A DNA stretch of 64,000 nucleotides, from the IMG/VR virus record IMGVR_UViG_3300030012_005163, positions 1 to 64,000 of that record, one strand, 5' to 3'. The translations under genes and the position numbers were made by a program. The notes beneath the pieces were generated by a model. It worked only from the letters and a program-made list of their open reading frames with translations, had not been told where the DNA came from and searched no databases. This DNA is from a virus. Shown here piece after piece: positions 1 through 64,000 of this stretch (position 1 is the first letter of the stretch; the number at the start of each line of letters is the position of its first letter).

Positions 1-1659
1 GAAATAATTAAATCATATGAAAAACATAATCGTAATATTGTAACTAAACCAAGACAGGCAGGTGTATCTACAACTACTGCAGCATATATCGCCGCAAAGA
101 TTGCGTTTGGTGATCCTAATAATCCTTGGAAAGTACTAGTATTAGCCAATAAACAAACATTAGCACAAGAGTTTTTAAAAAAAATAAAAGATTTCTTAGA
201 TCAGATACCTGCGTGGGTATGGGGAGTTGGTGAAGGAGACTCTTACTTATCTATTGAAGCAAAAGGGCATATTAAAACCAAAGATACACAATGTGAAGTA
301 AAAGCATTAGCAACTTCTAAAGATGCGTTAAGGGGGTATACACCAACATTTTTAATTATGGACGAAGCTGCGTTTATCGATAATGGTGCTGAGGTATTTG
401 GTGCTGCATTAACATCATTAGGTACGGGTGGTAAAGTAACTCTAATTTCCACACCTAATGGGCAAGACGCATTATATTATAAAACATACGATGGTGCAAA
501 ACAAGGTGATAATAATTTCAATATAATTGAAATGAGGTGGCATGAAGATATAAGATATAACAGAGGTTTAAGGTGGTTAAGAGGGGAAGATGAGGTAATT
601 GAATGTGAAACAGTGGGGAGAGAAACATTAAGATGGGAATATAGTGGTAAAACATACGAAACCAATAGTATAGATATAGAAGATTATAGTGTAATGGTTA
701 ATGATGGATGGAAAGGTTCTTCTCCGTGGTATGAAGAAATGTGTAGAGATATGAACGGAGATAAAAAACAAATAGCACAAGAATTAGATGTATCTTTTGT
801 TTCTTCTGGGGGTAATGTTATAGATGATGAATACATAGAATTTCAAGAACAAAACAATGTAAAAGAACCAAAATATAAGGCAGAGATGGAAAAATCAATG
901 TGGATTTGGAAAGAGCCCGAAGAAGGACATAAATATATTATGGGTGTAGATGTATCTAGAGGTGATGGTAAAGATAGTTCTACTATAGTTATTTTAGATT
1001 TTGATGGTTTAGAACAAGTGGCAGAATTCAAATATAAACTTCCACCAGATTTGTTAGCAGAAATAGTTTATAAATATGGTAATTTATATAACGCATATAC
1101 TGTAGTAGATATTACAGGTGGTATGGGAGTTTCTACAGTTATGAAATTGTTAGAAATGGATTATAAACATTTACATTATGATGATCCTAAGAGTAGAAAA
1201 TTAAGTGAAAAATATGCTAAGACATTATATAAACAAGGTGATAAAGTACCTGGTTTTAATGTAGGGAGTAGTAGACTTCAAATGGTTAGTGATATGGAAG
1301 AACACATTAGAGAAAATAAAACAATAATAAGATCAGTAAGGTTAATATCAGAATTAAAAACATTTGTATATAGAAATGGTAGACCAGATCATATGGATGG
1401 TTATCATGACGATATAATTATGGCATTAGCAATGCCAATATTTGTGGTACAAACTACTTTTAAGAAACTAAAACAGATAGAAAACCAAACTAGGGCAATG
1501 TTAGATAGTTGGACTACTGTGAGTAATAGTAGTAATAAAATCACACCTAAACAAACACATGTAAATCCATTTTATAGTAATACCCCAACATATGAACCTA
1601 AACAAAATAATGGAAATAACGATAATGGCGAATATAATTGGTTATTTGGTATAAAGTAA
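1..1659 (+). CDS. 17: Terminase large subunit, gp17-like (5' truncated by window edge)
   Basis: This is the DNA-packaging motor ATPase and headful nuclease that docks on the portal. The frame is open from base 1, so the N-terminus lies outside the window and 552 residues are visible. Counting from the window start, a deviant Walker A (KPRQAGVSTT, residues 16-25) lacks the usual GKT lysine but has an upstream lysine, as in other large terminases. Walker B is LIMDEAAF (D121, E122) and the coupling motif is STPNG (150-154). The RNase H-like nuclease follows, with acidic residues in GVDVSRGDG (D317), VVDITGG (D369) and YHDDIIMALA (D470, D471). The portal gene follows after 52 bases. In T4, tail sheath and tube genes 18 and 19 sit between 17 and 20, and they are absent here. 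Identification is firm. Confidence 0.95.
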   Translation, partial: EIIKSYEKHNRNIVTKPRQAGVSTTTAAYIAAKIAFGDPNNPWKVLVLANKQTLAQEFLKKIKDFLDQIPAWVWGVGEGDSYLSIEAKGHIKTKDTQCEVKALATSKDALRGYTPTFLIMDEAAFIDNGAEVFGAALTSLGTGGKVTLISTPNGQDALYYKTYDGAKQGDNNFNIIEMRWHEDIRYNRGLRWLRGEDEVIECETVGRETLRWEYSGKTYETNSIDIEDYSVMVNDGWKGSSPWYEEMCRDMNGDKKQIAQELDVSFVSSGGNVIDDEYIEFQEQNNVKEPKYKAEMEKSMWIWKEPEEGHKYIMGVDVSRGDGKDSSTIVILDFDGLEQVAEFKYKLPPDLLAEIVYKYGNLYNAYTVVDITGGMGVSTVMKLLEMDYKHLHYDDPKSRKLSEKYAKTLYKQGDKVPGFNVGSSRLQMVSDMEEHIRENKTIIRSVRLISELKTFVYRNGRPDHMDGYHDDIIMALAMPIFVVQTTFKKLKQIENQTRAMLDSWTTVSNSSNKITPKQTHVNPFYSNTPTYEPKQNNGNNDNGEYNWLFGIK

Positions 1660-1674
1660 TATTTAGTTTTTACT

Positions 1675-1690
1675 AGATATTTATTATAAT
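1675..1690 (+). promoter_or_regulatory. Late-type promoter motif before portal gene
   Basis: AGATATTTATTATAAT lies 21 bases upstream of the portal ATG. It is one of about a dozen copies of the core ATATTTAT(W)A found just upstream of structural genes on both strands. It resembles the T4 late promoter (TATAAATA) read as its complement. Its role as a promoter is inferred from position and recurrence. Confidence 0.6.
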
Positions 1691-1711
1691 AGTAAAAAGA
1701 TATTTAATAAA

Positions 1712-3664
1712 ATGGCAAGAAAAACAGTATTTCAACAGTTAAGTGACTTATTCGGACCTGAAAGAAAACAGGCGGAAAGTAAATCTAGATATTCTATTAA
1801 TGATAAAGAGTTACTAAAAACTCAATCAAAAGAAGAATATGATTATGAGTTACTACAAAAACAACAAGACGCTTATTTAGCGAATCAATGGAAAAAAGTT
1901 GATAATGAGATATATCAACACTCAATATATTACGAAACTACGCGATTAGCATCTTATGCAGATTTTGAGGGAATGGAATTCTTTCCTGAAATTGCAGCAG
2001 CTTTAGATATATTTATGGAAGAATCTACCACACCTAATGGGGATGGTAAAATATTAAATATTTTTTCAGAAAGTAAAAGAGTTAGAAGAATATTACAAGA
2101 TTTATTCTTCAATAGATTAGATATACATACTAATTTACCTATGTGGGTTAGAAACACTTGTAAATATGGTGATAACTTCTTATACCTATCAATCGATAGT
2201 GAAAATGGGGTACAAAGTGTAAAACAATTACCTAATATTGAAATAACTCGTAAAGAGAATGATGGGTTTGGTGAAAACTCTAATTTATCAACTGAAGATA
2301 AATTTAACCCAGTTAAATTTGTTTGGGGACAAAAAGATATGGAATTTAATGCATGGCAAATAGCACATTTTAGATTATTAGGTGACGATAGAAGATTACC
2401 TTATGGTACATCTATCTTAGAAAAAGCAAGAAGAATATGGAAACAATTATTACTTTCAGAAGATGCAATGTTAATATATAGAGTAACAAGAGCACCAGAA
2501 AGAAGAATATTTAAAATATTTGTTGGGAACATTGATGAAAAAGATGTACCAGCATATGTTAATAAGATTGCAGATAACTTTAAAAGAAGTCCTGTTATCG
2601 ACCAACAAACTGGACAGATAGATACAAGATACAATCAAATGGCACAAGATCAAGATTATTTTGTACCAGTGAGAGATCAGAACGCACCTAGTCCAATAGA
2701 TACTTTACCAGGTGCAACTAATCTATCCGAAATTGCTGATATCCAATTTTTACAAAAGAAACTGTTTACGGCATTAAGAGTACCAAAACCATTCTTAGGT
2801 TTTGAAGAAGTGACAGGAGAAGGTAAAAACTTAGCATTACAAGATATTAGATTTTCTAGAACAATTAATAGGGTACAACAAGCAATTATACAAGAATTAA
2901 ATAAAATTGCAATTATACATCTTTATATCTTAGGTTTAGAGGATGAATTAGAAAATTTTACTTTAACACTTAATAACCCATCTACACAAGCGGAAATGTT
3001 AAAAATAGAACAAACTCAGTTAAAGGTTACTTTATATAAAGATGCAGTAGCGGATGCAGGTAATGGGTTTGGGGCATATTCTATGACGAGAGCAAAGAGA
3101 GATATATTAGGAATGTCCGAAGAAGAAATACGTAATGATTTAGAACAACAAAGAATGGAGAAAGCAGCTAGTGCAGAAATGGAACAAACTTCTACTGTAA
3201 TTAAGAAAACAGGTATCTTTGATAGAGTTGATACATTATATGGTGACCCAATGGGTGCTGAAGGAGAATCTGGAGGTGACGCAGCAGGAGGTGATATGGG
3301 TGGAGACACTGGTGGTGATGACTTCGGAGGTGGATCTGACTTTGGTGCAGACTTAGCTGGCGGTATGGATGATGCTGCGGCTACTGACGCAGGTGGAGAA
3401 GCGGCAGCGGCTGAAGCAAGCGCAGCAGTAGAATCAATAGACAAAAAAGAAAATTTATTATTAGAAGAAAAACAACAAAAAATTCTAAATGATAAAGTTA
3501 AAAAATATCAGAATATGTACTTTAAAAGACTTATGGAAAGTATAGATGAAGATGAAAAAGTTTTTAATGTTGAGAATTTAGATGATGAAGTTAATACTAT
3601 AAATTCTAAAATAGAAGAAATGTCTAAAGAAATTGATAGTATTATTGATAATGAAGAAAAGTAA
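1712..3664 (+). CDS. 20: Portal vertex protein, gp20-like
   Basis: This protein forms the dodecameric ring at the unique capsid vertex through which DNA is packaged and to which the neck attaches. At 650 aa it is longer than T4 gp20 (524 aa). The central block around residues 228-275 (YGTSILEKARRIWKQ, then EDAMLIYRVTRAPERR) is typical of T4-type portals, as is the region near residue 370 (GFEEVTGEGKNLALQDIRFSR). The extra length is mostly a low-complexity Gly/Asp/Ala tract at residues 510-573, followed by a charged helical tail (KKENLLLEEKQQKILNDKVK). That tail may be flexible or face the prohead core. The gene follows the terminase and has a late-type motif upstream. Confidence 0.94.
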   Translation: MARKTVFQQLSDLFGPERKQAESKSRYSINDKELLKTQSKEEYDYELLQKQQDAYLANQWKKVDNEIYQHSIYYETTRLASYADFEGMEFFPEIAAALDIFMEESTTPNGDGKILNIFSESKRVRRILQDLFFNRLDIHTNLPMWVRNTCKYGDNFLYLSIDSENGVQSVKQLPNIEITRKENDGFGENSNLSTEDKFNPVKFVWGQKDMEFNAWQIAHFRLLGDDRRLPYGTSILEKARRIWKQLLLSEDAMLIYRVTRAPERRIFKIFVGNIDEKDVPAYVNKIADNFKRSPVIDQQTGQIDTRYNQMAQDQDYFVPVRDQNAPSPIDTLPGATNLSEIADIQFLQKKLFTALRVPKPFLGFEEVTGEGKNLALQDIRFSRTINRVQQAIIQELNKIAIIHLYILGLEDELENFTLTLNNPSTQAEMLKIEQTQLKVTLYKDAVADAGNGFGAYSMTRAKRDILGMSEEEIRNDLEQQRMEKAASAEMEQTSTVIKKTGIFDRVDTLYGDPMGAEGESGGDAAGGDMGGDTGGDDFGGGSDFGADLAGGMDDAAATDAGGEAAAAEASAAVESIDKKENLLLEEKQQKILNDKVKKYQNMYFKRLMESIDEDEKVFNVENLDDEVNTINSKIEEMSKEIDSIIDNEEK

Positions 3665-3679
3665 ACTTTTTATTAAATC

Positions 3680-3698
3680 TTAATATTTATAAATAAAC
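3680..3698 (+). promoter_or_regulatory. Late-type promoter motif (palindromic copy)
   Basis: TTAATATTTATAAATAAAC sits 9 bases before the next ATG. This copy contains the self-complementary core TATTTATAAATA, so it carries both the ATATTTAT form and the T4-like TATAAATA form. The promoter role is inferred. Confidence 0.55.
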
Positions 3699-3706
3699 AA
3701 AAGAAT

Positions 3707-4468
3707 ATGACTAATTTTGGATACATAAAAGATACTTTTAATAATATTTTATCAGAATCAATTTTAAATAAAAATGAAGAAGGTAAAAAATTATTCAAAA
3801 AATACGTACAAACATTAAAAGAGGATGTTAACTTAAAAAAAGAATATCTTATATATAAGAACTTAACTACTAAAAAATTTACTTCAGAATCAGACGCTAA
3901 AGATTATATTAAGGAGAATATATCTTTATTAAAAGATAATAACCCATCAAAAGGGCTTAATAAATTAAATAAAATTTTAGGTGATAAAGAAATAGTTAAA
4001 GAAAATAAAGAAATATATTCTCATATTAATATATTACGTAATACCACTAAAACACCTACCAACATCGAGAGAATACAAGAATCAATTAATTTCTTTAAAG
4101 AAAGAATGTTAAAAGAAGAAACTAAAGTAGAATCACAATATGATGTTGCAGGTGTACCACCTTCAGTATTAACAAAATTAGCAGTTAATAAATTTAACTC
4201 TAAATATGAAAATATTACTGAAGAAGAAAAGAAAATTATCAAAAATGTTCTTAACAGTAACGATGAAGAAAAAGAAGAAACTTATTCTTCATTAAAAAAT
4301 GAATGTATAGACATTATTGATAATCGTCTAAGTGAAAATACAGATTTAGACTTAAAAGACAAACTTTTAAAAGTAAAAGATAAATTATTAAGAATGTCTT
4401 TTAATAAAGAAACTTTCCCAACAGATATTGATAGTATATATAATCTAAAAAATTCTGTAACAGAATAA
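3707..4468 (+). CDS. Unknown head-module protein, possible prohead core component
   Basis: A 253-aa protein rich in Lys, Glu and Asn, predicted to be mostly helical. It lies between portal and protease, where T4 carries the small prohead core genes 67 and 68. I see no family signature. The N-terminus (FNNILSESIL at residues 11-20) contains LSE followed by Ser, which fits the (L/I)xE cleavage rule of T4 gp21, so it may be an internal core protein processed during maturation. A late-type motif is 9 bases upstream and a strong hairpin terminator follows the stop codon. The core-protein role is inferred from position and composition only. Confidence 0.55.
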   Translation: MTNFGYIKDTFNNILSESILNKNEEGKKLFKKYVQTLKEDVNLKKEYLIYKNLTTKKFTSESDAKDYIKENISLLKDNNPSKGLNKLNKILGDKEIVKENKEIYSHINILRNTTKTPTNIERIQESINFFKERMLKEETKVESQYDVAGVPPSVLTKLAVNKFNSKYENITEEEKKIIKNVLNSNDEEKEETYSSLKNECIDIIDNRLSENTDLDLKDKLLKVKDKLLRMSFNKETFPTDIDSIYNLKNSVTE

Positions 4469-4475
4469 TCTATTT

Positions 4476-4502
4476 AAACCCACTAAACAGTGGGTTTTTT
4501 TA
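4476..4502 (+). terminator. Intrinsic terminator after the 3707 gene
   Basis: A perfect 9-bp stem (AAACCCACT with AGTGGGTTT) and a 4-base loop are followed by a T run. The terminator closes the portal/core unit before the host-type promoter at 4510. Confidence 0.88.
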
Positions 4503-4509
4503 TGCATAG

Positions 4510-4541
4510 TTTGACATCATTGATAAAAATGATTATCTTTG
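4510..4541 (+). promoter_or_regulatory. Bacteroidota primary-sigma promoter
   Basis: TTTG at 4510-4513, a 20-base spacer, then TATCTTTG at 4534-4541. This matches the Bacteroidota -33/-7 consensus (TTTG, about 19 bases, TAnnTTTG). It lies just past a terminator and 32 bases before the next start, so the 4574 gene probably has its own early transcription inside the late head module. Confidence 0.82.
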
Positions 4542-4573
4542 TATTAAAATAACATAAAAGAAATTGACTATGA

Positions 4574-5008
4574 ATGAAACGAGGAAAAGAATTAAAATTA
4601 GATTTAAACCCAAATTATAAAATAAAAGTTGGGACAGTAGATAATAAAAATCCAAAAACAATATACATAAATCTCTCCGCTTGGGGACAATTAAAAAAAT
4701 ACGATATAGATTTAAACTATGAAAATGTAATTAATAAAATTAGAACTAGAATTAAACATAAAATCAATAGTTATAATTTAAATGAATTTCATAGAGGTAA
4801 ATATATCGTAGATTTAGATATGAGATCATCAGGTATAAAACCAACAAAAAGAAGTTTTATGTCTTGTGAAATAACATTATTCCAAAAAGAACCTATTCCT
4901 GTTAACAATCCTACAATAGTAAATTCTTCTACACAAATAATAGAAGATGTTATAAAAGATTGTTTAGATACAGATACCCACTTTACTTTTTATAAAACTA
5001 AAAACTAA
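4574..5008 (+). CDS. Unknown protein, early-promoter insert in head module
   Basis: A basic 144-aa protein of unknown function. The middle (residues 44-100) alternates charged and hydrophobic residues and contains IRTRIKHKINSY and GKYIVDLDMRSSG, suggesting an alpha/beta domain. It has no signal peptide or membrane segment. The ATG at 4574 keeps the long frame open; an ATG 4 bases earlier runs into a stop within 17 codons. A terminator upstream and a private host-type promoter set it apart from its late neighbours. A later-acquired early gene is one reading; an infection-time regulator is another. Confidence 0.7.
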   Translation: MKRGKELKLDLNPNYKIKVGTVDNKNPKTIYINLSAWGQLKKYDIDLNYENVINKIRTRIKHKINSYNLNEFHRGKYIVDLDMRSSGIKPTKRSFMSCEITLFQKEPIPVNNPTIVNSSTQIIEDVIKDCLDTDTHFTFYKTKN

Positions 5009-5024
5009 ATTTTTTTGTAATAAA

Positions 5025-5040
5025 GGTATATTTATATGTA
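5025..5040 (+). promoter_or_regulatory. Late-type promoter motif before prohead protease
   Basis: GGTATATTTATATGTA lies 15 bases before the protease ATG and matches the ATATTTATWA core found before other structural genes. The promoter role is inferred. Confidence 0.5.
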
Positions 5041-5055
5041 AAGTATATCTATATT

Positions 5056-5745
5056 ATGGAAATTTTAAAAAACAATGAGTTAAATAAAAAAGGTATCTTA
5101 GTAGAATATGATGCGGGATACATCTCTCCTAAAGATAATAGACATTTCATTAACGAAATAAATAAACTAACTAAAGGTGGACAAATAGTCGAAGATCCTT
5201 TAGTTGTTTATGCAGTAATGCAAAAATATGATGTGGAGAATAGAAACGGTAGAGTATATCCTGAAAAAATACTTAAAAAAGAATCTGAAAACTATATGAA
5301 ACTTATTGAAGAAAAAAGAGCTATGGGTGAAGCGGATCATCCAGATTCTTCAATAGTAGCTATCAGTAGAATTTCTCATAATGTGACAGAACTATGGTGG
5401 GAAGGTAATGTTCTAATGGGTAAATTAGAAATTATTATGTCACCAGGATTTGTAACACAAGGTATAATATCATGTGAAGGTGATCAAGTAGCAAATCTTT
5501 TAAGAAAAGGTTTAAAAATAGGTGTATCATCGAGAGGTGTCGGTTCATTGAAAAAAGAAAACGGTAAAAATATTGTACAAGATGACTTTGAATTAATATG
5601 TTGGGATGTGGTAACATCACCATCAACACCGGGTTCTTGGATATATAATGAATCACCTTCTAAAGAACAACAGATGTCTGAATCAAAAGAGAATAAAGAT
5701 AAAGATTTACTTATCGATTCATTAGATAATTTTTTATCAGATTAA
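5056..5745 (+). CDS. 21: Prohead core protease, gp21-like
   Basis: A serine protease of the T4 prohead protease family (peptidase U9/S80 type). It degrades the scaffold and trims capsid proteins after (L/I)xE before packaging. The protein is 229 aa, close to T4 gp21 (212 aa). The candidate catalytic His is H95 in GEADHPDSS, and the candidate Ser is in GVSSRGVGS (S158 or S159). Both motif contexts are characteristic of the family. The order protease, scaffold, capsid matches T4 genes 21-22-23. Confidence 0.93.
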   Translation: MEILKNNELNKKGILVEYDAGYISPKDNRHFINEINKLTKGGQIVEDPLVVYAVMQKYDVENRNGRVYPEKILKKESENYMKLIEEKRAMGEADHPDSSIVAISRISHNVTELWWEGNVLMGKLEIIMSPGFVTQGIISCEGDQVANLLRKGLKIGVSSRGVGSLKKENGKNIVQDDFELICWDVVTSPSTPGSWIYNESPSKEQQMSESKENKDKDLLIDSLDNFLSD

Positions 5746-5778
5746 TTTCACAATAAATCCACACTTTTATCATTTTTT

Positions 5779-5790
5779 GCATATTTATAA
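5779..5790 (+). promoter_or_regulatory. Late-type promoter motif before scaffold gene
   Basis: GCATATTTATAA lies about 70 bases upstream of the scaffold ATG, farther than usual. A small hairpin with a T run (5798-5821) lies between the motif and the gene. The promoter role is inferred. Confidence 0.5.
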
Positions 5791-5797
5791 AAAAATG

Positions 5798-5821
5798 GCA
5801 CTTTATAGTGCTGCATTTTTT
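5798..5821 (+). terminator. Hairpin plus T run in scaffold leader (terminator or attenuator)
   Basis: GCACT, loop TTAT and AGTGC form a 5-bp stem, followed by TGC and six T. It could terminate the protease message. It lies just downstream of the late-type motif, so it could also thin out transcripts entering the scaffold gene. The stem is short, so efficiency is uncertain. Confidence 0.5.
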
Positions 5822-5859
5822 ATTATAATAACAAAATGTAAAAAAAACAAAAATTTACA

Positions 5860-7443
5860 ATGGCTACAAAAAGAAAATCAATCATCGAAGAGGCTTTGTT
5901 AGAAGCAAAGTCTTTAGAGGATGCCTTAAAAGCCAATACGAAAGAAATGCTTGCTTCACATATGAAACAAGAAATTGAGAACATCGTTGAGTCGTCTTTA
6001 AATGAGGAAGACGAAGAAGTTGAAGAAATCGATGTGGAAGGATCCGATGAAGAAATGGAAGAAATGCCAGCATTAGATGCTGGAAATGACTCAGAAGAGT
6101 CAGAATTAATGGATTTAGATATCGATCTTGACGCTTTAGCGGGAGACGATGATGAAGAAGTTGAATTAGATGTTGTTGAATTACCCGCAGAATTAGATAT
6201 GGGTGATGAAGAAGAATTAGATTTAACTGGTGCATCAGACGAAGAAGTAATCGCAGTATTTAAGAAAATGAGCGATGAAGACGAAGTTGAAGTTGTTAAA
6301 GACGCTGACGGAATCCACTTAACAGATAACGAAACCGGTGCAGAATACTACATCAAAGAAGGTGACGAACATTATGAAGAATCTTATGACAAAATGGACG
6401 AAAAGTCTGATTGTATGAAAGAGGAAGCAGGATGTGGCAAGAAATATGAAGGTCACGATCATATGGACGAAGAAGTAATGTACGAAATCGAACTTTCTGA
6501 AGAACAACCTTATGGAGGTAATAAAGGAGACGAATCTAAAAGTCGTAGAGATTACATGGAAGAAGGTAAATATGGCGGCAATAAAGGAGACGAATCTAGA
6601 AGCCACAGAGACTATATGGAAGAAGGTGATGACATGTATGAAGGTCATTATGGTGGTAACAAAGGCGATGAGTCTAGAAGCCACAGAGACTATATGGAAG
6701 AAGGTGATGACATGTATGAAGGAAAATATGGCGGCAATAAAGGCGATGAGTCTAGAAGTCATAGAGATTACATGGAAGAAGGTGATGATATGTATGAAGG
6801 AAAATATGGCGGCAATAAAGGCGATGAGTCTAGAAGTCATAGAGATTACATGGAAGAAGATGAAGAAATAGTAGATTTAGATGTTTCTGAAGGTGATGGC
6901 GCAATCGAAGAAGACAAACTTAAAAGACACCAATCAACTGGTTACCAAAGATATAGTGGTGCCAAAGCTGGGTCGGATCAAGCAAGTCCTTACGGTGGTG
7001 TATCAGAATCTAGAAAAAGAAGAACACCTAAAAATGTACAAAAAGTATCGGAATCAAAAATTATGAAGGAATACAAAGAGTTAAAATCCAAAAACGAAGA
7101 GTATAAAGGAGCACTTAAAGTATTCAAGAATAAATTAAACGAAGTTGCTTTATTCAACACAAATTTAGCATACGTAAATAGATTATTCACTGAACATTCT
7201 ACAACCAAATCAGAAAAGATGGAAATCTTAAAAAGATTTGATAATGCAGAAACTATTAAGGAATCTAAATCTATCTACAAATCAGTAAAAAGTGAGTTAG
7301 ATTCTAAGTCACCAATTACAGAATCTGTAGAGAATAAAGTAAATAAGACTGTTAAGTCTTCTAAATCGGATTTAAATGAATCTACTGCATATGTAGATCC
7401 ACAAATAACTGCGATTAAAGATTTGATGAGAAAATTATCATAA
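5860..7443 (+). CDS. 22: Prohead scaffold (core) protein, gp22-like, with tandem repeats
   Basis: Likely the major scaffolding protein that fills the prohead and is digested by the gp21-like protease. The case rests on position (between 21 and 23), extreme acidity over residues 48-215, and a charged helical C-terminus (residues 385-470). At 527 aa it is about twice T4 gp22 (269 aa). The excess is acidic low complexity plus five in-frame repeats at residues 217-334 (unit beginning YGGNKGDESRSHRDYMEE). The N-terminus (KRKSIIEEALLEAKSLE) holds LLE followed by Ala, a plausible self-processing site. Sequence identity to T4 gp22 is not evident, so the role is mainly positional. Confidence 0.78.
   Translation: MATKRKSIIEEALLEAKSLEDALKANTKEMLASHMKQEIENIVESSLNEEDEEVEEIDVEGSDEEMEEMPALDAGNDSEESELMDLDIDLDALAGDDDEEVELDVVELPAELDMGDEEELDLTGASDEEVIAVFKKMSDEDEVEVVKDADGIHLTDNETGAEYYIKEGDEHYEESYDKMDEKSDCMKEEAGCGKKYEGHDHMDEEVMYEIELSEEQPYGGNKGDESKSRRDYMEEGKYGGNKGDESRSHRDYMEEGDDMYEGHYGGNKGDESRSHRDYMEEGDDMYEGKYGGNKGDESRSHRDYMEEGDDMYEGKYGGNKGDESRSHRDYMEEDEEIVDLDVSEGDGAIEEDKLKRHQSTGYQRYSGAKAGSDQASPYGGVSESRKRRTPKNVQKVSESKIMKEYKELKSKNEEYKGALKVFKNKLNEVALFNTNLAYVNRLFTEHSTTKSEKMEILKRFDNAETIKESKSIYKSVKSELDSKSPITESVENKVNKTVKSSKSDLNESTAYVDPQITAIKDLMRKLS
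6511..6861 (+). repeat. In-frame tandem repeat, unit 60-78 bp, five copies
   Basis: Copies begin at about 6511, 6571, 6649, 6727 and 6805. The first unit is 60 bp and the next three are 78 bp. Each encodes YGGNKGDES(R/K)SHRDYMEE with a GDDMYEG linker in the longer units. Late copies are almost identical at DNA level (GGCGGCAATAAAGG recurs), indicating recent expansion. All lengths are multiples of three. Confidence 0.92.
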
Positions 7444-7481
7444 AAAAAATAACAATAACAAAACAATAAAAAACTCAAAAA

Positions 7482-9233
7482 ATGGGACATTTATTAAATT
7501 CAGGTGAAGTTGGAAATATCGGACTAGAACACTTGAAACAAATCAGATCTAAAACCATCGGAAAATGGGATTCTTTAGGATTCTTAGAAGGTTTAAAAGG
7601 TCACGTAAAAGAGAACATCGCTCAGTTATACGAAAACCAAGCTTCAGCTTTATTAACAGAAGCTACAGATGCTGGTTCATCTGGTTCTTTCGAAACTGTA
7701 GTTTTCCCTATCGTAAGAAGGGTATTCTCAAAATTATTGGCTAACGATATCGTATCGGTACAGGCGATGAACATGCCAATTGGAAAATTATTTTACTTTG
7801 TACCAAAAACAACTGGAAGAAATCACAATCCTTTAAATGGTAACGCAACTAACGGTTCATTACCAGAATGTGTATTCAGTTCTTGTAGCGGAAATGCCGT
7901 TTCAGAATTCTTACAAAAATCATTATATGATGTATTCTATAATGACGGTATGTTTGACGCATCTAAAGGTACTGCAACTGTACAAGTAGCTGAAGGTTAC
8001 GGTGCAATTGTAAGTGCTAACGGTGAAACTGTTGTTACTGCATTTGCAGACCAACCAGTTGCTGCTGACGGATCAATCAGAAGTCTTTCTATGTGTATTT
8101 CTGGATTCACAACTGCTGGAGCTGGAAGATTAACTGGACCTGACGGAAACGAAATGGATACAGAATCTTTCTTAGCATCATTAAGAATTGTTGCTGACGG
8201 TCCTGTAGTTGACCCAGCTGGTGATACATTTATCGCGGCAGGTGCTTCAATTCCATTTAACGTAACTGCACAGAAATACGGAAGAGGTATCGTTGATTAT
8301 AATGATATCTGTAATCCTGATGGATGTTTATTAGTAACTTTAGATTTAACTACACCTGCGTGTGTTAGTTGTTCTGGAAGTAGCTTTGATGGTTATGTTG
8401 GAGCTTCTGGTGGATCAGTAACTACTGGTTTATCATTCTCTGGTTCTTGGATGCAATATGCAACTTTAGAATTCGCAACTGAAATGGGAGAAGTTTCTTT
8501 CGAACTTGATGAAGTAGTTGTTTCGGTAACTGAAAGAAAATTAAGAGCAACTTGGTCGCCAGAATTAGCACAAGACGTTAGTGCATTCCATAACATTGAT
8601 GCTGAAGCTGAATTAACGGCTTTATTATCTGAGCAGGTAGCAGCTGAAATCGATAGGGAAATCCTTAGAGATTTAAGATCTGGTGCAGCTTGGTCATTAA
8701 GATGGGATTACAACGGATGGAAAAGAGCTAATAATGGTGGTGGATTTAACGCATACACTCAGAAAGAGTGGAATCAGACGTTAATCACTAGAATTAACCA
8801 ATTATCTGCACAAATTCATAAATCAACTCTAAGAGGTGGTGCTAACTTTATCGTAGTTTCTTCTGAAGCTTCAGCGATATTTGATGATTTAGAATACTTC
8901 CACGTATCTAACGCAGCACCTGAGCAAGATCAATACAATATGGGTATTGAGAAGATTGGTTCATTAGGAGGAAGATACACTGTATATAGAGATCCTTACG
9001 CACCAGCTAACTCAATCATTGTTGGACACAAAGGGAAGTCATTATTGGATACTGGGTACATTTATGCACCTTACGTACCATTACAATTGACTCCAACGTT
9101 ACAAAACCCATTCAACTTTGCACCAACTAAGGGTATCATGACTAGATACGCTAAGAAAATGGTTAATAACCGTTTCTATGGTACAGTAACAATTGATGGA
9201 GTTGTAACATTTGATGTTAACTTATTAAGATAA
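7482..9233 (+). CDS. 23: Major capsid protein, gp23-like
   Basis: The main shell subunit (HK97 fold in T4 gp23). It is 583 aa against 521 in T4. Diagnostic stretches lie near residues 395-470: AAEIDREILRDLRSGA, RWDYNGWKRANN and LRGGANFIVVSSEAS. ALLTE|ATDAG (cut predicted after E60) matches the (L/I)xE prohead-protease rule; T4 gp23 is cut after E65. An inserted region at residues 120-350 is unusually Cys-rich (LPECVFSSCSG, NPDGCLLV, PACVSCSG) and probably forms the exposed insertion domain. No promoter motif precedes it (38-base A-rich gap), so it is likely co-transcribed with the scaffold. A terminator follows. Confidence 0.95.
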   Translation: MGHLLNSGEVGNIGLEHLKQIRSKTIGKWDSLGFLEGLKGHVKENIAQLYENQASALLTEATDAGSSGSFETVVFPIVRRVFSKLLANDIVSVQAMNMPIGKLFYFVPKTTGRNHNPLNGNATNGSLPECVFSSCSGNAVSEFLQKSLYDVFYNDGMFDASKGTATVQVAEGYGAIVSANGETVVTAFADQPVAADGSIRSLSMCISGFTTAGAGRLTGPDGNEMDTESFLASLRIVADGPVVDPAGDTFIAAGASIPFNVTAQKYGRGIVDYNDICNPDGCLLVTLDLTTPACVSCSGSSFDGYVGASGGSVTTGLSFSGSWMQYATLEFATEMGEVSFELDEVVVSVTERKLRATWSPELAQDVSAFHNIDAEAELTALLSEQVAAEIDREILRDLRSGAAWSLRWDYNGWKRANNGGGFNAYTQKEWNQTLITRINQLSAQIHKSTLRGGANFIVVSSEASAIFDDLEYFHVSNAAPEQDQYNMGIEKIGSLGGRYTVYRDPYAPANSIIVGHKGKSLLDTGYIYAPYVPLQLTPTLQNPFNFAPTKGIMTRYAKKMVNNRFYGTVTIDGVVTFDVNLLR

Positions 9234-9256
9234 TCTTAATAATACAACTTAATATT

Positions 9257-9292
9257 AAAAAGGGTGGAATTTATTTTCTACCCTTTTTTTTT
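9257..9292 (+). terminator. Intrinsic terminator after major capsid gene
   Basis: GGGTGGAA pairs with TTTTCTACCC (with G-U pairs) and a run of nine T follows. It lies 24 bases after the capsid stop codon. Confidence 0.85.
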
Positions 9293-9300
9293 GTTTTAAT

Positions 9301-9317
9301 AGATATTTATTATTATA
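9301..9317 (+). promoter_or_regulatory. Late-type promoter motif
   Basis: AGATATTTATTATTATA lies 10 bases before the ATG at 9328 and directly after the capsid terminator. It belongs to the ATATTTATWA family. The promoter role is inferred. Confidence 0.55.
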
Positions 9318-9327
9318 TTAGCATACT

Positions 9328-10218
9328 ATGATTATTAAGAAAAAGCACGTATTATTAGAATCACTTTTAATTGACACTATTGATGAGTTTACACCACAAG
9401 AAAAAAAATTATTAACTGTTCTTCATCAAAAATTTGGTATGGGATCTGGTAAGATTGAAAAATCTTGGAACTTTGATAAGTGGGGTGCGGCAGCATTCTT
9501 AATAGAATATTTTGAAACTCCTTATGATATTGCACATGATTTAGCGTCTACCTATTATTGGAATGGTGAAAAATTGTTTAAGGAGTTCGAAAGTCTTAGG
9601 AAAAAAAATAATAGAAGTGATTTATTTATGAATCACGCATTTAGAGATATACTAGACGACTACATTGAATCAAAGAAAAATGAAGATAATAATTTTTATC
9701 TAACACAACCTGTAGAATATAACGTTAAAACTCAAAGTGAAAATGAAGTACTTCCCGGCATTATATATCAAAGTTTTCCACCAAGAAGTTATAAAGAATT
9801 GGAGGAGTCTAGAAAAGAAGCAAATGAAGTAAAATTATCTGTAAGACCTATGGTTTGGTCTACCTATAACGGTGTTATGTTATATATTCAACCTACTCAA
9901 GAAGATATTATAGAACCAAAGGATATAGAGACTACTAGTTGGGAGACGATGCGTAATATGGGTCTAACTGCATCAATACGATTAGATTATTATAAAGATG
10001 AAGATGAAAAATCTCAAAATTATCTTCGAGGTAAATGTGAATATAAATTCGGACATGAGTATAAAGATGAGGGTATAATATGGAGTGAGGACATAAAATT
10101 ACCTGAAGTTTTATCTAAGGAAAGTGTTTATGAATTTATAGATATGTTACTAGAAAAATTACGTTCTACAATTAATGGAATGACGTTTATTTACGGTAAA
10201 GGTGTAAAAGAGAATTAA
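9328..10218 (+). CDS. Unknown protein downstream of major capsid
   Basis: A 296-aa protein without a recognised family. The N-terminus (MIIKKKHVLLESLL) holds LLE followed by Ser, resembling a T4-type capsid-targeting and cleavage site. Residues 25-85 (FTPQEKKLLTVLHQKF, WNFDKWGAAAFLIEYF) look helical. The C-terminal half has alternating hydrophobic strands. T4 places the vertex protein gp24 after gp23, but nothing here supports that identity. It has its own late-type promoter motif and ends at a palindrome shared with the converging 10289 gene. A head or internal protein is likely. Confidence 0.6.
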   Translation: MIIKKKHVLLESLLIDTIDEFTPQEKKLLTVLHQKFGMGSGKIEKSWNFDKWGAAAFLIEYFETPYDIAHDLASTYYWNGEKLFKEFESLRKKNNRSDLFMNHAFRDILDDYIESKKNEDNNFYLTQPVEYNVKTQSENEVLPGIIYQSFPPRSYKELEESRKEANEVKLSVRPMVWSTYNGVMLYIQPTQEDIIEPKDIETTSWETMRNMGLTASIRLDYYKDEDEKSQNYLRGKCEYKFGHEYKDEGIIWSEDIKLPEVLSKESVYEFIDMLLEKLRSTINGMTFIYGKGVKEN

Positions 10219-10233
10219 AATGACTTAAATCCT

Positions 10234-10259
10234 GTCTTATATGTATATACATATAAGAC
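10234..10259. terminator. Perfect 26-bp palindrome between convergent genes
   Basis: A perfect inverted repeat (GTCTTATATGTAT and its exact complement) lies midway between two converging stop codons at 10218 and 10289. It lacks a strong T run on either side. A bidirectional terminator or mRNA 3'-end stabiliser is the simplest reading. Confidence 0.6.
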
Positions 10260-10288
10260 TGTTAAAAACCCCCTAAAATCGATTAAAA

Positions 10289-11770
10289 TTAGTGTAATTT
10301 GTCTACTTGATTGACAATATTAAAGTTCATTACGTTAGTGTATTGTTTAACTTCTTGATTTGAAGTTAATTTTATGTCAATATAGTATTCATTTGGTATC
10401 ATCCAAGACGTGTCTAGTAAGAAGTAATTTTTGAGATATGCCATATTAACATCTCTCCAGTCAATAACATTTACTTGTGCGTTTCCTTCAGTAACCCAAA
10501 CTCTATATTGTAAATTATCAATTACTTTACTTTCATTAATTGTATAAGGTAATCTTGCAGAAACTAATATTTTTCTCACATCACCTCTTTTAATTCTTTC
10601 ATCTCTTTTTACCCCACTTAATGACATTGCATAATCGACAGGTAAAGAATCGTTATTCCCTATTTGATAGTATTCCGTTTCTGGCTTAATTTCAAAGGAT
10701 AATTCTACATTTTCAATGTCTACACCACCAACTTTTAAATCACTCCACTCATCATAATATAATACCCCACTATCTACTGAGTTAGGGACAAATACTTCTG
10801 CGTAATAAATGCCCGTAGAAACTTGTACAGTTTGTGCGGATGTAATCGCAGAAAAAACACTACCTTCATTGTCGTAAATTGTTACACTAGGATTACTATC
10901 TAAGTTTGTTGGTTCACCTCCTACGTTACTATATAAATAAATTTTATTATATCTATTTTTATAGAAATTTTTTCTATCATCTTTTATAGGGTTGTTATAA
11001 TCAGTTTCTAAAAATGGTTGATAATATGTTTGAGTGTGTCTAGTAAAGAAACCGACATATTGTGCTGGTACAGTTATTATTTCTTCTAATGGTGGTACGA
11101 ATGCAACTCCGTAACCGTAATTAGTTGTACCACCAGTAATTAAACTATTTACTTCTTCAGTCATATCCATTTCGATATTTTCATTACCTTTATCAAAATG
11201 TTGTGTTGCAACTGTGATTCCCGTTACTGAAGGTGTTACTGTAGTATATCCAGTTAAACCTTCACAAGTAGAACCAGTATCACCATTAAAAGAACAATAC
11301 GTTTCTGCGGAATATACACCTTCATCCACCCAAGGTGTTAATGTATCAGATTGAAACCAATTACTAGCACTTTGTACAAAAGTAATATCGTTATCATCTT
11401 CTAATTTTATAAATCTTTGATAATCATAACCAGTCCCCTCATCCCAATCTTGATTTACTCTAAATAACATCAAATCAAAGGAAGATGTTCTTTGTTTTTC
11501 ATCTAATGCTTTTTGTGCTTGTAAATTTCTATCAAAAAAAGAACTATTACACATTCTAAGAGTGTGAGTAACTTTAGATAAATCACCTAACTCACCATTA
11601 TTATATCTATTTTGTAAATCTTCTATATCAAAATATAATAAATGTCTAGTAAAATCTGTTTCACTAGTTTTACCACCATAATACAATTCCGCAATAGGAT
11701 TTCTACCCGTATTTACGTCGCTATTTTTAATTATAGTATTATTTTTATCTATGTAAGTTCTTATTACCAT
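10289..11770 (-). CDS. Unknown virion-associated protein, beta-rich (possible tail protein)
   Basis: A 493-aa beta-rich protein without a confident family. The N-terminal 200 residues (ELYYGGKTSETDFTRHLLYFDIEDL, cited in part; FDLMLFRVNQDWDEGTGYDY) resemble DNRLRE-type carbohydrate-binding modules, in which paired strands end in LLYFD and DWDEGTG-like turns. The rest (residues 250-490) looks like further beta-sandwich domains. It lies downstream of the gp5-like gene on the same strand, and a late-type motif precedes it. A baseplate or tail surface protein is inferred. Confidence 0.55.
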   Translation of the reverse strand: MVIRTYIDKNNTIIKNSDVNTGRNPIAELYYGGKTSETDFTRHLLYFDIEDLQNRYNNGELGDLSKVTHTLRMCNSSFFDRNLQAQKALDEKQRTSSFDLMLFRVNQDWDEGTGYDYQRFIKLEDDNDITFVQSASNWFQSDTLTPWVDEGVYSAETYCSFNGDTGSTCEGLTGYTTVTPSVTGITVATQHFDKGNENIEMDMTEEVNSLITGGTTNYGYGVAFVPPLEEIITVPAQYVGFFTRHTQTYYQPFLETDYNNPIKDDRKNFYKNRYNKIYLYSNVGGEPTNLDSNPSVTIYDNEGSVFSAITSAQTVQVSTGIYYAEVFVPNSVDSGVLYYDEWSDLKVGGVDIENVELSFEIKPETEYYQIGNNDSLPVDYAMSLSGVKRDERIKRGDVRKILVSARLPYTINESKVIDNLQYRVWVTEGNAQVNVIDWRDVNMAYLKNYFLLDTSWMIPNEYYIDIKLTSNQEVKQYTNVMNFNIVNQVDKLH

Positions 11771-11780
11771 ATCTTTTTAT

Positions 11781-11792
11781 ATATAAATATCT
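11781..11792 (-). promoter_or_regulatory. Late-type promoter motif on minus strand
   Basis: Read on the minus strand this is AGATATTTATAT followed by ATAAAAAG, 10 bases before the 11770 start. It overlaps the stop codon of the upstream gene. Confidence 0.55.
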
Positions 11793-13114
11793 TAATTACT
11801 GTTAATGTTTTTATTTAATATACTATCTAAATCAAAATTTAACACATTTATTTTATTTGGTAATTCTGTTGCGGGCATTCCGTGATAATTGTGAGTATGT
11901 CCAGCCACATAAGATTTAACTAATTCTAAAAATTCTACTAATATATCACCATATACTAAAGGATGTGCTTCATTATTTATTTTCTTTTGTTCTTCAGTAG
12001 AAATTAATTCTTCAGGATTTGTTAAATTGAAGGTATGTGGTCCATCGTGACTAATTAAATTAATTTTATTACCTACCATATTAATAACACTCCCACTTCT
12101 CTCCGTATTGGCTTCCATTTTTACTACTTTAATGGTTTTTTTAACTTCTTTTTTATTACCTTTAAAAAATGCCACTCTACTGGTTACTGCCTCTTCCCCA
12201 CCATATTCTTTTAATATTTCATCTGAGTTGGATTTTAATTTCCATTTTCCCACCACAAATGGTTTAATCGCAGTATTTGCGGCAATAATTGCACTTTCTC
12301 TTGTTGAAAAACCGGGGTTTAAAAAGTTTTGTTCAAAAAGAGTAGAATTGTTTTTTATTTGTGTAACTTTTATTCTCACCACATTTTTAGTACTTTGAGA
12401 ATATTCATTAGGGGTTAAATTGCCGGCTAACACTTCATTATCAACATTTAATGTATCTATTTGAACATTTATTAAGGTTTCTGCTTTATCATAAACATAA
12501 TTAGTTATTACTTTATCCTCTAAAGTTCTTACTAATTCATTACCACCGTATTTTACTTGAATATATCCTAAATCTCTATCATTAAATTGATTTTTTTCTT
12601 CAGTGTCTATATATTTACCTGCACGTATCCATATTTGTCCCTCTTTCAATATAACATCTGTGTTACCTCTTCCTTGTAAAGCGATGTCTTCCGTATTTGG
12701 GTAAACACCTTCGGTATTACTTAAAGTTATATCAGGTAATTTAAATTTACCGCCTGTCATTACTGATCTAGCGTCGACTATTGGATCATAATTTAATTTA
12801 TTAGATTGAGAAATTAATGGACCCATCCAAAATCTCTGGCTGGAAAATTCAGTGTATTTTACACCTTTTTTATGTTCATATTGAAATACTAAAACTAATT
12901 CACCAATTTTAGGCATTACATTTAAAAATCTAGGTGTAAGTGGTACACAATAAGGTAATGATTGAACTGTCACATCTGATTTGTCTATACCATCTATTTT
13001 AACTCTTATTCTACCTGTTTTTTTAGGGTCATCAACATCCATAACTTCACCTACTCTAATTAATGGTATAGTTCTCCTGTTTAACTTATCATATGTTGCA
13101 TTTGCATTTGCCAT
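11792..13114 (-). CDS. 5: Baseplate hub OB-fold protein, gp5-like without lysozyme domain
   Basis: A probable central baseplate spike/hub component. Residues 17-115 form the gp5/VgrG-type OB fold: VGEVMDVDDPKKTGRIRVKI, then LPYCVPLTPRF and PKIGELVLVFQYE, ending in RFWMGPLIS. The C-terminus (NKINLISHDGPHTFNLTN, then YVAGHTHNYHG) matches the end of gp5-like proteins where the spike helix begins. At 440 aa it is shorter than T4 gp5 (575 aa), and no lysozyme motif is visible between OB fold and C-terminus, so cell-wall digestion would be done elsewhere. Its start codon overlaps the upstream stop as TAATG, suggesting coupled translation. Confidence 0.85.
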   Translation of the reverse strand: MANANATYDKLNRRTIPLIRVGEVMDVDDPKKTGRIRVKIDGIDKSDVTVQSLPYCVPLTPRFLNVMPKIGELVLVFQYEHKKGVKYTEFSSQRFWMGPLISQSNKLNYDPIVDARSVMTGGKFKLPDITLSNTEGVYPNTEDIALQGRGNTDVILKEGQIWIRAGKYIDTEEKNQFNDRDLGYIQVKYGGNELVRTLEDKVITNYVYDKAETLINVQIDTLNVDNEVLAGNLTPNEYSQSTKNVVRIKVTQIKNNSTLFEQNFLNPGFSTRESAIIAANTAIKPFVVGKWKLKSNSDEILKEYGGEEAVTSRVAFFKGNKKEVKKTIKVVKMEANTERSGSVINMVGNKINLISHDGPHTFNLTNPEELISTEEQKKINNEAHPLVYGDILVEFLELVKSYVAGHTHNYHGMPATELPNKINVLNFDLDSILNKNINSN

Positions 13115-13311
13115 TAATCAATTCCTTTTTGTCTATTTTCTAATATAGTACTACCTAATAAATATTCTTTTTCTAAATCGTCTATTTTATCTAATAATTT
13201 AGTTATCTGTACTTTAAGAGATGAGTGATATTCTTTTATACTTTCTAATTCATGTTTAATATTAGTATTAGACATATCATTCCATTTTATTATTTCTTTT
13301 TGTTTTTCCAT
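13114..13311 (-). CDS. Small coiled-coil protein upstream of gp5-like gene
   Basis: A 65-aa, highly charged helical protein. Residues 15-55 show heptad-like spacing (HELESIKEYHSSLKVQITKL). It has no membrane segment. Its stop codon shares a base with the start of the gp5-like gene (TAATG), and it starts 1 base after the 13313 gene ends, so it is part of the baseplate operon. A small baseplate assembly factor or chaperone is possible; the function is unknown. Confidence 0.7.
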   Translation of the reverse strand: MEKQKEIIKWNDMSNTNIKHELESIKEYHSSLKVQITKLLDKIDDLEKEYLLGSTILENRQKGID

Positions 13312-13312
13312 T

Positions 13313-13708
13313 TTATCTAATTATTCCTGAACCTTTTACTTGACCAATAATAGGTATATCATTAATACCAAAACCTATAGGTGTGGGTGGTGTACCTGGT
13401 GTATATACAGTTACATTTATTGCATTTTCAGGTATTACTATTTCTACTTTTGCGTCAGTTAGTAATGCTTCTACTATTGCATTTATTCTCTCTTTTTCCA
13501 TCGCTAAATCTTGTTCAGAAGGTACTGCAGGTACACCTGCTTTTGTTTTATTAGACACTAATCTTGCCCATATTCCTTCAGCACTTAATCCAGGTCTTGT
13601 TGGCATACCCAACCCAATTTGTATTTTACTTATAGGTGGTAAAGGTGTAGGTGGATTTATAATCGACCTTAAAAATTTTGATATTGTATCTAATGAAGTT
13701 ATACTCAT
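13313..13708 (-). CDS. Unknown baseplate-operon protein, Pro-rich
   Basis: A 131-aa protein of unknown family. Pro-rich ends (NPPTPLPPISK at residues 18-28; TPGTPPTPIGFG at 106-117) flank a helical middle (AMEKERINAIVEALLTDA). It is packed between the 556-aa protein (2-base gap upstream) and the coiled-coil gene (1-base gap downstream), so it is surely co-transcribed with the baseplate genes. A structural or assembly role is inferred from context. Confidence 0.65.
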   Translation of the reverse strand: MSITSLDTISKFLRSIINPPTPLPPISKIQIGLGMPTRPGLSAEGIWARLVSNKTKAGVPAVPSEQDLAMEKERINAIVEALLTDAKVEIVIPENAINVTVYTPGTPPTPIGFGINDIPIIGQVKGSGIIR

Positions 13709-13710
13709 AA

Positions 13711-15381
13711 TTAACAGAATTTACCTAATCCTTCACCCTCTAATCCTAAAGATGCCTTAACAGGTCCTAAATTTAAATTATTGGTAAAGTTAGTTATATC
13801 ATTATACTTATCTTTAACACCTTTTAGTGCATTGATAATTTTTTGTCGTGTATCAGGAGGTAAATTAGAAAATCCAGGAATTAACGATTGTATAGACAAT
13901 TGATAATTTGCCCATTTTTCTTTTAATATTTTACCTAACACACACAATAATAAAGGTTTTAAATTTCTTAATATCCATGGTATTATTAATTCATATAATA
14001 ATTTTTTTAATAATTCACCAATTATATTTCTCCATATGCAACTAGTTGCTTTATAATATTGTTTTAAACCACCCTTAATTTCACCATTCACTAAATACTC
14101 CATAAGTTGATTTAAATATTTATTTTTTGGTGAATTAGTTAGTTTAAATAATTCAGTAGTTATATTTGCTAACAATCTTAAAAAGAATTCAAAACCTGCT
14201 TTTTGTTGATCTATTGGATCTACATTATTACCGGTTTGTCGTACTATACTATCCATAGCACTTTTTATTAATTCTACTTTTTTACCATTATCTGTTGCAC
14301 CAGATAATTGGTTACCTAAATCAATCAAAGTTTCTGGTGAAACTGAAGCAGTTTTTTTATTACAACAATCAGTAAAAACCATTTGTCCTTTTTTCTTATC
14401 TTCTACTGCTTTTTTAATGTTAACAACTTGTTTGGGTGTAAACTCAAAAAATGAATCATCTACAATGACTTCTTTATCATCTATACCGAATTCTATTAAT
14501 TGATTAATATATGCGTCTGCCTCTGCTTCTTTTTCAACACATAAATCACTTATACCTTTTTTATCTCTTAAATTCTTAGTGAGGGTCCCAAACACACTGT
14601 CGATAGAATTTGGAAATAACGTTTCAATATCAAATAAAGGTAAAATACTGTCAATGTATTCTGTAGAAAAATCAGTTAAAGTTTTATTATGATAGTAATC
14701 ATCAATTTTCATATTAATGACATTACTTTCTGCTTTAGTAGTTTGAGGACTGTTAGCTAATCCTGCAGTAAAGGCAGTTGATTCGTTTTCTAAAAAAGTA
14801 AAATGTGCAATTGTTCTACCATTTTTTGGGTTTTTCCACGGAATAGTAGCAGGTGCTTGTTGTATTACATTCCATAAAAATGAATTAAAACCATAATCAT
14901 ATTTTAATTTCCCTATTTCACTATTAGGATTTATTTTAAGTAAACATCTTTCATCAATATCTTCTACTTTTACATTAAAACCAATTCCTTCTTGTCCTGT
15001 AGTAGGATTAGTAAGAAATAACCATTCACCTATTGTAGGTTGTACCTTACATGTATAACATGAACGAATACCCATTTTAAATAAATTTGCTAATCTTATT
15101 TGAAGAGGTTTTATGACTGAAACCAACCAATTTAAAATTCTTGCCCTTAATTCATCTATTTTTAAATCACCCAACACCGCTAATATATCTTTAAGAAAGA
15201 AAAATATTGCAAAATTAATATTAAGAGAAGGTAAAGATGCATCTATAGTAAATGATGGTGCACCATTACATTGAGCCTTTAACTTTTTAATTTCGTCCAT
15301 TATTTTTTGTTTAATGGCTAATTGCTCTTTTATAGTTTCAATTTTACTACAAATTTTATTTAATTTATTAGGATCCTCCAT
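13711..15381 (-). CDS. Unknown large protein of baseplate operon
   Basis: A 556-aa protein, mostly helical, with no family I recognise. It has an N-terminal coiled-coil-like stretch (residues 5-35), hydrophobic helices around residues 55-110 (FAIFFFLKDILAVLGDLK) and 440-475 (LLKKLLYELIIPWILRNLK), and cysteine pairs (SCYTCK near residue 108; TDCCNKK near 347). The hydrophobic helices could be amphipathic packing surfaces or membrane-interacting. Position directly upstream of the baseplate hub genes suggests a baseplate wedge or tape-measure-associated role. This is inference. Confidence 0.6.
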   Translation of the reverse strand: MEDPNKLNKICSKIETIKEQLAIKQKIMDEIKKLKAQCNGAPSFTIDASLPSLNINFAIFFFLKDILAVLGDLKIDELRARILNWLVSVIKPLQIRLANLFKMGIRSCYTCKVQPTIGEWLFLTNPTTGQEGIGFNVKVEDIDERCLLKINPNSEIGKLKYDYGFNSFLWNVIQQAPATIPWKNPKNGRTIAHFTFLENESTAFTAGLANSPQTTKAESNVINMKIDDYYHNKTLTDFSTEYIDSILPLFDIETLFPNSIDSVFGTLTKNLRDKKGISDLCVEKEAEADAYINQLIEFGIDDKEVIVDDSFFEFTPKQVVNIKKAVEDKKKGQMVFTDCCNKKTASVSPETLIDLGNQLSGATDNGKKVELIKSAMDSIVRQTGNNVDPIDQQKAGFEFFLRLLANITTELFKLTNSPKNKYLNQLMEYLVNGEIKGGLKQYYKATSCIWRNIIGELLKKLLYELIIPWILRNLKPLLLCVLGKILKEKWANYQLSIQSLIPGFSNLPPDTRQKIINALKGVKDKYNDITNFTNNLNLGPVKASLGLEGEGLGKFC

Positions 15382-15387
15382 TTATAT

Positions 15388-15771
15388 TTAGTCTAATTCG
15401 TAATCAGTGTTATTTTTTTCTTTTTTCTCATTAAATAAGTCTCTTAACAAATTTTTATCCTCATCACTTAATGAATTATCACTAGTTTCACTGTTAGTTT
15501 CTTTTTTATCAGTTTCTACTATTTGACTTTGTAATTTTGCTAAAGCTAATTTTCTATCAATAGTCGCCTCAATGATTTTCAAAGTATCATTATTTACTTT
15601 ACCTATCATAGATTCATCATTTATGTCTTCAATTTCAGCTCTATTTTTTCTCTCATTTAATTCTTTTCGAGCACTATTCATTACATTCACACAATCATTA
15701 TAAATTTCTTGCATAAACTCTTGGAGACTTCCCTTATCTAAATTTATTTTAGTTTTTTTTGGTCTTCCCAT
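15388..15771 (-). CDS. Unknown small helical protein
   Basis: A 127-aa charged, helical protein with no recognised family. A basic N-terminus (MGRPKKTKINLDK) precedes a long amphipathic helix (residues 15-90) and an acidic tail. It is the first gene of the minus-strand baseplate unit, has a late-type motif 12 bases upstream, and ends 6 bases before the 556-aa gene. GRPKK resembles an AT-hook, so DNA binding is possible but weakly supported. Confidence 0.6.
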   Translation of the reverse strand: MGRPKKTKINLDKGSLQEFMQEIYNDCVNVMNSARKELNERKNRAEIEDINDESMIGKVNNDTLKIIEATIDRKLALAKLQSQIVETDKKETNSETSDNSLSDEDKNLLRDLFNEKKEKNNTDYELD

Positions 15772-15782
15772 AAGATTTGTTT

Positions 15783-15795
15783 TTATATAAATACT
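15783..15795 (-). promoter_or_regulatory. Late-type promoter motif before baseplate operon
   Basis: The minus strand reads AGTATTTATATAA, 12 bases before the 15771 start. It would drive the baseplate operon 15771 to 11792. The motif family is the same as for the plus-strand head genes. Confidence 0.55.
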
Positions 15796-15807
15796 GGAAA
15801 ACTAAAA

Positions 15808-16545
15808 TTATAATAAACCTTTATCTATTTTAAACCCCTTTAAAGCCGAATAAATCTTTTTGTATCTCCTCATTGCCACTCTTATGTCTTTAGTGGTTAA
15901 TCCAGACAATTCTCTAATATATGCAAGAATCAAATTTTTATTATATTTATTCCCACTTTCAACTTGTTCAAATATAGTTTCCCAATTATCTAATACTTGC
16001 ATTAAAGCATTACCTACTGCTAATTCATTTTCACTTAATTTACCGTGTTCTATTTCTGCTTTAATATTTGCAGAAATTTCTTTAATAAATTCATCTAATG
16101 GCGTTTTATCACCTTCTTCGATTGTGTATTGATAATCATCCATTTCTTCAACGGATTTATAAACATCATCATATGCTAAATCTGTTTTCATTCTTTTATC
16201 AGATTTAAGTAATTGTCCTAATAAATAATTTTTACAAATAGTTCCAAAATATGAATAAGCTTTTTTTCCTTGTTCAGGTTCAAACTTATTCATTTTCATT
16301 GCTAAAAATGATAGTGTATCTGCATGTAGATCTTCAAACTCCATATCTTTTCTATAGAGTTTATAACGTCTAATGATTGATTCTATCATCTTATTAAGTG
16401 GAGCACGTAAACTTTTATTGTAAATTTTATTACGTTGGTGTTCATCCTCACAAGTCAAAAATTCCACAACTGCTTTTTCCTCTTCAGGTCCGAAATATAA
16501 ATTAGTGGTTCTTTTCCTACCTCTTTTTTTAATTTCTTCAGACAT
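15808..16545 (-). CDS. 55: Late transcription sigma factor, gp55-like
   Basis: A sigma-70-family protein that recruits host RNA polymerase to phage late promoters (T4 gp55, 185 aa; this one 245 aa). The region 2-like core spans residues 40-115: LYRKDMEFEDLHADTLSFLAM, then MNKFEPEQGKKAYSYFGTICKNYL, a typical sigma region 2 with the F-P-G-K-AYSYF pattern. Residues 195-240 (NLILAYIRELSGLTTKDIRVAMRRYKK, in part) look like a helix-turn-helix. The basic N-terminus (KKRGRKRTTN) may contact DNA. It fits the recurrent AT-rich late-type motif in this window. The start abuts the stop of the upstream glycosyltransferase. Confidence 0.85.
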   Translation of the reverse strand: MSEEIKKRGRKRTTNLYFGPEEEKAVVEFLTCEDEHQRNKIYNKSLRAPLNKMIESIIRRYKLYRKDMEFEDLHADTLSFLAMKMNKFEPEQGKKAYSYFGTICKNYLLGQLLKSDKRMKTDLAYDDVYKSVEEMDDYQYTIEEGDKTPLDEFIKEISANIKAEIEHGKLSENELAVGNALMQVLDNWETIFEQVESGNKYNKNLILAYIRELSGLTTKDIRVAMRRYKKIYSALKGFKIDKGLL

Positions 16546-17343
16546 TTAAGTGGTTTCTACATCGTATGTTATTTCTCTATCTTCAGTGAAAAAATATTCT
16601 TTTTTAGCTTTATTTACCCAAAATTTACTTTCAAGTACGTTAACAGTGTTTTTATATTCATCAAATAATGATCCAGCACGATTATTAATATGTTTATATC
16701 CTAACTTAGGAATCACCATAATTTGGACATCTAAGTAACTTAATCTCAATAAAAATTCATAGGTAAAAGTTAACTTCATATGTTTCTTTAATCCACCATG
16801 TTCTTGAAATATTTCTTTATTTACTACCATCCCATCGAAATTGAAATTCTGTATTTTTTGTAAAGTTTCATTATCTAATAATCCCATATTTTCGGAAACA
16901 TTTTGTACCCATACATTTTCATTTGTAAAAGATATAAACTCACCTTTTTCATTACATTCAAATACTATTGGTAAAAATACTCCAACTTCAGGATATGATT
17001 CTCTATATTTTACAACATTATCAAACCATATTGGTGATAATACATCATCATACTCTAGAAAAGAAAAATAGTTACTAGTAGATTGTTCTACACCATAATT
17101 TATTTGTGATTGAAAATCATAATTACCTGTTTCATTTTCAATAACTTTTGTAATTTTTTTAATTTTACCATAATCAAAAGAATCTAAAAATTTAATTAAC
17201 TTTTTATCGTTTGAACGTACAATTAAAACTTCATCTGGTAAAATCTTTTGTTCAATTATACTATTGATTGCTTTTTCAAAATATTCACTAACACTATCAT
17301 CTAATTTATGTATAGGAATAATTAAACTAATATCTGTTTTCAT
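16546..17343 (-). CDS. Family 2-type glycosyltransferase (GT-A)
   Basis: A 265-aa glycosyltransferase. The N-terminus (DISLIIPIHKLDDSV) and the metal-binding acid motif (SFLEYDDVLSP, D99-D100) are typical of inverting GT2 enzymes that use nucleotide-sugar donors. No transmembrane helices are seen, so it is probably soluble. It starts 10 bases after the GT-B gene upstream and ends next to the gp55-like start, forming one operon. The acceptor is unknown: phage DNA bases, virion protein or host surface glycan are all possible. Confidence 0.82.
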   Translation of the reverse strand: MKTDISLIIPIHKLDDSVSEYFEKAINSIIEQKILPDEVLIVRSNDKKLIKFLDSFDYGKIKKITKVIENETGNYDFQSQINYGVEQSTSNYFSFLEYDDVLSPIWFDNVVKYRESYPEVGVFLPIVFECNEKGEFISFTNENVWVQNVSENMGLLDNETLQKIQNFNFDGMVVNKEIFQEHGGLKKHMKLTFTYEFLLRLSYLDVQIMVIPKLGYKHINNRAGSLFDEYKNTVNVLESKFWVNKAKKEYFFTEDREITYDVETT

Positions 17344-17353
17344 AACTATTTTT

Positions 17354-18484
17354 TTATTTTGTTGTAATTTCTTCTTTTTTATTATTTTTAGTCTCTTTAG
17401 CGTCTACCACCCCTAATTCAGTTAATCTTCTACTAAAAATTCTATTATATACTTCTTTAATTTGTTGTTTACTTTCTTTTTCTGTATATTTGTTTTCGTA
17501 CTCTTTCATTGTATTTAATACATTTTCAGGTAATGCATCTTCTAAATATAAACCAACCATAGTTGCTATCATATCAGGAATTGCATTTAAGTTAGTTACC
17601 CACACACCATTATCAATTAATTTAAGTGCACCATTTTCATCACTTTCCCCCATCCATTCTGGTATCATTCTCGGTATTTTACCAATAACTGGTGTTTCAC
17701 TTTTCATTGATTCTAAGGGAAAAGTACCAAAACTAGATAATTCATCTACCCAAACACTTAAAAATGATTCGGATAAACTTTTGGCAAACTCTTTTCTAGG
17801 TAATCCTGACATATCTCTAAAAGTAATGAAACGATAGTGAGGGTATTTTTGAAAAAATACTTTTACAATTTTTAAAATTTCTCTTTTGTCTCTAGCCGAT
17901 ATAGACACTGTAGGTATTTTTGGTTTTTCACTATTTTTAAAGTAATCTGGTATACCAATAGGTATAACTTCTGTCACTAAATTTCTAAAGATAGATTCTA
18001 CATATTTCTTTAAATTTTCATTTGTCGTAATAACCTCATTAATACCAAACGCATTCCAATTTTCACCAATCTCTAACATTTCAAAAATATATTCATATGA
18101 TTGTAAGAATACTATTCTTTTACAAGGAAAATTAACAGTTTGTTTCATTATACTTGCAAATGCTTCCGGAATTATCACAAAATCTTGTGGTCCTACTTGT
18201 AAAGTTTGAGATTCTATAGAAACGTGAGGTAGTTCAGCATATTCTTCACCTAACCATTCTGCGATTCCCATACCTTCTTCATTTCCTCTTAATCTATAAT
18301 CGTTTTTATCATGTAAAATTTGAGCATTAAACCCAAACTCCCTTAATGTTTTAACATGTTCATAAATTGTTGCCACACCTGCGGTGGGATTCCCTTTAGT
18401 ATCTAAAGTAAAAAAATAGATACCAAAATCTTTGTTTACTATTTTTTGAATAGTGTCTTTTACTGTGCTTTGATTGTCACTCAT
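17354..18484 (-). CDS. GT4-like glycosyltransferase (GT-B)
   Basis: A 376-aa protein with a two-domain GT-B layout. The N-terminal domain (DFGIYFFTLDTKGNPTAGVA, then LREFGFNAQILHD) fits the acceptor side. The C-terminal donor site contains SFGTFPLESMKSETPVIG near residues 250-267, corresponding to the E-x7-E region of GT4 enzymes. The ~30-residue tail is charged (EKESKQQ to ETKNNKKEE). It lies between an unknown 104-aa gene and a GT2 gene. Confidence 0.8.
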   Translation of the reverse strand: MSDNQSTVKDTIQKIVNKDFGIYFFTLDTKGNPTAGVATIYEHVKTLREFGFNAQILHDKNDYRLRGNEEGMGIAEWLGEEYAELPHVSIESQTLQVGPQDFVIIPEAFASIMKQTVNFPCKRIVFLQSYEYIFEMLEIGENWNAFGINEVITTNENLKKYVESIFRNLVTEVIPIGIPDYFKNSEKPKIPTVSISARDKREILKIVKVFFQKYPHYRFITFRDMSGLPRKEFAKSLSESFLSVWVDELSSFGTFPLESMKSETPVIGKIPRMIPEWMGESDENGALKLIDNGVWVTNLNAIPDMIATMVGLYLEDALPENVLNTMKEYENKYTEKESKQQIKEVYNRIFSRRLTELGVVDAKETKNNKKEEITTK

Positions 18485-18506
18485 TTTTTTTGTTTTTTTT
18501 TTATTG

Positions 18507-18821
18507 TTATAATTCTTTTAGTATACCCTTCATTAATAAGGTATTAAATGATAATTTAAATGGTATTGGTAATTGGTTTAGACCTACCATACCTAATTTA
18601 TCGTCTACTACATCGTTGTAACTCAATACTGCTCCAATTAAATCTCTATACATTTCATATTTGGTGACATCTATTTTTAGTGACGATAATGAGTCTTCTT
18701 CGTTATTTTCGTTTGGTACTTCTTCACATTTAGTTTCAACACCGTATTGTACTTGTTCTGCTAATTTATCGATATCGAAATAAAATTCTTTACCCCCCAC
18801 ATTTAATAAAATATCATCCAT
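18507..18821 (-). CDS. Unknown small acidic protein
   Basis: A 104-aa protein of unknown family. An acidic, polar middle (EEVPNENNEEDSL) separates an N-terminal strand-rich part (ILLNVGGKEFYFDID) from a helical C-terminus (YRDLIGAVLSYNDVVDD). It lies between the HAD-like gene and a glycosyltransferase on the same strand. No motif supports a function. Confidence 0.6.
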   Translation of the reverse strand: MDDILLNVGGKEFYFDIDKLAEQVQYGVETKCEEVPNENNEEDSLSSLKIDVTKYEMYRDLIGAVLSYNDVVDDKLGMVGLNQLPIPFKLSFNTLLMKGILKEL

Positions 18822-18876
18822 CTTAATCTTTTTTTTTAATGTAAATTATTATTCGAATAAGTAAACCTTAAATTAC

Positions 18877-19500
18877 TTATATATCTTCATATTCAATTGT
18901 TTCAGTACTTAAAATTTTTTCTAACATACTTTTATCTTCTAATAGTTCTTTTAAATCTACTACAGTATAATCAGAATTATTATTTTTATTATATGTGTTG
19001 ATAACCTTTACTGATACTTTATTATTTGGTTTAGTATCTAAAGTTTCAGGAGATGCAGTAATTAATACATCTACATGTTCCCACTTATTTACATAATCTC
19101 TTACAAACTTAATATTATTAACTTTAGAAGATAGTTTAGATAAGAAAAATAAAGTTGCTGGTTTACTATTGTTTAATTCTTTACTAATAATAATGGGGGT
19201 ATGCCCCATATCTTCTATCATATTATGTAATTGGTTTAAATGTTCAACGGAATTTAATTTTACTTCACCCGCATGACCAAATATTTCTAATGAAGCGTCT
19301 ACATACATAAATTTATTTAATTGTTGAGTACCCCCACTAAATTCGAAATATTTTAATAAATCTAAATCTTTAATATCTCTTTCAATTATTTTATTTTCAC
19401 CTGTTTCTTCATCAATAATTGGGTAATATTTATCATAAACTAATTCAAATTTTGTTATAAAATCTCTTATAACACCATCTATCGTAATTCCTATTTTCAT
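18877..19500 (-). CDS. HAD-like / deoxyribonucleotidase-like protein, probably inactive
   Basis: A 207-aa protein with the layout of phage HAD phosphatases related to 5'(3')-deoxyribonucleotidases: motif I region at the N-terminus (KIGITIDGVIRDF), a conserved-looking Ser motif (PIIISKELNN) and a C-terminal YTVVDLKEL. The expected motif I is DxDGV; here it is T6-I-D8-G-V, so the catalytic nucleophile Asp is replaced by Thr. Hydrolase activity is therefore doubtful and a binding role is possible. Its start overlaps the stop of phoH by 4 bases (ATGA), indicating coupling. Confidence 0.6.
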   Translation of the reverse strand: MKIGITIDGVIRDFITKFELVYDKYYPIIDEETGENKIIERDIKDLDLLKYFEFSGGTQQLNKFMYVDASLEIFGHAGEVKLNSVEHLNQLHNMIEDMGHTPIIISKELNNSKPATLFFLSKLSSKVNNIKFVRDYVNKWEHVDVLITASPETLDTKPNNKVSVKVINTYNKNNNSDYTVVDLKELLEDKSMLEKILSTETIEYEDI

Positions 19501-20246
19501 TGTTCTAATTTTTCAAATACCTCTTCTATTTTTTTTATTATTGGGTTTCTAACTACATCATTAGGATTTCTAAGTTGTACACAACCGAATCCTTCAACAT
19601 CTTTGAATTTATCCAATACTATTTCTAAAGAAGAATCTTTTTTATTTCTTATATCTTTTTGTCTTACGTCCCCCATAATAACCATTTTAGAATTATCACC
19701 TATTCTAGTCATTAATGTTCTTATGTTATCCATTGATATGTTTTGTGCTTCATCAATTAGTATTATAGAGTTATCTATACTTCTTCCTCTCGCAAATGCG
19801 ATGGGAACAATTTCAATAACACCTAATTCAATTAGTTTTTCCATCCTACTTCTACCAATTAATTTTCTAATATTATCAGTGAAAGATTCCATAATTGGTG
19901 CCATTTTATCTTTTAATTCACCCGGTAAATGTCCTATTTCTTCACCTTTTAACGCAGTAATAGATTTAACTAAAACAATTCTTTTGTATTTAGGTCTAGA
20001 TTTTATTAATTTAAGTGCTTCTGCACATGATAAAAATGTTTTTCCCGATCCCGGTAATCCACTACAAATAGTAATTTCGTTTTGTTTGATTGAATTAACT
20101 AATTTTTTTTGATTTTCTGTTTTACACTTAACGTGTACAGAGATGGTTTGGAATACTTTTTCTTCTTCTACATTATTCCTATTTAGGAATAATTCCATTT
20201 CTTCTATCTCTTCTTGTGAAAGTTGTTTGTTCTTTCTTCTACCCAT
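19497..20246 (-). CDS. phoH: PhoH-like ATPase
   Basis: A P-loop ATPase of the PhoH family, common in marine and T4-like phages; its physiological role is not settled (RNA-related or phosphate-stress-linked). It is 249 aa. Walker A is GLPGSGKT (63-70), Walker B is IILIDEAQN (161-169), and a sensor-like MGDVRQKD lies at 191-198. The segment IGHLPGELKDKM (104-115) is typical of the family. The start codon lies inside a perfect 10-bp inverted repeat, which suggests translational or operator control. It overlaps the HAD-like gene by 4 bases. Confidence 0.93.
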   Translation of the reverse strand: MGRRKNKQLSQEEIEEMELFLNRNNVEEEKVFQTISVHVKCKTENQKKLVNSIKQNEITICSGLPGSGKTFLSCAEALKLIKSRPKYKRIVLVKSITALKGEEIGHLPGELKDKMAPIMESFTDNIRKLIGRSRMEKLIELGVIEIVPIAFARGRSIDNSIILIDEAQNISMDNIRTLMTRIGDNSKMVIMGDVRQKDIRNKKDSSLEIVLDKFKDVEGFGCVQLRNPNDVVRNPIIKKIEEVFEKLEQ

Positions 20247-20276
20247 ATAAAATTATTTTATATTAATATATGGGTA
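20240..20276 (-). promoter_or_regulatory. Inverted repeat enclosing the phoH start codon
   Basis: TACCCATATA and TATATGGGTA are perfect 10-bp arms separated by 17 bases. The phoH ATG (minus strand 20246-20244) lies in one arm. In mRNA the hairpin would hide the start; in DNA the site could be an operator. Confidence 0.6.
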
Positions 20277-20361
20277 AAATGAAATAAAGTATATGATTAA
20301 TTATATTTTTTTATTATTAAATAACCAATCATCTATATAGGTTTCTTTAATTTCCATAATA

Positions 20362-21180
20362 TTAAATATTTTTAAAAAAGTTTTCCATATACTTCAACTC
20401 TACAAGAGGATAGCTAGTATTAATTTTTTTAAAAACACTATCATTTTTTACTTCACAATAAAATTTATAATGATTTTTATAATTATCTTTAACTATCTGA
20501 TTTTTAACTGCTGGTGGTAAATTACTTTTGTACCCCCTCCAAATACCTAAATGTAATCCGTGATGTGGTCCACTCCCTCCTATATCTATTTTAAATTTAT
20601 TTTGAGGTAATTTACCTATACCTTTGTTAATTATATCGTATAATAAATGTTCATTTCTGTAACGTTGGGATAAAGATAGTTTTCTATTTTTTAGTTTTGT
20701 TGAGTATTGTTTTATAATATTAGACATTTTTTCATAATATTCTTTAACTTTAAAAAAGTGTAAACCGGTAAATCTTTTTTGTTTAGGTCTTATAGAATTA
20801 CTATACGGTAAGTTATTATTTTTTAAATGTGTTATATGGGTTTCTCCGAGTGTAGGGGTTTCTTTACATATTAATATATCTACATCACCAATATACACAT
20901 AATCAAAATCACTAAATACATCTTCAGGTATTACCCATCTAATAGATTTCAATTTTTGGTTATCTTTGGGGTATCCCGCAAAAAATCCTTCTTCAATAGA
21001 AACTAAATCGTTGTTAATAACATTAATTAATTCTTTAGTCTTTTCAGATAAACTTCCTAAAAATAAAACTTTTATAAAATAATTAGGGTAAGATTTAGTT
21101 ATAAAATAAATAAAATAAGGAATATATTTTTCATAATTTTTATTAACAACTACCGATATACAAATTTTATTATTCATCAC
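20362..21180 (-). CDS. GT-A glycosyltransferase, DVD motif
   Basis: A 272-aa predicted glycosyltransferase. FDYVYIGDVDIL (D99-V100-D101) is the metal/nucleotide-sugar binding DxD of GT-A folds, and the surrounding layout (LKSIRWVIPEDVF before, RFTGLHFFKVKEYY after) resembles GT8-like enzymes. It is the last gene of the operon that holds the deacetylase and acyltransferases. The substrate cannot be told from the sequence. The ATG at 21180 is followed at once by a second Met. Confidence 0.72.
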   Translation of the reverse strand: MMNNKICISVVVNKNYEKYIPYFIYFITKSYPNYFIKVLFLGSLSEKTKELINVINNDLVSIEEGFFAGYPKDNQKLKSIRWVIPEDVFSDFDYVYIGDVDILICKETPTLGETHITHLKNNNLPYSNSIRPKQKRFTGLHFFKVKEYYEKMSNIIKQYSTKLKNRKLSLSQRYRNEHLLYDIINKGIGKLPQNKFKIDIGGSGPHHGLHLGIWRGYKSNLPPAVKNQIVKDNYKNHYKFYCEVKNDSVFKKINTSYPLVELKYMENFFKNI

Positions 21181-21202
21181 ACTACAAATTTTTTATTTAA
21201 GT

Positions 21203-22111
21203 TTAATTTAATATATTATTTTTAACAAATTCTAAAGAAGTATGTTTTTTTGTCCACTCATACTGTTTTTTTGAAATCGATTTTATTTTATCAGGATTTT
21301 CAATAAAATCTTCAATGGTTTTACGTAATTCACTAGGATTAATACTTATACTAGGAGGGTTTTCAAAAAAAGGTTCAGTGATTAATTGTGGTGAGCTAGT
21401 AATAAGTACATTTTTAACTAACATAGCCTCTAAACCTGATTTACCAATACCACCCTTAAAACCTAATAATTTTTTAGACAAAGAAGTAGATACCATTTGA
21501 TCTATAAAAATATGTGTTTTTTCTTTAATTTTTATACAATCACTCCATTTTTTATCTCTAATCACTATTAGTTTTTGATCGTGTAAAGTTCTTTTAATAA
21601 ATTTAGTACCTTTTAAGTTACTAGAGTATTTTAAACCTGGAGAATGAGAAAAAGTAAGTTCCTCATATTTTTGTATTTCTTTATCTAATGGTATTCCTAT
21701 GTGTTGAAAATATGGTTTATATTTAATAGATTTATCCAAAAAAGGTATTTTATCAGGCATTATTAATACTTTTACATTAGGGTTATTTTTTAAAATATTA
21801 TTAACTCTTTTATTTTTCTTTAAAAATCTACCATCACTTATTACTATTATTAATTCTTTATTCTTAAATTTTTTTAATTCTATATTATCTAAAGATATTG
21901 CACCAAAAATAATTATTCTTTTAGAATTTTTTAATAAGTTAACACATAATTTAGTATTCTTTTCATAAAAAAATTTATTTTTAATCATAGAATCAAAATC
22001 TCTTCTTACCGACCTAACTAATATTGTACAACTATTTTCTATGTGGTTAGCAATAAAACTTATACCCCCATAGGAAGAGTCGTTAGAAAATAAAACTGTT
22101 TCTACCGACAT
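21203..22111 (-). CDS. GT-B-like glycosyltransferase
   Basis: A 302-aa protein with a probable GT-B fold. The C-terminal half contains GFKGGIGKSGLEAMLVKNVLITS (cited in part: GKSGLEAM near residue 224), the usual donor-binding E of GT4-like enzymes, and a C-terminal ETI-type helix (ELRKTIEDFIENPDKI). The N-terminal half is short. It starts 3 bases after the stop of the LpxD-like gene, so it probably acts on the same glycan. Confidence is moderate because the N-terminal domain is atypical. Confidence 0.65.
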   Translation of the reverse strand: MSVETVLFSNDSSYGGISFIANHIENSCTILVRSVRRDFDSMIKNKFFYEKNTKLCVNLLKNSKRIIIFGAISLDNIELKKFKNKELIIVISDGRFLKKNKRVNNILKNNPNVKVLIMPDKIPFLDKSIKYKPYFQHIGIPLDKEIQKYEELTFSHSPGLKYSSNLKGTKFIKRTLHDQKLIVIRDKKWSDCIKIKEKTHIFIDQMVSTSLSKKLLGFKGGIGKSGLEAMLVKNVLITSSPQLITEPFFENPPSISINPSELRKTIEDFIENPDKIKSISKKQYEWTKKHTSLEFVKNNILN

Positions 22112-22114
22112 AAT

Positions 22115-22999
22115 TTATTTTTTAATTATTTTTGCTGGTGTTCCAACATAAGTATTATTAGAATCTGCATTACTATTTAGAAAAGAATTAGCCCCTAAAG
22201 TAACATTAGAACCTACATTCATACCATTTTTTAAAGATGCGTTTATACCACAATAAAAATTCTCACCTATTGTATTAGAACCAGCAACTACACAATGTGA
22301 AGTAAATAGTGAATTTTCACCTATTATACAATTATGTCCAATGTTAGTATAAGAACCTAATTTACAACCTTTTTTAATAATAGTATTTTCTAATGCACCC
22401 TTTTTAATATCACTATGTGAACCAATTTCTACATTATCTTCTATTATAAGCCCCCCTATCTGAGGAAATCTAATCCACTCATCATTTGTGTTTTTTTCAA
22501 ATCCCATACCGTTAGTACCTAAACAGGAATTTTCTCTTATTATACAATTTTCACCAATAGTAACATTACTATGGATAACTACGTTAGGATATAGTATCGT
22601 ACCTTCACCTATAATAACATTTTTAGAAATATGAACGTTATCCATTATTGTAATATTAGGTGAATTATTTTTATGATAGTCAACATAGTTTGTGGGATTA
22701 ATTTTTTCCTCAACTAATTTTAAAATTAAAATATAAGTTAACCTAGAGGTAGTTTCCTCACAAACTAAATGAATAATATTTGGGTTTAATTTTTTAAGTT
22801 TTTTTAGTGTGTTATAATCACGCTCACTAATAATTAAAATTCCGTTAACAAAATTATTATAAAAACTAATATTTTTAACCCAATATAAACAATCTTCAGA
22901 TGTATCTTCTTTTTTACCAATTCTAAGATTTTCAAAAACACATTCATCTTTAAATTTTACATTACCTAGTTTTAATATGTCCTTAACTTTTACTTTCAT
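22115..22999 (-). CDS. LpxD-like N-acyltransferase
   Basis: LpxD transfers an acyl chain from acyl carrier protein to the 2-amino group of UDP-3-O-acyl-glucosamine in lipid A synthesis. This 294-aa protein has an LpxD-like N-terminal domain (residues 1-105) and a left-handed beta-helix of hexapeptide repeats (115-275). GTNGMGFE (161-168), FPQIGG (178-183), NVEIGSHSDI and IGHNCIIG follow the LpxD order. H222 aligns with the catalytic His of E. coli LpxD. The IDRG segment is replaced by DIKKG. I take the ATG at 22999: it gives a 17-base overlap with the upstream gene, whereas a longer frame to 23077 would add 26 unrelated residues. The acceptor may be a different amino sugar. Confidence 0.8.
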   Translation of the reverse strand: MKVKVKDILKLGNVKFKDECVFENLRIGKKEDTSEDCLYWVKNISFYNNFVNGILIISERDYNTLKKLKKLNPNIIHLVCEETTSRLTYILILKLVEEKINPTNYVDYHKNNSPNITIMDNVHISKNVIIGEGTILYPNVVIHSNVTIGENCIIRENSCLGTNGMGFEKNTNDEWIRFPQIGGLIIEDNVEIGSHSDIKKGALENTIIKKGCKLGSYTNIGHNCIIGENSLFTSHCVVAGSNTIGENFYCGINASLKNGMNVGSNVTLGANSFLNSNADSNNTYVGTPAKIIKK

Positions 23000-23495
23000 A
23001 AAGTTCTTTTTCTTTATGATACTTCTTTGCCGGATTACCAAAGTAAATCCCACTATCCATAATGTCTTTATTGACAAAAGACAATGAACCTATTGTAGTA
23101 TTATTTACTATAGAAATACCATGTTGTAAAACACTATTAGTGCCTATGAAACATTTAGCACCAATTTTAGCACCACCTATTTGTATTTTTCCTGAATCTA
23201 AATTATTCGTCATAACTCTAGGACAAACATAAGTATCATCACCAATTTCTACTCCTCTAGCGATTATTGAATCATATCTTAGTGTAACTCTATCACCAAT
23301 CTTACAATTTCCTGAAGTAGAAACTCTAGAATCAATATAACAGTCTTCACCAATGATGGTGTTTTTTCTAAGTTCTACATAATTTTTAATAATTGTGTTA
23401 TCACCAATGATAACATCTTCTTCTATCACACAAAAACTTCCTATTTGAACGTTTTCTCCGATAATTGCTTTTTCTGATATATTATTCATTTTCAT
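22983..23495 (-). CDS. Hexapeptide-repeat acyltransferase (LpxA/WbpD-like)
   Basis: A 170-aa left-handed beta-helix transferase. Hexapeptide repeats of the form (I/V)G(E/D)(N/D) run from residue 8 to about 150 (AIIGENVQIGSF, DVIIGDNTIIKN, NTIIGEDCYIDS). The C-terminus (GNPAKKYHKEK) is typical of acetyltransferases on UDP-amino sugars such as WbpD. The short length and lack of a helical C-terminal domain argue against true LpxA (about 260 aa). It is tightly placed between the deacetylase (16-base gap) and the LpxD-like gene (17-base overlap). Confidence 0.82.
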   Translation of the reverse strand: MKMNNISEKAIIGENVQIGSFCVIEEDVIIGDNTIIKNYVELRKNTIIGEDCYIDSRVSTSGNCKIGDRVTLRYDSIIARGVEIGDDTYVCPRVMTNNLDSGKIQIGGAKIGAKCFIGTNSVLQHGISIVNNTTIGSLSFVNKDIMDSGIYFGNPAKKYHKEKELYESKS

Positions 23496-23511
23496 AATTT
23501 TTTTGTTTTTG

Positions 23512-24156
23512 TTATAGTATCCATCTTATTACTTCAAAACATTCAGCGTATAAAGTATTTATCTGTACCCCCCTAGTTCTAGCTAATGACTTTACGAATT
23601 CTTCGTTAGCATAGGGTCTATGAGATTGAGATAAGTATTGTTTTATCGCTTCAATTTTTTTATTAATGTGTTTTTCCTCTAATTTCATAAAAGAAGTAGT
23701 ATTAAATGTTAAATTATTCCAAGGTAATTCATACGACAGTAAACTACTAAATTTAAACGCTCTAAACCCTTCTTGTGCAATAGTATAATGATCTTGATGT
23801 ACATCGGTTAATGAAGGTATAAAAACTATATCGGGTTGTATACTCTTTTTGAGTGTTAAAATATCATCTAATATTTCTTGTCGTTGGTAATTAAATGTTC
23901 TTACGTTATAATCTAAAAGGATTAAATTATCTTTTGGGATACCTAAAACCTTACTAGCTTTTTTAATTTCAGTAATTAAAATATCTTCAGGAAATTCTTT
24001 TTTAACTGATTGTTTACATGCAGAAAACGCTGCACAATAAACAATATTGCCGTCTTCTATTAACTTATTTACTGTTCCACCACAACCAAACTCTAAATCA
24101 TCAGTATGTGGGGAAAGAACTAAAACTTTTTTATTTTTAATATTCATCGTATACAT
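23512..24156 (-). CDS. PIG-L / LmbE family deacetylase
   Basis: A zinc-dependent N-acetyl-sugar deacetylase family (GlcNAc-PI de-N-acetylase, MshB, BshB). It is 214 aa. The metal-binding motif PHTDDLEFGCGG (H17, D19, D20) corresponds to the canonical PHPDDE, and TDVHQDH (H120, H123) supplies the third ligand and active-site His. The likely job is removing an acetyl group from an amino sugar, making the free amine that the neighbouring acyltransferases could use. It overlaps the upstream glycosyltransferase by 20 bases (11 if Met4 is the start). Confidence 0.88.
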   Translation of the reverse strand: MYTMNIKNKKVLVLSPHTDDLEFGCGGTVNKLIEDGNIVYCAAFSACKQSVKKEFPEDILITEIKKASKVLGIPKDNLILLDYNVRTFNYQRQEILDDILTLKKSIQPDIVFIPSLTDVHQDHYTIAQEGFRAFKFSSLLSYELPWNNLTFNTTSFMKLEEKHINKKIEAIKQYLSQSHRPYANEEFVKSLARTRGVQINTLYAECFEVIRWIL

Positions 24157-26572
24157 CTAACCAATCGTTATTAACATCTAAAAATTCAATAATATCATCT
24201 GCGACATTTTCACTATTTTCATTTCTTTTATCATATTCATTATTTATATGATTAATAATATCTTCTACTGTTTTATAATTCAAAGAATTAGGTGTATTAC
24301 CATTATGTACACAATGTCTTCCTGTTAACCCCATTTCTAAAACTGTATTAGGTAAACCATCATGTTTAGTTAACCTTAAACCAATAAAACAACTTTCATA
24401 AACTTTTTCTAACTCTTCTTCACTAAACGATTTCGCATTAGCTTCTATGATATTGTAATCAGTTTTTTCTTTAATAATATCTACTAAATCTCCACCGTAT
24501 TTAATTCTATCTTCACCACTATAAAAGTATATGTTTTCACCTTTTTTCTCTTTATAATTTTTAATTGGTGTTGTAGGTGTTATAGGTAATAATATATGTG
24601 GTATATTTTTTTTAGTTAAGGTTTCCGAGATGAATTTAGATTTCGCAATATGTCTTATTTTACCTGCTTGATTAATTAAATCTTTATTTAAAAATTGTGC
24701 ATCCGAACCACACCAAACAACCGTCTTATGTCCTTTATGGTTTATTAGTGCCATATAATCTTGCATAGTATATATTCCATTGAATATACAAGGTTTGTTA
24801 ATATCTGTGTATTCATTTAAACCGTATTTTTTTAATAACTTATTTTTAAAAAAACTTAAACCTGGCGCTACTCTCATTTGTGTAATAGTAGTAGGGGTAT
24901 TAATCTTTTCATCAACTTGATTTATTACTCTTTTATATAAATCTATATATTGTTCTGTAATATAATCTGTATTAAATAAATTCATATCTTTTGGAAATAT
25001 ATCATCTTTTATTTCCTCTATATCACCTGCGGGATCCACTAAATATCCAATCCCTTTTTTATTGTGTTTAAATCCTTCTATTAAAGTTCGTCCTAAATAT
25101 GAACCACATACTTTTTCACATTTCTCATATAACTCACTTAAATCTGACATTTCTTCAAAATATGTTACGTGTTCGTTTTCTTCACTTATTTTTTTAGCAT
25201 AACCAAAATCATTATCGTTACCAACTAAAACTAAATTTTGCCCCTTTGATTTGGTTTTTTCCGTAATATCATACACCATCTCTTTTCTAAGATAATTCAT
25301 TGTACCCGGTAATAAAACGAAATTTTCAATGTTAATACTTTCTTTAACGTTCTTATTATTATTTTTTTTATCTTCAGTTATATTATATATCATTTCAATA
25401 TCTGATTCTTTAATTTCTTTAAAATTTTTACACATATGTTCCTTAACTGGATCACTTATTGCAATATATTTTTTAATTTTTTCATCAAATAAAGGATATT
25501 CTACGGGTAAAGTTCTAGAACGTACAATGTTAACAAATTTGTTTTGTGGAAAAAGATTTAACAAAGTCTTACCTATTGGTTGATGATTTATCTGAATAAT
25601 ATCAAATTTCTCATCTTTTATTTTATAAAGTTTATTTTTTTCAGAAACTATTATTTTACCATTCATATTTAGTACCCATTTTCCATCACCTTTTTTATAA
25701 CCAGGAGGAGTATCTAAATTATGTAATTTAATCCCTATTTTTTTTGCCTTTTTTTCTAAAATCCCCCCTATATTTGAATAGACATGTACCTCACACCCTT
25801 TTTCTTTTAGTGATTTTGATAATTCAAAGGTTGAGATTTCAGATCCGGTTAATCCATTATAATTCATACACCCCAATAAAACTTTTAATTTTCTATTCTC
25901 AAAATTCTCATCTACATGCATGGGTAAATTTTGTTCATTATTCTTAACAAAAAGTTTTCTGTTTTCTTCCCACTCTACATTAGTCTGCCCTATAGACATA
26001 TGATTAATTCTAACTTTGGTAATTACACCAACCTTACATCCTTTAATTTTATTTTCTACACAGAAAGTTACATCATAAAAATGAAAACCTTTCACATCTT
26101 CATTAAACGTAGTTTTTATTTTGTCTTTTTTAAATGAAAACCATAATCCATCTACTAAAACTACCTCTTCTACGTTGTCACCTAAATCATCACTGTATAC
26201 ACTTAACCAACTTTTATTATTATGGGTGTGTTTAACTTTACCATACATTTTTTGTTGATTGTCCCACCATCTTCCACTTTTACTTAATTCTTTAGTACCT
26301 GCAACACCAATTATACTATATTGAGGATTTCTATCATATATTTTTAATAATTTCTTACCCCATTGTTTAGTTTCTATCATTATATCATCATGACATATAA
26401 CAATAGTATCATATTTTGCTTCTTTAATACCTCTATTATAACATTTAGTTAAAGACTCACCATTATTAATTATTTCAATTACTTCGATATGTTTATGAAG
26501 TCCAGATGATTTAATAATGTGTTCTTTATGTGAGGGCTTAGTTTCTCTAGTACAGTATATAACACTAATCAT
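24137..26572 (-). CDS. Multidomain glycosyltransferase (GT-A plus GT4-like)
   Basis: An 811-aa fusion. Residues 1-215 form a GT-A domain (MISVIYCTRETKPS, acid motif CHDDI with D62-D63, SGRWWDNQQ). From about residue 229 a GT-B part begins (KVLLGCMNYNGLTGSEIST), followed by a donor-like block (SYLGRTLIEGFKHNKKGIG near 500). A third part from about residue 600 (CIFNGIYTMQDYMALI, KTVVWCGSDAQF, then HDGLPNTVLEMGLTG) looks like another GT-B unit. Three catalytic parts in one chain suggest sequential sugar additions. It overlaps the 52-aa gene by 8 bases and the deacetylase by 20 bases. Confidence 0.8.
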   Translation of the reverse strand: MISVIYCTRETKPSHKEHIIKSSGLHKHIEVIEIINNGESLTKCYNRGIKEAKYDTIVICHDDIMIETKQWGKKLLKIYDRNPQYSIIGVAGTKELSKSGRWWDNQQKMYGKVKHTHNNKSWLSVYSDDLGDNVEEVVLVDGLWFSFKKDKIKTTFNEDVKGFHFYDVTFCVENKIKGCKVGVITKVRINHMSIGQTNVEWEENRKLFVKNNEQNLPMHVDENFENRKLKVLLGCMNYNGLTGSEISTFELSKSLKEKGCEVHVYSNIGGILEKKAKKIGIKLHNLDTPPGYKKGDGKWVLNMNGKIIVSEKNKLYKIKDEKFDIIQINHQPIGKTLLNLFPQNKFVNIVRSRTLPVEYPLFDEKIKKYIAISDPVKEHMCKNFKEIKESDIEMIYNITEDKKNNNKNVKESINIENFVLLPGTMNYLRKEMVYDITEKTKSKGQNLVLVGNDNDFGYAKKISEENEHVTYFEEMSDLSELYEKCEKVCGSYLGRTLIEGFKHNKKGIGYLVDPAGDIEEIKDDIFPKDMNLFNTDYITEQYIDLYKRVINQVDEKINTPTTITQMRVAPGLSFFKNKLLKKYGLNEYTDINKPCIFNGIYTMQDYMALINHKGHKTVVWCGSDAQFLNKDLINQAGKIRHIAKSKFISETLTKKNIPHILLPITPTTPIKNYKEKKGENIYFYSGEDRIKYGGDLVDIIKEKTDYNIIEANAKSFSEEELEKVYESCFIGLRLTKHDGLPNTVLEMGLTGRHCVHNGNTPNSLNYKTVEDIINHINNEYDKRNENSENVADDIIEFLDVNNDWLDVYDEY

Positions 26573-26723
26573 TTTTTAATTGTTTTAACCGATCTTCTAA
26601 TTCAAGCATTTTATCCTCCACCCATTTTATAAGCCATCCATTACTATACTCGCTCATCACTAATTCTACCTCTAATTTTTGAAGGTATTTTTCGATTTTT
26701 TTAATCTCTTCTTCTTTCCCCAT
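26565..26723 (-). CDS. Small charged helical protein, 52 aa
   Basis: A 52-aa ORF beginning MGKEEEIKKIEKYLQKLEVE and ending RLKQLKND. It is almost entirely charged helix with coiled-coil-like spacing. It fills the otherwise empty 156-base gap between the dUTPase stop (26729, 5 bases upstream) and the glycosyltransferase start (8-base overlap). The tight spacing on both sides is the main support that it is real. Confidence 0.65.
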   Translation of the reverse strand: MGKEEEIKKIEKYLQKLEVELVMSEYSNGWLIKWVEDKMLELEDRLKQLKND

Positions 26724-26728
26724 ACTTT

Positions 26729-27349
26729 TTAATTTTTACCTGTTGATCCAAACCCACTATTACCTCTACTAGTAGATGATAGATTTTTATCTTCACTATT
26801 TACTAATTGAGACACATTTTGATTTACTACGTTCATAATAACGCCTTGTGCAATTCTATCACCATCTTCAATGGTATATTTGTCATTACTTAAATTTATT
26901 ACTATAATACCAACATCCCCTCTATATCCTTCATCTACTGTTCCTGGTGTATTTAATACTGTAATACCATGTTTTAATGTCATACCACTTCTAGGTCTAA
27001 CTTGAAGTTCAGTATTAGGAGATAATTCAAAACTTAATCCAGTAGGTATTAATTTTCTCTCTAATGGTTTTAGTGTTATTGATTCTTTTAATGAAGCCCT
27101 AATATCGAAACCACTATCACCTACATGTGCATATGTAGGATCAGGATTATTACTTTTATTAACAAACTTAGTAATAGTTTTTAATTGTCCATTTTCATGT
27201 AAGTTTTTATAATGTTCAACTACGTTAGTAATGTTATTGACACCATCATCGATGTTAGTTCCATTACCATATTCGTTAACCATAGTTGTTATTTCATCTA
27301 AAATTTTATTTAAATCCTCAATACTATTTTCATTATATTCTTCACCCAT
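26729..27349 (-). CDS. dut: dUTPase with N-terminal extension
   Basis: Converts dUTP to dUMP and pyrophosphate, keeping uracil out of phage DNA and feeding dTMP synthesis. All five trimeric dUTPase motifs are present: DSGFDIRA (78-85), PTGLSFELS (102-110) with PRSGM (119-123), NTPGTVDEGYRGD (133-145), GDRIAQ (163-168) and RGNSGFGSTG (195-204). The family core is about 140 aa; here 206 aa because of about 65 extra N-terminal residues, helical and acidic (MGEEYNENSIEDLNKILDEI), of unknown role. Its start shares one base with the stop of the HD-like gene. Confidence 0.95.
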   Translation of the reverse strand: MGEEYNENSIEDLNKILDEITTMVNEYGNGTNIDDGVNNITNVVEHYKNLHENGQLKTITKFVNKSNNPDPTYAHVGDSGFDIRASLKESITLKPLERKLIPTGLSFELSPNTELQVRPRSGMTLKHGITVLNTPGTVDEGYRGDVGIIVINLSNDKYTIEDGDRIAQGVIMNVVNQNVSQLVNSEDKNLSSTSRGNSGFGSTGKN

Positions 27350-27924
27350 TACTTATTGTTTTTTTCTTCTATTATCGCTAATTCATTAGCTTGTTTAAGT
27401 ATTGTAGACAAAGTACTACCATACCATTTTGATTGTTTGTCATCATCAGGTTTATCATAATTTACTATTGCCTGATATTCTTCCTCACTTAATGTAACAC
27501 CATATTTCATAGCGTAATAAACTGATCTTTCACCTATTTTCATTGAAGTAATGTCTTCATTAAACTCATACATTTTTCCTTGATTAGTTCTATGCCATTC
27601 AGATTCGCACCATTTATAAAGAAAAGTTTTACCTATTTGGTGTAAAAAACACACCTTAACTATGGATTGTGCATCTACGGATAAACTATCAGGTAATAAT
27701 TTATTTATACCTATAGCATATTTGGTGGTTTTAAGAACGTGATCAATTAACCCACCAGGAAAAGCATTATGTAAAGATGTCATAGTCGATGCAGGTGCAG
27801 TTAATAAATCTTCACCTAAATAATCTAATAATTCTTTATTTAATATACCATACAACTTATTCTTTTCTAAGAAAGTTTGTTTATTTTTTAATATTTTATC
27901 TTTTAATTCTACTGTTTTTGACAT
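27349..27924 (-). CDS. HD-domain-like protein with HD to HQ change
   Basis: A 191-aa protein resembling small HD-domain phosphohydrolases of the YhaM/YfbR kind. H52 and GGLIDHVLKTT (H62) match the first metal-binding His region, and FLHQIGKTFLY (H95-Q96) matches the usual LLHDIGK, but the hallmark Asp is Gln. Metal binding and catalysis are therefore uncertain. A role in nucleotide or RNA turnover would fit the adjacent dUTPase, and translation is coupled to it. A regulatory, catalytically weakened homologue is an alternative. Confidence 0.65.
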   Translation of the reverse strand: MSKTVELKDKILKNKQTFLEKNKLYGILNKELLDYLGEDLLTAPASTMTSLHNAFPGGLIDHVLKTTKYAIGINKLLPDSLSVDAQSIVKVCFLHQIGKTFLYKWCESEWHRTNQGKMYEFNEDITSMKIGERSVYYAMKYGVTLSEEEYQAIVNYDKPDDDKQSKWYGSTLSTILKQANELAIIEEKNNK

Positions 27925-27959
27925 AATTTTAAATTTTCTTTAAAAATAATTAATTTATT

Positions 27960-29216
27960 TTAAAACATCAAATTTTTTGCAGGTTCTTTTTTATTTATTA
28001 ATGATTTGTAAAGTAATAATCGTTTTTCACAAACAGATTTCATATCATATTTACCATTTACTTTTTTATATAGATTCTCACCTAATTTTTCGATTTCTTT
28101 AGGATTTTCAATTAAATATTTAATATGTTTAAACCAAAACTTATGATTTTTATTTTCAGGTATTAATATACCATTACATTTCTCAGTATTATAATTACCT
28201 CCTCTTTCATATGCATTTTCAATGTCTATTTGATAAGGTCCAAAATCTTGTCCTATTAAAGCTTTCTTATGAAATCCAGCTTCTATTACTTTTAACTGAG
28301 ATTTAACTCTATTAAAGTCACTTTCTTTAAGTGGTGCTAAAGAAACATCAAATAGATTATAATTAGATGCGTAACTAGTAATTGGTTTAGTCCATATTCT
28401 TCTATAGGGTTCATTTTTTACGTTTTCATATTCTTTCTTTTCAAATTTAAGTAAAAAATCTTTATATTCTGGACTAACAATTTTATAATTATCAGTAAAT
28501 ATTTTTTCGTATTTATACCATACACTTTCTTTTGGTTTAATAGGTCTTTGTTTTTGTTTACCAGTTTCTCTATCAATTACAGTCATAGTTCCTCTTAAAT
28601 CATATCCACATAATACAAATTGTACTTTATCTATTAAACCTGCAGATTTGATACTACTTACTACACCAGATAAAATTTCTAAATCTTTTAAGTGAGAAGA
28701 TCCACCTAACCAACCTATACGAACTCTATCACTTTTTTCTGTATTACTTTTATATTGTTTTTCTTCTGGATTAATTGCGTTAGGTAAAACAAATACATTT
28801 TGATTAAATTTTGTTATTTCTTTCGCAAAAATAGGTGTAGTTGTAGTTATGTTACGAGCAATTTTTAAATTATCTGCAATCTTTTTATTTAATTTTTGTT
28901 GTTTAATAATTGCCCAAGCTGGGTGATCAGGACCCGGTGCCCAATGATCATCAATATCCATAATAGTGGTTATACCTAACTCATCACATCTCTTAAGAAC
29001 AGACTCTATTTTTTCATATGGACCTAATGTTCTATGGTAATGAATTAAATCATATTGTTTTAAGAAATCATCACTCTCCAAATCTGGCTCATAATCTATA
29101 TCTACATAAAAGTCGTTAGGATAATATTCTTGTAATTTAATGTGGGGTATTGTAGAACGGTAATAAGATACACCTGTTCTATCACTAGGTACTACTAAAA
29201 TTTTTAATTTACTCAT
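27960..29216 (-). CDS. GT4-like glycosyltransferase
   Basis: A 418-aa GT-B enzyme. The N-terminus (LKILVVPSDRTGVSYYRSTI) carries the typical nucleotide-sugar/acceptor-side loop, and MDIDDHWAPGPDHPAW (near residue 92) is common in phage and marine GT4-like proteins. Donor-domain features include RIGWLGGSSHLKDLE (near 168) and VIEAGFHKKALIG (near 308). The start codon sits directly behind a 14-bp perfect hairpin. It lies in the same direction as, and upstream of, the HD/dUTPase/sugar genes. Confidence 0.82.
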   Translation of the reverse strand: MSKLKILVVPSDRTGVSYYRSTIPHIKLQEYYPNDFYVDIDYEPDLESDDFLKQYDLIHYHRTLGPYEKIESVLKRCDELGITTIMDIDDHWAPGPDHPAWAIIKQQKLNKKIADNLKIARNITTTTPIFAKEITKFNQNVFVLPNAINPEEKQYKSNTEKSDRVRIGWLGGSSHLKDLEILSGVVSSIKSAGLIDKVQFVLCGYDLRGTMTVIDRETGKQKQRPIKPKESVWYKYEKIFTDNYKIVSPEYKDFLLKFEKKEYENVKNEPYRRIWTKPITSYASNYNLFDVSLAPLKESDFNRVKSQLKVIEAGFHKKALIGQDFGPYQIDIENAYERGGNYNTEKCNGILIPENKNHKFWFKHIKYLIENPKEIEKLGENLYKKVNGKYDMKSVCEKRLLLYKSLINKKEPAKNLMF

Positions 29217-29255
29217 AATAAAGTTTTTTTAAAATATAAGTAAAAAAACTTTATT
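29217..29255 (-). promoter_or_regulatory. Hairpin with 14-bp perfect arms abutting a start codon
   Basis: AATAAAGTTTTTTT and AAAAAAACTTTATT are perfect arms around an 11-base loop. The ATG of the 29216 gene follows at once. The hairpin may end transcription from 30245 (the second arm, read on the minus strand, lacks a long trailing T run) or hide the ribosome binding region. Confidence 0.6.
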
Positions 29256-29267
29256 AATAAATGTTAT

Positions 29268-30245
29268 TTATAAATTTTTTACAACGTTTGTTTTAAAATC
29301 TTTTTTATAGGGTTCTAAATCTATAGGCTCAATCGGTATCGCTTTTATTTCTTCTTCAATAGGTGTAGTATAATAATATGGTCCCCATTCAGTATATCCC
29401 TCACCAATACCAAAAATACCAATATCTGGAAAACGATTTTGTGCGAATAGTAATCTAACAAAATTATCTTTTAATTGAAAACCTACATCGATAAAACTAT
29501 CAATATACTGATATTTAGTACTTAAGTTAACAGATTCTATTTTAATATTCACATATCTATCATCTACGATCTCTATGGAAACCGTACCGGAACCATAAAC
29601 TTCGAAGTAAATAGCACCACCTATATTTAAATCTCCGTTAATAGAAATATTGATTGTACCATCATTTAAATTATAATCTTTAAATATAATCTCATTTATT
29701 TCATATTTAACATCAACATTTCTTAATTTATTCCATTGTGTTTTTACAAATCCAACATTAACCGGTGATTTAACAGGTAAAAATTCACCTAATTTAGTTT
29801 TATCGTCAAAAGGTAATTGATTGTTAACTGCCGTATTTATAAGGTTTATTATTAAATCTTTATTTTCTCGTGTAGATAAAATTTCTACGATGTCTTCTGT
29901 CTTACCCTCAACAAACTTTATAATGTTTGAGACTGCTTTTGCGTAATCTATACCAAATTGATCACCGTTAGTTTCAAATCCAAAGTCAGATAGTACTTTT
30001 GATAGGTCTTCTACACTATTAATAGTATTATTATCACCCATTAAATAAACACCTAGTGCTTTTGCAGTCATATCACCAAATCCAGGCGCACCAGTATCTA
30101 TGCCCGTATGTTTTTCTATAAATTTTTGTATTTCATAATAATTGGGTCCTGGTAATTCTTGTTCTGTAACTATATTACCGTATAATCTTTCTTCATTAAA
30201 TAAAGATTTTATTCTAATAATTTCACTTAGAAAATGTTTTTCCAT
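29268..30245 (-). CDS. Unknown protein, possible virion component
   Basis: A 325-aa protein of unknown family. The N-terminus (MEKHFLSEIIRIKSLFNEE) resembles short helical leaders seen on other proteins here. Residues 40-160 look helical and residues 165-300 are strand-rich (NDGTINISINGDLNIGGAIYF), like a beta-sandwich or lipid-binding barrel. It is the first gene of its minus-strand unit; an ATATTTATTATT motif runs directly into its ATG. No catalytic motif is visible. Confidence 0.55.
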   Translation of the reverse strand: MEKHFLSEIIRIKSLFNEERLYGNIVTEQELPGPNYYEIQKFIEKHTGIDTGAPGFGDMTAKALGVYLMGDNNTINSVEDLSKVLSDFGFETNGDQFGIDYAKAVSNIIKFVEGKTEDIVEILSTRENKDLIINLINTAVNNQLPFDDKTKLGEFLPVKSPVNVGFVKTQWNKLRNVDVKYEINEIIFKDYNLNDGTINISINGDLNIGGAIYFEVYGSGTVSIEIVDDRYVNIKIESVNLSTKYQYIDSFIDVGFQLKDNFVRLLFAQNRFPDIGIFGIGEGYTEWGPYYYTTPIEEEIKAIPIEPIDLEPYKKDFKTNVVKNL

Positions 30246-30275
30246 AATAATAAATATATTTTTTTTTAATAAAAA

Positions 30276-30306
30276 TTTGGTGGTTTAAATTTTTTTTGTA
30301 TATTTG
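30276..30306 (+). promoter_or_regulatory. Bacteroidota-type promoter P1 of early island
   Basis: TTTG (30276-30279), 19-base spacer, TATATTTG (30299-30306): a perfect match to the Bacteroidota consensus. The spacer shares the T-rich sequence of the next two promoters. Confidence 0.88.
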
Positions 30307-30334
30307 TCACATCAAACCACTAAATGTTAATAAT

Positions 30335-30862
30335 ATGTTAAATTTATCAGATTACTCAAAAATTTATAAAACAACTTTTAAAAATGGGGATGTTCATTTT
30401 GGTAGAGTTGTATCCTCTAAAAAATATTCACCTAAAATTTATTTGAATGATCAAATTAGTAAAGTCAAATCTAATAGTAAAAACCCTAATAGAATTAATA
30501 TGACTACTGAGTTTGAGTTGAGGGTACAAAGAGAGATAGATACTGTTAAATGTGAAATAGTTTTTGAGGGTTTGACTGCGGAATGTTGTCAAAAAAAGGA
30601 TTCTTTGATATATAATAGTAAACAATGTATTAATTACAGAAAAAGTGTAATGAATAAAAAAAGAGTTGACGTACCAAGAACGATTAAAAAGGATTATGTT
30701 AAAAAATTAATTAATCCTACTACTAAAGAAATTTTTTATTACGTAGATTGGAGTTGGGCTAAGTCTCATCCATATTTCTCTAAACACATATCAATCGATA
30801 AATCTCATCCATTACACCCTAATTTTAAAAAATTGACAATAGAAAATATAAAAATCTTATAA
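30335..30862 (+). CDS. Unknown early protein 1
   Basis: A basic 175-aa protein, function unknown. The sequence is rich in Lys and Asn with a C-terminal Trp/His patch (YYVDWSWAKSHPYFSKH near residue 140). I start at the ATG at 30335 because an upstream TTG at 30296 would place the start inside the promoter -7 element. Residues 80-110 contain a CC pair (LTAECCQKK) and one further Cys. It is the first of three small genes with near-identical promoters. An early host-takeover role is likely but inferred from promoter type only. Confidence 0.65.
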   Translation: MLNLSDYSKIYKTTFKNGDVHFGRVVSSKKYSPKIYLNDQISKVKSNSKNPNRINMTTEFELRVQREIDTVKCEIVFEGLTAECCQKKDSLIYNSKQCINYRKSVMNKKRVDVPRTIKKDYVKKLINPTTKEIFYYVDWSWAKSHPYFSKHISIDKSHPLHPNFKKLTIENIKIL

Positions 30863-30866
30863 AAAA

Positions 30867-30898
30867 TTTGGTAGATTAAAAAATTTTTTGTAATTTAG
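30867..30898 (+). promoter_or_regulatory. Bacteroidota-type promoter P2 of early island
   Basis: TTTG (30867-30870), 20-base spacer, TAATTTAG (30891-30898), a near match to TAnnTTTG. The core GG(T/C)(A/G)G(A/T)TTAAA is shared with P1 and P3. Confidence 0.72.
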
Positions 30899-30919
30899 TA
30901 TTATAAAAATTAAACAACT

Positions 30920-31204
30920 ATGAAATATTTTAATAGACACGAATGTATGGGTAAAAAAACCCTAAGAAGTATTAGTGAGGCAACAACAGAACTATTCGGC
31001 ATAGATGGTGTTAGTCCTTTTGGTGGTGTAGGTAATATGTTATACGGTTTGTATGACGGTTTTGACTACTCAGATAAAATTCGTTCACACGAAGATATGG
31101 AAACCATTAAAAGTCAAAAAATGGATTTGTATGAAAAGATTTTAAATATCTGTAAGGATGTAGATACATACCCTAAACACGAACATGATGTAACCGTACA
31201 TTAA
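30920..31204 (+). CDS. Unknown early protein 2
   Basis: A 94-aa protein of unknown family. A Gly/aromatic middle (GIDGVSPFGGVGNMLYGLYDGF, cited within 20: SPFGGVGNMLYGLYDGF) separates a helical N-terminus from a charged helical C-terminus, and the end is His-rich (YPKHEHDVTVH). It has no membrane helix or signal. It stands alone behind promoter P2. A small early effector is plausible; nothing more can be said. Confidence 0.6.
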   Translation: MKYFNRHECMGKKTLRSISEATTELFGIDGVSPFGGVGNMLYGLYDGFDYSDKIRSHEDMETIKSQKMDLYEKILNICKDVDTYPKHEHDVTVH

Positions 31205-31220
31205 AAAAACTTCTAAAAAG

Positions 31221-31251
31221 TTTGGCAGTTTAAAAATTTTTTGTATCTTTA
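31221..31251 (+). promoter_or_regulatory. Bacteroidota-type promoter P3 of early island
   Basis: TTTG (31221-31224), 19-base spacer, TATCTTTA (31244-31251), one mismatch from consensus. It lies 21 bases before the 31272 ATG. Confidence 0.78.
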
Positions 31252-31271
31252 CAATATCAAATCAAATAACT

Positions 31272-31838
31272 ATGGGAAATTCAGAAATCACAATCAGAGT
31301 ACAAAATTACAACGGTAATAACGGATTTATTAATTCATTACAGAATGGGTTAAAAAAATATGGTAAATTAACCGAAAGACAACTTTTGGCGGCAGGTAAA
31401 TTTTTTACTAAACTTAATAACTCAACTCAAACACAACAACCTAAAGAGGTTAATGTGGATATCAAAATTACTAAATTCATTGCTAAGAGAGTTGCGGAAG
31501 AGAATGAATTAGAGTTTAGACCTTTTTTAATGACTATTAGTAAGGTTTTGAAAGAGACTGAAAGAGCGTATCAAGTAGTTGGTAAACTAACTGTTTCAGA
31601 TGTTTCATCTTGTAGAGTGTGTGGTAGAGATTTAACGGATTGGAGATCACAGGCGACTGGTGTAGGACCAGTTTGTTCCAAAACATTAGGTATACCATAT
31701 GTAAAGAATGAATTAGATGTTGCAGTTTATAAGAAACTACTTAAAATGAAAATTGATAAAATTGGAGATTTAACTTTTTGGTTGGCAAAATCACAAATTG
31801 TCGAAGGAAAAGAAGATTTAGAAAATAGTTTAAAATAA
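31272..31838 (+). CDS. DUF6011-like zinc-finger protein
   Basis: A 188-aa protein. Residues 112-140 (SCRVCGRDLTDWRSQATGVG, then PVC) match the DUF6011-type putative zinc site CxxCGRxLTDxxSxxxGxGPxC (C114, C117, C135). That domain is common in phage and plasmid proteins and its function is not known. A fourth ligand is not obvious. The N-terminal part contains GLKKYGKLTERQLLAAGKF (residues 26-44), a short basic helical segment that may bind nucleic acid. It has a private host-type promoter and ends at a strong UUCG terminator. Confidence 0.75.
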   Translation: MGNSEITIRVQNYNGNNGFINSLQNGLKKYGKLTERQLLAAGKFFTKLNNSTQTQQPKEVNVDIKITKFIAKRVAEENELEFRPFLMTISKVLKETERAYQVVGKLTVSDVSSCRVCGRDLTDWRSQATGVGPVCSKTLGIPYVKNELDVAVYKKLLKMKIDKIGDLTFWLAKSQIVEGKEDLENSLK

Positions 31839-31840
31839 AA

Positions 31841-31865
31841 AAACCCTCTTCGGAGGGTTTCTTTT
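31841..31865. terminator. UUCG-tetraloop terminator between convergent genes
   Basis: AAACCCTC, loop TTCG, GAGGGTTT, then CTTTTT. On the minus strand the A run before it supplies a T tract, so it should terminate both the 31838 and the 31865 transcripts. Confidence 0.9.
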
Positions 31866-32425
31866 TATACTCTTTTTTTCTTTTTTGTTGGTAGTGGTTT
31901 TAATTTACCACCGAATATTGTATCACCTATTTTGATTTTAATATCTTCAGTTACTAAAGATTTATCTAAATACTCTTCTACAACCTCTTTAACTACATCC
32001 CCTATCTCTTCTCTAACTATTTGTCTAATATCATTAGTTTCATAATTAGATGTGGGTGTTGGTAGTGGTTGTTGTGTGGGAACACTTTCATTTACTAAGT
32101 CTTGTACATCTGATAATTCAAAAGTATGATTAGGAGACTCAGGAATCTCTATTGGGTTATTAACCATTGCATCTAATACTTCTTTAGGCATCTTAGATGT
32201 TTTTAAATTCCTATATTGTCCATTTTGTGGTGCTACTGACCTAGTACTACCCTTAGAATGTCTACTAATGTAATCTTCTGTTAAGTTCGGTATTTCTTTT
32301 TCTTCAGATGAAAAAGAATTACCACCTTGTGTATTTTTAATAGTAGAACCATGATTTTCATCAGTTTTTTGCATTACCGCTTTAGATCTACTTAATATTT
32401 CTGCTAATTTACTTGCGTTACTCAT
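31865..32425 (-). CDS. Unknown protein, disordered with helical C-terminus
   Basis: A 186-aa protein of unknown family. Residues 1-115 are polar and low complexity (Ser, Asn, Pro). Residues 130-155 (DIRQIVREEIGDVVKEVVEE) form an amphipathic helix, and the C-terminus is strongly basic (LPTKKKKRV). It is the last gene of the five-gene minus-strand unit 34319 to 31865. A linker or DNA-contacting internal virion protein is possible. Confidence 0.6.
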   Translation of the reverse strand: MSNASKLAEILSRSKAVMQKTDENHGSTIKNTQGGNSFSSEEKEIPNLTEDYISRHSKGSTRSVAPQNGQYRNLKTSKMPKEVLDAMVNNPIEIPESPNHTFELSDVQDLVNESVPTQQPLPTPTSNYETNDIRQIVREEIGDVVKEVVEEYLDKSLVTEDIKIKIGDTIFGGKLKPLPTKKKKRV

Positions 32426-32427
32426 AA

Positions 32428-32796
32428 TTATTCAAATTTTGTTATATAATATATGTTTGTCATATCTTTATCTCCTGTTGGGTTAAATAGTGGTTTAGCT
32501 TCATTAAACGTACCACCTAATGTTCTCATATTTTGCATTCTATCAGTCCTAAATAATTTCCAACCTGGTTGTATAGTTTTTGTGTCACCACCTACTTGAT
32601 ACACCCTTATTACTTCGTTTCCCGCTTTAGATACTCCATAACAATATATTTGTACCCATCTTTTTCCTTTTCCACCTGGATCTTCTTCATCATCATAGTT
32701 TAACTCAATAATTCTACGTTTACGCATAGCATTCATTATGTCACCCTTAGCGGCAACTTCTAATATAAGACTTTCTGCTAAATTGTAAAGTTTCAT
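32428..32796 (-). CDS. WYL-like domain protein with possible capsid-targeting leader
   Basis: A 122-aa protein. Residues 25-105 (RKRRIIELNYDDEEDPGGKG, then RVYQVGGDTKT and GWKLFRTDRMQNM) resemble the WYL domain, a ligand-sensing fold normally in transcription regulators, but no HTH is present. The N-terminus (MKLYNLAESLILE then VAAKG) looks like a T4 capsid-targeting leader (MKTYQEFIAEA type) with a cleavage site after LILE. If so, it would be packaged into the head and injected with DNA. Both readings are inferences. Confidence 0.6.
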   Translation of the reverse strand: MKLYNLAESLILEVAAKGDIMNAMRKRRIIELNYDDEEDPGGKGKRWVQIYCYGVSKAGNEVIRVYQVGGDTKTIQPGWKLFRTDRMQNMRTLGGTFNEAKPLFNPTGDKDMTNIYYITKFE

Positions 32797-32802
32797 TATG
32801 AT

Positions 32803-33117
32803 TTAAGTAGCTTTAAATTGATTTTTATTACCATCTGTTGATGGTGTCTCATATGGTTTTTCTGCACTATACTTATTTTTTGCAATATTTGCAATTCTAC
32901 CAGAACCTGGTTCGTTAGATGAACCTATTTCATCACTTAATGAACCACCATTATATGTATCTAAAAAATTGCCTGTACCTTTACCTTTATTATCCCCATC
33001 TGATTTAGCATTAGGGTGTTTAGCGCCATATTGGTTTCCTTCACCATTCTGATAAGTATTTTTGATTATATTGTCTGTTCTGAATTGTTTACCTAATTCT
33101 TCTAATTTACTCGCCAT
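32803..33117 (-). CDS. Unknown disordered small protein
   Basis: A 104-aa protein rich in Gly, Asn, Lys and Ser throughout, with no predicted core (NGEGNQYGAKHPNAK, DTYNGGSLSDEIGSS). Only residues 1-20 look helical. It is tightly spaced between its neighbours (6 and 4 bases). Such proteins in structural operons are often flexible linkers or internal proteins; the function is unknown. Confidence 0.55.
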   Translation of the reverse strand: MASKLEELGKQFRTDNIIKNTYQNGEGNQYGAKHPNAKSDGDNKGKGTGNFLDTYNGGSLSDEIGSSNEPGSGRIANIAKNKYSAEKPYETPSTDGNKNQFKAT

Positions 33118-33121
33118 TTTT

Positions 33122-33658
33122 TTATTTTTTATAATTATACGTTATTAATTTCTTTATTTTTTTTACTTCTTCGTAAACTGGTTTACCTCTAGATATTTGT
33201 CCACTAATGTCTTTATGTATTTTAGGTAAATTTATTTTTAAAGTTTCTCTATTAACTTTATTAACATCTTTGTTATGAGATTTAATGAATTGGTTAGATA
33301 ATCCTGTTTCCATTTTTATCTTTTTAGGTGCTTTAATTGCGGCAGTTTCTCTATTTAATGTAGAGTCTACCCAATTATGCATTGTTTTTCCACCATTTAA
33401 TCTATATTCCATATCATCCGTACTACCTTCAAATGTATCAAACCAATTTTTAATTCTTTTCATTTGTGAGTATTCTATTAGATTGTTATTTAATATTCCT
33501 TTAGCTCTTTTATATCCCTCACTTGTTTTACCATTTTTATTTAATGCTTCATATCTTTTTACTGCAGAATTAATTGCATTGGTTACATATTCAGGACATG
33601 ACCAATATTTGCCACGTAATTCACTATTACCACCTTTATTCTCCTTCCTGTTCGCCAT
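33122..33658 (-). CDS. Unknown basic protein
   Basis: A basic 178-aa helical protein. A central stretch (residues 50-85: YKRAKGILNNNLIEYSQMKR) and the C-terminus (EEVKKIKKLITYNYKK) are Lys-rich and could bind nucleic acid. It overlaps the upstream 227-aa gene by 23 bases, indicating coupled translation. No family recognised. Confidence 0.6.
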   Translation of the reverse strand: MANRKENKGGNSELRGKYWSCPEYVTNAINSAVKRYEALNKNGKTSEGYKRAKGILNNNLIEYSQMKRIKNWFDTFEGSTDDMEYRLNGGKTMHNWVDSTLNRETAAIKAPKKIKMETGLSNQFIKSHNKDVNKVNRETLKINLPKIHKDISGQISRGKPVYEEVKKIKKLITYNYKK

Positions 33659-34319
33659 ATTTAATTTTATCCCCTAAAATTTCTTTATGTTTTTCACTAA
33701 TTAAATCTATTTTTACATTTTTAATTAAATGATTTAATAAAATTGCCAATTCTTCACCATTTAATTCTTCTTTTTCAACTAGACTTAATAAATGATTTAA
33801 CTTGTGAATAACCATAGGTTTTTCAAAAGTTTTTTTTAATTCACTTATATCTGCAATTTCTATTTCATCCCCAACTAAATCTTGTTCGTTAGTTTTTTTT
33901 ACCATTCCACTATCTGTCTTTTTCGATAAAAACATCTCATCGACTAATCCTTTCATTTTATTTTCTTCTAAAAAATCATAATTAAATTCAATATCATGAA
34001 ATGCTTCCAAATCTTGTATTGCTTCTGGTGAAATATTTTCTTCTATTTTCTCTTCTTCATTAACAACATAACTATAATTTATACCATAATAAGGACCACC
34101 ATATATAAAGTAAGCTTCAGGACCCTGTGTTGCTGCCCTAGCAAAATCATCACTAGTCTTTTTAGATTTAATAACCGAAGGAGTTGCCCTATAATTATCA
34201 TCTTTGTTAATTAATGAACCATCGATGTCAACTAACTCATTAACTTCTTCTTCGTCAATGACATTTTTCTTTTCATTAATATATTTATGAATATCGGACT
34301 TTTTATATGTTTTATTCAT
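33636..34319 (-). CDS. Unknown acidic protein, first gene of minus-strand unit
   Basis: A 227-aa acidic protein without a recognised family. A Tyr/Gly segment (PEAYFIYGGPYYGINYSYV at residues 69-87) lies between acidic regions, and residues 165-215 are helical (LNHLLSLVEKEELNGEELA). A late-type motif on the minus strand is 14 bases upstream of the ATG, so the unit 34319 to 31865 is probably late and structural. Its promoter region is shared back to back with the first fibre gene. Confidence 0.6.
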   Translation of the reverse strand: MNKTYKKSDIHKYINEKKNVIDEEEVNELVDIDGSLINKDDNYRATPSVIKSKKTSDDFARAATQGPEAYFIYGGPYYGINYSYVVNEEEKIEENISPEAIQDLEAFHDIEFNYDFLEENKMKGLVDEMFLSKKTDSGMVKKTNEQDLVGDEIEIADISELKKTFEKPMVIHKLNHLLSLVEKEELNGEELAILLNHLIKNVKIDLISEKHKEILGDKIKYGEQEGE

Positions 34320-34332
34320 GTTTAAAGTTTTT

Positions 34333-34346
34333 TATATAAATATAAC
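34333..34346 (-). promoter_or_regulatory. Late-type promoter motif, minus strand of divergent pair
   Basis: The minus strand reads GTTATATTTATATA, 14 bases before the 34319 start. It faces away from the plus-strand motif at 34355. Confidence 0.55.
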
Positions 34347-34354
34347 AGAAAACT

Positions 34355-34372
34355 AAATATTTATTAATAAAG
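34355..34372 (+). promoter_or_regulatory. Late-type promoter motif, plus strand of divergent pair
   Basis: AAATATTTATTAATAAAG lies 9 bases before the first fibre gene. With the minus-strand motif at 34333 it forms a compact divergent late promoter. Confidence 0.6.
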
Positions 34373-34380
34373 ATAAAAAT

Positions 34381-36063
34381 ATGTCGGATTGTGAAAAGAA
34401 ATTTATAACTCAAGTAGACTTAGCGAGACAAGCAAATATCATAACAGGTAATACTGCCTGTTTTGATGGTAAAATACAGGCAGGTATACCATTTAGTGAA
34501 TACCCAACTGGTATCGATTTGAGTACGGTTACATTATTAAACCCAACAGATGGGGATGTACAAACGGCAGTTTTAAGTGGTAATAACATTACTACCTTAT
34601 TTGACGTTTCTAATCCTGCATCACCAAGTTTTATTCCGTCTATGTTTACTGGTACTTCACAAGAAGGTATACCCTATAGTTCTTTAACTTGGACAAATCC
34701 ACTTTATTCTGCTAGTACTAGCGGATTGACATTACCTATAACTATTGGGTATACGGGTGAAACAACTATTGGTCCTTATTGGGATATTACTATTTCAGGA
34801 ATGAATGGGACACACCCTATAGCTTTAGAATATAGTGGTTATAGTATTCAGTATGCATTTTATGATTTATTTGGTGATATAAGTGGGAGTACTTTTCCAC
34901 CTCCACCTTTTTCTGCCACCGTATACACCTCAATGACTGGTTTAGTAACGGCAACTTATTTAGCATATTCCGCAGCGTCTTTAGATTATACCGGACCTTT
35001 AGATTACTTAAGGAGTAAAGAAGATGCAACTATAGATAATAAATTAACTACTAAACAAATAAGAGTTACGGAAGGTGCGTCTTTAGGTACTATAGGTTAT
35101 GTGTTAACACAAGCAGAAAGTGACGGTACTGCAATATGGGCACCAGCATCTGGTGGGACATCAGGTTTAACTAATATATTTGTAACCGGTGGTACTTTAA
35201 CTGGGGACGAGTTAACATTAACAAGAAATGATGATGTAGAAATAGATATTGATTTAAGTGGGTTATCGGGTGGTACTATACCTAATTATGTAAATAGTGC
35301 TTCAACTACTTCTACAGTTGGTGGTATTACGGTAGGTAGTTCATTTCCTGCACCTGGTAAAACAATGCAAGAAATGTGGGACTTACTATTATATCCATAC
35401 CAACCACCAGCATTTACCAGTTTTAATCAAGGAGGACTTTTATCAGAATATGAATTAGGGCAAACAATATCGATTGGTGCACAAACTTTTACATGGGGTA
35501 CTAGTAATAGTGGTAACGTTGCAGATGGAATTCTAGGTAGTATTGAAATAAAAGAAGCAGATCCTGTAACTACGATAGCTAATTCATTAACTAATGATGG
35601 GACAGAAAGTATTATATTAACTAACGCAATGGGGCAAAATACTATTGGTTCTAAATTACTCTATACTATATTTGGTGAAAACACTATTGGTGGTACATTT
35701 AGTAGAACTTTATCTAGAACTTGGAAAGTTCAATGGTATTATGGTAAAAACGCTAATACTTCTATTACTTCAGGGCAAATGACGGCATTAGCAGGAAATG
35801 ATTTAGTAACTGGCGTTGTTAATGCATACGTAACACAACCAGCTACTGGTGGTGCGGAATATATGTATTGGTGTATTCCTGATATATTAGCACAACCTAC
35901 TGATATTAGAGATTCGGTTGCAGGATGTTTTGGAACTAACATACCTTATACCACATTATCTGATATACCAATAACAAACGCATTTGGTGTGGCAGTAAAC
36001 TATAAGATATATAGATCTGTTAATCCAACTAGTGCAGCATTTAACACATGGTTATGTAGTTAA
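34381..36063 (+). CDS. Fibre-region structural protein 1
   Basis: A 560-aa Thr/Ser/Gly-rich beta protein, first of the fibre cluster. Residues 255-300 contain TNIFVTGGTLTGDELTLTRN and DVEIDIDLSGLSGG, the same strand-turn module repeated many times in the 38934 and 53158 genes. The N-terminal 110 residues are unique and may attach it to the baseplate or to another fibre. The C-terminal 200 residues look like a separate beta domain. A late-type motif lies directly upstream. Confidence 0.72.
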   Translation: MSDCEKKFITQVDLARQANIITGNTACFDGKIQAGIPFSEYPTGIDLSTVTLLNPTDGDVQTAVLSGNNITTLFDVSNPASPSFIPSMFTGTSQEGIPYSSLTWTNPLYSASTSGLTLPITIGYTGETTIGPYWDITISGMNGTHPIALEYSGYSIQYAFYDLFGDISGSTFPPPPFSATVYTSMTGLVTATYLAYSAASLDYTGPLDYLRSKEDATIDNKLTTKQIRVTEGASLGTIGYVLTQAESDGTAIWAPASGGTSGLTNIFVTGGTLTGDELTLTRNDDVEIDIDLSGLSGGTIPNYVNSASTTSTVGGITVGSSFPAPGKTMQEMWDLLLYPYQPPAFTSFNQGGLLSEYELGQTISIGAQTFTWGTSNSGNVADGILGSIEIKEADPVTTIANSLTNDGTESIILTNAMGQNTIGSKLLYTIFGENTIGGTFSRTLSRTWKVQWYYGKNANTSITSGQMTALAGNDLVTGVVNAYVTQPATGGAEYMYWCIPDILAQPTDIRDSVAGCFGTNIPYTTLSDIPITNAFGVAVNYKIYRSVNPTSAAFNTWLCS

Positions 36064-36090
36064 TAAAAATATGAATAAAATTAATTAAAT

Positions 36091-38082
36091 ATGGCAGATT
36101 ACGGACCATTAGGTGGAGTTAAAATAGCGGGATTTATTTCGCCAGGTGATACTACAGATACTTATGCAGTTATTGATACCCAGTTAGGTATCGATGGATT
36201 AAGAAACTATAGTGGTAATACTAATGACGTTTTAACTGGTACTACCGTACCTTTACCGAGAAGAAGACCTGGTATGATTGTAGGTACGGAAAGTGGTGCA
36301 AGATATTTTAAATTAAAAGATAAAGACCCTTACGATTTTGACTTAACGGATTGGGATGAAATATTTTTTAGTGGTGGTGGATCAGGTTCCGCAATTACTG
36401 GTGGTACATATAGTGCAGGTACTTTAATATTAACCAATGGGACTGGAGGTACAATAACTGTCACCGGTTTCTCTTCAGATAATATTTACGTAACTGGAGG
36501 TACTGTGAGTACAGATGGTTTATTATTTTTAAATTGGAATAATGGTGGTACTGCTAACCCTATTGATTTATCAGATTTAATTTTTACTGGAAACACATCA
36601 GGAAATTGTATTACACAATTATTTGTTAAAAAGATTAGTGGGTGTACGGGAGAAGATTTACGTATAGGAGTCCAACCAGGACAAGATATATATTTTGATT
36701 CTACAGGTTCTACTACATCACCTTCATTATATATAAATCCAAAAGGACAAATTGGTGTTGGTACTAACACACCTTTTAGTTGGGCAACTAATGACGGTAC
36801 AGGTATAGAAGTTCATAATGATAGTACTAATGATCAGATACCATTAGCATTTACTGAATTAGGAACAAGAAGATTTTTCTTTGAGACTGATTTTGCCAAT
36901 ACTTCTAATCCAGTTCATATAAAAGGTAGTAGTAGTACTAATTTAATGACTTTTAATACTTCATCCTCTTCTGCGAGAGTTGGGGTAGGTACTACTGTAC
37001 CAGATGGAACATTTCAAATTGCTAAAGCAGGTTCAATTGCAAACCAAACTAAATATCCTGATGAGACTAATATAGTAATTAATAATACAAGTAATGGGTT
37101 TAGTGGTTCAACAGGTCCAAATAGTGCTGCATTTAGATTCGATCATGGAAGTGGTGAGGATCCCGGTGGTTTAATTATATCTAAAAGACTACCTGTATGG
37201 GATAGTGGGGAAAAAAGTACTACGTTAGAAATTTGGAATGCTTCAGGAGAAACATTATTTAAACGTATTGAAATTCAACCCGATGGTCATACCACAATAA
37301 GTGGTGATACATTTATTGGGGGTAATTTAAGAATATTAAATATTGGTAGTGGTACACCTATCGGTAATTTAGGTGTGGATATTAATGGTAATGTTGTTAC
37401 AGGTACAACTGGAGGTGGTGCTACGGGCACAACAGTTACCGCCTATACCTATAGTAATAATAATTTCACAATTAAACAAAGTGGTGGAGAACCTGACTTA
37501 ACTGCAAATATTAGTGTGGTAACAGGATTAACTGTTAATGGTGGTTTTAATGTTAATGGAGAATCTATTTTTAGTGGTGATAGTACAGATGTAGTAAAAA
37601 TATTTGGATCAGGCAATACCTCACCTTTATTTAGTGTAGAGGGTTCGGTTGGGGAATTATTCACAATCACAGATAGTTTAACTGGACAATTATTTGGTGT
37701 AAATAACGTATCAGGATTACCTATTTTAGAAGTCTATGACGACAATACTATATTGATGGGTAGTAATTTATCTCCTTCGTTAAACACAACTATTAAACAA
37801 ACTATTAATAGTGGTCAATCTACATTATATAGTATACCTATTAGTGCATATACAGGAGCATTTTTTGAATATACTGCCAAAAACACTGCGGGTGTTAGAG
37901 CAGGATCTATAATGTCAGTATTTAGTGGTAGTTCTGTAGAATTTAATGAAACAACAACAAATGATATTGGTAGTACAACCAATTTAACATTTGATATGAG
38001 TGTGACGGGTACGTCAGCAAATTTATTAGTATCTGCAACTACAAATAATTGGGAAATAAAAACAATAATAAGAAGTATCTAA
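36091..38082 (+). CDS. Fibre-region structural protein 2
   Basis: A 663-aa beta-rich protein. It carries modules shared with the 38934 gene: the Cys pair module CITQLFVKKISGC (DNA 36607-36645), QIGVGTNTPFSW-type IGVGTxxP turns, and GTPIGNLGVDINGNVVTGTT near residue 425. The C-terminal part (from residue 455) has ITGLTV-type repeats and ends in a compact strand-rich domain. It probably forms a trimeric shaft or knob. It ends 1 base before the LamG-like gene. Confidence 0.72.
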   Translation: MADYGPLGGVKIAGFISPGDTTDTYAVIDTQLGIDGLRNYSGNTNDVLTGTTVPLPRRRPGMIVGTESGARYFKLKDKDPYDFDLTDWDEIFFSGGGSGSAITGGTYSAGTLILTNGTGGTITVTGFSSDNIYVTGGTVSTDGLLFLNWNNGGTANPIDLSDLIFTGNTSGNCITQLFVKKISGCTGEDLRIGVQPGQDIYFDSTGSTTSPSLYINPKGQIGVGTNTPFSWATNDGTGIEVHNDSTNDQIPLAFTELGTRRFFFETDFANTSNPVHIKGSSSTNLMTFNTSSSSARVGVGTTVPDGTFQIAKAGSIANQTKYPDETNIVINNTSNGFSGSTGPNSAAFRFDHGSGEDPGGLIISKRLPVWDSGEKSTTLEIWNASGETLFKRIEIQPDGHTTISGDTFIGGNLRILNIGSGTPIGNLGVDINGNVVTGTTGGGATGTTVTAYTYSNNNFTIKQSGGEPDLTANISVVTGLTVNGGFNVNGESIFSGDSTDVVKIFGSGNTSPLFSVEGSVGELFTITDSLTGQLFGVNNVSGLPILEVYDDNTILMGSNLSPSLNTTIKQTINSGQSTLYSIPISAYTGAFFEYTAKNTAGVRAGSIMSVFSGSSVEFNETTTNDIGSTTNLTFDMSVTGTSANLLVSATTNNWEIKTIIRSI

Positions 38083-38083
38083 A

Positions 38084-38863
38084 ATGGCGTATTTTTATTC
38101 ACCTAAAATAGTGACTGATAATTTGGTGTTTTATATGGATGCACAAAACCCAAATTCCTACAATATAAATCAAGGTAAAGGATATAATTTAGTTAATCCT
38201 GAATTGAATACTTCTTTTACCCATTTAGACTTTGCCATTGATACGGATGCTGGTCCACCACCACCTGACCCATCTACAGTAACCGAAATTCCTATTGCCA
38301 TAGATGGGTATATAAAATCTTTTGAGTTTGATGGTAGTGATTATTATTTTAAAGGTGTAGGTACACCTATGGAAAATATACCTTCTGAATTAACTTATAC
38401 CGCTTGGATTAATCATGATAGAAGTGGTTCTGAAGGTTCTACATTATTTTTACCAGGTGCTGGAGGAAATGTAAATAGAACATGGCTATATATTTATAGC
38501 GATAATATTAATATGACTCTTAGTGATGGTACAGGACAGGCAGGATCAACATATACGGCATATACTTCCACTAACTATCCTAACCCTTTTAATTATGTAG
38601 TGACTACTGCTTCCGATAATGGGGATGGCTCTAGTACTATTAAAATATATGTTAATGGGAAAATAGTAAAAACAGAAACAAATGTGGGAGTAGTCTCAGG
38701 TAGGCCATCTGGACCAAACGAACCAGATGTTGCTAGAGGAGCTAGTTCTGGTGGGCAAAGATTTAGTGGGAAAATTGCATCAACCTCAATTTATACTAAA
38801 TGTCTTAGTGCAGATGAAGTCAAAAGAAACTTCGAAGCAATGAGAGGTAGATTTGGTCTTTAG
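38084..38863 (+). CDS. LamG / concanavalin A-like lectin protein
   Basis: A 259-aa single-domain beta-sandwich of the laminin-G/concanavalin A kind. It has the usual order: VTDNLVFYMDAQNPNSYN at the N-terminus, LTYTAWINHD in the middle, STIKIYVNGKIVKTE, and FSGKIASTSIYTKCLSADEV before the final helix (KRNFEAMRGRFG). Such domains bind sugars, so a receptor-binding or virion-decorating role is likely. Its position between two large fibre genes supports that. Confidence 0.85.
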   Translation: MAYFYSPKIVTDNLVFYMDAQNPNSYNINQGKGYNLVNPELNTSFTHLDFAIDTDAGPPPPDPSTVTEIPIAIDGYIKSFEFDGSDYYFKGVGTPMENIPSELTYTAWINHDRSGSEGSTLFLPGAGGNVNRTWLYIYSDNINMTLSDGTGQAGSTYTAYTSTNYPNPFNYVVTTASDNGDGSSTIKIYVNGKIVKTETNVGVVSGRPSGPNEPDVARGASSGGQRFSGKIASTSIYTKCLSADEVKRNFEAMRGRFGL

Positions 38864-38876
38864 TTTTATTAAGTTC

Positions 38877-38899
38877 TATATATTTATATATAAATAATA
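38877..38899 (+). promoter_or_regulatory. Late-type promoter motif and purine-rich leader before giant fibre
   Basis: TATATATTTATATATAAATA carries the motif in both orientations. A purine tract GGAAAGGGAAAG lies at about 38913-38924, one of the few Shine-Dalgarno-like sequences in the window, 10 bases before the ATG. Confidence 0.6.
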
Positions 38900-38933
38900 A
38901 CATTTAATAACTGGAAAGGGAAAGTATTAAATA

Positions 38934-41900
38934 ATGGCAAACGAATTTATAATAAAAAACGGGTTTGTCTCTAAGGGTAACTCCATTGTTGAGGGTATTC
39001 TTTCAGGACAAACATTTAATCTTATTAACACACCTGTTAATAATAACTCAGCAACAGAAATTTTAGTAAGAAATTCTACCACAGGTGTAGTAGAATATAG
39101 AGATTCTTCTACTTTAAGTGGTGGTGGTGGTCAAACCATTACAGGATATACATACGATGAAACTACTAATAAATTTAGTATAGATTTAAGTGGTGGTACT
39201 TCTTTTGATACCACTATTAGTGTAGTAAGTGGTTTAACTGTAACTAATGATTTAATAGTTAGTGGTAATACAGGAATAGGAACTGATACACCAACAGAAA
39301 AGTTACATATAAAATCCACTACAAATGCTAAAATTAAAATAGAGGCAGACATAAATGACGTAGACGATACCGATACTGCGGATATTTTACTATCACAAGA
39401 TGGAGGTATATCAACCTCTAATATTGGTATGTCACCTGATTCGATAAACGATTTAGTTATAGGGGTTAACTCAACTACTAATCCCAGTATTAAGTTTGCG
39501 ACAAGAAATGATGGCACTACTTTTAGTACTACTGCAGATACCAAAATGACTTTAAGTAATGATGGTAAATTAGGTATTGGGACAATTCCAACAGAAAAAC
39601 TTGACGTTGATGGCAAGGTTAGAATTAGAGATGGTGCAGTTAATGGGTATGTGTTAACTTCTGATGCCAATGGTGTAGGTACATGGTTACCAACTAGTGG
39701 TACAAATACTTTTGTAACAGGTGCAACATTAAATGGTACTGATTTAGAAATTGATAGGAATGATGGACAATCTCAAATTACTGTAGATTTAAGTTCATTA
39801 GCGGTAGATAATAATGTTTTTGTTGATAGTGGAAATGCAAATGCAGCCACACGACAATTAACATTCACAAATACTACTGGTGGTACATTTAATGTCACCA
39901 ATGCTGCAGCATTATTTAGTGACAACGATATTAATGTTACAGGTGGTACATACAGTCCTAATACAGGATGTGTTACATTTAAGACAAACAGTGGAGATAC
40001 GTTTGACATATGTGGGTTTGTTACAGGATTAACTAATACTTTTGTATCTGGTGGTACATATGATAGTAGTACATCAGAATTAACATTTACAAATACAACG
40101 GGTGGAACTTTTAATGTTGATTTATCATCATTAAGTGGTGGTACACTTTGGCAAACTGAAAATGGTGGTTTAAAAAGTTACACACCAACTACAGGCTCAA
40201 TTAACGGAACTTCAACGGGATCTTTAATTGCTGGTGGATTTAGTACTAATGAAATTTTTTCATCACCGGGTTCTACTATATTAAATGGTAGTAGTAATGT
40301 AATTAGTGGTTCGACAACTTCGGCACTATTATCTACTCAAAACAGTTCGATTAAAAGTAATCCTTCTGCAGTTTCAGATATTTCACATGCAACAATTGTT
40401 GGTGGATTGAGCAATACTATAGAAGACACTACTGCACAACCATCAGAAAGAGCAACTATAGTAGGTGGTTCTTCTAATATTATTAATGGTGGTTTAGATA
40501 GTGCAATTATAGGTGGATCCGACAATACTATAGTAGAAGTTGATTCAGGTATATATACATCAACACAATCAGTTATTTCAGGAGGTAGTAGTTCTGCTAT
40601 AATAGGAGGTAGGAATCATCTATTATCTGGAAATAATTCAATAATTTTAGGTGGTAATGGTATTACTGGTACTAGTGATAACACTGTCTATGTACCTAAT
40701 TTAAACATTGGTACTGTTGGTGGTGGTGCACCTTTAATAAATTTAGGTTTAGATTCCAATGGTAATATTGTTACCGGATCAACTAGTGGCGGTGGTACAA
40801 TGTCATTCACAGTAGAGGGTGATAATGGTACACCATTCACTATAAGTTCTGGAGATACACTAGAATTTGTAGGTTTTCCTGGTATAGATGTAGGAGTGGC
40901 GGATCCTGAAGTTCGAATCGCATTAGACTACTCAGGTGCCGACTCATTTATTTTAGCAGCAACTAACGGAACAGGTATAACAGTAGATGGTGCAAATGAT
41001 AAATTAGTTATATATGATAATGATACGGCAACAGTAAAATATATTAATGCTAACCAACTTCCTTCTAGTGGTGCGGCTAGTACCCCAATAACCGGATATT
41101 CTTATAATCCCACTAGTAATACTTTTACTATCGGTTTAAGTGGTGGAACTTCTTTTGATTCACAAATTTTAGAAGTTAGTGGTATTACTGTTAATGGTGA
41201 TATAACTCTTTCTCAAATACCAACATTAAACAATAGTGAAACTGCAATATTAGTAAGAAATAATAGTACTGGTGAAGTGGAATATAGAGAAGCATCAACC
41301 TTAACCGGAAGTACAGATACTAATACATTTGTAACGGGTGGAACACTTTCCACTGATTCATTATTAACATTAGGTTATAATAACGGTGGATTTGCTAGTT
41401 CTATTGATTTAAGTACTTTAATGGATGGTGGTGACACTATTACTGGTTTTACGTATGATAAAACCAACAATACTTTTAGTATTGGGGTAAGTGGTAAAAC
41501 TTCTTTTGATTCACAAATTTTAAAAGTTAGTGGTATTACTGTTGAAAATTCTATGGAATTAGGCGAATATATTAGGCATAGTGGTGATACTAACACTTAT
41601 TTTGGATTTAACGGAACTGATAGTATTGTCGCCTTTACCAATGCAAGTAGAAAATTAAGAATTGGTACAAATGCAGTTGATTTAGAATATAATGGTAGTA
41701 CAAAACTATCCACTATTTCAGATGGTGTATTTGTGGATGGTAATTTAGGGGTTGGTACAGATAACCCATTAGAAAATTTAGATGTAAGAGGAGATGTTCT
41801 TATATCTAACCCATCTAATAATAGTGTATTAACATTAAGTGGTACTGCCTTAAATGACTCAATTATTGATTTTGATAATAATGGTGTATCAACACCTTTT

Positions 41901-44900
41901 GCTAGAATAGAAGGTAGTACTTTTGGTGGGGGTGTATCAGGTAATTTACAATTTTATACTTATCCTACAGGTGGACCACTAAGTGAAGTAATGGTATTAA
42001 CAAATAACCAAAGGGTTGGTATTGGGGATATTACAAATAATGATGTAGATAAAACTCTACATGTTATGGGAGACTTCAAAATGGAAGAAACTGGAGCAAT
42101 ATTTGAGTCAGACCTTAACTTAAATAGCGGTGCGAATGTTAAATTAAGTGCGATTACAACAGATCAACTTGCTAGAATAGCAGTTGCCACACCAGGAAAT
42201 GGTGGTATTACATTTGGAGTTAGAGGTAGTACAGAGACTAGTTTTCCGGGATATGGTGCAAAAGGTGACGGTTATCTTTATTCTTCCATTCATCAAAACG
42301 GTTTAAATATAATATCTGCACCTGGTACAGATACAGAAGATTACATTAGATTTTTCGCTGGTAACGATGCGGATGGAAATACTGCAAATATGTTTATTGC
42401 GGGTACGGGTGATACTAAAGGTTATGTAGGCATAAATACTGAAACACCAACGGCACAATTGTTTATTCAAGGAGATAGTAGTACTAGTACTGGACCAACT
42501 GATCCAGATAATTTTTCTTTACAAATACAGAATAGTCTTAATCAAAATATATTATTAGTTAAAAATGGTAATAATGGAGTTGCAGGTTCTACCGCAGGTA
42601 GAGTATCTATTAATGGTAATTTTGGACCTTCTACTCCATTAGTAGACGATGACGCAGTATTTAGTGTTTTAGGTGATACTAGCAGTTTATCTACTGCATT
42701 AGGATCAGTGATGGCAATAAAAGATGGACAAACTAACACCTTACATAGTTTTTATAATAATGCTGCAACTTCTTTAGCAAAAGGAGCTACACAATACGGT
42801 AAAGTAGGTGTGGGTACAACTACTGCAGCTAGTATAGAGGCTAAATTACATGTAAAGGTTGGTGATGAATGGAAAGATACTCATGGTAATGATTTTACAC
42901 TTAGGGTAGATGGGTTACAAAATGTTGCACCTTATACGGCAACAACTGATAATATTTTAACTTTAGATAATTTTGGTAACTTAAATATTAAGAAAAGAAC
43001 CACTACTGAAAACTTTACTATGACTAGTGGTGCGACTAATGGATACGTATTAACATGTGATGCAAATGGCGTAGGAAGTTGGCAACCTTCCTCTGGTGGA
43101 ACCGGAACAGTTTTTTGGCAAACTGAAAATGGTGGTTTAAAAAGTATTAATCAAAATGCGGGAACAATTAGTGGAACATCCACAGGTGCTATATTAGTAG
43201 GTGGTTATTTCACTACTAATAATATTACGGATGGTAGAGCTTCTACAATAATAAATGGGGGATCTAATACAATAAGTGGTGCATCTGCATCCGCAATTAT
43301 TTCAACAACTAATTCAAGTATTATAGGAAATGGGTCAACTATTCAGTATAGTGTGATAGTTGGGGGACAAAGGAACACAATTAATGGTTCTTCCGATAAC
43401 GCATTAATAGGTGGTGGTACTAACAACGAAATAATCGATGGTCCAACCGCTTCAATTATTGGTGGTACTAATAACACTATAGACGACTGTAGGGGTGGTA
43501 TTTATACTTCGGAAGATTCTGAATTAAATAAGTCTTTTGAATCAGTTATTATTGGCGGTAGTGATCACATTATGGATGCATCTTCACGCTCAGTGATAGT
43601 AGGGGGTATAAATAACCTTATGGAAAGCGTAACTAGATCAGTTATTTTAGGTGGACAAAATATTACTGGAGACACTTCTGATACTGTTTACGTACCAAAT
43701 TTAAATATTAATTCTATAGGAAATGGTACACCTATCGGTAATTTAGGATTTGATTCTAGTGGTAATGTGGTTACGGGTACTACAGGTAGTGCAACATCAT
43801 TTTGGGAAGAAGCCGGATTAAGTAATGAAGTATTAATTGATGAAAAAGGTAGTAGTAGTTATACAGTAAATGGTGAATCTAATGGAGCAATTATTGCAGC
43901 AGGAACAGGACATACAATTTCCAATAGCAAATACGCTTCATTCTTAGGGGGTGTTGGCAATGTTACTAGTAATAGTACTTCTACTTTAGGTGCGGATACA
44001 CAATTAGGTGGTTTTGGTAATACTATATCTGGAAGAACCGCATTAAGTTTTAATAATGTAATGTTAGGTGGTTCATCTAACATTATTTTCTCTTCCGCTA
44101 GAGGTGCTATGTTGAGTACTTCAGATTCTAGAATGAGTGCTTGTACGGATAGTTTTATTTTAGGTGGTAGTAATCATAAAAATGGTAGTGGTAATAATGG
44201 TTTAGCACAAAATGATAACTCAGGTATTGTTGGGGGTACTAATAATACTTTTGATATTGGTGTTGATAGATCAGTAATAATTGGTGGTACAGGACTTAAT
44301 GCTACTACTAATGATACAGTTTATGTACCTAATTTAAATATTAATTCTATAGGAAATGGTACACCTATCGGTAATTTAGGGTTCGATAGTAACGGTAACG
44401 TAGTTACTGGAACAACAGGAGTAGGATCTAGCTTTAGTTGGTCTGATCCCTTAGTTAGTAGTGGTAATACATCTACAGATTGTTTAACAAATCTATATGT
44501 AGCCAACTTACGTTCTTGTTCACCACTTTATATTAATCCCGGTGATGAAGGTGATGTATATTTTGGTAGTAATAGTGGTGTTACAATACAAACTTCTTTT
44601 GGTAAAATGGGTATTGGTACACAAACACCAATATCAAAATTACATATAAATAATGGTAACGTATTAATTAGTAATGAAGATGCAATACTCGCAATTAGTT
44701 CGACTACTGTAGGTGGAAGTGGGGAATATGAAAATAGAATAAACTTTAAAAGTGCAGGGTCTAATCAATCTGACAAAATAGATGCTCAGTTAAGAACAGA
44801 AAGTAGTGGTACTAGGTCTAATTTATTCTTTGGTACTATCGCTTCCAATACATTAAGTGATAAAATGATATTAACGGGTAGAGGAAGATTAGGACTAGGT

Positions 44901-46583
44901 ACGATGAGTCCAGATAGTACTCTTCATATAAGTGGTAGTAATATACAACAATTACATATTGAATCTTCCAATAGTAATGCAGTATTAAAATTAAAATCTG
45001 ATGATGGAAACAATGCGTATATAGATTTTGATGAGACTAGTGGTAATAGATGGTTAATGGGTTCTTATAGTGTAAACGACAAATTCGTTTGGGCAACTGG
45101 AAACACTTTTAGTACTGGTGGATTAATGGCATTAACTCAAAATGGTGATTTAGGAGTTGGTAATATTTCACCTTCATCTAGATTACATGTTAATATTAGT
45201 TCATTACCTTCTTTACCCACTTTAGGTAATGACAATGTGGCGTTATTCGAATCGGATAACGAAACTGAAGTCGCCATAGTTGGTACTGAAGATAGGAATG
45301 TTACTCTTAAATTTGGTGATGAAAACTCACTAGATGGTATTATGAGATATGACAATCTTAATAAAGAATTTGGATTTCAAACAGACGGTATTAATGTTTT
45401 AGAATTAACAACTGAAAATGTTGTTAATGAGAAAGTAGTACAACTTTCGGAATTTGGTGTGGGTGATCCTCTATATACTTTACATGTATCACGATCAGGT
45501 AGTACAGGTAATTACAAATATAATATAATATCTGGTAATACCGGTTTAAGTTCGGATAGTTGTTTAGATGAATTTTATGTTACTAACTTAGAGTCTTGTT
45601 CACCATTATATATTAATAGTCAAAATCAAGGTGATGTTTACTTTGGTGATCAAGGTGGCGGTATACCAACAGTTACTTTAGATATAACTACTGTGGGTGA
45701 ACCCGCGATGTATTTCGGCCAAGATAGTTTTGTAAAGTATAATGAAACTGATAAAAAGTTAATTATTGGTGAAGATGAAACAGATGGTATAGTTGTAGTA
45801 AAAGCTTCCGGTACGGAGACTTTAGAAGTATCACCTACCAAAACTAAACTATTAGAAGGTGATTTAGAAGCGGAAGAAGGTAATATAATAATTAAATCAG
45901 GTAATAGTAAATCATTAATTGTTGAAGATATTCCTGATGTAGGAGGTGCAAATTTAGGTACTAATGTTGATGGTAAATTAATAGATATACCATCCGATAG
46001 TAGAGTGAAACAAAATATCTTAGAGTTAGGTGACGTAGTTGACCCACTAAATTTTATACAACAAGTAAGTGCCTATCAATTTGAATTTAAACCAGAGACT
46101 AGAATTAGTTCTGTAGGTAAAAAACATTATGGATTTAAAGTGGATGATTTTAGAGATAATTTAATATCTGCCGGTAAACTAACTGATTTAACTCCTGATG
46201 AATTAGTAATTAATAACATTGCAAAAACATTAGTTAAAAGATGTAAATCAAGCTTTACGGTAGGTAACAGTCAACTTAATGAAGTAGATGCTATGAATTA
46301 TCAAGATTTAATTCCTTTTATGATTGAGGGTATTAAACAATTAGATACAAACATAAATAATATTAGTAGTGGTGGAAGTAATAAATTTGTTACTACACAA
46401 ACATTGTCATCAGGACAAAATATTATAAATCATAATTTAAATGATGAAAATGTTATAGTTCAAGTTATAGAAGTTGGAACAGGACAATTAATAATCCCAA
46501 ATAAAGTTTCTAATTATCTACCAAATAGCGTAGCAATTGACGTTGAAACAGGTGGGGAACATAAAATTATAATTATTGCATAA
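38934..46583 (+). CDS. Giant tail fibre with YadA-head-like blocks and C-terminal peptidase S74
   Basis: A 2549-aa fibre, the largest gene here. Three YadA-head-like blocks (about residues 420-615, 1392-1610, 1630-1825) contain runs such as SVIIGGSDHIMD and SVILGGQNITGD and end in the GNGTPIGNLGFDS module. IGTxTP hairpins recur between them. Two C-x11-C modules occur at DNA 44481 and 45561. Near residue 2355, SDSRVKQNI marks a peptidase S74 intramolecular chaperone, which trimerises the fibre and cuts itself off at the Ser. About 65 further residues (VTTQTLSSGQNIINHNLN to the end) follow it. The N-terminus (MANEFIIKNGFVSKGNSIVE) probably anchors the fibre. Confidence 0.88.
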   Translation: MANEFIIKNGFVSKGNSIVEGILSGQTFNLINTPVNNNSATEILVRNSTTGVVEYRDSSTLSGGGGQTITGYTYDETTNKFSIDLSGGTSFDTTISVVSGLTVTNDLIVSGNTGIGTDTPTEKLHIKSTTNAKIKIEADINDVDDTDTADILLSQDGGISTSNIGMSPDSINDLVIGVNSTTNPSIKFATRNDGTTFSTTADTKMTLSNDGKLGIGTIPTEKLDVDGKVRIRDGAVNGYVLTSDANGVGTWLPTSGTNTFVTGATLNGTDLEIDRNDGQSQITVDLSSLAVDNNVFVDSGNANAATRQLTFTNTTGGTFNVTNAAALFSDNDINVTGGTYSPNTGCVTFKTNSGDTFDICGFVTGLTNTFVSGGTYDSSTSELTFTNTTGGTFNVDLSSLSGGTLWQTENGGLKSYTPTTGSINGTSTGSLIAGGFSTNEIFSSPGSTILNGSSNVISGSTTSALLSTQNSSIKSNPSAVSDISHATIVGGLSNTIEDTTAQPSERATIVGGSSNIINGGLDSAIIGGSDNTIVEVDSGIYTSTQSVISGGSSSAIIGGRNHLLSGNNSIILGGNGITGTSDNTVYVPNLNIGTVGGGAPLINLGLDSNGNIVTGSTSGGGTMSFTVEGDNGTPFTISSGDTLEFVGFPGIDVGVADPEVRIALDYSGADSFILAATNGTGITVDGANDKLVIYDNDTATVKYINANQLPSSGAASTPITGYSYNPTSNTFTIGLSGGTSFDSQILEVSGITVNGDITLSQIPTLNNSETAILVRNNSTGEVEYREASTLTGSTDTNTFVTGGTLSTDSLLTLGYNNGGFASSIDLSTLMDGGDTITGFTYDKTNNTFSIGVSGKTSFDSQILKVSGITVENSMELGEYIRHSGDTNTYFGFNGTDSIVAFTNASRKLRIGTNAVDLEYNGSTKLSTISDGVFVDGNLGVGTDNPLENLDVRGDVLISNPSNNSVLTLSGTALNDSIIDFDNNGVSTPFARIEGSTFGGGVSGNLQFYTYPTGGPLSEVMVLTNNQRVGIGDITNNDVDKTLHVMGDFKMEETGAIFESDLNLNSGANVKLSAITTDQLARIAVATPGNGGITFGVRGSTETSFPGYGAKGDGYLYSSIHQNGLNIISAPGTDTEDYIRFFAGNDADGNTANMFIAGTGDTKGYVGINTETPTAQLFIQGDSSTSTGPTDPDNFSLQIQNSLNQNILLVKNGNNGVAGSTAGRVSINGNFGPSTPLVDDDAVFSVLGDTSSLSTALGSVMAIKDGQTNTLHSFYNNAATSLAKGATQYGKVGVGTTTAASIEAKLHVKVGDEWKDTHGNDFTLRVDGLQNVAPYTATTDNILTLDNFGNLNIKKRTTTENFTMTSGATNGYVLTCDANGVGSWQPSSGGTGTVFWQTENGGLKSINQNAGTISGTSTGAILVGGYFTTNNITDGRASTIINGGSNTISGASASAIISTTNSSIIGNGSTIQYSVIVGGQRNTINGSSDNALIGGGTNNEIIDGPTASIIGGTNNTIDDCRGGIYTSEDSELNKSFESVIIGGSDHIMDASSRSVIVGGINNLMESVTRSVILGGQNITGDTSDTVYVPNLNINSIGNGTPIGNLGFDSSGNVVTGTTGSATSFWEEAGLSNEVLIDEKGSSSYTVNGESNGAIIAAGTGHTISNSKYASFLGGVGNVTSNSTSTLGADTQLGGFGNTISGRTALSFNNVMLGGSSNIIFSSARGAMLSTSDSRMSACTDSFILGGSNHKNGSGNNGLAQNDNSGIVGGTNNTFDIGVDRSVIIGGTGLNATTNDTVYVPNLNINSIGNGTPIGNLGFDSNGNVVTGTTGVGSSFSWSDPLVSSGNTSTDCLTNLYVANLRSCSPLYINPGDEGDVYFGSNSGVTIQTSFGKMGIGTQTPISKLHINNGNVLISNEDAILAISSTTVGGSGEYENRINFKSAGSNQSDKIDAQLRTESSGTRSNLFFGTIASNTLSDKMILTGRGRLGLGTMSPDSTLHISGSNIQQLHIESSNSNAVLKLKSDDGNNAYIDFDETSGNRWLMGSYSVNDKFVWATGNTFSTGGLMALTQNGDLGVGNISPSSRLHVNISSLPSLPTLGNDNVALFESDNETEVAIVGTEDRNVTLKFGDENSLDGIMRYDNLNKEFGFQTDGINVLELTTENVVNEKVVQLSEFGVGDPLYTLHVSRSGSTGNYKYNIISGNTGLSSDSCLDEFYVTNLESCSPLYINSQNQGDVYFGDQGGGIPTVTLDITTVGEPAMYFGQDSFVKYNETDKKLIIGEDETDGIVVVKASGTETLEVSPTKTKLLEGDLEAEEGNIIIKSGNSKSLIVEDIPDVGGANLGTNVDGKLIDIPSDSRVKQNILELGDVVDPLNFIQQVSAYQFEFKPETRISSVGKKHYGFKVDDFRDNLISAGKLTDLTPDELVINNIAKTLVKRCKSSFTVGNSQLNEVDAMNYQDLIPFMIEGIKQLDTNINNISSGGSNKFVTTQTLSSGQNIINHNLNDENVIVQVIEVGTGQLIIPNKVSNYLPNSVAIDVETGGEHKIIIIA
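39804..40030 (+). repeat. Fibre module copy A (shared with 54460-54688)
   Basis: About 227 bp encoding a block from DNNVFVDSGNANAATRQLTF to DICGFVTG. The same block, with a few changes, occurs at 54460-54688 in the 53158 gene, 14.7 kb away. Confidence 0.9.
43698..43747 (+). repeat. Exact 50-bp repeat, copy 1
   Basis: Identical to 44331-44380 within the same gene. It encodes NLNINSIGNGTPIGNLG and closes a YadA-head-like block. Confidence 0.93.
44331..44380 (+). repeat. Exact 50-bp repeat, copy 2
   Basis: Identical to 43698-43747. A more diverged copy lies near 37340 in the 36091 gene and another near 40700. The perfect identity points to recent duplication or gene conversion. Confidence 0.93.
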
Positions 46584-49500
46584 TGAAAATAAATGGTAAA
46601 ATACAAATAGTTGGTGGTACACCCGGAGTTGATAGGTTATTAACATGTATAGATAGTAGTGGTAACGCAGAGTGGAAAACTTTAACAACCCCTAATGATG
46701 GTGATGATATAGTATCAGGACAAGTAACAAATAATATTTTAACCTTAACTAAAGAATCGGGTAACACAGTAGATATTAATTTAACTACTTTAACTGCAGA
46801 TTGTGGTGATTGTATCGGTAAATATGTGGACTCTATTAACATTGTAGACGATCCAGATACTGTTTGTAAACAAACGACTGTTAGTGTACAAGAAATTGTG
46901 GATTCAATAGAGACTGTTGTAGAAGTAGATCCTCTTACAATATCAAAAAGTGTCTCAGATTTTACTTTAACTAGATTTATTAATGAATGTCCATCGGGTT
47001 ATGATGTAGTTTATTCATCTACAACCACAGGATATTTTACAGAATCAACTGGTATAGGTTATAATGATTGGTGTCCTGATGGTTACACACATGATGAATT
47101 AGGTGACTACGGTAAACCCAATGGTAGTAAATGTTTTAAAGTAGTTACTAATACTACCCCCACTTGTCCTGCAGGATATACATTAGTAGGGAGTGGTGCA
47201 AATCAAATATGTGAAAAAATTACAACTGTTCCAGTTATAGATAATATGGATTTATCTGATCCTAATAATCCCGTACCCAAACCAGGATTTGTATTCGAAC
47301 CAATTACTAAAGGAAATAGTAACGCTGGTTATGGTGCAAATGGAGGATTGTTTATGGATATTGACCCATCAAACTCATACCCATTTGTTTATAGTGGTGG
47401 AACAGTCCCTCAACCATTTACATCTTCATCAAATAATTTATGGAAAGAAAGATTACATAGTTCAAATGATACTGGAACAAATAATGTAGGTATATGGGGT
47501 AACTACCCTAATGAAAATGTGGATGATCGTATATGGTTAGGATTTAACCATTGTATTGAAATTGCCGAAAGTAAAACATATGTTATTGGTATGGCGGCAG
47601 ATAATCTATGTAAATTAAGTGTTGATGGTCAACTTATTATTGAATTTACTGCAGTTAATGAAACCAGAAACTTTAAGCATTGGTGGTTATTTCCAGTTAC
47701 TTTGGATGCGGGAAAACACATTATCTCTATGGAAGGTTATGATAATGCACAAGTCGCATCTTTTGGTGCTGAAATTTATGATATGGATATGGCGACACTA
47801 AAAACTTATACTACTGAAGCGGAATTAGTGCCCACAATAATATTTTCAACTAAACCAAAACAAAATTCGTCACCCCCTAGTTATTTTGATATCAGTAATA
47901 ATCCTTCACATTTAAGATATGCTTGTCCATCAGGATTTCTTTTATCTGAATGTAGTAATGTTTTAGAATGTGTCAAAATTGAAAATGCCTCTCCAGGTCT
48001 TACTTCAATTGATGTTGTTGACACCAATCCTGAAATAGAAGTAAAATGTAGAAGTATTAATTATGAATGTCCACCTTGTCCTATAAACGATATTGTTAAA
48101 ACAAGTACATTAACAGATGCACAATGTTCTGAACAACAAAACGCTTATGAAAATCAAATAAAAGAAAAAGAAGCACAAGCATCCCAATTACAACAACAAA
48201 TAGATTCAATAGAAAGTCAAATAGAAAGTTTAAGTAATAATTCTTCAGAAATGGCAGAATCTGTAGAAGAAAGTAATGGACAAACAACAACATCAGATGG
48301 ACAAACAACAACATCAGCTGGAGAAGTATTAGGAGCATCACAAAATAAAGGTTCTACTAATACTACACCATTAAATCAGGGAGGTGTTACAGAAGTATCT
48401 GATGCAACAACCTCTAAAGATGTTGCAGATGATAGTAGTCCTACTATTAGTGAATTAACTACACAATTGAACTCATTATCACCACAATTATCTGATATAA
48501 ACGAAGAAATTTTAGATTTAAAAAACTTACTTAATACTTTAATAAAAGAGTGTGGTGGGTGTACTCATACAACAACTGGTGAACCTAGTGATGTATATTT
48601 AATAGGTGATCCTAACTATATAAACCCTAATCCAGTTCAGTGTGTATTTGAAGCACTTAATAATTTAGATACGGGTTGTTGTAAAAAAATAGAATTAACT
48701 TATAATGATGGTAGTACTACACATGTTAATATAAATGAATTATATAGTGACAATAATGATTATTCGTTAACATTAAATGATAATATACTAACATTTTCTA
48801 TGTCATCTTCTTGTAATAGTCATTTTGAAGATGTAACTGTAGATTTATCTTCATTAGGTGGGAATGGTGCAGGTGCAGACGGTGTAGGAGTAACTAGTAC
48901 CGTAGATAATGGAAATGGTACATTTACAATTAACTATAGTGATGGAACATCTTTTACTTCTAATGATTTAACAGGCCCGCAAGGACCTAAAGGTGATACA
49001 GGTGCTGCAGGTACTGATGGTAAAGATGGTACTAATGGTAGTAATGGTATACAAGGACCTAAAGGTGATAAAGGAGATACTGGAGCAGCAGGTGCTGATG
49101 GTAAAAATGGTAGTAATGGTGCACAAGGTATACAAGGACCTAAAGGTGATAAAGGTGATACTGGAGCGGCAGGTGCTGATGGTAAAAATGGCGCACAAGG
49201 TATACAAGGACCTAAAGGTGATACTGGAGCGGCAGGTGCTAACGGTAAAGATGGTATTAACGGTAACGATGGTGTTGGTGTGACTAGCACAGTAGATAAC
49301 GGAGATGGTACATTTACAATTAATTATAGTGATGGTAGTACCTTTACGACATCTAATTTAACTGGACCACAAGGACCTAAAGGTGATACCGGTGCTGATG
49401 GTAAAAATGGTAGTAATGGTGCACCAGGACCTAAAGGAGATCCTGGTAAAGATGGTGTTAATGGTAGTAATGGTACTGACGGAGTTGATGGTGTAGGTAT

Positions 49501-51079
49501 AACTAACACCATAGATAACGGAGATGGTACATTTACAATTAATTATAGTGATGGGACATCTTTTACTACATCTAATTTAACTGGCCCACAAGGACCTAAA
49601 GGAGATAGTGGTAATAATGGAACACCTGGTAATGATGGTAAAAATGGTACTAATGGTGTTGATGGTGTAGGGGTATCCAGCACTGTAGATAATGGAGATG
49701 GTACATTTACAATTAATTATAGTGATGGGACATCTTTTACTACATCTGATTTAACTGGACCTGCTGGACCTGCAGGTAGTAATGGATCCGGAAGTGATAA
49801 GTTTTTAGTAAGTGGGTCACTTATCGAAACAACCATACCTAGTGGTGGTGGAGTAAATAGTAAAACCCCTAGTGAAGAAGTTACTATGTTAAGATTAACT
49901 ATGTCTGATAGTACTAATATAGATGTTAATGTAACTGATTTAGTCGGTTCTGAAGGTGATAGTAATAGTAGTTCTTTATGGTTTGACAAACCTACAGGTA
50001 ATAACATTTATAGACATATTGGTAATGTAGGTATTGGGTTAGATTCACCTCAAAAAAGATTACATGTTAAAAGTGATAACGCAATTTTAAGATTAGAAAC
50101 AACAGAAAATGCGGGTGGTAATTTTATAGAGTTTACCGATAGCGCTGCAGTTAAAGGTGTTGTAGGTTACACAACAAAAACAGATGCATTAAATATTTGG
50201 AATCAAGAATCTACTAATGGTTCTATAAATTTAATTACTACTTCAGGTTTAGGTTTAACACTTCAAGGACAAAGTGTGGCTATTGGTGGTGTTGCACCAT
50301 TAGGAAACGAAAATTTAACTGTAAGAGGATCAAGTAGTATTTCAACAGGTTTTGGTGATACCGATCCACAATTATATTTGTTTAATGCGGATACTCATTC
50401 AGGTGGGGGTTACCATTCTGTTGATAGTACGGGTTATAAGATAGATTTATCATATCAAACAGGTGCAAATGCACCGTCAGGATGGACACATAAAGATATT
50501 AATCTTTCAATTAATGATAACATTAAGTTAAGTATTGACGGAGACAATGGTAAAGTAAGTGTTACTGATGATTTATATATTGGTGGTACTGTACAGATTA
50601 ATGGTGGTAATCCAGGTAGTGGTAAAGTATTAACTAGTGATGGTAGTGGTAATGCAACTTGGCAAACACCAACTAGTAGTGGTTCGGGTAGTGATTCATA
50701 TATAACAAATGTAACTTTAACGAGTGATTTATCAAATATGAATGTCTTAAGATTCACTCGTAATAATGGATTAAGTGATTTAAGTGTTAGTTTAAATTCA
50801 TTACAACATGATCCGGACGCAACTCATAATAGTAGAACAACGGTTACCACAACAACAAAAAATGAAACAGTAACTGTTACACATAATTTAAATAGATTTT
50901 ATCCTGTTTTTACAGTTTATCATGTTAATAGAGGAAAAGTTATTTTACCAGAAGCAGTAGGTATGGTTAATTCTACAGGTATGATACCGGCAAATGCAGT
51001 AACCGGTCCGCATCAATTACATCAAATAGATATGACATTTGCTGAACCAGGTATTTATATTATTTCATTTGTGGCATAA
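46583..51079 (+). CDS. Collagen-like fibre protein with PA14-like and coiled-coil regions
   Basis: A 1498-aa fibre whose ATG overlaps the previous stop (TAATG). A Cys-rich start (CPDGYTHDE, CPAGYTLVG) precedes a PA14-like beta-sandwich around residues 230-420 (DRIWLGFNHCIEI, LSVDGQLIIEF, LDAGKHIISMEGYD). Coiled coils lie at 510-555 and 622-660. Residues about 798-1075 are collagen-like Gly-X-Y tracts (GPQGPKGDTGAAG, GPKGDKGDTG) broken by four copies of a 35-residue unit (DNGDGTFTINYSDGTSF). IGLDSPQKRLHV-type hairpins follow. The C-terminus (TVTHNLNRFYPVFTVYHVN) is like the tail following the S74 domain in the preceding gene. Trimeric fibre very likely. Confidence 0.88.
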   Translation: MKINGKIQIVGGTPGVDRLLTCIDSSGNAEWKTLTTPNDGDDIVSGQVTNNILTLTKESGNTVDINLTTLTADCGDCIGKYVDSINIVDDPDTVCKQTTVSVQEIVDSIETVVEVDPLTISKSVSDFTLTRFINECPSGYDVVYSSTTTGYFTESTGIGYNDWCPDGYTHDELGDYGKPNGSKCFKVVTNTTPTCPAGYTLVGSGANQICEKITTVPVIDNMDLSDPNNPVPKPGFVFEPITKGNSNAGYGANGGLFMDIDPSNSYPFVYSGGTVPQPFTSSSNNLWKERLHSSNDTGTNNVGIWGNYPNENVDDRIWLGFNHCIEIAESKTYVIGMAADNLCKLSVDGQLIIEFTAVNETRNFKHWWLFPVTLDAGKHIISMEGYDNAQVASFGAEIYDMDMATLKTYTTEAELVPTIIFSTKPKQNSSPPSYFDISNNPSHLRYACPSGFLLSECSNVLECVKIENASPGLTSIDVVDTNPEIEVKCRSINYECPPCPINDIVKTSTLTDAQCSEQQNAYENQIKEKEAQASQLQQQIDSIESQIESLSNNSSEMAESVEESNGQTTTSDGQTTTSAGEVLGASQNKGSTNTTPLNQGGVTEVSDATTSKDVADDSSPTISELTTQLNSLSPQLSDINEEILDLKNLLNTLIKECGGCTHTTTGEPSDVYLIGDPNYINPNPVQCVFEALNNLDTGCCKKIELTYNDGSTTHVNINELYSDNNDYSLTLNDNILTFSMSSSCNSHFEDVTVDLSSLGGNGAGADGVGVTSTVDNGNGTFTINYSDGTSFTSNDLTGPQGPKGDTGAAGTDGKDGTNGSNGIQGPKGDKGDTGAAGADGKNGSNGAQGIQGPKGDKGDTGAAGADGKNGAQGIQGPKGDTGAAGANGKDGINGNDGVGVTSTVDNGDGTFTINYSDGSTFTTSNLTGPQGPKGDTGADGKNGSNGAPGPKGDPGKDGVNGSNGTDGVDGVGITNTIDNGDGTFTINYSDGTSFTTSNLTGPQGPKGDSGNNGTPGNDGKNGTNGVDGVGVSSTVDNGDGTFTINYSDGTSFTTSDLTGPAGPAGSNGSGSDKFLVSGSLIETTIPSGGGVNSKTPSEEVTMLRLTMSDSTNIDVNVTDLVGSEGDSNSSSLWFDKPTGNNIYRHIGNVGIGLDSPQKRLHVKSDNAILRLETTENAGGNFIEFTDSAAVKGVVGYTTKTDALNIWNQESTNGSINLITTSGLGLTLQGQSVAIGGVAPLGNENLTVRGSSSISTGFGDTDPQLYLFNADTHSGGGYHSVDSTGYKIDLSYQTGANAPSGWTHKDINLSINDNIKLSIDGDNGKVSVTDDLYIGGTVQINGGNPGSGKVLTSDGSGNATWQTPTSSGSGSDSYITNVTLTSDLSNMNVLRFTRNNGLSDLSVSLNSLQHDPDATHNSRTTVTTTTKNETVTVTHNLNRFYPVFTVYHVNRGKVILPEAVGMVNSTGMIPANAVTGPHQLHQIDMTFAEPGIYIISFVA
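48886..49790 (+). repeat. Collagen-like tracts with four interleaved 35-residue units
   Basis: DNA units beginning near 48886, 49270, 49492 and 49666 encode GVGV(T/S)STVDNGDGTF-type units; between them lie Gly-X-Y runs. Long stretches such as GGAGATGGTACATTTACAAT are identical between units. Confidence 0.9.
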
Positions 51080-51100
51080 ATTAAAATTTAATTGTTATTT

Positions 51101-51119
51101 CTTAATATTTATTAATAAA
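51101..51119 (+). promoter_or_regulatory. Late-type promoter motif
   Basis: CTTAATATTTATTAATAAA lies 8 bases before the 51128 ATG and belongs to the ATATTTATWA family. The promoter role is inferred. Confidence 0.58.
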
Positions 51120-51127
51120 CTATATTA

Positions 51128-53107
51128 ATGAGTAATATTAACCAAAATAATTTCAATAATTGTATGAACTTACAATTAAGTAATTCCGATTATTGGGATT
51201 TATTTATTTGTAATGATTGTGGGTGTAGTCTAAATCATCAAGAGATATTAGATGAATGTGTCATTATCGATATAGACATTGATAATAATAAATGTATTAG
51301 TGGTGATTCACTATGTAGTTTAGTGGGTTGGACTGGTGATACGTGTTTTGAAAGATTATCATTACCCACCTCCGCACTGACATTAAATGATATTGGATTA
51401 ACAGGTATTGATAATGGTTTTATTTCTTATGATTGTACAGGATCTACTACAGGATCAACATTTATTGATGTTTATACTGGTTCGTCATTTACAATAACAT
51501 CCGCAGATACAAAATTTTGTTTTACTAGAGTTAGTGGGTGTACTTATACTTATCCCTATCAATTTATTACTTCTGGAAATACCGTAGGTAGATATGTAGA
51601 ATTATGTGGTGGTTTTTATCAAGGATTTTTTAAATTATCAGATAGAACATTTTTTAAAGATATTTCAAATAATATGTTCGTTTGGCCGATGGAGTGGTTT
51701 AATTGTCCACCACCTTGTGGAAGTGGATGTACTGGAACTACTTCTTGTGATTGTAATAATAGTAATCCACTTTTTATTCCCGGCTCAAATAATTGTAATT
51801 GTGGGAATAATAACTGTCAATTATGTGGAACAGTTTATGAAGAAGAATACGTTGGTGGGTGTGGTCCTTGGTGTAAGAATGGTGGTGGGTGTAAAGGATG
51901 TCCAGATCCTAGAAAAGCATATCAATGTTATCTACAAAAAAAACCTACACCATGGAATTATCAAATATTACCAACAAGATATGAAAGTGGATGGACTGCC
52001 GAATTTTGGATGAGAAGAAATAGTAAATCGTGTACAGGAGATACCGGTACAACAATAAATGCATTATACCCTAATAATGAAGGATTATTTTATTATATGG
52101 GGACAAGATCGGAAAATAAGTTTTGGGACGTATTTAGTGGTGAAACAGGATATACTACATCATCGGGATATCCATTACCCCCACCTAAAACTAGTAAGAA
52201 AGAATTACTAAATAATCCTTTTTTAGTTTATCAACCCACAGGAGAATGTTATTTTACTGGTGTTACCACTGTTGTAACAGATGAAAGAGATAAAAATGCT
52301 GATATAGTAAACAATGCATTAGGTTTTAGAATAAGAAAAGATGGTTCTATTGGATATCGTTCATTAGGTGTAAGTGGAGTATGTTCTGCAGTTACTTCTA
52401 CTACTGTTACAAGTTGTTGTGATAGTTGTAAATCTACTTGTAATTGTCAATTATGTGGTACTTATTATGCAAAAGAATATGTTGGTGGTTGTGGATCTTG
52501 GTGTGAAGACTGTAATGTTCCTATGTGTAAAAAAACTGGAACTACTGTACAAGAAAGATATATTACAGGTGTAACAGTTATAGAAGAATATTCTGAAGCA
52601 GGTATAATTCCTAATGATGAATGGTTTCAATTAGCAATTAGATTCTGTGCATACGAAACATATCTTTTTGATGAAATGGATAACATACCTAGACGAAAAG
52701 GTAGATTAGACTTTTTTGTTAATGGTTATCTTAAATATTCTATTGAAGATTTTGATGAATTTTTATTTAAAGATTTATATGAATATAGAGAAAAACAAGA
52801 GGGTGTACCATTTAATTACTCTTTAGGTGGTGGTACACAAGGATTATTAGAAACTAACACTATTGGTGGGCCCGATCCATTAGATGAAAATTTAATTATA
52901 CAAGAAAATTTTGCTGGTAGTTTCTTTGGTGATATATCTAAATTTAGGCTATATGAATGTTGTTTAGATATAACTACAATTAGATATAGATTTAAAAAAT
53001 ACTGTTTAAATTATGGAATTTGTCCACAAGAATTAATAGATTATCTCTTAACTGAGAATAGTAATATTATTTCTAGTGAAGATGGTGAAGATTTCTTAAT
53101 AGTATAA
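51128..53107 (+). CDS. LamG-like fibre protein with two Cys-rich insertions
   Basis: A 659-aa protein. A LamG-like beta-sandwich is recognisable from GWTAEFWMRRNSKS (near residue 295) through PNDEWFQLAIRFCAYE and RLDFFVNGYLKYSIEDF to GSFFGDISKFRLYECCLD. Two related Cys-rich segments interrupt or precede it: CQLCGTVYEEEYVGGCGPWC near residue 233 and CQLCGTYYAKEYVGGCGSWC near residue 440. Each has further Cys nearby, suggesting disulfide knots or zinc sites. The N-terminal 190 residues are also Cys-rich. It is probably a receptor-binding tip or decoration. Confidence 0.8.
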   Translation: MSNINQNNFNNCMNLQLSNSDYWDLFICNDCGCSLNHQEILDECVIIDIDIDNNKCISGDSLCSLVGWTGDTCFERLSLPTSALTLNDIGLTGIDNGFISYDCTGSTTGSTFIDVYTGSSFTITSADTKFCFTRVSGCTYTYPYQFITSGNTVGRYVELCGGFYQGFFKLSDRTFFKDISNNMFVWPMEWFNCPPPCGSGCTGTTSCDCNNSNPLFIPGSNNCNCGNNNCQLCGTVYEEEYVGGCGPWCKNGGGCKGCPDPRKAYQCYLQKKPTPWNYQILPTRYESGWTAEFWMRRNSKSCTGDTGTTINALYPNNEGLFYYMGTRSENKFWDVFSGETGYTTSSGYPLPPPKTSKKELLNNPFLVYQPTGECYFTGVTTVVTDERDKNADIVNNALGFRIRKDGSIGYRSLGVSGVCSAVTSTTVTSCCDSCKSTCNCQLCGTYYAKEYVGGCGSWCEDCNVPMCKKTGTTVQERYITGVTVIEEYSEAGIIPNDEWFQLAIRFCAYETYLFDEMDNIPRRKGRLDFFVNGYLKYSIEDFDEFLFKDLYEYREKQEGVPFNYSLGGGTQGLLETNTIGGPDPLDENLIIQENFAGSFFGDISKFRLYECCLDITTIRYRFKKYCLNYGICPQELIDYLLTENSNIISSEDGEDFLIV

Positions 53108-53128
53108 AATGAATAATAAAGAATATTA

Positions 53129-53145
53129 ACATATTTATATAAAAA
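53129..53145 (+). promoter_or_regulatory. Late-type promoter motif
   Basis: ACATATTTATATAAAAA lies 13 bases before the 53158 ATG and belongs to the ATATTTATWA family. The promoter role is inferred. Confidence 0.58.
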
Positions 53146-53157
53146 AAGAAAAATAAA

Positions 53158-56100
53158 ATGGGATTTCCTAAAAAAATAAGTCAATTACCTTTAAATTTAA
53201 ATTTAAAACCTGAAGATTTATTGGTAACCGTAAATGAGAGTGATGTAACAAGTAAAATAAAATTAGAACAATTAATTAGTTTTGTAACTGGTAGTACTAA
53301 TACTTTTGTAACTGGTGGTACATATAATGATGTAACCCAAAATATAGATTTTAGTGGTAGTAATGGTTTTCCACCTTTTAGTGTGAGTTTAACAGGAATC
53401 AGTACTAGTGATACATTCGTAACCGGTGCAACCTTAAATGGTTTTACCTTAGAGATTGATAGAAATAACGGTGAACCACAAATTACGGTAGATTTAAGTT
53501 CTTTAACTGGTGATACAGATACCAATACATTTGTTACTGGTACAACTTTAGTAGGTACTAACTATACTATTAATCAAAATAACGGATCATCCTTTACAAC
53601 AGACTTTAATCCCATAATTACTGGTAAAGTAGATACTACTACTTTCGATACTTATACTGCGGATACTCAAACAGAAATTAATAATAAATTAGATACAACT
53701 GTTTTTAATACTTATTCTGGACTAACTCAAACTGAAATTAACAATAAATTAGATACTAGTATATTCGACACATATACTGCAAATACTGTAGATAATAATA
53801 CTTTTATTACTGGTACAACGTTAGTTGGTACGGAGTATACTATAAATCAAAATAATGGTTCTGCATTTACTACCAATTTTAATCCCATTGTTAGTGGTTT
53901 TACAACGGGAAGTACACTACAAGAAGTTTTAGAAAATGGTTCTATTGCAGATTTAAAAACTGCCAATATAGATTTGGGGTCAAGCGTTTCTAATCCTGCT
54001 GCAGATGGATTTAGTAGACTTGAATTACAACAAAATGGATTTATCCAACTATCGTCAGAAAATGCTGCAGGTGATTTTGGATTTATAAGGATAAACGGTC
54101 AAACTGGGGAAGCACAGTTAAATCAGGGTGGACTAAAATATGGAACTGATTACTCAGCTACTTTTACTGATAGATCTTTAGTAGATAAAGAATATGTTGA
54201 TGATAATATTAGTAATAAATTAGATATTACTACTTTTGATACTTATACTGCTAATACTACAGATGATGTAGTTACTGGTGCAACTTTAGTAGGTGGAACA
54301 TTAGAATTAGAAAGAAATAATGGTTTATCTGATGTAACTGTGGACTTAAGTTCACTTAGTGGTGACACCAATACTTTTGTAACTGGTGCAACTTTAACTA
54401 ACACTACTTTAGATATAACAAGAAACGATGGTGTAGATATTAGTGTAGATTTATCTTCCATAGATAATAATGTTTTTGTTAATAGTGGAAACGCAAATGC
54501 AGGAACACAACAATTAACATTTACAAATACAACTGGTGGTACATTTAATGTCACCAATGCAGTGGCGTTGTTTAGTGATAATGATATTAATGTTACAGGA
54601 GGAACTTACAACCCAACAAATGGTTGTGTAACATTTAGTACAAATAGTGGGACTACGTTTGATATATGTGGTTTTGTTACTGGATTTACCGATGTATATG
54701 TAACTGGAAGTACATTAGTGGGTACAAACTATACTTTAACACGGACCGACAATACAACAATTACTACAGATTTTGATTCTATTGTAAGTGGTAAAGTAGA
54801 CACTACTACGTTTGAAAGTTATAGTGCTCTTACTCAAATGATAATTGATACTAAATTAGATAAATCTATTTTTAACACCTACACTGCAAATACTACTGAT
54901 GATGTAGTTACTGGTGCAACTTTAGTAGGGGCAACTTTAGAATTAGAGAGAAATAACGGACTAACTGACGTAACGGTGGATTTATCTCCATTAAGTGGTA
55001 TAAGTGAAAATACATTTATTTCTGCTACAACTTTAGTGGGAACAAATTATACACTAGAAAGAAATGATGGAGTAGATATTACAACAGATTTTAACCCTAT
55101 TATAAGTGGTAAAGTAGATACAATTTTATTTGATACTTACACCGCAAATACTACAGATAATGTTGTTACAGGAGCAACTTTAGTAGGTGGAACATTAGAA
55201 TTAGAAAGAAATAATGGATTAAGTGATGTTACTGTAGATTTAAGTTCACTTAGTGGTGATACTAATACTTTTGTAACTGGTGCAACTTTAACTAATACTA
55301 CTTTAGGTATTGAAAGAAATGATGGTGTTACAGTTAGTGTAAATTTAAGTTCTTTAACTGGTGATAGTGATACTAATACTTTTGTAACTGGTACTACATT
55401 AACAGGTAATGATTTAATAATAGAAAGAAATGATAATATAGATATTACCACAGACTTAACACCAATTATTAGTGGTAAAGTAGATACAACTTTATTTGAT
55501 ACATATACGGCAAATACTACAGATAATGTTGTTACAGGAGCAACATTAAATGGTTTCACATTAGAATTAGAGAGGAATAATGGACTAACTGATGTTACAG
55601 TAGACTTAAGTTCATTGACGGGTTCAGTAGATACTAATACTTTTGTAACTGGTACTACATTAACAGGTAATGATTTAATAATAGAAAGAAATGACGGAAT
55701 AGGTATTACTACGGATTTAACACCAGTTTTAAGCGGTAAAGTAAACACAACTTTATTTGATACTTACACCGCAAATACTACAGATAATGTTGTTACAGGA
55801 GCAACATTAAATGGTACTATATTAGAATTAGAAAGAAATAACGGATTAACGGATGTTACTGTAGATTTAAGTTCACTTAGTGGTGATACTAATACTTTTG
55901 TAACTGGTGCAACTTTAACTAACACTACTTTAGATATAACAAGAAACGATGGTGTTAATATACCCGTAAATTTAGGTTCATTAACTTTTACTGGTAATAC
56001 ATCAGGAACATGTATAAATGAACTATGGGTATCTAATATTTCTGGATGTAGTTCAGTAACTATTGGGACTGAATTAATTGTAAATGATTTTATGAGTGGT

Positions 56101-59100
56101 AAAACTACTACTTTATTTGGTGAAAATAATGTTGGTGGTGGATCACGAACATCATTAACACCTACCCTAACAATATTCGACAATCCTGGAACTGGCGGTG
56201 GATCACAAAATTACGCAGGACCAAATTTAAGATTTAGTGATAATGGAAATATTGGTGATATATTTTATAGATATAATGGTGGTGGAAACCTATTAAGTAA
56301 CGCCTTTAATTTTATAAGTGATGGTGGTTTTAATTTTATTGCTGAAGGTGATAACGGAAGTCCTTCACTGAGTGATGGACCTTATTTTAGAATCACAAAA
56401 GGACAATCTTCTTTATTGATTTATGATGACACTACTAGACCTAGAACAGATGTAAAGATTACCAATGCTAATGGAGGTACTGCATATAGTAGATTAGGTG
56501 TAGGTGCACAAAATGATTATTGGTATATCGAGGCAGACGATGTAGATACCCCAATGCATATTGGGTATGATGATAACGGTGTAGATACAAATGTACTTAC
56601 TTTTGAAAAAAGTGATGGGTTATTAGAAGGTTCATTAGAAATTACTAGTGGTTTAACCGCAGATACTATAACACTATCTGACACACCAACATTAAATAAT
56701 TCTGGTACGGAAGTATTAGTAAGAAACAGTACTACAGGAGAAATAGAATATAGGGCATCTTCTACATTTAGTGGTTCTAGTAATGAGGATATAAATACAG
56801 GTAATGTATTATGGGTTGATTCTATTTTTGGTGATGATGGTACTGCACTTACTAATAGACAAGATAAACCTTATTTAACTATAGAATCAGCATTAAATGA
56901 CACAACTAATGGGGATACAGTAATTGTAAGACCTGGAGAATATCCAGAAGAAATTGGTATTCCTGAAGGTGTGTCTTTAGTTAGTGAAGGTGGCTGGGAA
57001 GTTACTATTTTAGGTCCTTCACCAGCAAGTGCAGGTGGTGCAATTGTAGAATTAAGCGAAGACTCTTTTATTGACGGTTTTAGTATTAACGTACCACAAG
57101 GAAGTTTTGACGCACTTATTTCAACACACATTAGTGGTACATCTACCGCCAATAATATTACATTCTACGGTAATGGTGGTGTAGGTAGTACAGGTACAGG
57201 ACTTTATAAAACTGGTGGTGGTAAATTAATTGGTTATGGTATAAGAGTTGAAGGTGGGGGGATGTCTAATTGTTTAAAAGTAGATTCAGGCACTTTAGCA
57301 TTAGAGGGAGTTCACGTACCAGAATCTAATGGTGATATTGATAATGTGTTATTGGTAACCACTTCAAGTGGTACTAATGCCGGTAGAGCACAAATGGTAG
57401 GATTTAATTGTGGAAACAGTAATGTAACTAACGCCATTAGAACTGAAGGTGGTAGTTCAGGAGTAATACCAGTGGCAAAAATATTTACACCTAATATAAG
57501 CAATTCAACTAATGCATTAAGTGCATCAGGAGATTATGAAGAAATTAATTTATTAGGTGGTTCTTTAGAAAATGTAACTTATTCAGTAAATGTAGATTTA
57601 ACTGGTACAGGTATAGATGCATCATATAGAATAACATCTAATCACCAACCAAATTATATTTATCCACCGGCAGTAGCATATACTGCAGAGTTTGGTTTGG
57701 ATTTTACACAAGAATCTACAGATGTATTCAATTCAAGTAAAAATTTATTTGGTTTAGATCAAATGAGTTTAGGGTTTGCAGAAAGAGGAACGGAAATGAA
57801 TGTAGGTAGAGGTGCACCTTCGACTGTAGGTATGAAGATATTTACCACAGATAATACTACAAGTAGTGTTAGTGATGGAGGTAATTTTATTGATGTTACA
57901 GATGATGCAGAATCCAAAGAGGGTAGTACTATAACTTTTCAGAGTGGGGGGACTGGAACTACCATTTTATTTACTACACGAAGAGTTAGTAGTGATTTAA
58001 CAACACCACTAAAATTTTATGGGTTAGATATAAATATATTACAGAAAAAAGTTGGTGGTGATTACGTATTTGAATATTGGAATGGTACAGAATGGAAAAG
58101 GGATTTATGGCATATACACTCAGAAGATTTAGGTTATAGTTATGGTAATGATTTATTTTTAAGAAGTCAGAGTAATGAAAATATTAGTTTTGAACTTAGT
58201 AAAGATTCAGCAAATTTAGAACCAAATAATGATCCTTGGTCAGCTAAGACTATAAATGGTGTTACTGGTTATTGGATGAGATGTAGAATGATATCTACGG
58301 GAACAACTAAACCTACTATCGAACAAGTTAAAATAATTTATGACAGTAGTACAATAAGTAAAGAAGGTGTATTATCATTTAATGGTAGATCACTACATAA
58401 AGAAGAAATAAATTTATTTATGGGTACATGGAGTGATCCAGCAGGAGACTTAGCAAGTTTTAGTGTTACAGTTGGTGATGGAACAGGCGCAGAAACTTGG
58501 ACACAACAGTTTTTAGAATCACAATTTGCTACTAATGGTGACTTTGGTACTTTCCTTATGAAAATACCACAAGGAATTAGTACTTCTCAAAGAGTTAAAG
58601 TAAAAATAACTTATATTTTATCGGGTACCGGTGATGAGGATACACCATCAGAAATGAGATTATCATTCTTACCTGTAGAGGTGGGTAATGTTCTTATTGC
58701 AGATTCAGATGGTGGTAAAACGCCTATACCTAGATCACCGCAAAATGTTACACCATTTAATACTTATCCAGCGGAAATTGTAGAAATTGATACTGATTTT
58801 GGTGAAAATATAGTTTTACAGTCCACTGTTGGTACATTTGATATATCGAATTATTATGAAGGCGATATAATTCTTTTTAGATTAGAACATATACAAGCCA
58901 CAACTATTAATTTAATATCTTTTGATTTAGAAGTTTCTAAATGGAGTTTAGGTAAACAAGCACAACCTTTAGTGGTGGATACACAAATTCTATTAGAGGA
59001 AGATTGGAGTGATTTAGGTGTAGCGAATGGTTGGGTATTCAGACAACCATCATCTACTGCAGGATCTCCACAAAATATATGGACAGTTAGTAGTGACACT

Positions 59101-59583
59101 TCTAGAACTGGTAGTAATTCAGCTTATATAAGTGATGAAACTTGGGCTGGTGGTGTACCACCGTATCAATATAGACTATCACCATCGATAAATTCTTATA
59201 TGTATGTAGATTTTGATGTCCCTTCTAGTTGTATTGCATTAACAGTTAGTTTTTATTGGACATGTGTTGGTGAGTCTTCGTTTGATTATGGAATGGTTGG
59301 GTTAGCACCTACAACATTTACACCATCTAATACTGGATCTGTGACAAACTTTGAGGACTACGAAATGGGTGGTGGCACCGGTAATCGTTTAAATACTAGT
59401 TATGTGGCAGGTGCAACTGAGGGTAACTGGCAATTGGAGACAATATCAGTACCTAGTAATTTATGGACTCCTGGTGAACAAGCTAGATTTATGTTAAGGT
59501 GGAGAAATGATAGTAGTGTTGGAACTCAACCACCAATTGCAATAGATGATATAACAATAACGTCACAATTTATCGTTAGTTAA
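53158..59583 (+). CDS. Giant fibre with repeat shaft and beta-helix domain
   Basis: A 2141-aa fibre. Residues 40-930 consist of a repeated strand-turn unit (NTFVTGATL, then LELERNNGL and DVTVDLSSL) alternating with short TTFDTYTANT helices or turns. One C-x11-C module occurs at DNA 56011-56049. Residues about 1217-1480 look like a right-handed beta-helix of the pectate-lyase type, starting WVDSIFGDDGTALTNRQDKP and TIESALNDTTNGDTVIV, a layout seen in tailspikes that bind or cut polysaccharide; no catalytic acid set is evident. Beta-sandwich domains follow (EYWNGTEWKRDLW near residue 1640; jelly-roll-like end). Probable adhesin or depolymerase candidate. Confidence 0.82.
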   Translation: MGFPKKISQLPLNLNLKPEDLLVTVNESDVTSKIKLEQLISFVTGSTNTFVTGGTYNDVTQNIDFSGSNGFPPFSVSLTGISTSDTFVTGATLNGFTLEIDRNNGEPQITVDLSSLTGDTDTNTFVTGTTLVGTNYTINQNNGSSFTTDFNPIITGKVDTTTFDTYTADTQTEINNKLDTTVFNTYSGLTQTEINNKLDTSIFDTYTANTVDNNTFITGTTLVGTEYTINQNNGSAFTTNFNPIVSGFTTGSTLQEVLENGSIADLKTANIDLGSSVSNPAADGFSRLELQQNGFIQLSSENAAGDFGFIRINGQTGEAQLNQGGLKYGTDYSATFTDRSLVDKEYVDDNISNKLDITTFDTYTANTTDDVVTGATLVGGTLELERNNGLSDVTVDLSSLSGDTNTFVTGATLTNTTLDITRNDGVDISVDLSSIDNNVFVNSGNANAGTQQLTFTNTTGGTFNVTNAVALFSDNDINVTGGTYNPTNGCVTFSTNSGTTFDICGFVTGFTDVYVTGSTLVGTNYTLTRTDNTTITTDFDSIVSGKVDTTTFESYSALTQMIIDTKLDKSIFNTYTANTTDDVVTGATLVGATLELERNNGLTDVTVDLSPLSGISENTFISATTLVGTNYTLERNDGVDITTDFNPIISGKVDTILFDTYTANTTDNVVTGATLVGGTLELERNNGLSDVTVDLSSLSGDTNTFVTGATLTNTTLGIERNDGVTVSVNLSSLTGDSDTNTFVTGTTLTGNDLIIERNDNIDITTDLTPIISGKVDTTLFDTYTANTTDNVVTGATLNGFTLELERNNGLTDVTVDLSSLTGSVDTNTFVTGTTLTGNDLIIERNDGIGITTDLTPVLSGKVNTTLFDTYTANTTDNVVTGATLNGTILELERNNGLTDVTVDLSSLSGDTNTFVTGATLTNTTLDITRNDGVNIPVNLGSLTFTGNTSGTCINELWVSNISGCSSVTIGTELIVNDFMSGKTTTLFGENNVGGGSRTSLTPTLTIFDNPGTGGGSQNYAGPNLRFSDNGNIGDIFYRYNGGGNLLSNAFNFISDGGFNFIAEGDNGSPSLSDGPYFRITKGQSSLLIYDDTTRPRTDVKITNANGGTAYSRLGVGAQNDYWYIEADDVDTPMHIGYDDNGVDTNVLTFEKSDGLLEGSLEITSGLTADTITLSDTPTLNNSGTEVLVRNSTTGEIEYRASSTFSGSSNEDINTGNVLWVDSIFGDDGTALTNRQDKPYLTIESALNDTTNGDTVIVRPGEYPEEIGIPEGVSLVSEGGWEVTILGPSPASAGGAIVELSEDSFIDGFSINVPQGSFDALISTHISGTSTANNITFYGNGGVGSTGTGLYKTGGGKLIGYGIRVEGGGMSNCLKVDSGTLALEGVHVPESNGDIDNVLLVTTSSGTNAGRAQMVGFNCGNSNVTNAIRTEGGSSGVIPVAKIFTPNISNSTNALSASGDYEEINLLGGSLENVTYSVNVDLTGTGIDASYRITSNHQPNYIYPPAVAYTAEFGLDFTQESTDVFNSSKNLFGLDQMSLGFAERGTEMNVGRGAPSTVGMKIFTTDNTTSSVSDGGNFIDVTDDAESKEGSTITFQSGGTGTTILFTTRRVSSDLTTPLKFYGLDINILQKKVGGDYVFEYWNGTEWKRDLWHIHSEDLGYSYGNDLFLRSQSNENISFELSKDSANLEPNNDPWSAKTINGVTGYWMRCRMISTGTTKPTIEQVKIIYDSSTISKEGVLSFNGRSLHKEEINLFMGTWSDPAGDLASFSVTVGDGTGAETWTQQFLESQFATNGDFGTFLMKIPQGISTSQRVKVKITYILSGTGDEDTPSEMRLSFLPVEVGNVLIADSDGGKTPIPRSPQNVTPFNTYPAEIVEIDTDFGENIVLQSTVGTFDISNYYEGDIILFRLEHIQATTINLISFDLEVSKWSLGKQAQPLVVDTQILLEEDWSDLGVANGWVFRQPSSTAGSPQNIWTVSSDTSRTGSNSAYISDETWAGGVPPYQYRLSPSINSYMYVDFDVPSSCIALTVSFYWTCVGESSFDYGMVGLAPTTFTPSNTGSVTNFEDYEMGGGTGNRLNTSYVAGATEGNWQLETISVPSNLWTPGEQARFMLRWRNDSSVGTQPPIAIDDITITSQFIVS
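53280..55990 (+). repeat. Degenerate in-frame repeats of fibre shaft
   Basis: The segment encoding VVTGATL, LELERNNGL and VTVDLSSL recurs at about 54270, 54910, 55160, 55525 and 55785, with related half-units between. Near-identical 20-40 bp stretches (AATACTACAGATAATGTTGT) recur. Confidence 0.88.
54460..54688 (+). repeat. Fibre module copy B (shared with 39804-40030)
   Basis: Encodes the block from DNNVFVNSGNANAGTQQLTF to DICGFVTG. The copies share long identical tracts such as ACTGGTGGTACATTTAATGT. Confidence 0.9.
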
Positions 59584-59584
59584 T

Positions 59585-59953
59585 ATGGAATTTTTTATAA
59601 ATCAAAATAGTACTTTACCACCACTAAAAATGGAATTAATAAATGATGGTAGAAATGATTTCAAAAAGTTTTTTGAAAAAATACAAAATGCAACTATTAA
59701 ATTTAATATGTATGATGTAGATAATAAAGTTAAAAGAATCGCCAATTCACCGGCAGATATTGAATTAAAATGTGAATCTTGTGATATAGGTGGAGATGAA
59801 AACGAATATTATATTGTATATAATTGGAGAAATAGGGATACTAAAAAAGTTGGTAAATTTAACGGTGAATTTATTATAGAATTTTTAGACGGTACGGGAA
59901 CATTAATTGCACCAATTAGAGACAAATTATTTATTAATGTCTTAGAAGTTTGA
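59585..59953 (+). CDS. Small protein at end of fibre cluster
   Basis: A 122-aa protein of unknown family, strand-rich with a short helical part. It starts 1 base after the giant fibre stop codon. NSTLPPLKMELINDGR near residue 7 and KCESCDIGGDENEYYIVYNW (residues 60-79) look like a small beta domain. T4 groups place small fibre-assembly or attachment proteins next to fibre genes, so such a role is possible but only positional. It ends at the polymerase promoter. Confidence 0.65.
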   Translation: MEFFINQNSTLPPLKMELINDGRNDFKKFFEKIQNATIKFNMYDVDNKVKRIANSPADIELKCESCDIGGDENEYYIVYNWRNRDTKKVGKFNGEFIIEFLDGTGTLIAPIRDKLFINVLEV

Positions 59954-59979
59954 TAATTACATTTTTTTTCGTATATTTG
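59949..59979 (+). promoter_or_regulatory. Bacteroidota-type promoter of DNA polymerase
   Basis: TTTG (59949-59952), 19-base spacer, TATATTTG (59972-59979), perfect consensus. The TTTG overlaps the end of the preceding gene. The polymerase start is 25 bases downstream. Confidence 0.87.
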
Positions 59980-60003
59980 TAATAATAATTAATATTATAT
60001 AAT

Positions 60004-62775
60004 ATGCCTGCAACTGTAAAAGAAATTGAAACATACTTAGAAGGATATGACGATCAGAAATATATTGTAGGGGTTGAGTCTTCTTATAAGGAGAATAAAA
60101 TAAGTCTAATAATTCACGACCCTGAAAACGGAAAACGTATTGAAAAACATAGGTTAAAACCTTTTTTATGGATGAAGTCTCCTAATATGACTGTTTTTTA
60201 TAAAGGTGATAGAAGGAAGATAAAAGATAAAATGAGAGAGTATAGAGTTAAATTCATACCTCTTAATATAAATGATGAAAGTGGTGAGACTATACCTCGA
60301 CTAGAAGGAGGATATAAATTTTTAGTTAGATGTAAAGGTACATACGGTGATTTATTAAAGTTTTTTCAAGAAGGTGGTACACCAGTATATAGTGAAGAAC
60401 ATAGAGACAATTTTTTAGCTATAAACCCAACAGAACAATTTCTTATACAAACAGGTAAAAGATTATTTAAGGGTTTTGAAAATTATGATGATGTTCATAG
60501 ATTTTCTTTCGATATTGAAACCACTAGTTTAGATCCTGCCGATGGTAGAATTTTTCAAATTGGTATGAAAGATAATAGAGGGTTTCAACACGTATTATCA
60601 ATAGAAGGTGAAACGAGAAGGGAATTAAGAGAAAGAGAAAGAGAAGCAATTACTACATTTTTTAAAGTTATTAATCATCTTAAACCAGCGATTATTGCAG
60701 GTTATAACTCTGAAAATTTTGACTGGCATTATATAGTTAAAAGAGCACAACTTTTGAGATTAGAAATAGGACAGATTGCAAAAACATTAGGTCCAATACC
60801 TTTTTATAGGAAAAAACAAACTTTAAAAATGGGTCCTGAGATGGAATACTATGAACAAACGGTTATGTGGGGATATAATATAATGGATGTTTATCATGCG
60901 GTTAGAAGAGCACAAGCAATTAATTCTTCAATTAAACAAGCAAGTCTTAAATATATTACAAAATACTCCAATGCTGCGAAACCAAATAGGGTATATATTT
61001 CGGGTGATAAAATTAGTAAGGTTTGGAGTGATACAGATAACAAATATTGGTTTACTGATGAAAATGGTGAGTGGGGTATCATAACTAATGGTACATTACC
61101 TGAAGGTAGTAAACAAGTTACTGGTAAATATATAGTAGAGAGATACTTAATAGATGATTTGTGGGAAACTGAAAAAGTAGATAATATATTTAATCAGGCA
61201 ACGTTTCTTTTGTCTAAAATTTTACCTACTTCTTTTATGAGATCTTCTACAATGGGTACTGCGGCAACGTGGAAACTATTAATGTTAGGATGGTCATATC
61301 ATAATGGATTAGGTGTCCCACATACTATGCCTACCAAAGGTTTTACAGGTGGATTATCTAGACTATTAGAAGTGGGTTTTACAGAAAATGTAGTGAAGTT
61401 TGACTTTGCATCACTATACCCATCAATACAATTAACTCATAATGTTTTTACTGAATGTGATGTTACTGGTGCAATGAGAGGACTCCTTCAATATAATTAT
61501 GATTATCGTAATTTATATAAAGAGTTAAAATCTAAACACGCTAAATTAGGTGAAAAAGAAAAATCTGAATATTATGACAAAAAACAATTGCCATTAAAAA
61601 TATTAAATAATGGTATGTTTGGTTCTATATCTGCACCTAATGTATTCCCTTGGGGTGACACTAATATGGGTGAAAAAATTACATGTACTGGTAGACAATA
61701 CTTAAGACATATGATAAGATTCTTTAATAAAAAAGGATTTAGACCTTTAGTAGGGGATACCGATGGATTCAACTTTTCAATACCTAAATATGTAGAGGAT
61801 AATATATATACTTCCAACGGACAACATAGATTTAACGAAACAGGTAAAACCTATAAAGGTTTAGATGCCGTTGTTGCAGAATATAATGATAAGTATATGA
61901 AAGGTGTAATGGGGTTAGATGTGGATGAAATATGTGAATCAACAATTAATATTGCACGAAAGAATTATGCAGATTTAATAGACGGAAAAGTTAAATTAGT
62001 AGGTAATACTATTAAATCTAAAAAATTACCTACATATATTGCAGAATTTATAGATAAAGGAATTCATATGTTATTAAAAGGTAAAGGATATGAATTTGTT
62101 AATGAATATTATGATACACTAGAAAAAATTTATAATCAAGAAATTCCACTTTCAAAAATAGCTAACAAATCAAGAGTTAGAATGTCTGTAAAAGATTATG
62201 AAAAAAGATCATTACAATTAAATAAGGCGGGCAACCCTTTACCTAAACAAGCACATATGGAACTTATTATAAAAGAAGGTTTAAATGTAGATTTAGGTGA
62301 TACTATATATTATGTGAATACTGGTACTAAAAAATCTCACGGTGATATTCAAACTAAAACAGATAGAAAAACTAAAGAAAAAATAGTTCATATTAATTGT
62401 CAATATATTTCACCAGATATTATAGAAAATCATCCCGATACTACGGGTAGTTATAATATAGAAAGATATATTGACGCATTTAATAAAAGGATTAAACCTT
62501 TATTAGTATGTTTTAGTCCAGAAGTGAGAGAAGATATTATAATTACTTCACCATTACATAGACAATATTTTACACAAAAACAATTAACACTAACTTCAGG
62601 ACAACCAATGAAGGAAGGTGATCAAGATACTTTAGAAGATTTATTAACAGTAACTGAAGAAGAAATGTTATTTTGGGATTTAATTAATTTATCACCTACT
62701 TATATGTTTGAGGAATATAATATAGTAGATGAGTTTTGTTTAAATCACAAACAATCCGAGAGGTCTATATTGTAA
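60004..62775 (+). CDS. 43: DNA polymerase, family B, gp43-like
   Basis: The replicative polymerase with proofreading exonuclease. It is 923 aa (T4 gp43: 898). Exo I is FSFDIETTSLD (D170, E172). Polymerase motif A is VKFDFASLYPSI (D467), motif B is KILNNGMFG (K532-G540), and motif C is VGDTDGFNF (D585, D587). In motif C the usual DTDS is DTDG, a mild variant. Further T4-like features are GYNSENFDWHYI (exo II, near residue 236) and MGTAATWKLLM (near 418). It has a perfect host-type promoter, as expected for an early gene. Its last 36 bases overlap the convergent 62740 gene. Confidence 0.96.
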   Translation: MPATVKEIETYLEGYDDQKYIVGVESSYKENKISLIIHDPENGKRIEKHRLKPFLWMKSPNMTVFYKGDRRKIKDKMREYRVKFIPLNINDESGETIPRLEGGYKFLVRCKGTYGDLLKFFQEGGTPVYSEEHRDNFLAINPTEQFLIQTGKRLFKGFENYDDVHRFSFDIETTSLDPADGRIFQIGMKDNRGFQHVLSIEGETRRELREREREAITTFFKVINHLKPAIIAGYNSENFDWHYIVKRAQLLRLEIGQIAKTLGPIPFYRKKQTLKMGPEMEYYEQTVMWGYNIMDVYHAVRRAQAINSSIKQASLKYITKYSNAAKPNRVYISGDKISKVWSDTDNKYWFTDENGEWGIITNGTLPEGSKQVTGKYIVERYLIDDLWETEKVDNIFNQATFLLSKILPTSFMRSSTMGTAATWKLLMLGWSYHNGLGVPHTMPTKGFTGGLSRLLEVGFTENVVKFDFASLYPSIQLTHNVFTECDVTGAMRGLLQYNYDYRNLYKELKSKHAKLGEKEKSEYYDKKQLPLKILNNGMFGSISAPNVFPWGDTNMGEKITCTGRQYLRHMIRFFNKKGFRPLVGDTDGFNFSIPKYVEDNIYTSNGQHRFNETGKTYKGLDAVVAEYNDKYMKGVMGLDVDEICESTINIARKNYADLIDGKVKLVGNTIKSKKLPTYIAEFIDKGIHMLLKGKGYEFVNEYYDTLEKIYNQEIPLSKIANKSRVRMSVKDYEKRSLQLNKAGNPLPKQAHMELIIKEGLNVDLGDTIYYVNTGTKKSHGDIQTKTDRKTKEKIVHINCQYISPDIIENHPDTTGSYNIERYIDAFNKRIKPLLVCFSPEVREDIIITSPLHRQYFTQKQLTLTSGQPMKEGDQDTLEDLLTVTEEEMLFWDLINLSPTYMFEEYNIVDEFCLNHKQSERSIL

Positions 62776-63894
62776 AGATTTATTAAGATTTTCCGCTTCA
62801 CCTGCTTTTAGTTCTAATTGTTTAGCATTACTTAGTCTTTCCAATCTAGCGTCTAAATCTTCTAACAATTTACCTTGTTCTTCTTTACCTTCACTTAATA
62901 AACTATCATAATCCATAGTTAATTCAGAGTCAGGAACTTTTATTGCCCCACTAAATTTACCTCTTACTCTTCCTAAGGCTTCTTTAAACAATGCCGTAAG
63001 ATATCTTCTTACCCATACTCTAGTTGGTTCGTTTAAATCAGAGTACATTAGTTTTGAAAGGGGTACATCATTAGGTAATTTTATAATATCTTTATTTTCA
63101 TTTAAACATAAATTTATTTCATCTTCGGACATTCCATTAGTATCATAATAATAATACCATACTTTAGTACCTGCTAACCCTACTTGGCTACCAACTAAAC
63201 CACCAGCACTAAAAGATAGTCTACTTCCTGGTATCGGCATTAAATGTAATAATCTAGTACCATTCGGTCCTGCGGTAACTTTATATGTTAATTGACTTCT
63301 AAGTAATTTGGATTTTAAACTAAAATCAGATGCTCTTAATAATACATCAAAAGCGGGTGCAACATAAAAACCACCATTACCTAATCCTCCACCTTGTCCC
63401 CAACCTGCGTAAGGTACTTGTCCAAATCCTCCACCAAATCCGTAGTCTCCAAAACCAGCAAATGAATAGAGTGCATGATCTGTACTATTAGGTGTAATCC
63501 ATAAAATTTCATTTACTTCTCTACCACCTGGTATTTGATAAACTTGTTTACCTGCTTCAATGGTTACGTAATCTTTTTTTAATTCCCAAGGTCCTCTATC
63601 TTGTAACCCTACTTGTTTAGAATATGCATAGGTAAATCTACTTTCAAAATCTAATGAACGTGTAGTAAGTGCAAATGCAATATCTATTTTACTTGCATCA
63701 TTACCTAATAAAGATGACCACTGATTTTCTATTAACCAATCTTGTACTCTTTGTGCATAATCTTCAATTGCAGTTTCTAATAACGAACACATTTGATCGT
63801 TATCTAACTCAATTTTTCTAATCGGTGCACCTAATCGATGTTTTATTAATGTAAATAATTCATCTTTTAATTTATCATTTAATGCATTTCCCAT
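62740..63894 (-). CDS. Probable neck/head-tail connector protein
   Basis: A 384-aa protein. The N-terminus (LKDELFTLIKHRLGAPIRKI, then DDQ-type ELDNDQMCSLLETAIEDYA) matches the opening of T4-like phage neck/connector proteins, in which a helical domain beginning with a LGAP motif precedes a beta part. Residues 145-185 are an unusual Gly/Tyr/Phe-rich stretch (FAGFGDYGFGGGFGQ). The C-terminus is helical (EQGKLLEDLDARLERLSNAK). The gp13-like role is inferred. It overlaps the DNA polymerase gene by 36 bases tail to tail. Confidence 0.6.
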   Translation of the reverse strand: MGNALNDKLKDELFTLIKHRLGAPIRKIELDNDQMCSLLETAIEDYAQRVQDWLIENQWSSLLGNDASKIDIAFALTTRSLDFESRFTYAYSKQVGLQDRGPWELKKDYVTIEAGKQVYQIPGGREVNEILWITPNSTDHALYSFAGFGDYGFGGGFGQVPYAGWGQGGGLGNGGFYVAPAFDVLLRASDFSLKSKLLRSQLTYKVTAGPNGTRLLHLMPIPGSRLSFSAGGLVGSQVGLAGTKVWYYYYDTNGMSEDEINLCLNENKDIIKLPNDVPLSKLMYSDLNEPTRVWVRRYLTALFKEALGRVRGKFSGAIKVPDSELTMDYDSLLSEGKEEQGKLLEDLDARLERLSNAKQLELKAGEAENLNKSLQYRPLGLFVI

Positions 63895-63910
63895 AATTTA
63901 TACTATTTAT

Positions 63911-63935
63911 TTATAAATATTAAGATATTTATTAA
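63911..63935. promoter_or_regulatory. Overlapping divergent late-type motifs
   Basis: The minus strand reads CTTAATATTTATAA upstream of the 63894 start; the plus strand reads AGATATTTATTAA just before the ATG at 63936. The two motifs share bases, like the divergent pair at 34333-34372. Confidence 0.5.
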
Positions 63936-64000
63936 ATGATGAAAAGAAACCTAATAAAAAAAATTTTAAGAGAAGAAACTACTTATGAAGTAGAAAAAAA
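63936..64000 (+). CDS. Partial CDS, unknown protein (runs off window end)
   Basis: Only the first 21 codons are visible: a basic, helical start (MMKRNLIKKILREETTYEVE). LRE followed by Glu fits the (L/I)xE prohead-protease site. The late-type motif abuts the ATG, so the true start could be the second Met or lie further downstream. It diverges from the neck-like gene. Confidence 0.5.
   Translation, partial: MMKRNLIKKILREETTYEVEK

What the first reader, a model, noticed from the sequence alone, without database searches (positions are those of the whole stretch)
20362..26572. Phage operon combining a deacetylase with two acyltransferases and glycosyltransferases, echoing lipid A chemistry
Six overlapping or nearly abutting genes encode, in order, a multidomain glycosyltransferase, a PIG-L deacetylase, a short hexapeptide acyltransferase, an LpxD-like N-acyltransferase keeping the catalytic His (H222), a GT-B and a GT-A enzyme. 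Lipid A synthesis uses acylation (LpxA), deacetylation (LpxC) and N-acylation (LpxD) of UDP-GlcNAc. Here PIG-L would stand in for LpxC. The phage could make or remodel an N-acylated amino sugar that decorates its virion or alters the host envelope. Seen: gene content, motifs, overlaps. Known: family chemistries. Inferred: a joint pathway.
Basis: partly seen in the sequence, partly recalled or inferred. Interest (0 to 1): 0.78.

Follow-up and report, generated by a model that had tools for sequence, protein, structure and literature searches.

The report
Phage sugar island with acyl-swap enzymes
A large phage carries an exchangeable block of sugar genes with a deacetylase and an LpxD-like acyltransferase that probably swap the acyl group on an amino sugar; it echoes two steps of lipid A synthesis but looks like surface-glycan chemistry.

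Summary
The six genes are real. PIG-L passes its Pfam cut-off. The 294-aa protein is LpxD-like, with His222 aligned to the LpxD active-site His, but starts at 22999 and misses both LpxD cut-offs. The last two "glycosyltransferases" match no family. The block is the cargo of a variable sugar island: of 23 loci found through PhoH, 7 show both borders (dUTPase, PhoH); one is this phage or a near copy, one keeps five genes in order (dN/dS 0.05-0.23), five hold other sugar genes. A 100/97 branch puts the LpxD-like protein with phage, haloarchaeal and Bacillota proteins from loci without lipid A genes, apart from all 24 lipid A LpxDs in the tree. Among fetched Bacillota loci, PIG-L lies near such a gene in 4 of 8 and near a lipid A lpxD in 0 of 59. 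So deacetylase plus LpxD-like acyltransferase is a recurrent glycan module, not lipid A synthesis. The same record also encodes a full-length LpxA-like protein about 126 kb away, over one of two curated cut-offs, so an LpxA/PIG-L/LpxD-like triad is less likely but not excluded. Best reading: N-acyl exchange on a host-supplied (UDP-)amino sugar for a phage-made glycan. Acyl group and target are unknown.

The parts
24137..26572 (-). GT811: fused glycosyltransferase; about residues 1-220 (GT2-like) occur in L029, L030, L031 and L043, about 1-550 in L039 and L034, and 580-807 as a free-standing gene in L030 and L044
   Evidence: PF13712 109.9 bits, PF13439 29.6; module borders; no tblastn match in the 50,697 GenBank phage records
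23512..24156 (-). PIG-L/LmbE-type deacetylase, 214 aa, motifs PHTDD (His17, Asp19, Asp20) and HQDH (His120, His123)
   Evidence: PF02585 65.3 bits against 28.2; 92% in L002, dN/dS 0.05; 51% to Bacillota L097, 59% to phage L165
22983..23495 (-). short left-handed beta-helix (hexapeptide) acyltransferase, 170 aa, NeuD/QdtC/WlbB-like
   Evidence: PF00132 97.5 bits; TIGR03570 95.8 of 160.8; QdtC 3fs8 E 4e-16, and LpxD 4e75 E 2e-20 over residues 6-79; 79% to a protein in a NeuB-bearing phage island
22115..22999 (-). LpxD-like N-acyltransferase of surface-glycan type, 294 aa, His222; N-terminal part resembling the LpxD uridine-binding domain, no C-terminal extension
   Evidence: TIGR01853 165.8 of 242.5; alignment; tree 100/97; Foldseek ranks 1-22 all LpxD, on a low-confidence model
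21203..22111 (-). 302-aa protein, possible GT-B transferase (motif only)
   Evidence: no family, no PDB match, AF2 pLDDT 37.7; 78% ortholog in L002, dN/dS 0.23
20362..21180 (-). 272-aa protein, possible GT-A transferase with DVD motif (motif only); in L002 its place is taken by a sulfotransferase gene and a methyltransferase-like gene (latter by eye)
   Evidence: no family over cut-off, no PDB match; L002
26729..27349 (-). dUTPase-like gene, left border of the variable sugar island
   Evidence: seen in 7 of 23 loci; named by eye, not scanned
19497..20246 (-). PhoH-like gene, right border of the variable sugar island
   Evidence: matches annotated PhoH genes
27960..29216 (-). flanking glycosyltransferase (PHROG 7162)
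   Evidence: 147.9 bits; in 5 of 23 loci
17354..18484 (-). flanking 376-aa protein, called glycosyltransferase by eye only
   Evidence: no family; in 15 of 23 loci
16546..17343 (-). flanking GT2 glycosyltransferase
   Evidence: PF00535 43.4 bits; in 15 of 23 loci

Best explanation
The block is the cargo of a variable sugar island between the dUTPase and PhoH genes of a large phage. PIG-L removes the N-acetyl group of an amino sugar, most simply UDP-GlcNAc or a sugar the host makes from it, since no PF01370 epimerase/dehydratase or DegT aminotransferase was found in the phage record. The LpxD-like enzyme, a relative of lipid A LpxD found in surface-glycan loci, binds the (probably UDP-linked) free amine and puts another acyl group on it, with His222 as base; the donor is acyl-CoA or acyl-ACP. 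The 170-aa hexapeptide enzyme probably acetylates a second position. The transferases then add the modified sugar to a growing glycan. None of the six proteins shows a membrane-like hydrophobic stretch, so a cytosolic acceptor such as a virion protein is favoured over an exported polysaccharide. Shown: gene content, conservation, purifying selection, linkage of deacetylase and LpxD-like genes, tree side. Inferred: substrates, order of steps, acyl group, acceptor.
For: Island: 7 of 23 PhoH-linked loci show both borders; L026 is this phage or a near copy, L027 keeps five genes, L029, L030, L031, L039 and L043 carry other cargo; Pfam confirms GDP-mannose dehydratase and epimerase (L043) and GFO/IDH (L039) there, and UDP-GlcNAc 2-epimerase, WbqC (L044) and DegT (L034) upstream of PhoH where the left border is out of view. 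dN/dS 0.05-0.23. Module: PIG-L beside the LpxD-like gene in Bacillota L097 (15 nt), L114 (32 nt), L100 (overlapping ORFs), one gene away in L098; 0 of 58 loci with lipid A/Bam markers have PIG-L, Fisher p 1.6e-4 for 4/9 against 0/58 (related genomes, so not a strict probability). Deacetylase-like plus LpxD-like plus hexapeptide genes also in phage L039 and Bacillota L096; a haloarchaeal LpxD-like gene has an annotated polysaccharide deacetylase two genes on. Tree: 100/97 branch. Shared architecture with two haloarchaeal proteins. No PF01370 or PF01041 in the record, controls 14 of 14. Hydropathy maxima 0.59-1.11 for the six proteins.
Against: Only one diverged phage relative has the same cassette. 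4 of the 8 Bacillota loci have no PIG-L (one of these, L096, has the other deacetylase-like protein), and that protein matches no Pfam family. The AF2 model is weak (pLDDT 54.6, TM about 0.24) and PF04613 did not appear, so the uridine-binding domain is not proven. In the tree the phage branch is very long (2.12), seven rows including the phage, L002, L039 and haloarchaeal proteins have odd composition, and order within the non-lipid-A side is weak. The 263-aa transferase-like protein beside the LpxA-like gene does have a hydrophobic stretch (1.84), against a purely cytosolic system. The LpxA-like gene is not explained by this reading unless it acts separately. The record may be incomplete.
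Confidence: 0.6

Rival explanations
1. Lipid-A-like triad: the LpxA-like protein (phage 152433-153194) 3-O-acylates UDP-GlcNAc, PIG-L deacetylates it in place of LpxC, and the LpxD-like protein N-acylates it, giving a UDP-diacyl-glucosamine for a phage glycolipid or altered lipid A.
For: LpxA-like protein full length, NF003657 232.4 of 226, HVSHD aligned with the LpxA active-site region, C-terminal part present. No aminotransferase in the record, so deacetylation is the obvious source of a free amine. lpxA and lpxD have been listed as viral auxiliary genes in marine viromes (PMC9529941, PMC10653327, passages).
Against: TIGR01852 228.6 is under 231.05. The LpxA-like gene lies about 126 kb from the cassette on the other strand; none of 23 related records, many of them fragments, has one over cut-off (6 have weaker hexapeptide matches). 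The LpxD-like protein groups apart from lipid A LpxDs and lacks the C-terminal extension. No LpxH/LpxB/LpxK noticed by eye in window 12-36 kb or in ORF starts of 64-198 kb; the rest was not read and no family search was made.
Confidence: 0.12
2. The cassette alters the host surface glycan (receptor masking, superinfection exclusion) rather than the virion. It shares the enzyme chemistry of the best explanation and differs in the acceptor.
For: The module's cellular kin sit in surface-sugar loci. Phage genes that change host polysaccharide are known (PMC6586298, PMC12053666: titles and abstract starts only). The transferase-like protein beside LpxA has a hydrophobic stretch.
Against: No flippase or polymerase noticed by eye in the cassette and no hydrophobic stretch in its six proteins.
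Confidence: 0.3
3. The glycan hypermodifies phage DNA.
For: Phage glycosyltransferase clusters that modify DNA are reported (Pyle 2024, seen only as a citation in PMC12619734; the paper itself is not held).
Against: No thymidylate-synthase-family protein in the record that could make a hydroxymethylated base (PF00303 0 of 1, control 9 of 14). The TET/JBP search is uninformative, as no control rang.
Confidence: 0.08

Closest known systems
LpxC/LpxD steps of lipid A synthesis
   Same: Deacetylation of an amino sugar followed by N-acylation by a left-handed beta-helix enzyme with a conserved His; LpxD-like core sequence
   Different: PIG-L instead of LpxC; LpxD-like protein below both LpxD cut-offs, apart from lipid A LpxDs in the tree, no C-terminal extension, no lipid A gene neighbourhood
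LpxD-like proteins outside lipid A loci (Halorientalis L055, Haloprofundus L056, Bacillota L096-L100, L114, L161, L162)
   Same: Tree side; company of sugar genes and often a deacetylase; the two haloarchaeal proteins share the short architecture
   Different: Cellular; several loci also have sugar-nucleotide genes, which were not found in this phage record. The listings of searches show no paper on such a pair
Viral lpxA/lpxD auxiliary genes in marine viromes (PMC9529941, PMC10653327)
   Same: LpxA- and LpxD-type genes on viral contigs (passages)
   Different: Those passages list single genes by annotation; no PIG-L partner or glycan context is mentioned in them
Phage sugar clusters: Flavobacterium phage immuto, Vibrio phage VH2_2019, phage DLP5, moraphages
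   Same: Sugar-modifying genes: VH2_2019 has PIG-L with a glycosyltransferase and a WbqC-like gene; immuto has aminotransferases, transferases and a pilin-glycosylation-type hexapeptide protein; DLP5 has PIG-L and WecE (PMC5834331, passage); moraphages have four core glycosyltransferase groups and mostly Bacteroidota hosts (PMC12619734, passages and section 13)
   Different: No annotated LpxD-like gene in the two stretches opened; kinship of this phage with moraphages not tested
WlbB/WbpD, QdtC, NeuD amino-sugar acetyltransferases
   Same: Fold and partial sequence of the 170-aa protein
   Different: Below the NeuD cut-off; no DegT aminotransferase in this phage record

Membership tests
LpxD (lipid A N-acyltransferase) | Curated HMM cut-offs TIGR01853 242.5 / NF002060 207 | tested here: not met
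   165.8 and 163.8 bits
LpxD (lipid A N-acyltransferase) | Active-site His after I(A/G) | tested here: met
   His222 aligned with E. coli LpxD 3eh0 and with a His in all nine other sequences of the alignment; catalytic role recalled
LpxD (lipid A N-acyltransferase) | N-terminal uridine-binding domain | tested here: inconclusive
   Foldseek ranks 1-22 are LpxD chains, best E 9.8e-4, TM about 0.24, model pLDDT 54.6; alignable N-terminus; PF04613 not listed
LpxD (lipid A N-acyltransferase) | C-terminal extension after the helix (ACP contact, recalled) | tested here: not met
   ends at VGTPAKIIKK, like L039 and the haloarchaeal proteins
LpxD (lipid A N-acyltransferase) | Falls among lipid A LpxDs | tested here: not met
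   other side of a 100/97 branch; no AU test was run
PIG-L/LmbE deacetylase | PF02585 over cut-off | tested here: met
   65.3 of 28.2
PIG-L/LmbE deacetylase | Metal-site motifs (H-x-D-D and a later D-H) | tested here: met
   PHTDD 16-20 and HQDH 120-123; H-x-D-D and the final D-H kept in all six aligned proteins; assignment of ligands recalled
PIG-L/LmbE deacetylase | Deacetylase activity on a sugar | not testable with these tools
   bench assay needed
BshB1 (bacillithiol deacetylase) | TIGR04001 cut-off 182.5 | tested here: not met
   62 bits
LpxA (protein at phage 152433-153194) | Curated cut-offs NF003657 226 / TIGR01852 231.05 | tested here: inconclusive
   232.4 passes the first, 228.6 misses the second; tree place unresolved, long branch
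NeuD/PglB/VioB acetyltransferase (170-aa protein) | TIGR03570 cut-off 160.8 | tested here: not met
   95.8 bits
Glycosyltransferase (302- and 272-aa proteins) | Match to a GT family or fold | tested here: inconclusive
   no family over cut-off, no PDB match, poor model for the 302-aa protein; 272-aa protein not modelled

The most novel reading that the evidence does not exclude
The phage encodes its own lipid-A-like three-step route (LpxA-like O-acylation, PIG-L deacetylation, LpxD-like N-acylation) that turns host UDP-GlcNAc into a diacylated sugar nucleotide, which its glycosyltransferases use to lipidate its glycan or virion or to divert the host's lipid A precursor: a viral glycolipid pathway built with a non-homologous deacetylase.
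Probability: 0.12. Interest if true: 0.86.

Novelty: new variant of a known kind. Interest (0 to 1): 0.5.

Why it matters
LpxD-like genes can be annotated as lipid A genes even in archaea (L055 carries such a term), and lpxA/lpxD have been listed among viral lipid A genes. Here a tree and gene neighbourhoods separate a second, surface-glycan side of the LpxD family that recurs beside deacetylases in bacteria and phages and occurs in haloarchaeal sugar loci. That suggests a general acyl-swap device for amino sugars and a caution for annotation. It would widen the known N-acyl chemistry of phage glycans and gives testable enzymes. The LpxA-like gene in the same phage makes a viral route to acylated sugar nucleotides directly testable.

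Tried and rejected
Lipid A membership of the cassette: tested by cut-offs, architecture, neighbourhood and tree, and rejected as the leading reading. Bacillithiol (BshB1) role: below cut-off. DNA modification: disfavoured, no PF00303; the TET/JBP search told nothing. Cellular kin through genome contigs: one weak hit only. LpxA kin in viral contigs: none confirmed. Matches to LpxD (18 records) and LpxA (10 records) in the 'phages' collection: of those opened, L022 (short unverified fecal scaffold with an LpxC-like neighbour, by eye) and L024 (Acinetobacter contig with a chromosomal lpx run) look bacterial, L023 is a Helicobacter phage record whose lpxD sits with host-like genes, and L021 (immuto) matched only by a hexapeptide protein; the others were not opened. 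LpxD hits from Fusobacterium, Prevotella and Phocaeicola records are ordinary lipid A genes by neighbourhood, read by eye. Structure of the 302-aa protein failed.

Literature: searches; I saw the listings, and passages of PMC12837969, PMC10013915, PMC12619734 (plus its section 13), PMC9529941, PMC10653327 and PMC5834331. One search (PIG-L, LpxD, glycosyltransferase, phage) found 0 papers. The lpxA mentions in PMC12837969 and PMC10013915 are gene-name tables that do not show a phage lpxA, but PMC9529941 and PMC10653327 do list lpxA (and lpxA/D) as viral auxiliary genes; so lpxA in viruses is in print, and I lowered the interest a little.

Rows dropped and naming: 85 match rows in 74 of 299 genomes; I fetched loci for the 67 strongest (E up to 5.5e-17) and dropped 18 weaker rows. 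One search gave 9 loci without lipid A/Bam markers (4 with PIG-L) and 58 with (0 with PIG-L). L107 lacks detected markers but is sister to a lipid A LpxD at 100/98, so I quote 4 of 8 and 0 of 59 by recount; p 1.6e-4 belongs to the 9/58 table. Of the 8, seven have sugar-gene labels and L161 has none, but transferase-like genes by eye. Marker and sugar labels rest on proteins I named by eye. The PIG-L profile was built from the phage protein and three of the four Bacillota proteins later counted; L097 and L114 pass PF02585, L098 and L100 were named by motif and profile only. The tree used 19 of the 58 lipid A Bacillota loci.

Full report
Observation. The six genes exist as described, on the minus strand, closely packed. 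PIG-L and hexapeptide families pass their cut-offs and the first gene is a fused glycosyltransferase. The LpxD-like gene most likely starts at 22999 (294 aa). The two last genes have no family support.

The genome. The window lies in a virus record of 198,361 bases. Blastn of the cassette finds no match in GenBank phages, and tblastn finds none for GT811 or the 302-aa protein. PIG-L relatives occur in 26 of 50,697 phage records, all under 60% identity. In IMG/VR, two records carry the cassette: L001 (LpxD-like and PIG-L 100%, so this phage or a near copy) and L002 (LpxD-like 82%, PIG-L 92%). In L002 the first five genes keep their order; the sixth is replaced by a sulfotransferase (PF03567) and, on the other strand, a methyltransferase-like gene (by eye). 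dN/dS between the two is 0.05-0.23 for the five genes, with dS near or above 1 for three.

A variable island. A scan with PhoH gave 23 loci. Seven show both the dUTPase and PhoH: L026 (same contig as L001), L027 (same as L002), and L029, L030, L031, L039, L043, which carry other cargo with a GT811-like gene near its start; L030 and L031 share part of theirs. Pfam confirms GDP-mannose dehydratase and epimerase (L043) and GFO/IDH (L039); in L044 and L034, where the left border is out of view, UDP-GlcNAc 2-epimerase, WbqC and DegT. GT811 is built of modules that are separate elsewhere. Two flanking transferase-like genes are kept in 15 of 23 loci and a third in 5 of 23; 8 loci show only PhoH of the genes compared. 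In a second island beside DnaJ, other relatives carry NeuB (PF03102) with a PIG-L 59% identical to ours (L165) or with a hexapeptide protein 79% identical to ours (L166), so these genes are shuffled among phages. PIG-L is over cut-off in 3 of 23 records (this phage's near copy, L002's and L165's); strong LpxD-like matches are in 3 (near copy, L002's and L039's).

The LpxD-like protein is not a lipid A LpxD. It misses both cut-offs. Like L039's protein and two haloarchaeal proteins from sugar loci it lacks some coils and the C-terminal extension; archaea make no lipid A (general knowledge). A search of 299 genomes of Borkfalkia's phylum (Bacillota by NCBI) found matches in 74; 67 of 85 match rows were fetched. 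A tree of 38 proteins has a branch of 100/97 support with 3 phage, 2 haloarchaeal and 8 Bacillota proteins on one side and all 24 lipid A LpxDs plus L107 (read as lipid A) on the other. Order within the first side is weak, the phage branch is long, and several rows have odd composition.

Linkage. PIG-L lies beside or one gene from the LpxD-like gene in L097, L098, L100 and L114, and in none of the loci with lipid A/Bam markers. The L097 PIG-L is 51% identical to the phage's. In L096 and in phage L039 a different deacetylase-like protein (34% to each other, no Pfam family) stands directly before the LpxD-like gene, with hexapeptide and oxidoreductase genes following. This replacement suggests that deacetylation goes with LpxD-like action. 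Against this, four of the eight Bacillota loci show no PIG-L, one of them having the other protein.

The LpxA-like gene. At 152433-153194 of the record lies a 253-aa LpxA-like protein: NF003657 232.4 of 226, TIGR01852 228.6 of 231.05. It aligns over most of its length with LpxA structures, and a transferase-like gene overlaps its end. None of 23 related records has an LpxA over cut-off; 6 have weaker hexapeptide matches, the best 101.6 bits. Its 353-aa neighbour is found in 1 of 23 records, the one of 253,879 bases; there that gene and the NUDIX-like gene lie 479 bases apart with no LpxA or transferase between, so the pair was gained in one phage or lost in the other. Its tree place is unresolved. 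Marine virome papers list lpxA, one also lpxD, among viral auxiliary genes.

Mechanism. The record has no PF01370 epimerase/dehydratase and no DegT aminotransferase, so the phage probably takes its sugar nucleotide from the host and can gain a free amine by deacetylation. I infer N-acetyl removal by PIG-L, re-acylation by the LpxD-like protein, further acetylation by the 170-aa protein, and transfer. No membrane-like stretch appears in the six proteins, which favours a cytosolic acceptor such as a virion protein; but the transferase-like protein beside LpxA has one (1.84), so this is weak evidence. Mycobacteriophage virion glycans are a known parallel (recalled, and described in a passage of PMC12619734).

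Host and kin. Large aquatic phages called moraphages have four core glycosyltransferase groups, DnaJ genes and mostly Bacteroidota hosts (passages and section 13 of PMC12619734). This phage has a DnaJ-like gene at 159988-161016 and conserved transferases, so kinship is plausible, but it was not tested.

Verdict. A new variant of a known kind: a phage sugar island with an acyl-swap pair that copies the logic of LpxC-LpxD within glycan chemistry. The bolder triad reading stays open at about 0.12.

Noticed in passing
L012:12433-13194 (phage record 152433-153194, +): LpxA-like protein over one of two curated LpxA cut-offs, with an overlapping transferase-like gene; the matching spot in a related 254-kb record lacks both.
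   Followed up: yes
window 29268-30245; phage record 72324-72767, 76498-77355, 150552-151574, 172639-174974: Several otherwise different proteins share short N-terminal leaders (MEKxI..EIKRIKxLFxEERLYGN, or M+IKLTExQYxKL type), perhaps a common targeting or packaging tag. Seen by eye.
   Followed up: no
phage record 156517-157968 (+): Protein that by eye resembles the Ro60/TROVE RNA-binding family; a 60% identical protein lies in the related record G007.
   Followed up: no
L165, L166, L167 (second island beside DnaJ in related phages): NeuB-family genes (Pfam in L165 and L166; by eye in L167) with cytidylyltransferase-like, oxidoreductase-like, hexapeptide or PIG-L genes: phages of this group may make nonulosonic-acid-type sugars.
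   Followed up: partly
L055:7767-8585 (Halorientalis plasmid): LpxD-like protein in an archaeal sugar locus annotated with a lipid A process term, which is probably misleading; Haloprofundus L056 has a similar protein without that term.
   Followed up: partly
L039:5870-6499 and L096:5896-6627: A deacetylase-like protein family (HDVD/HDID and GHEIG motifs, by eye) without a Pfam match, directly before LpxD-like genes in a phage and a bacterium.
   Followed up: partly
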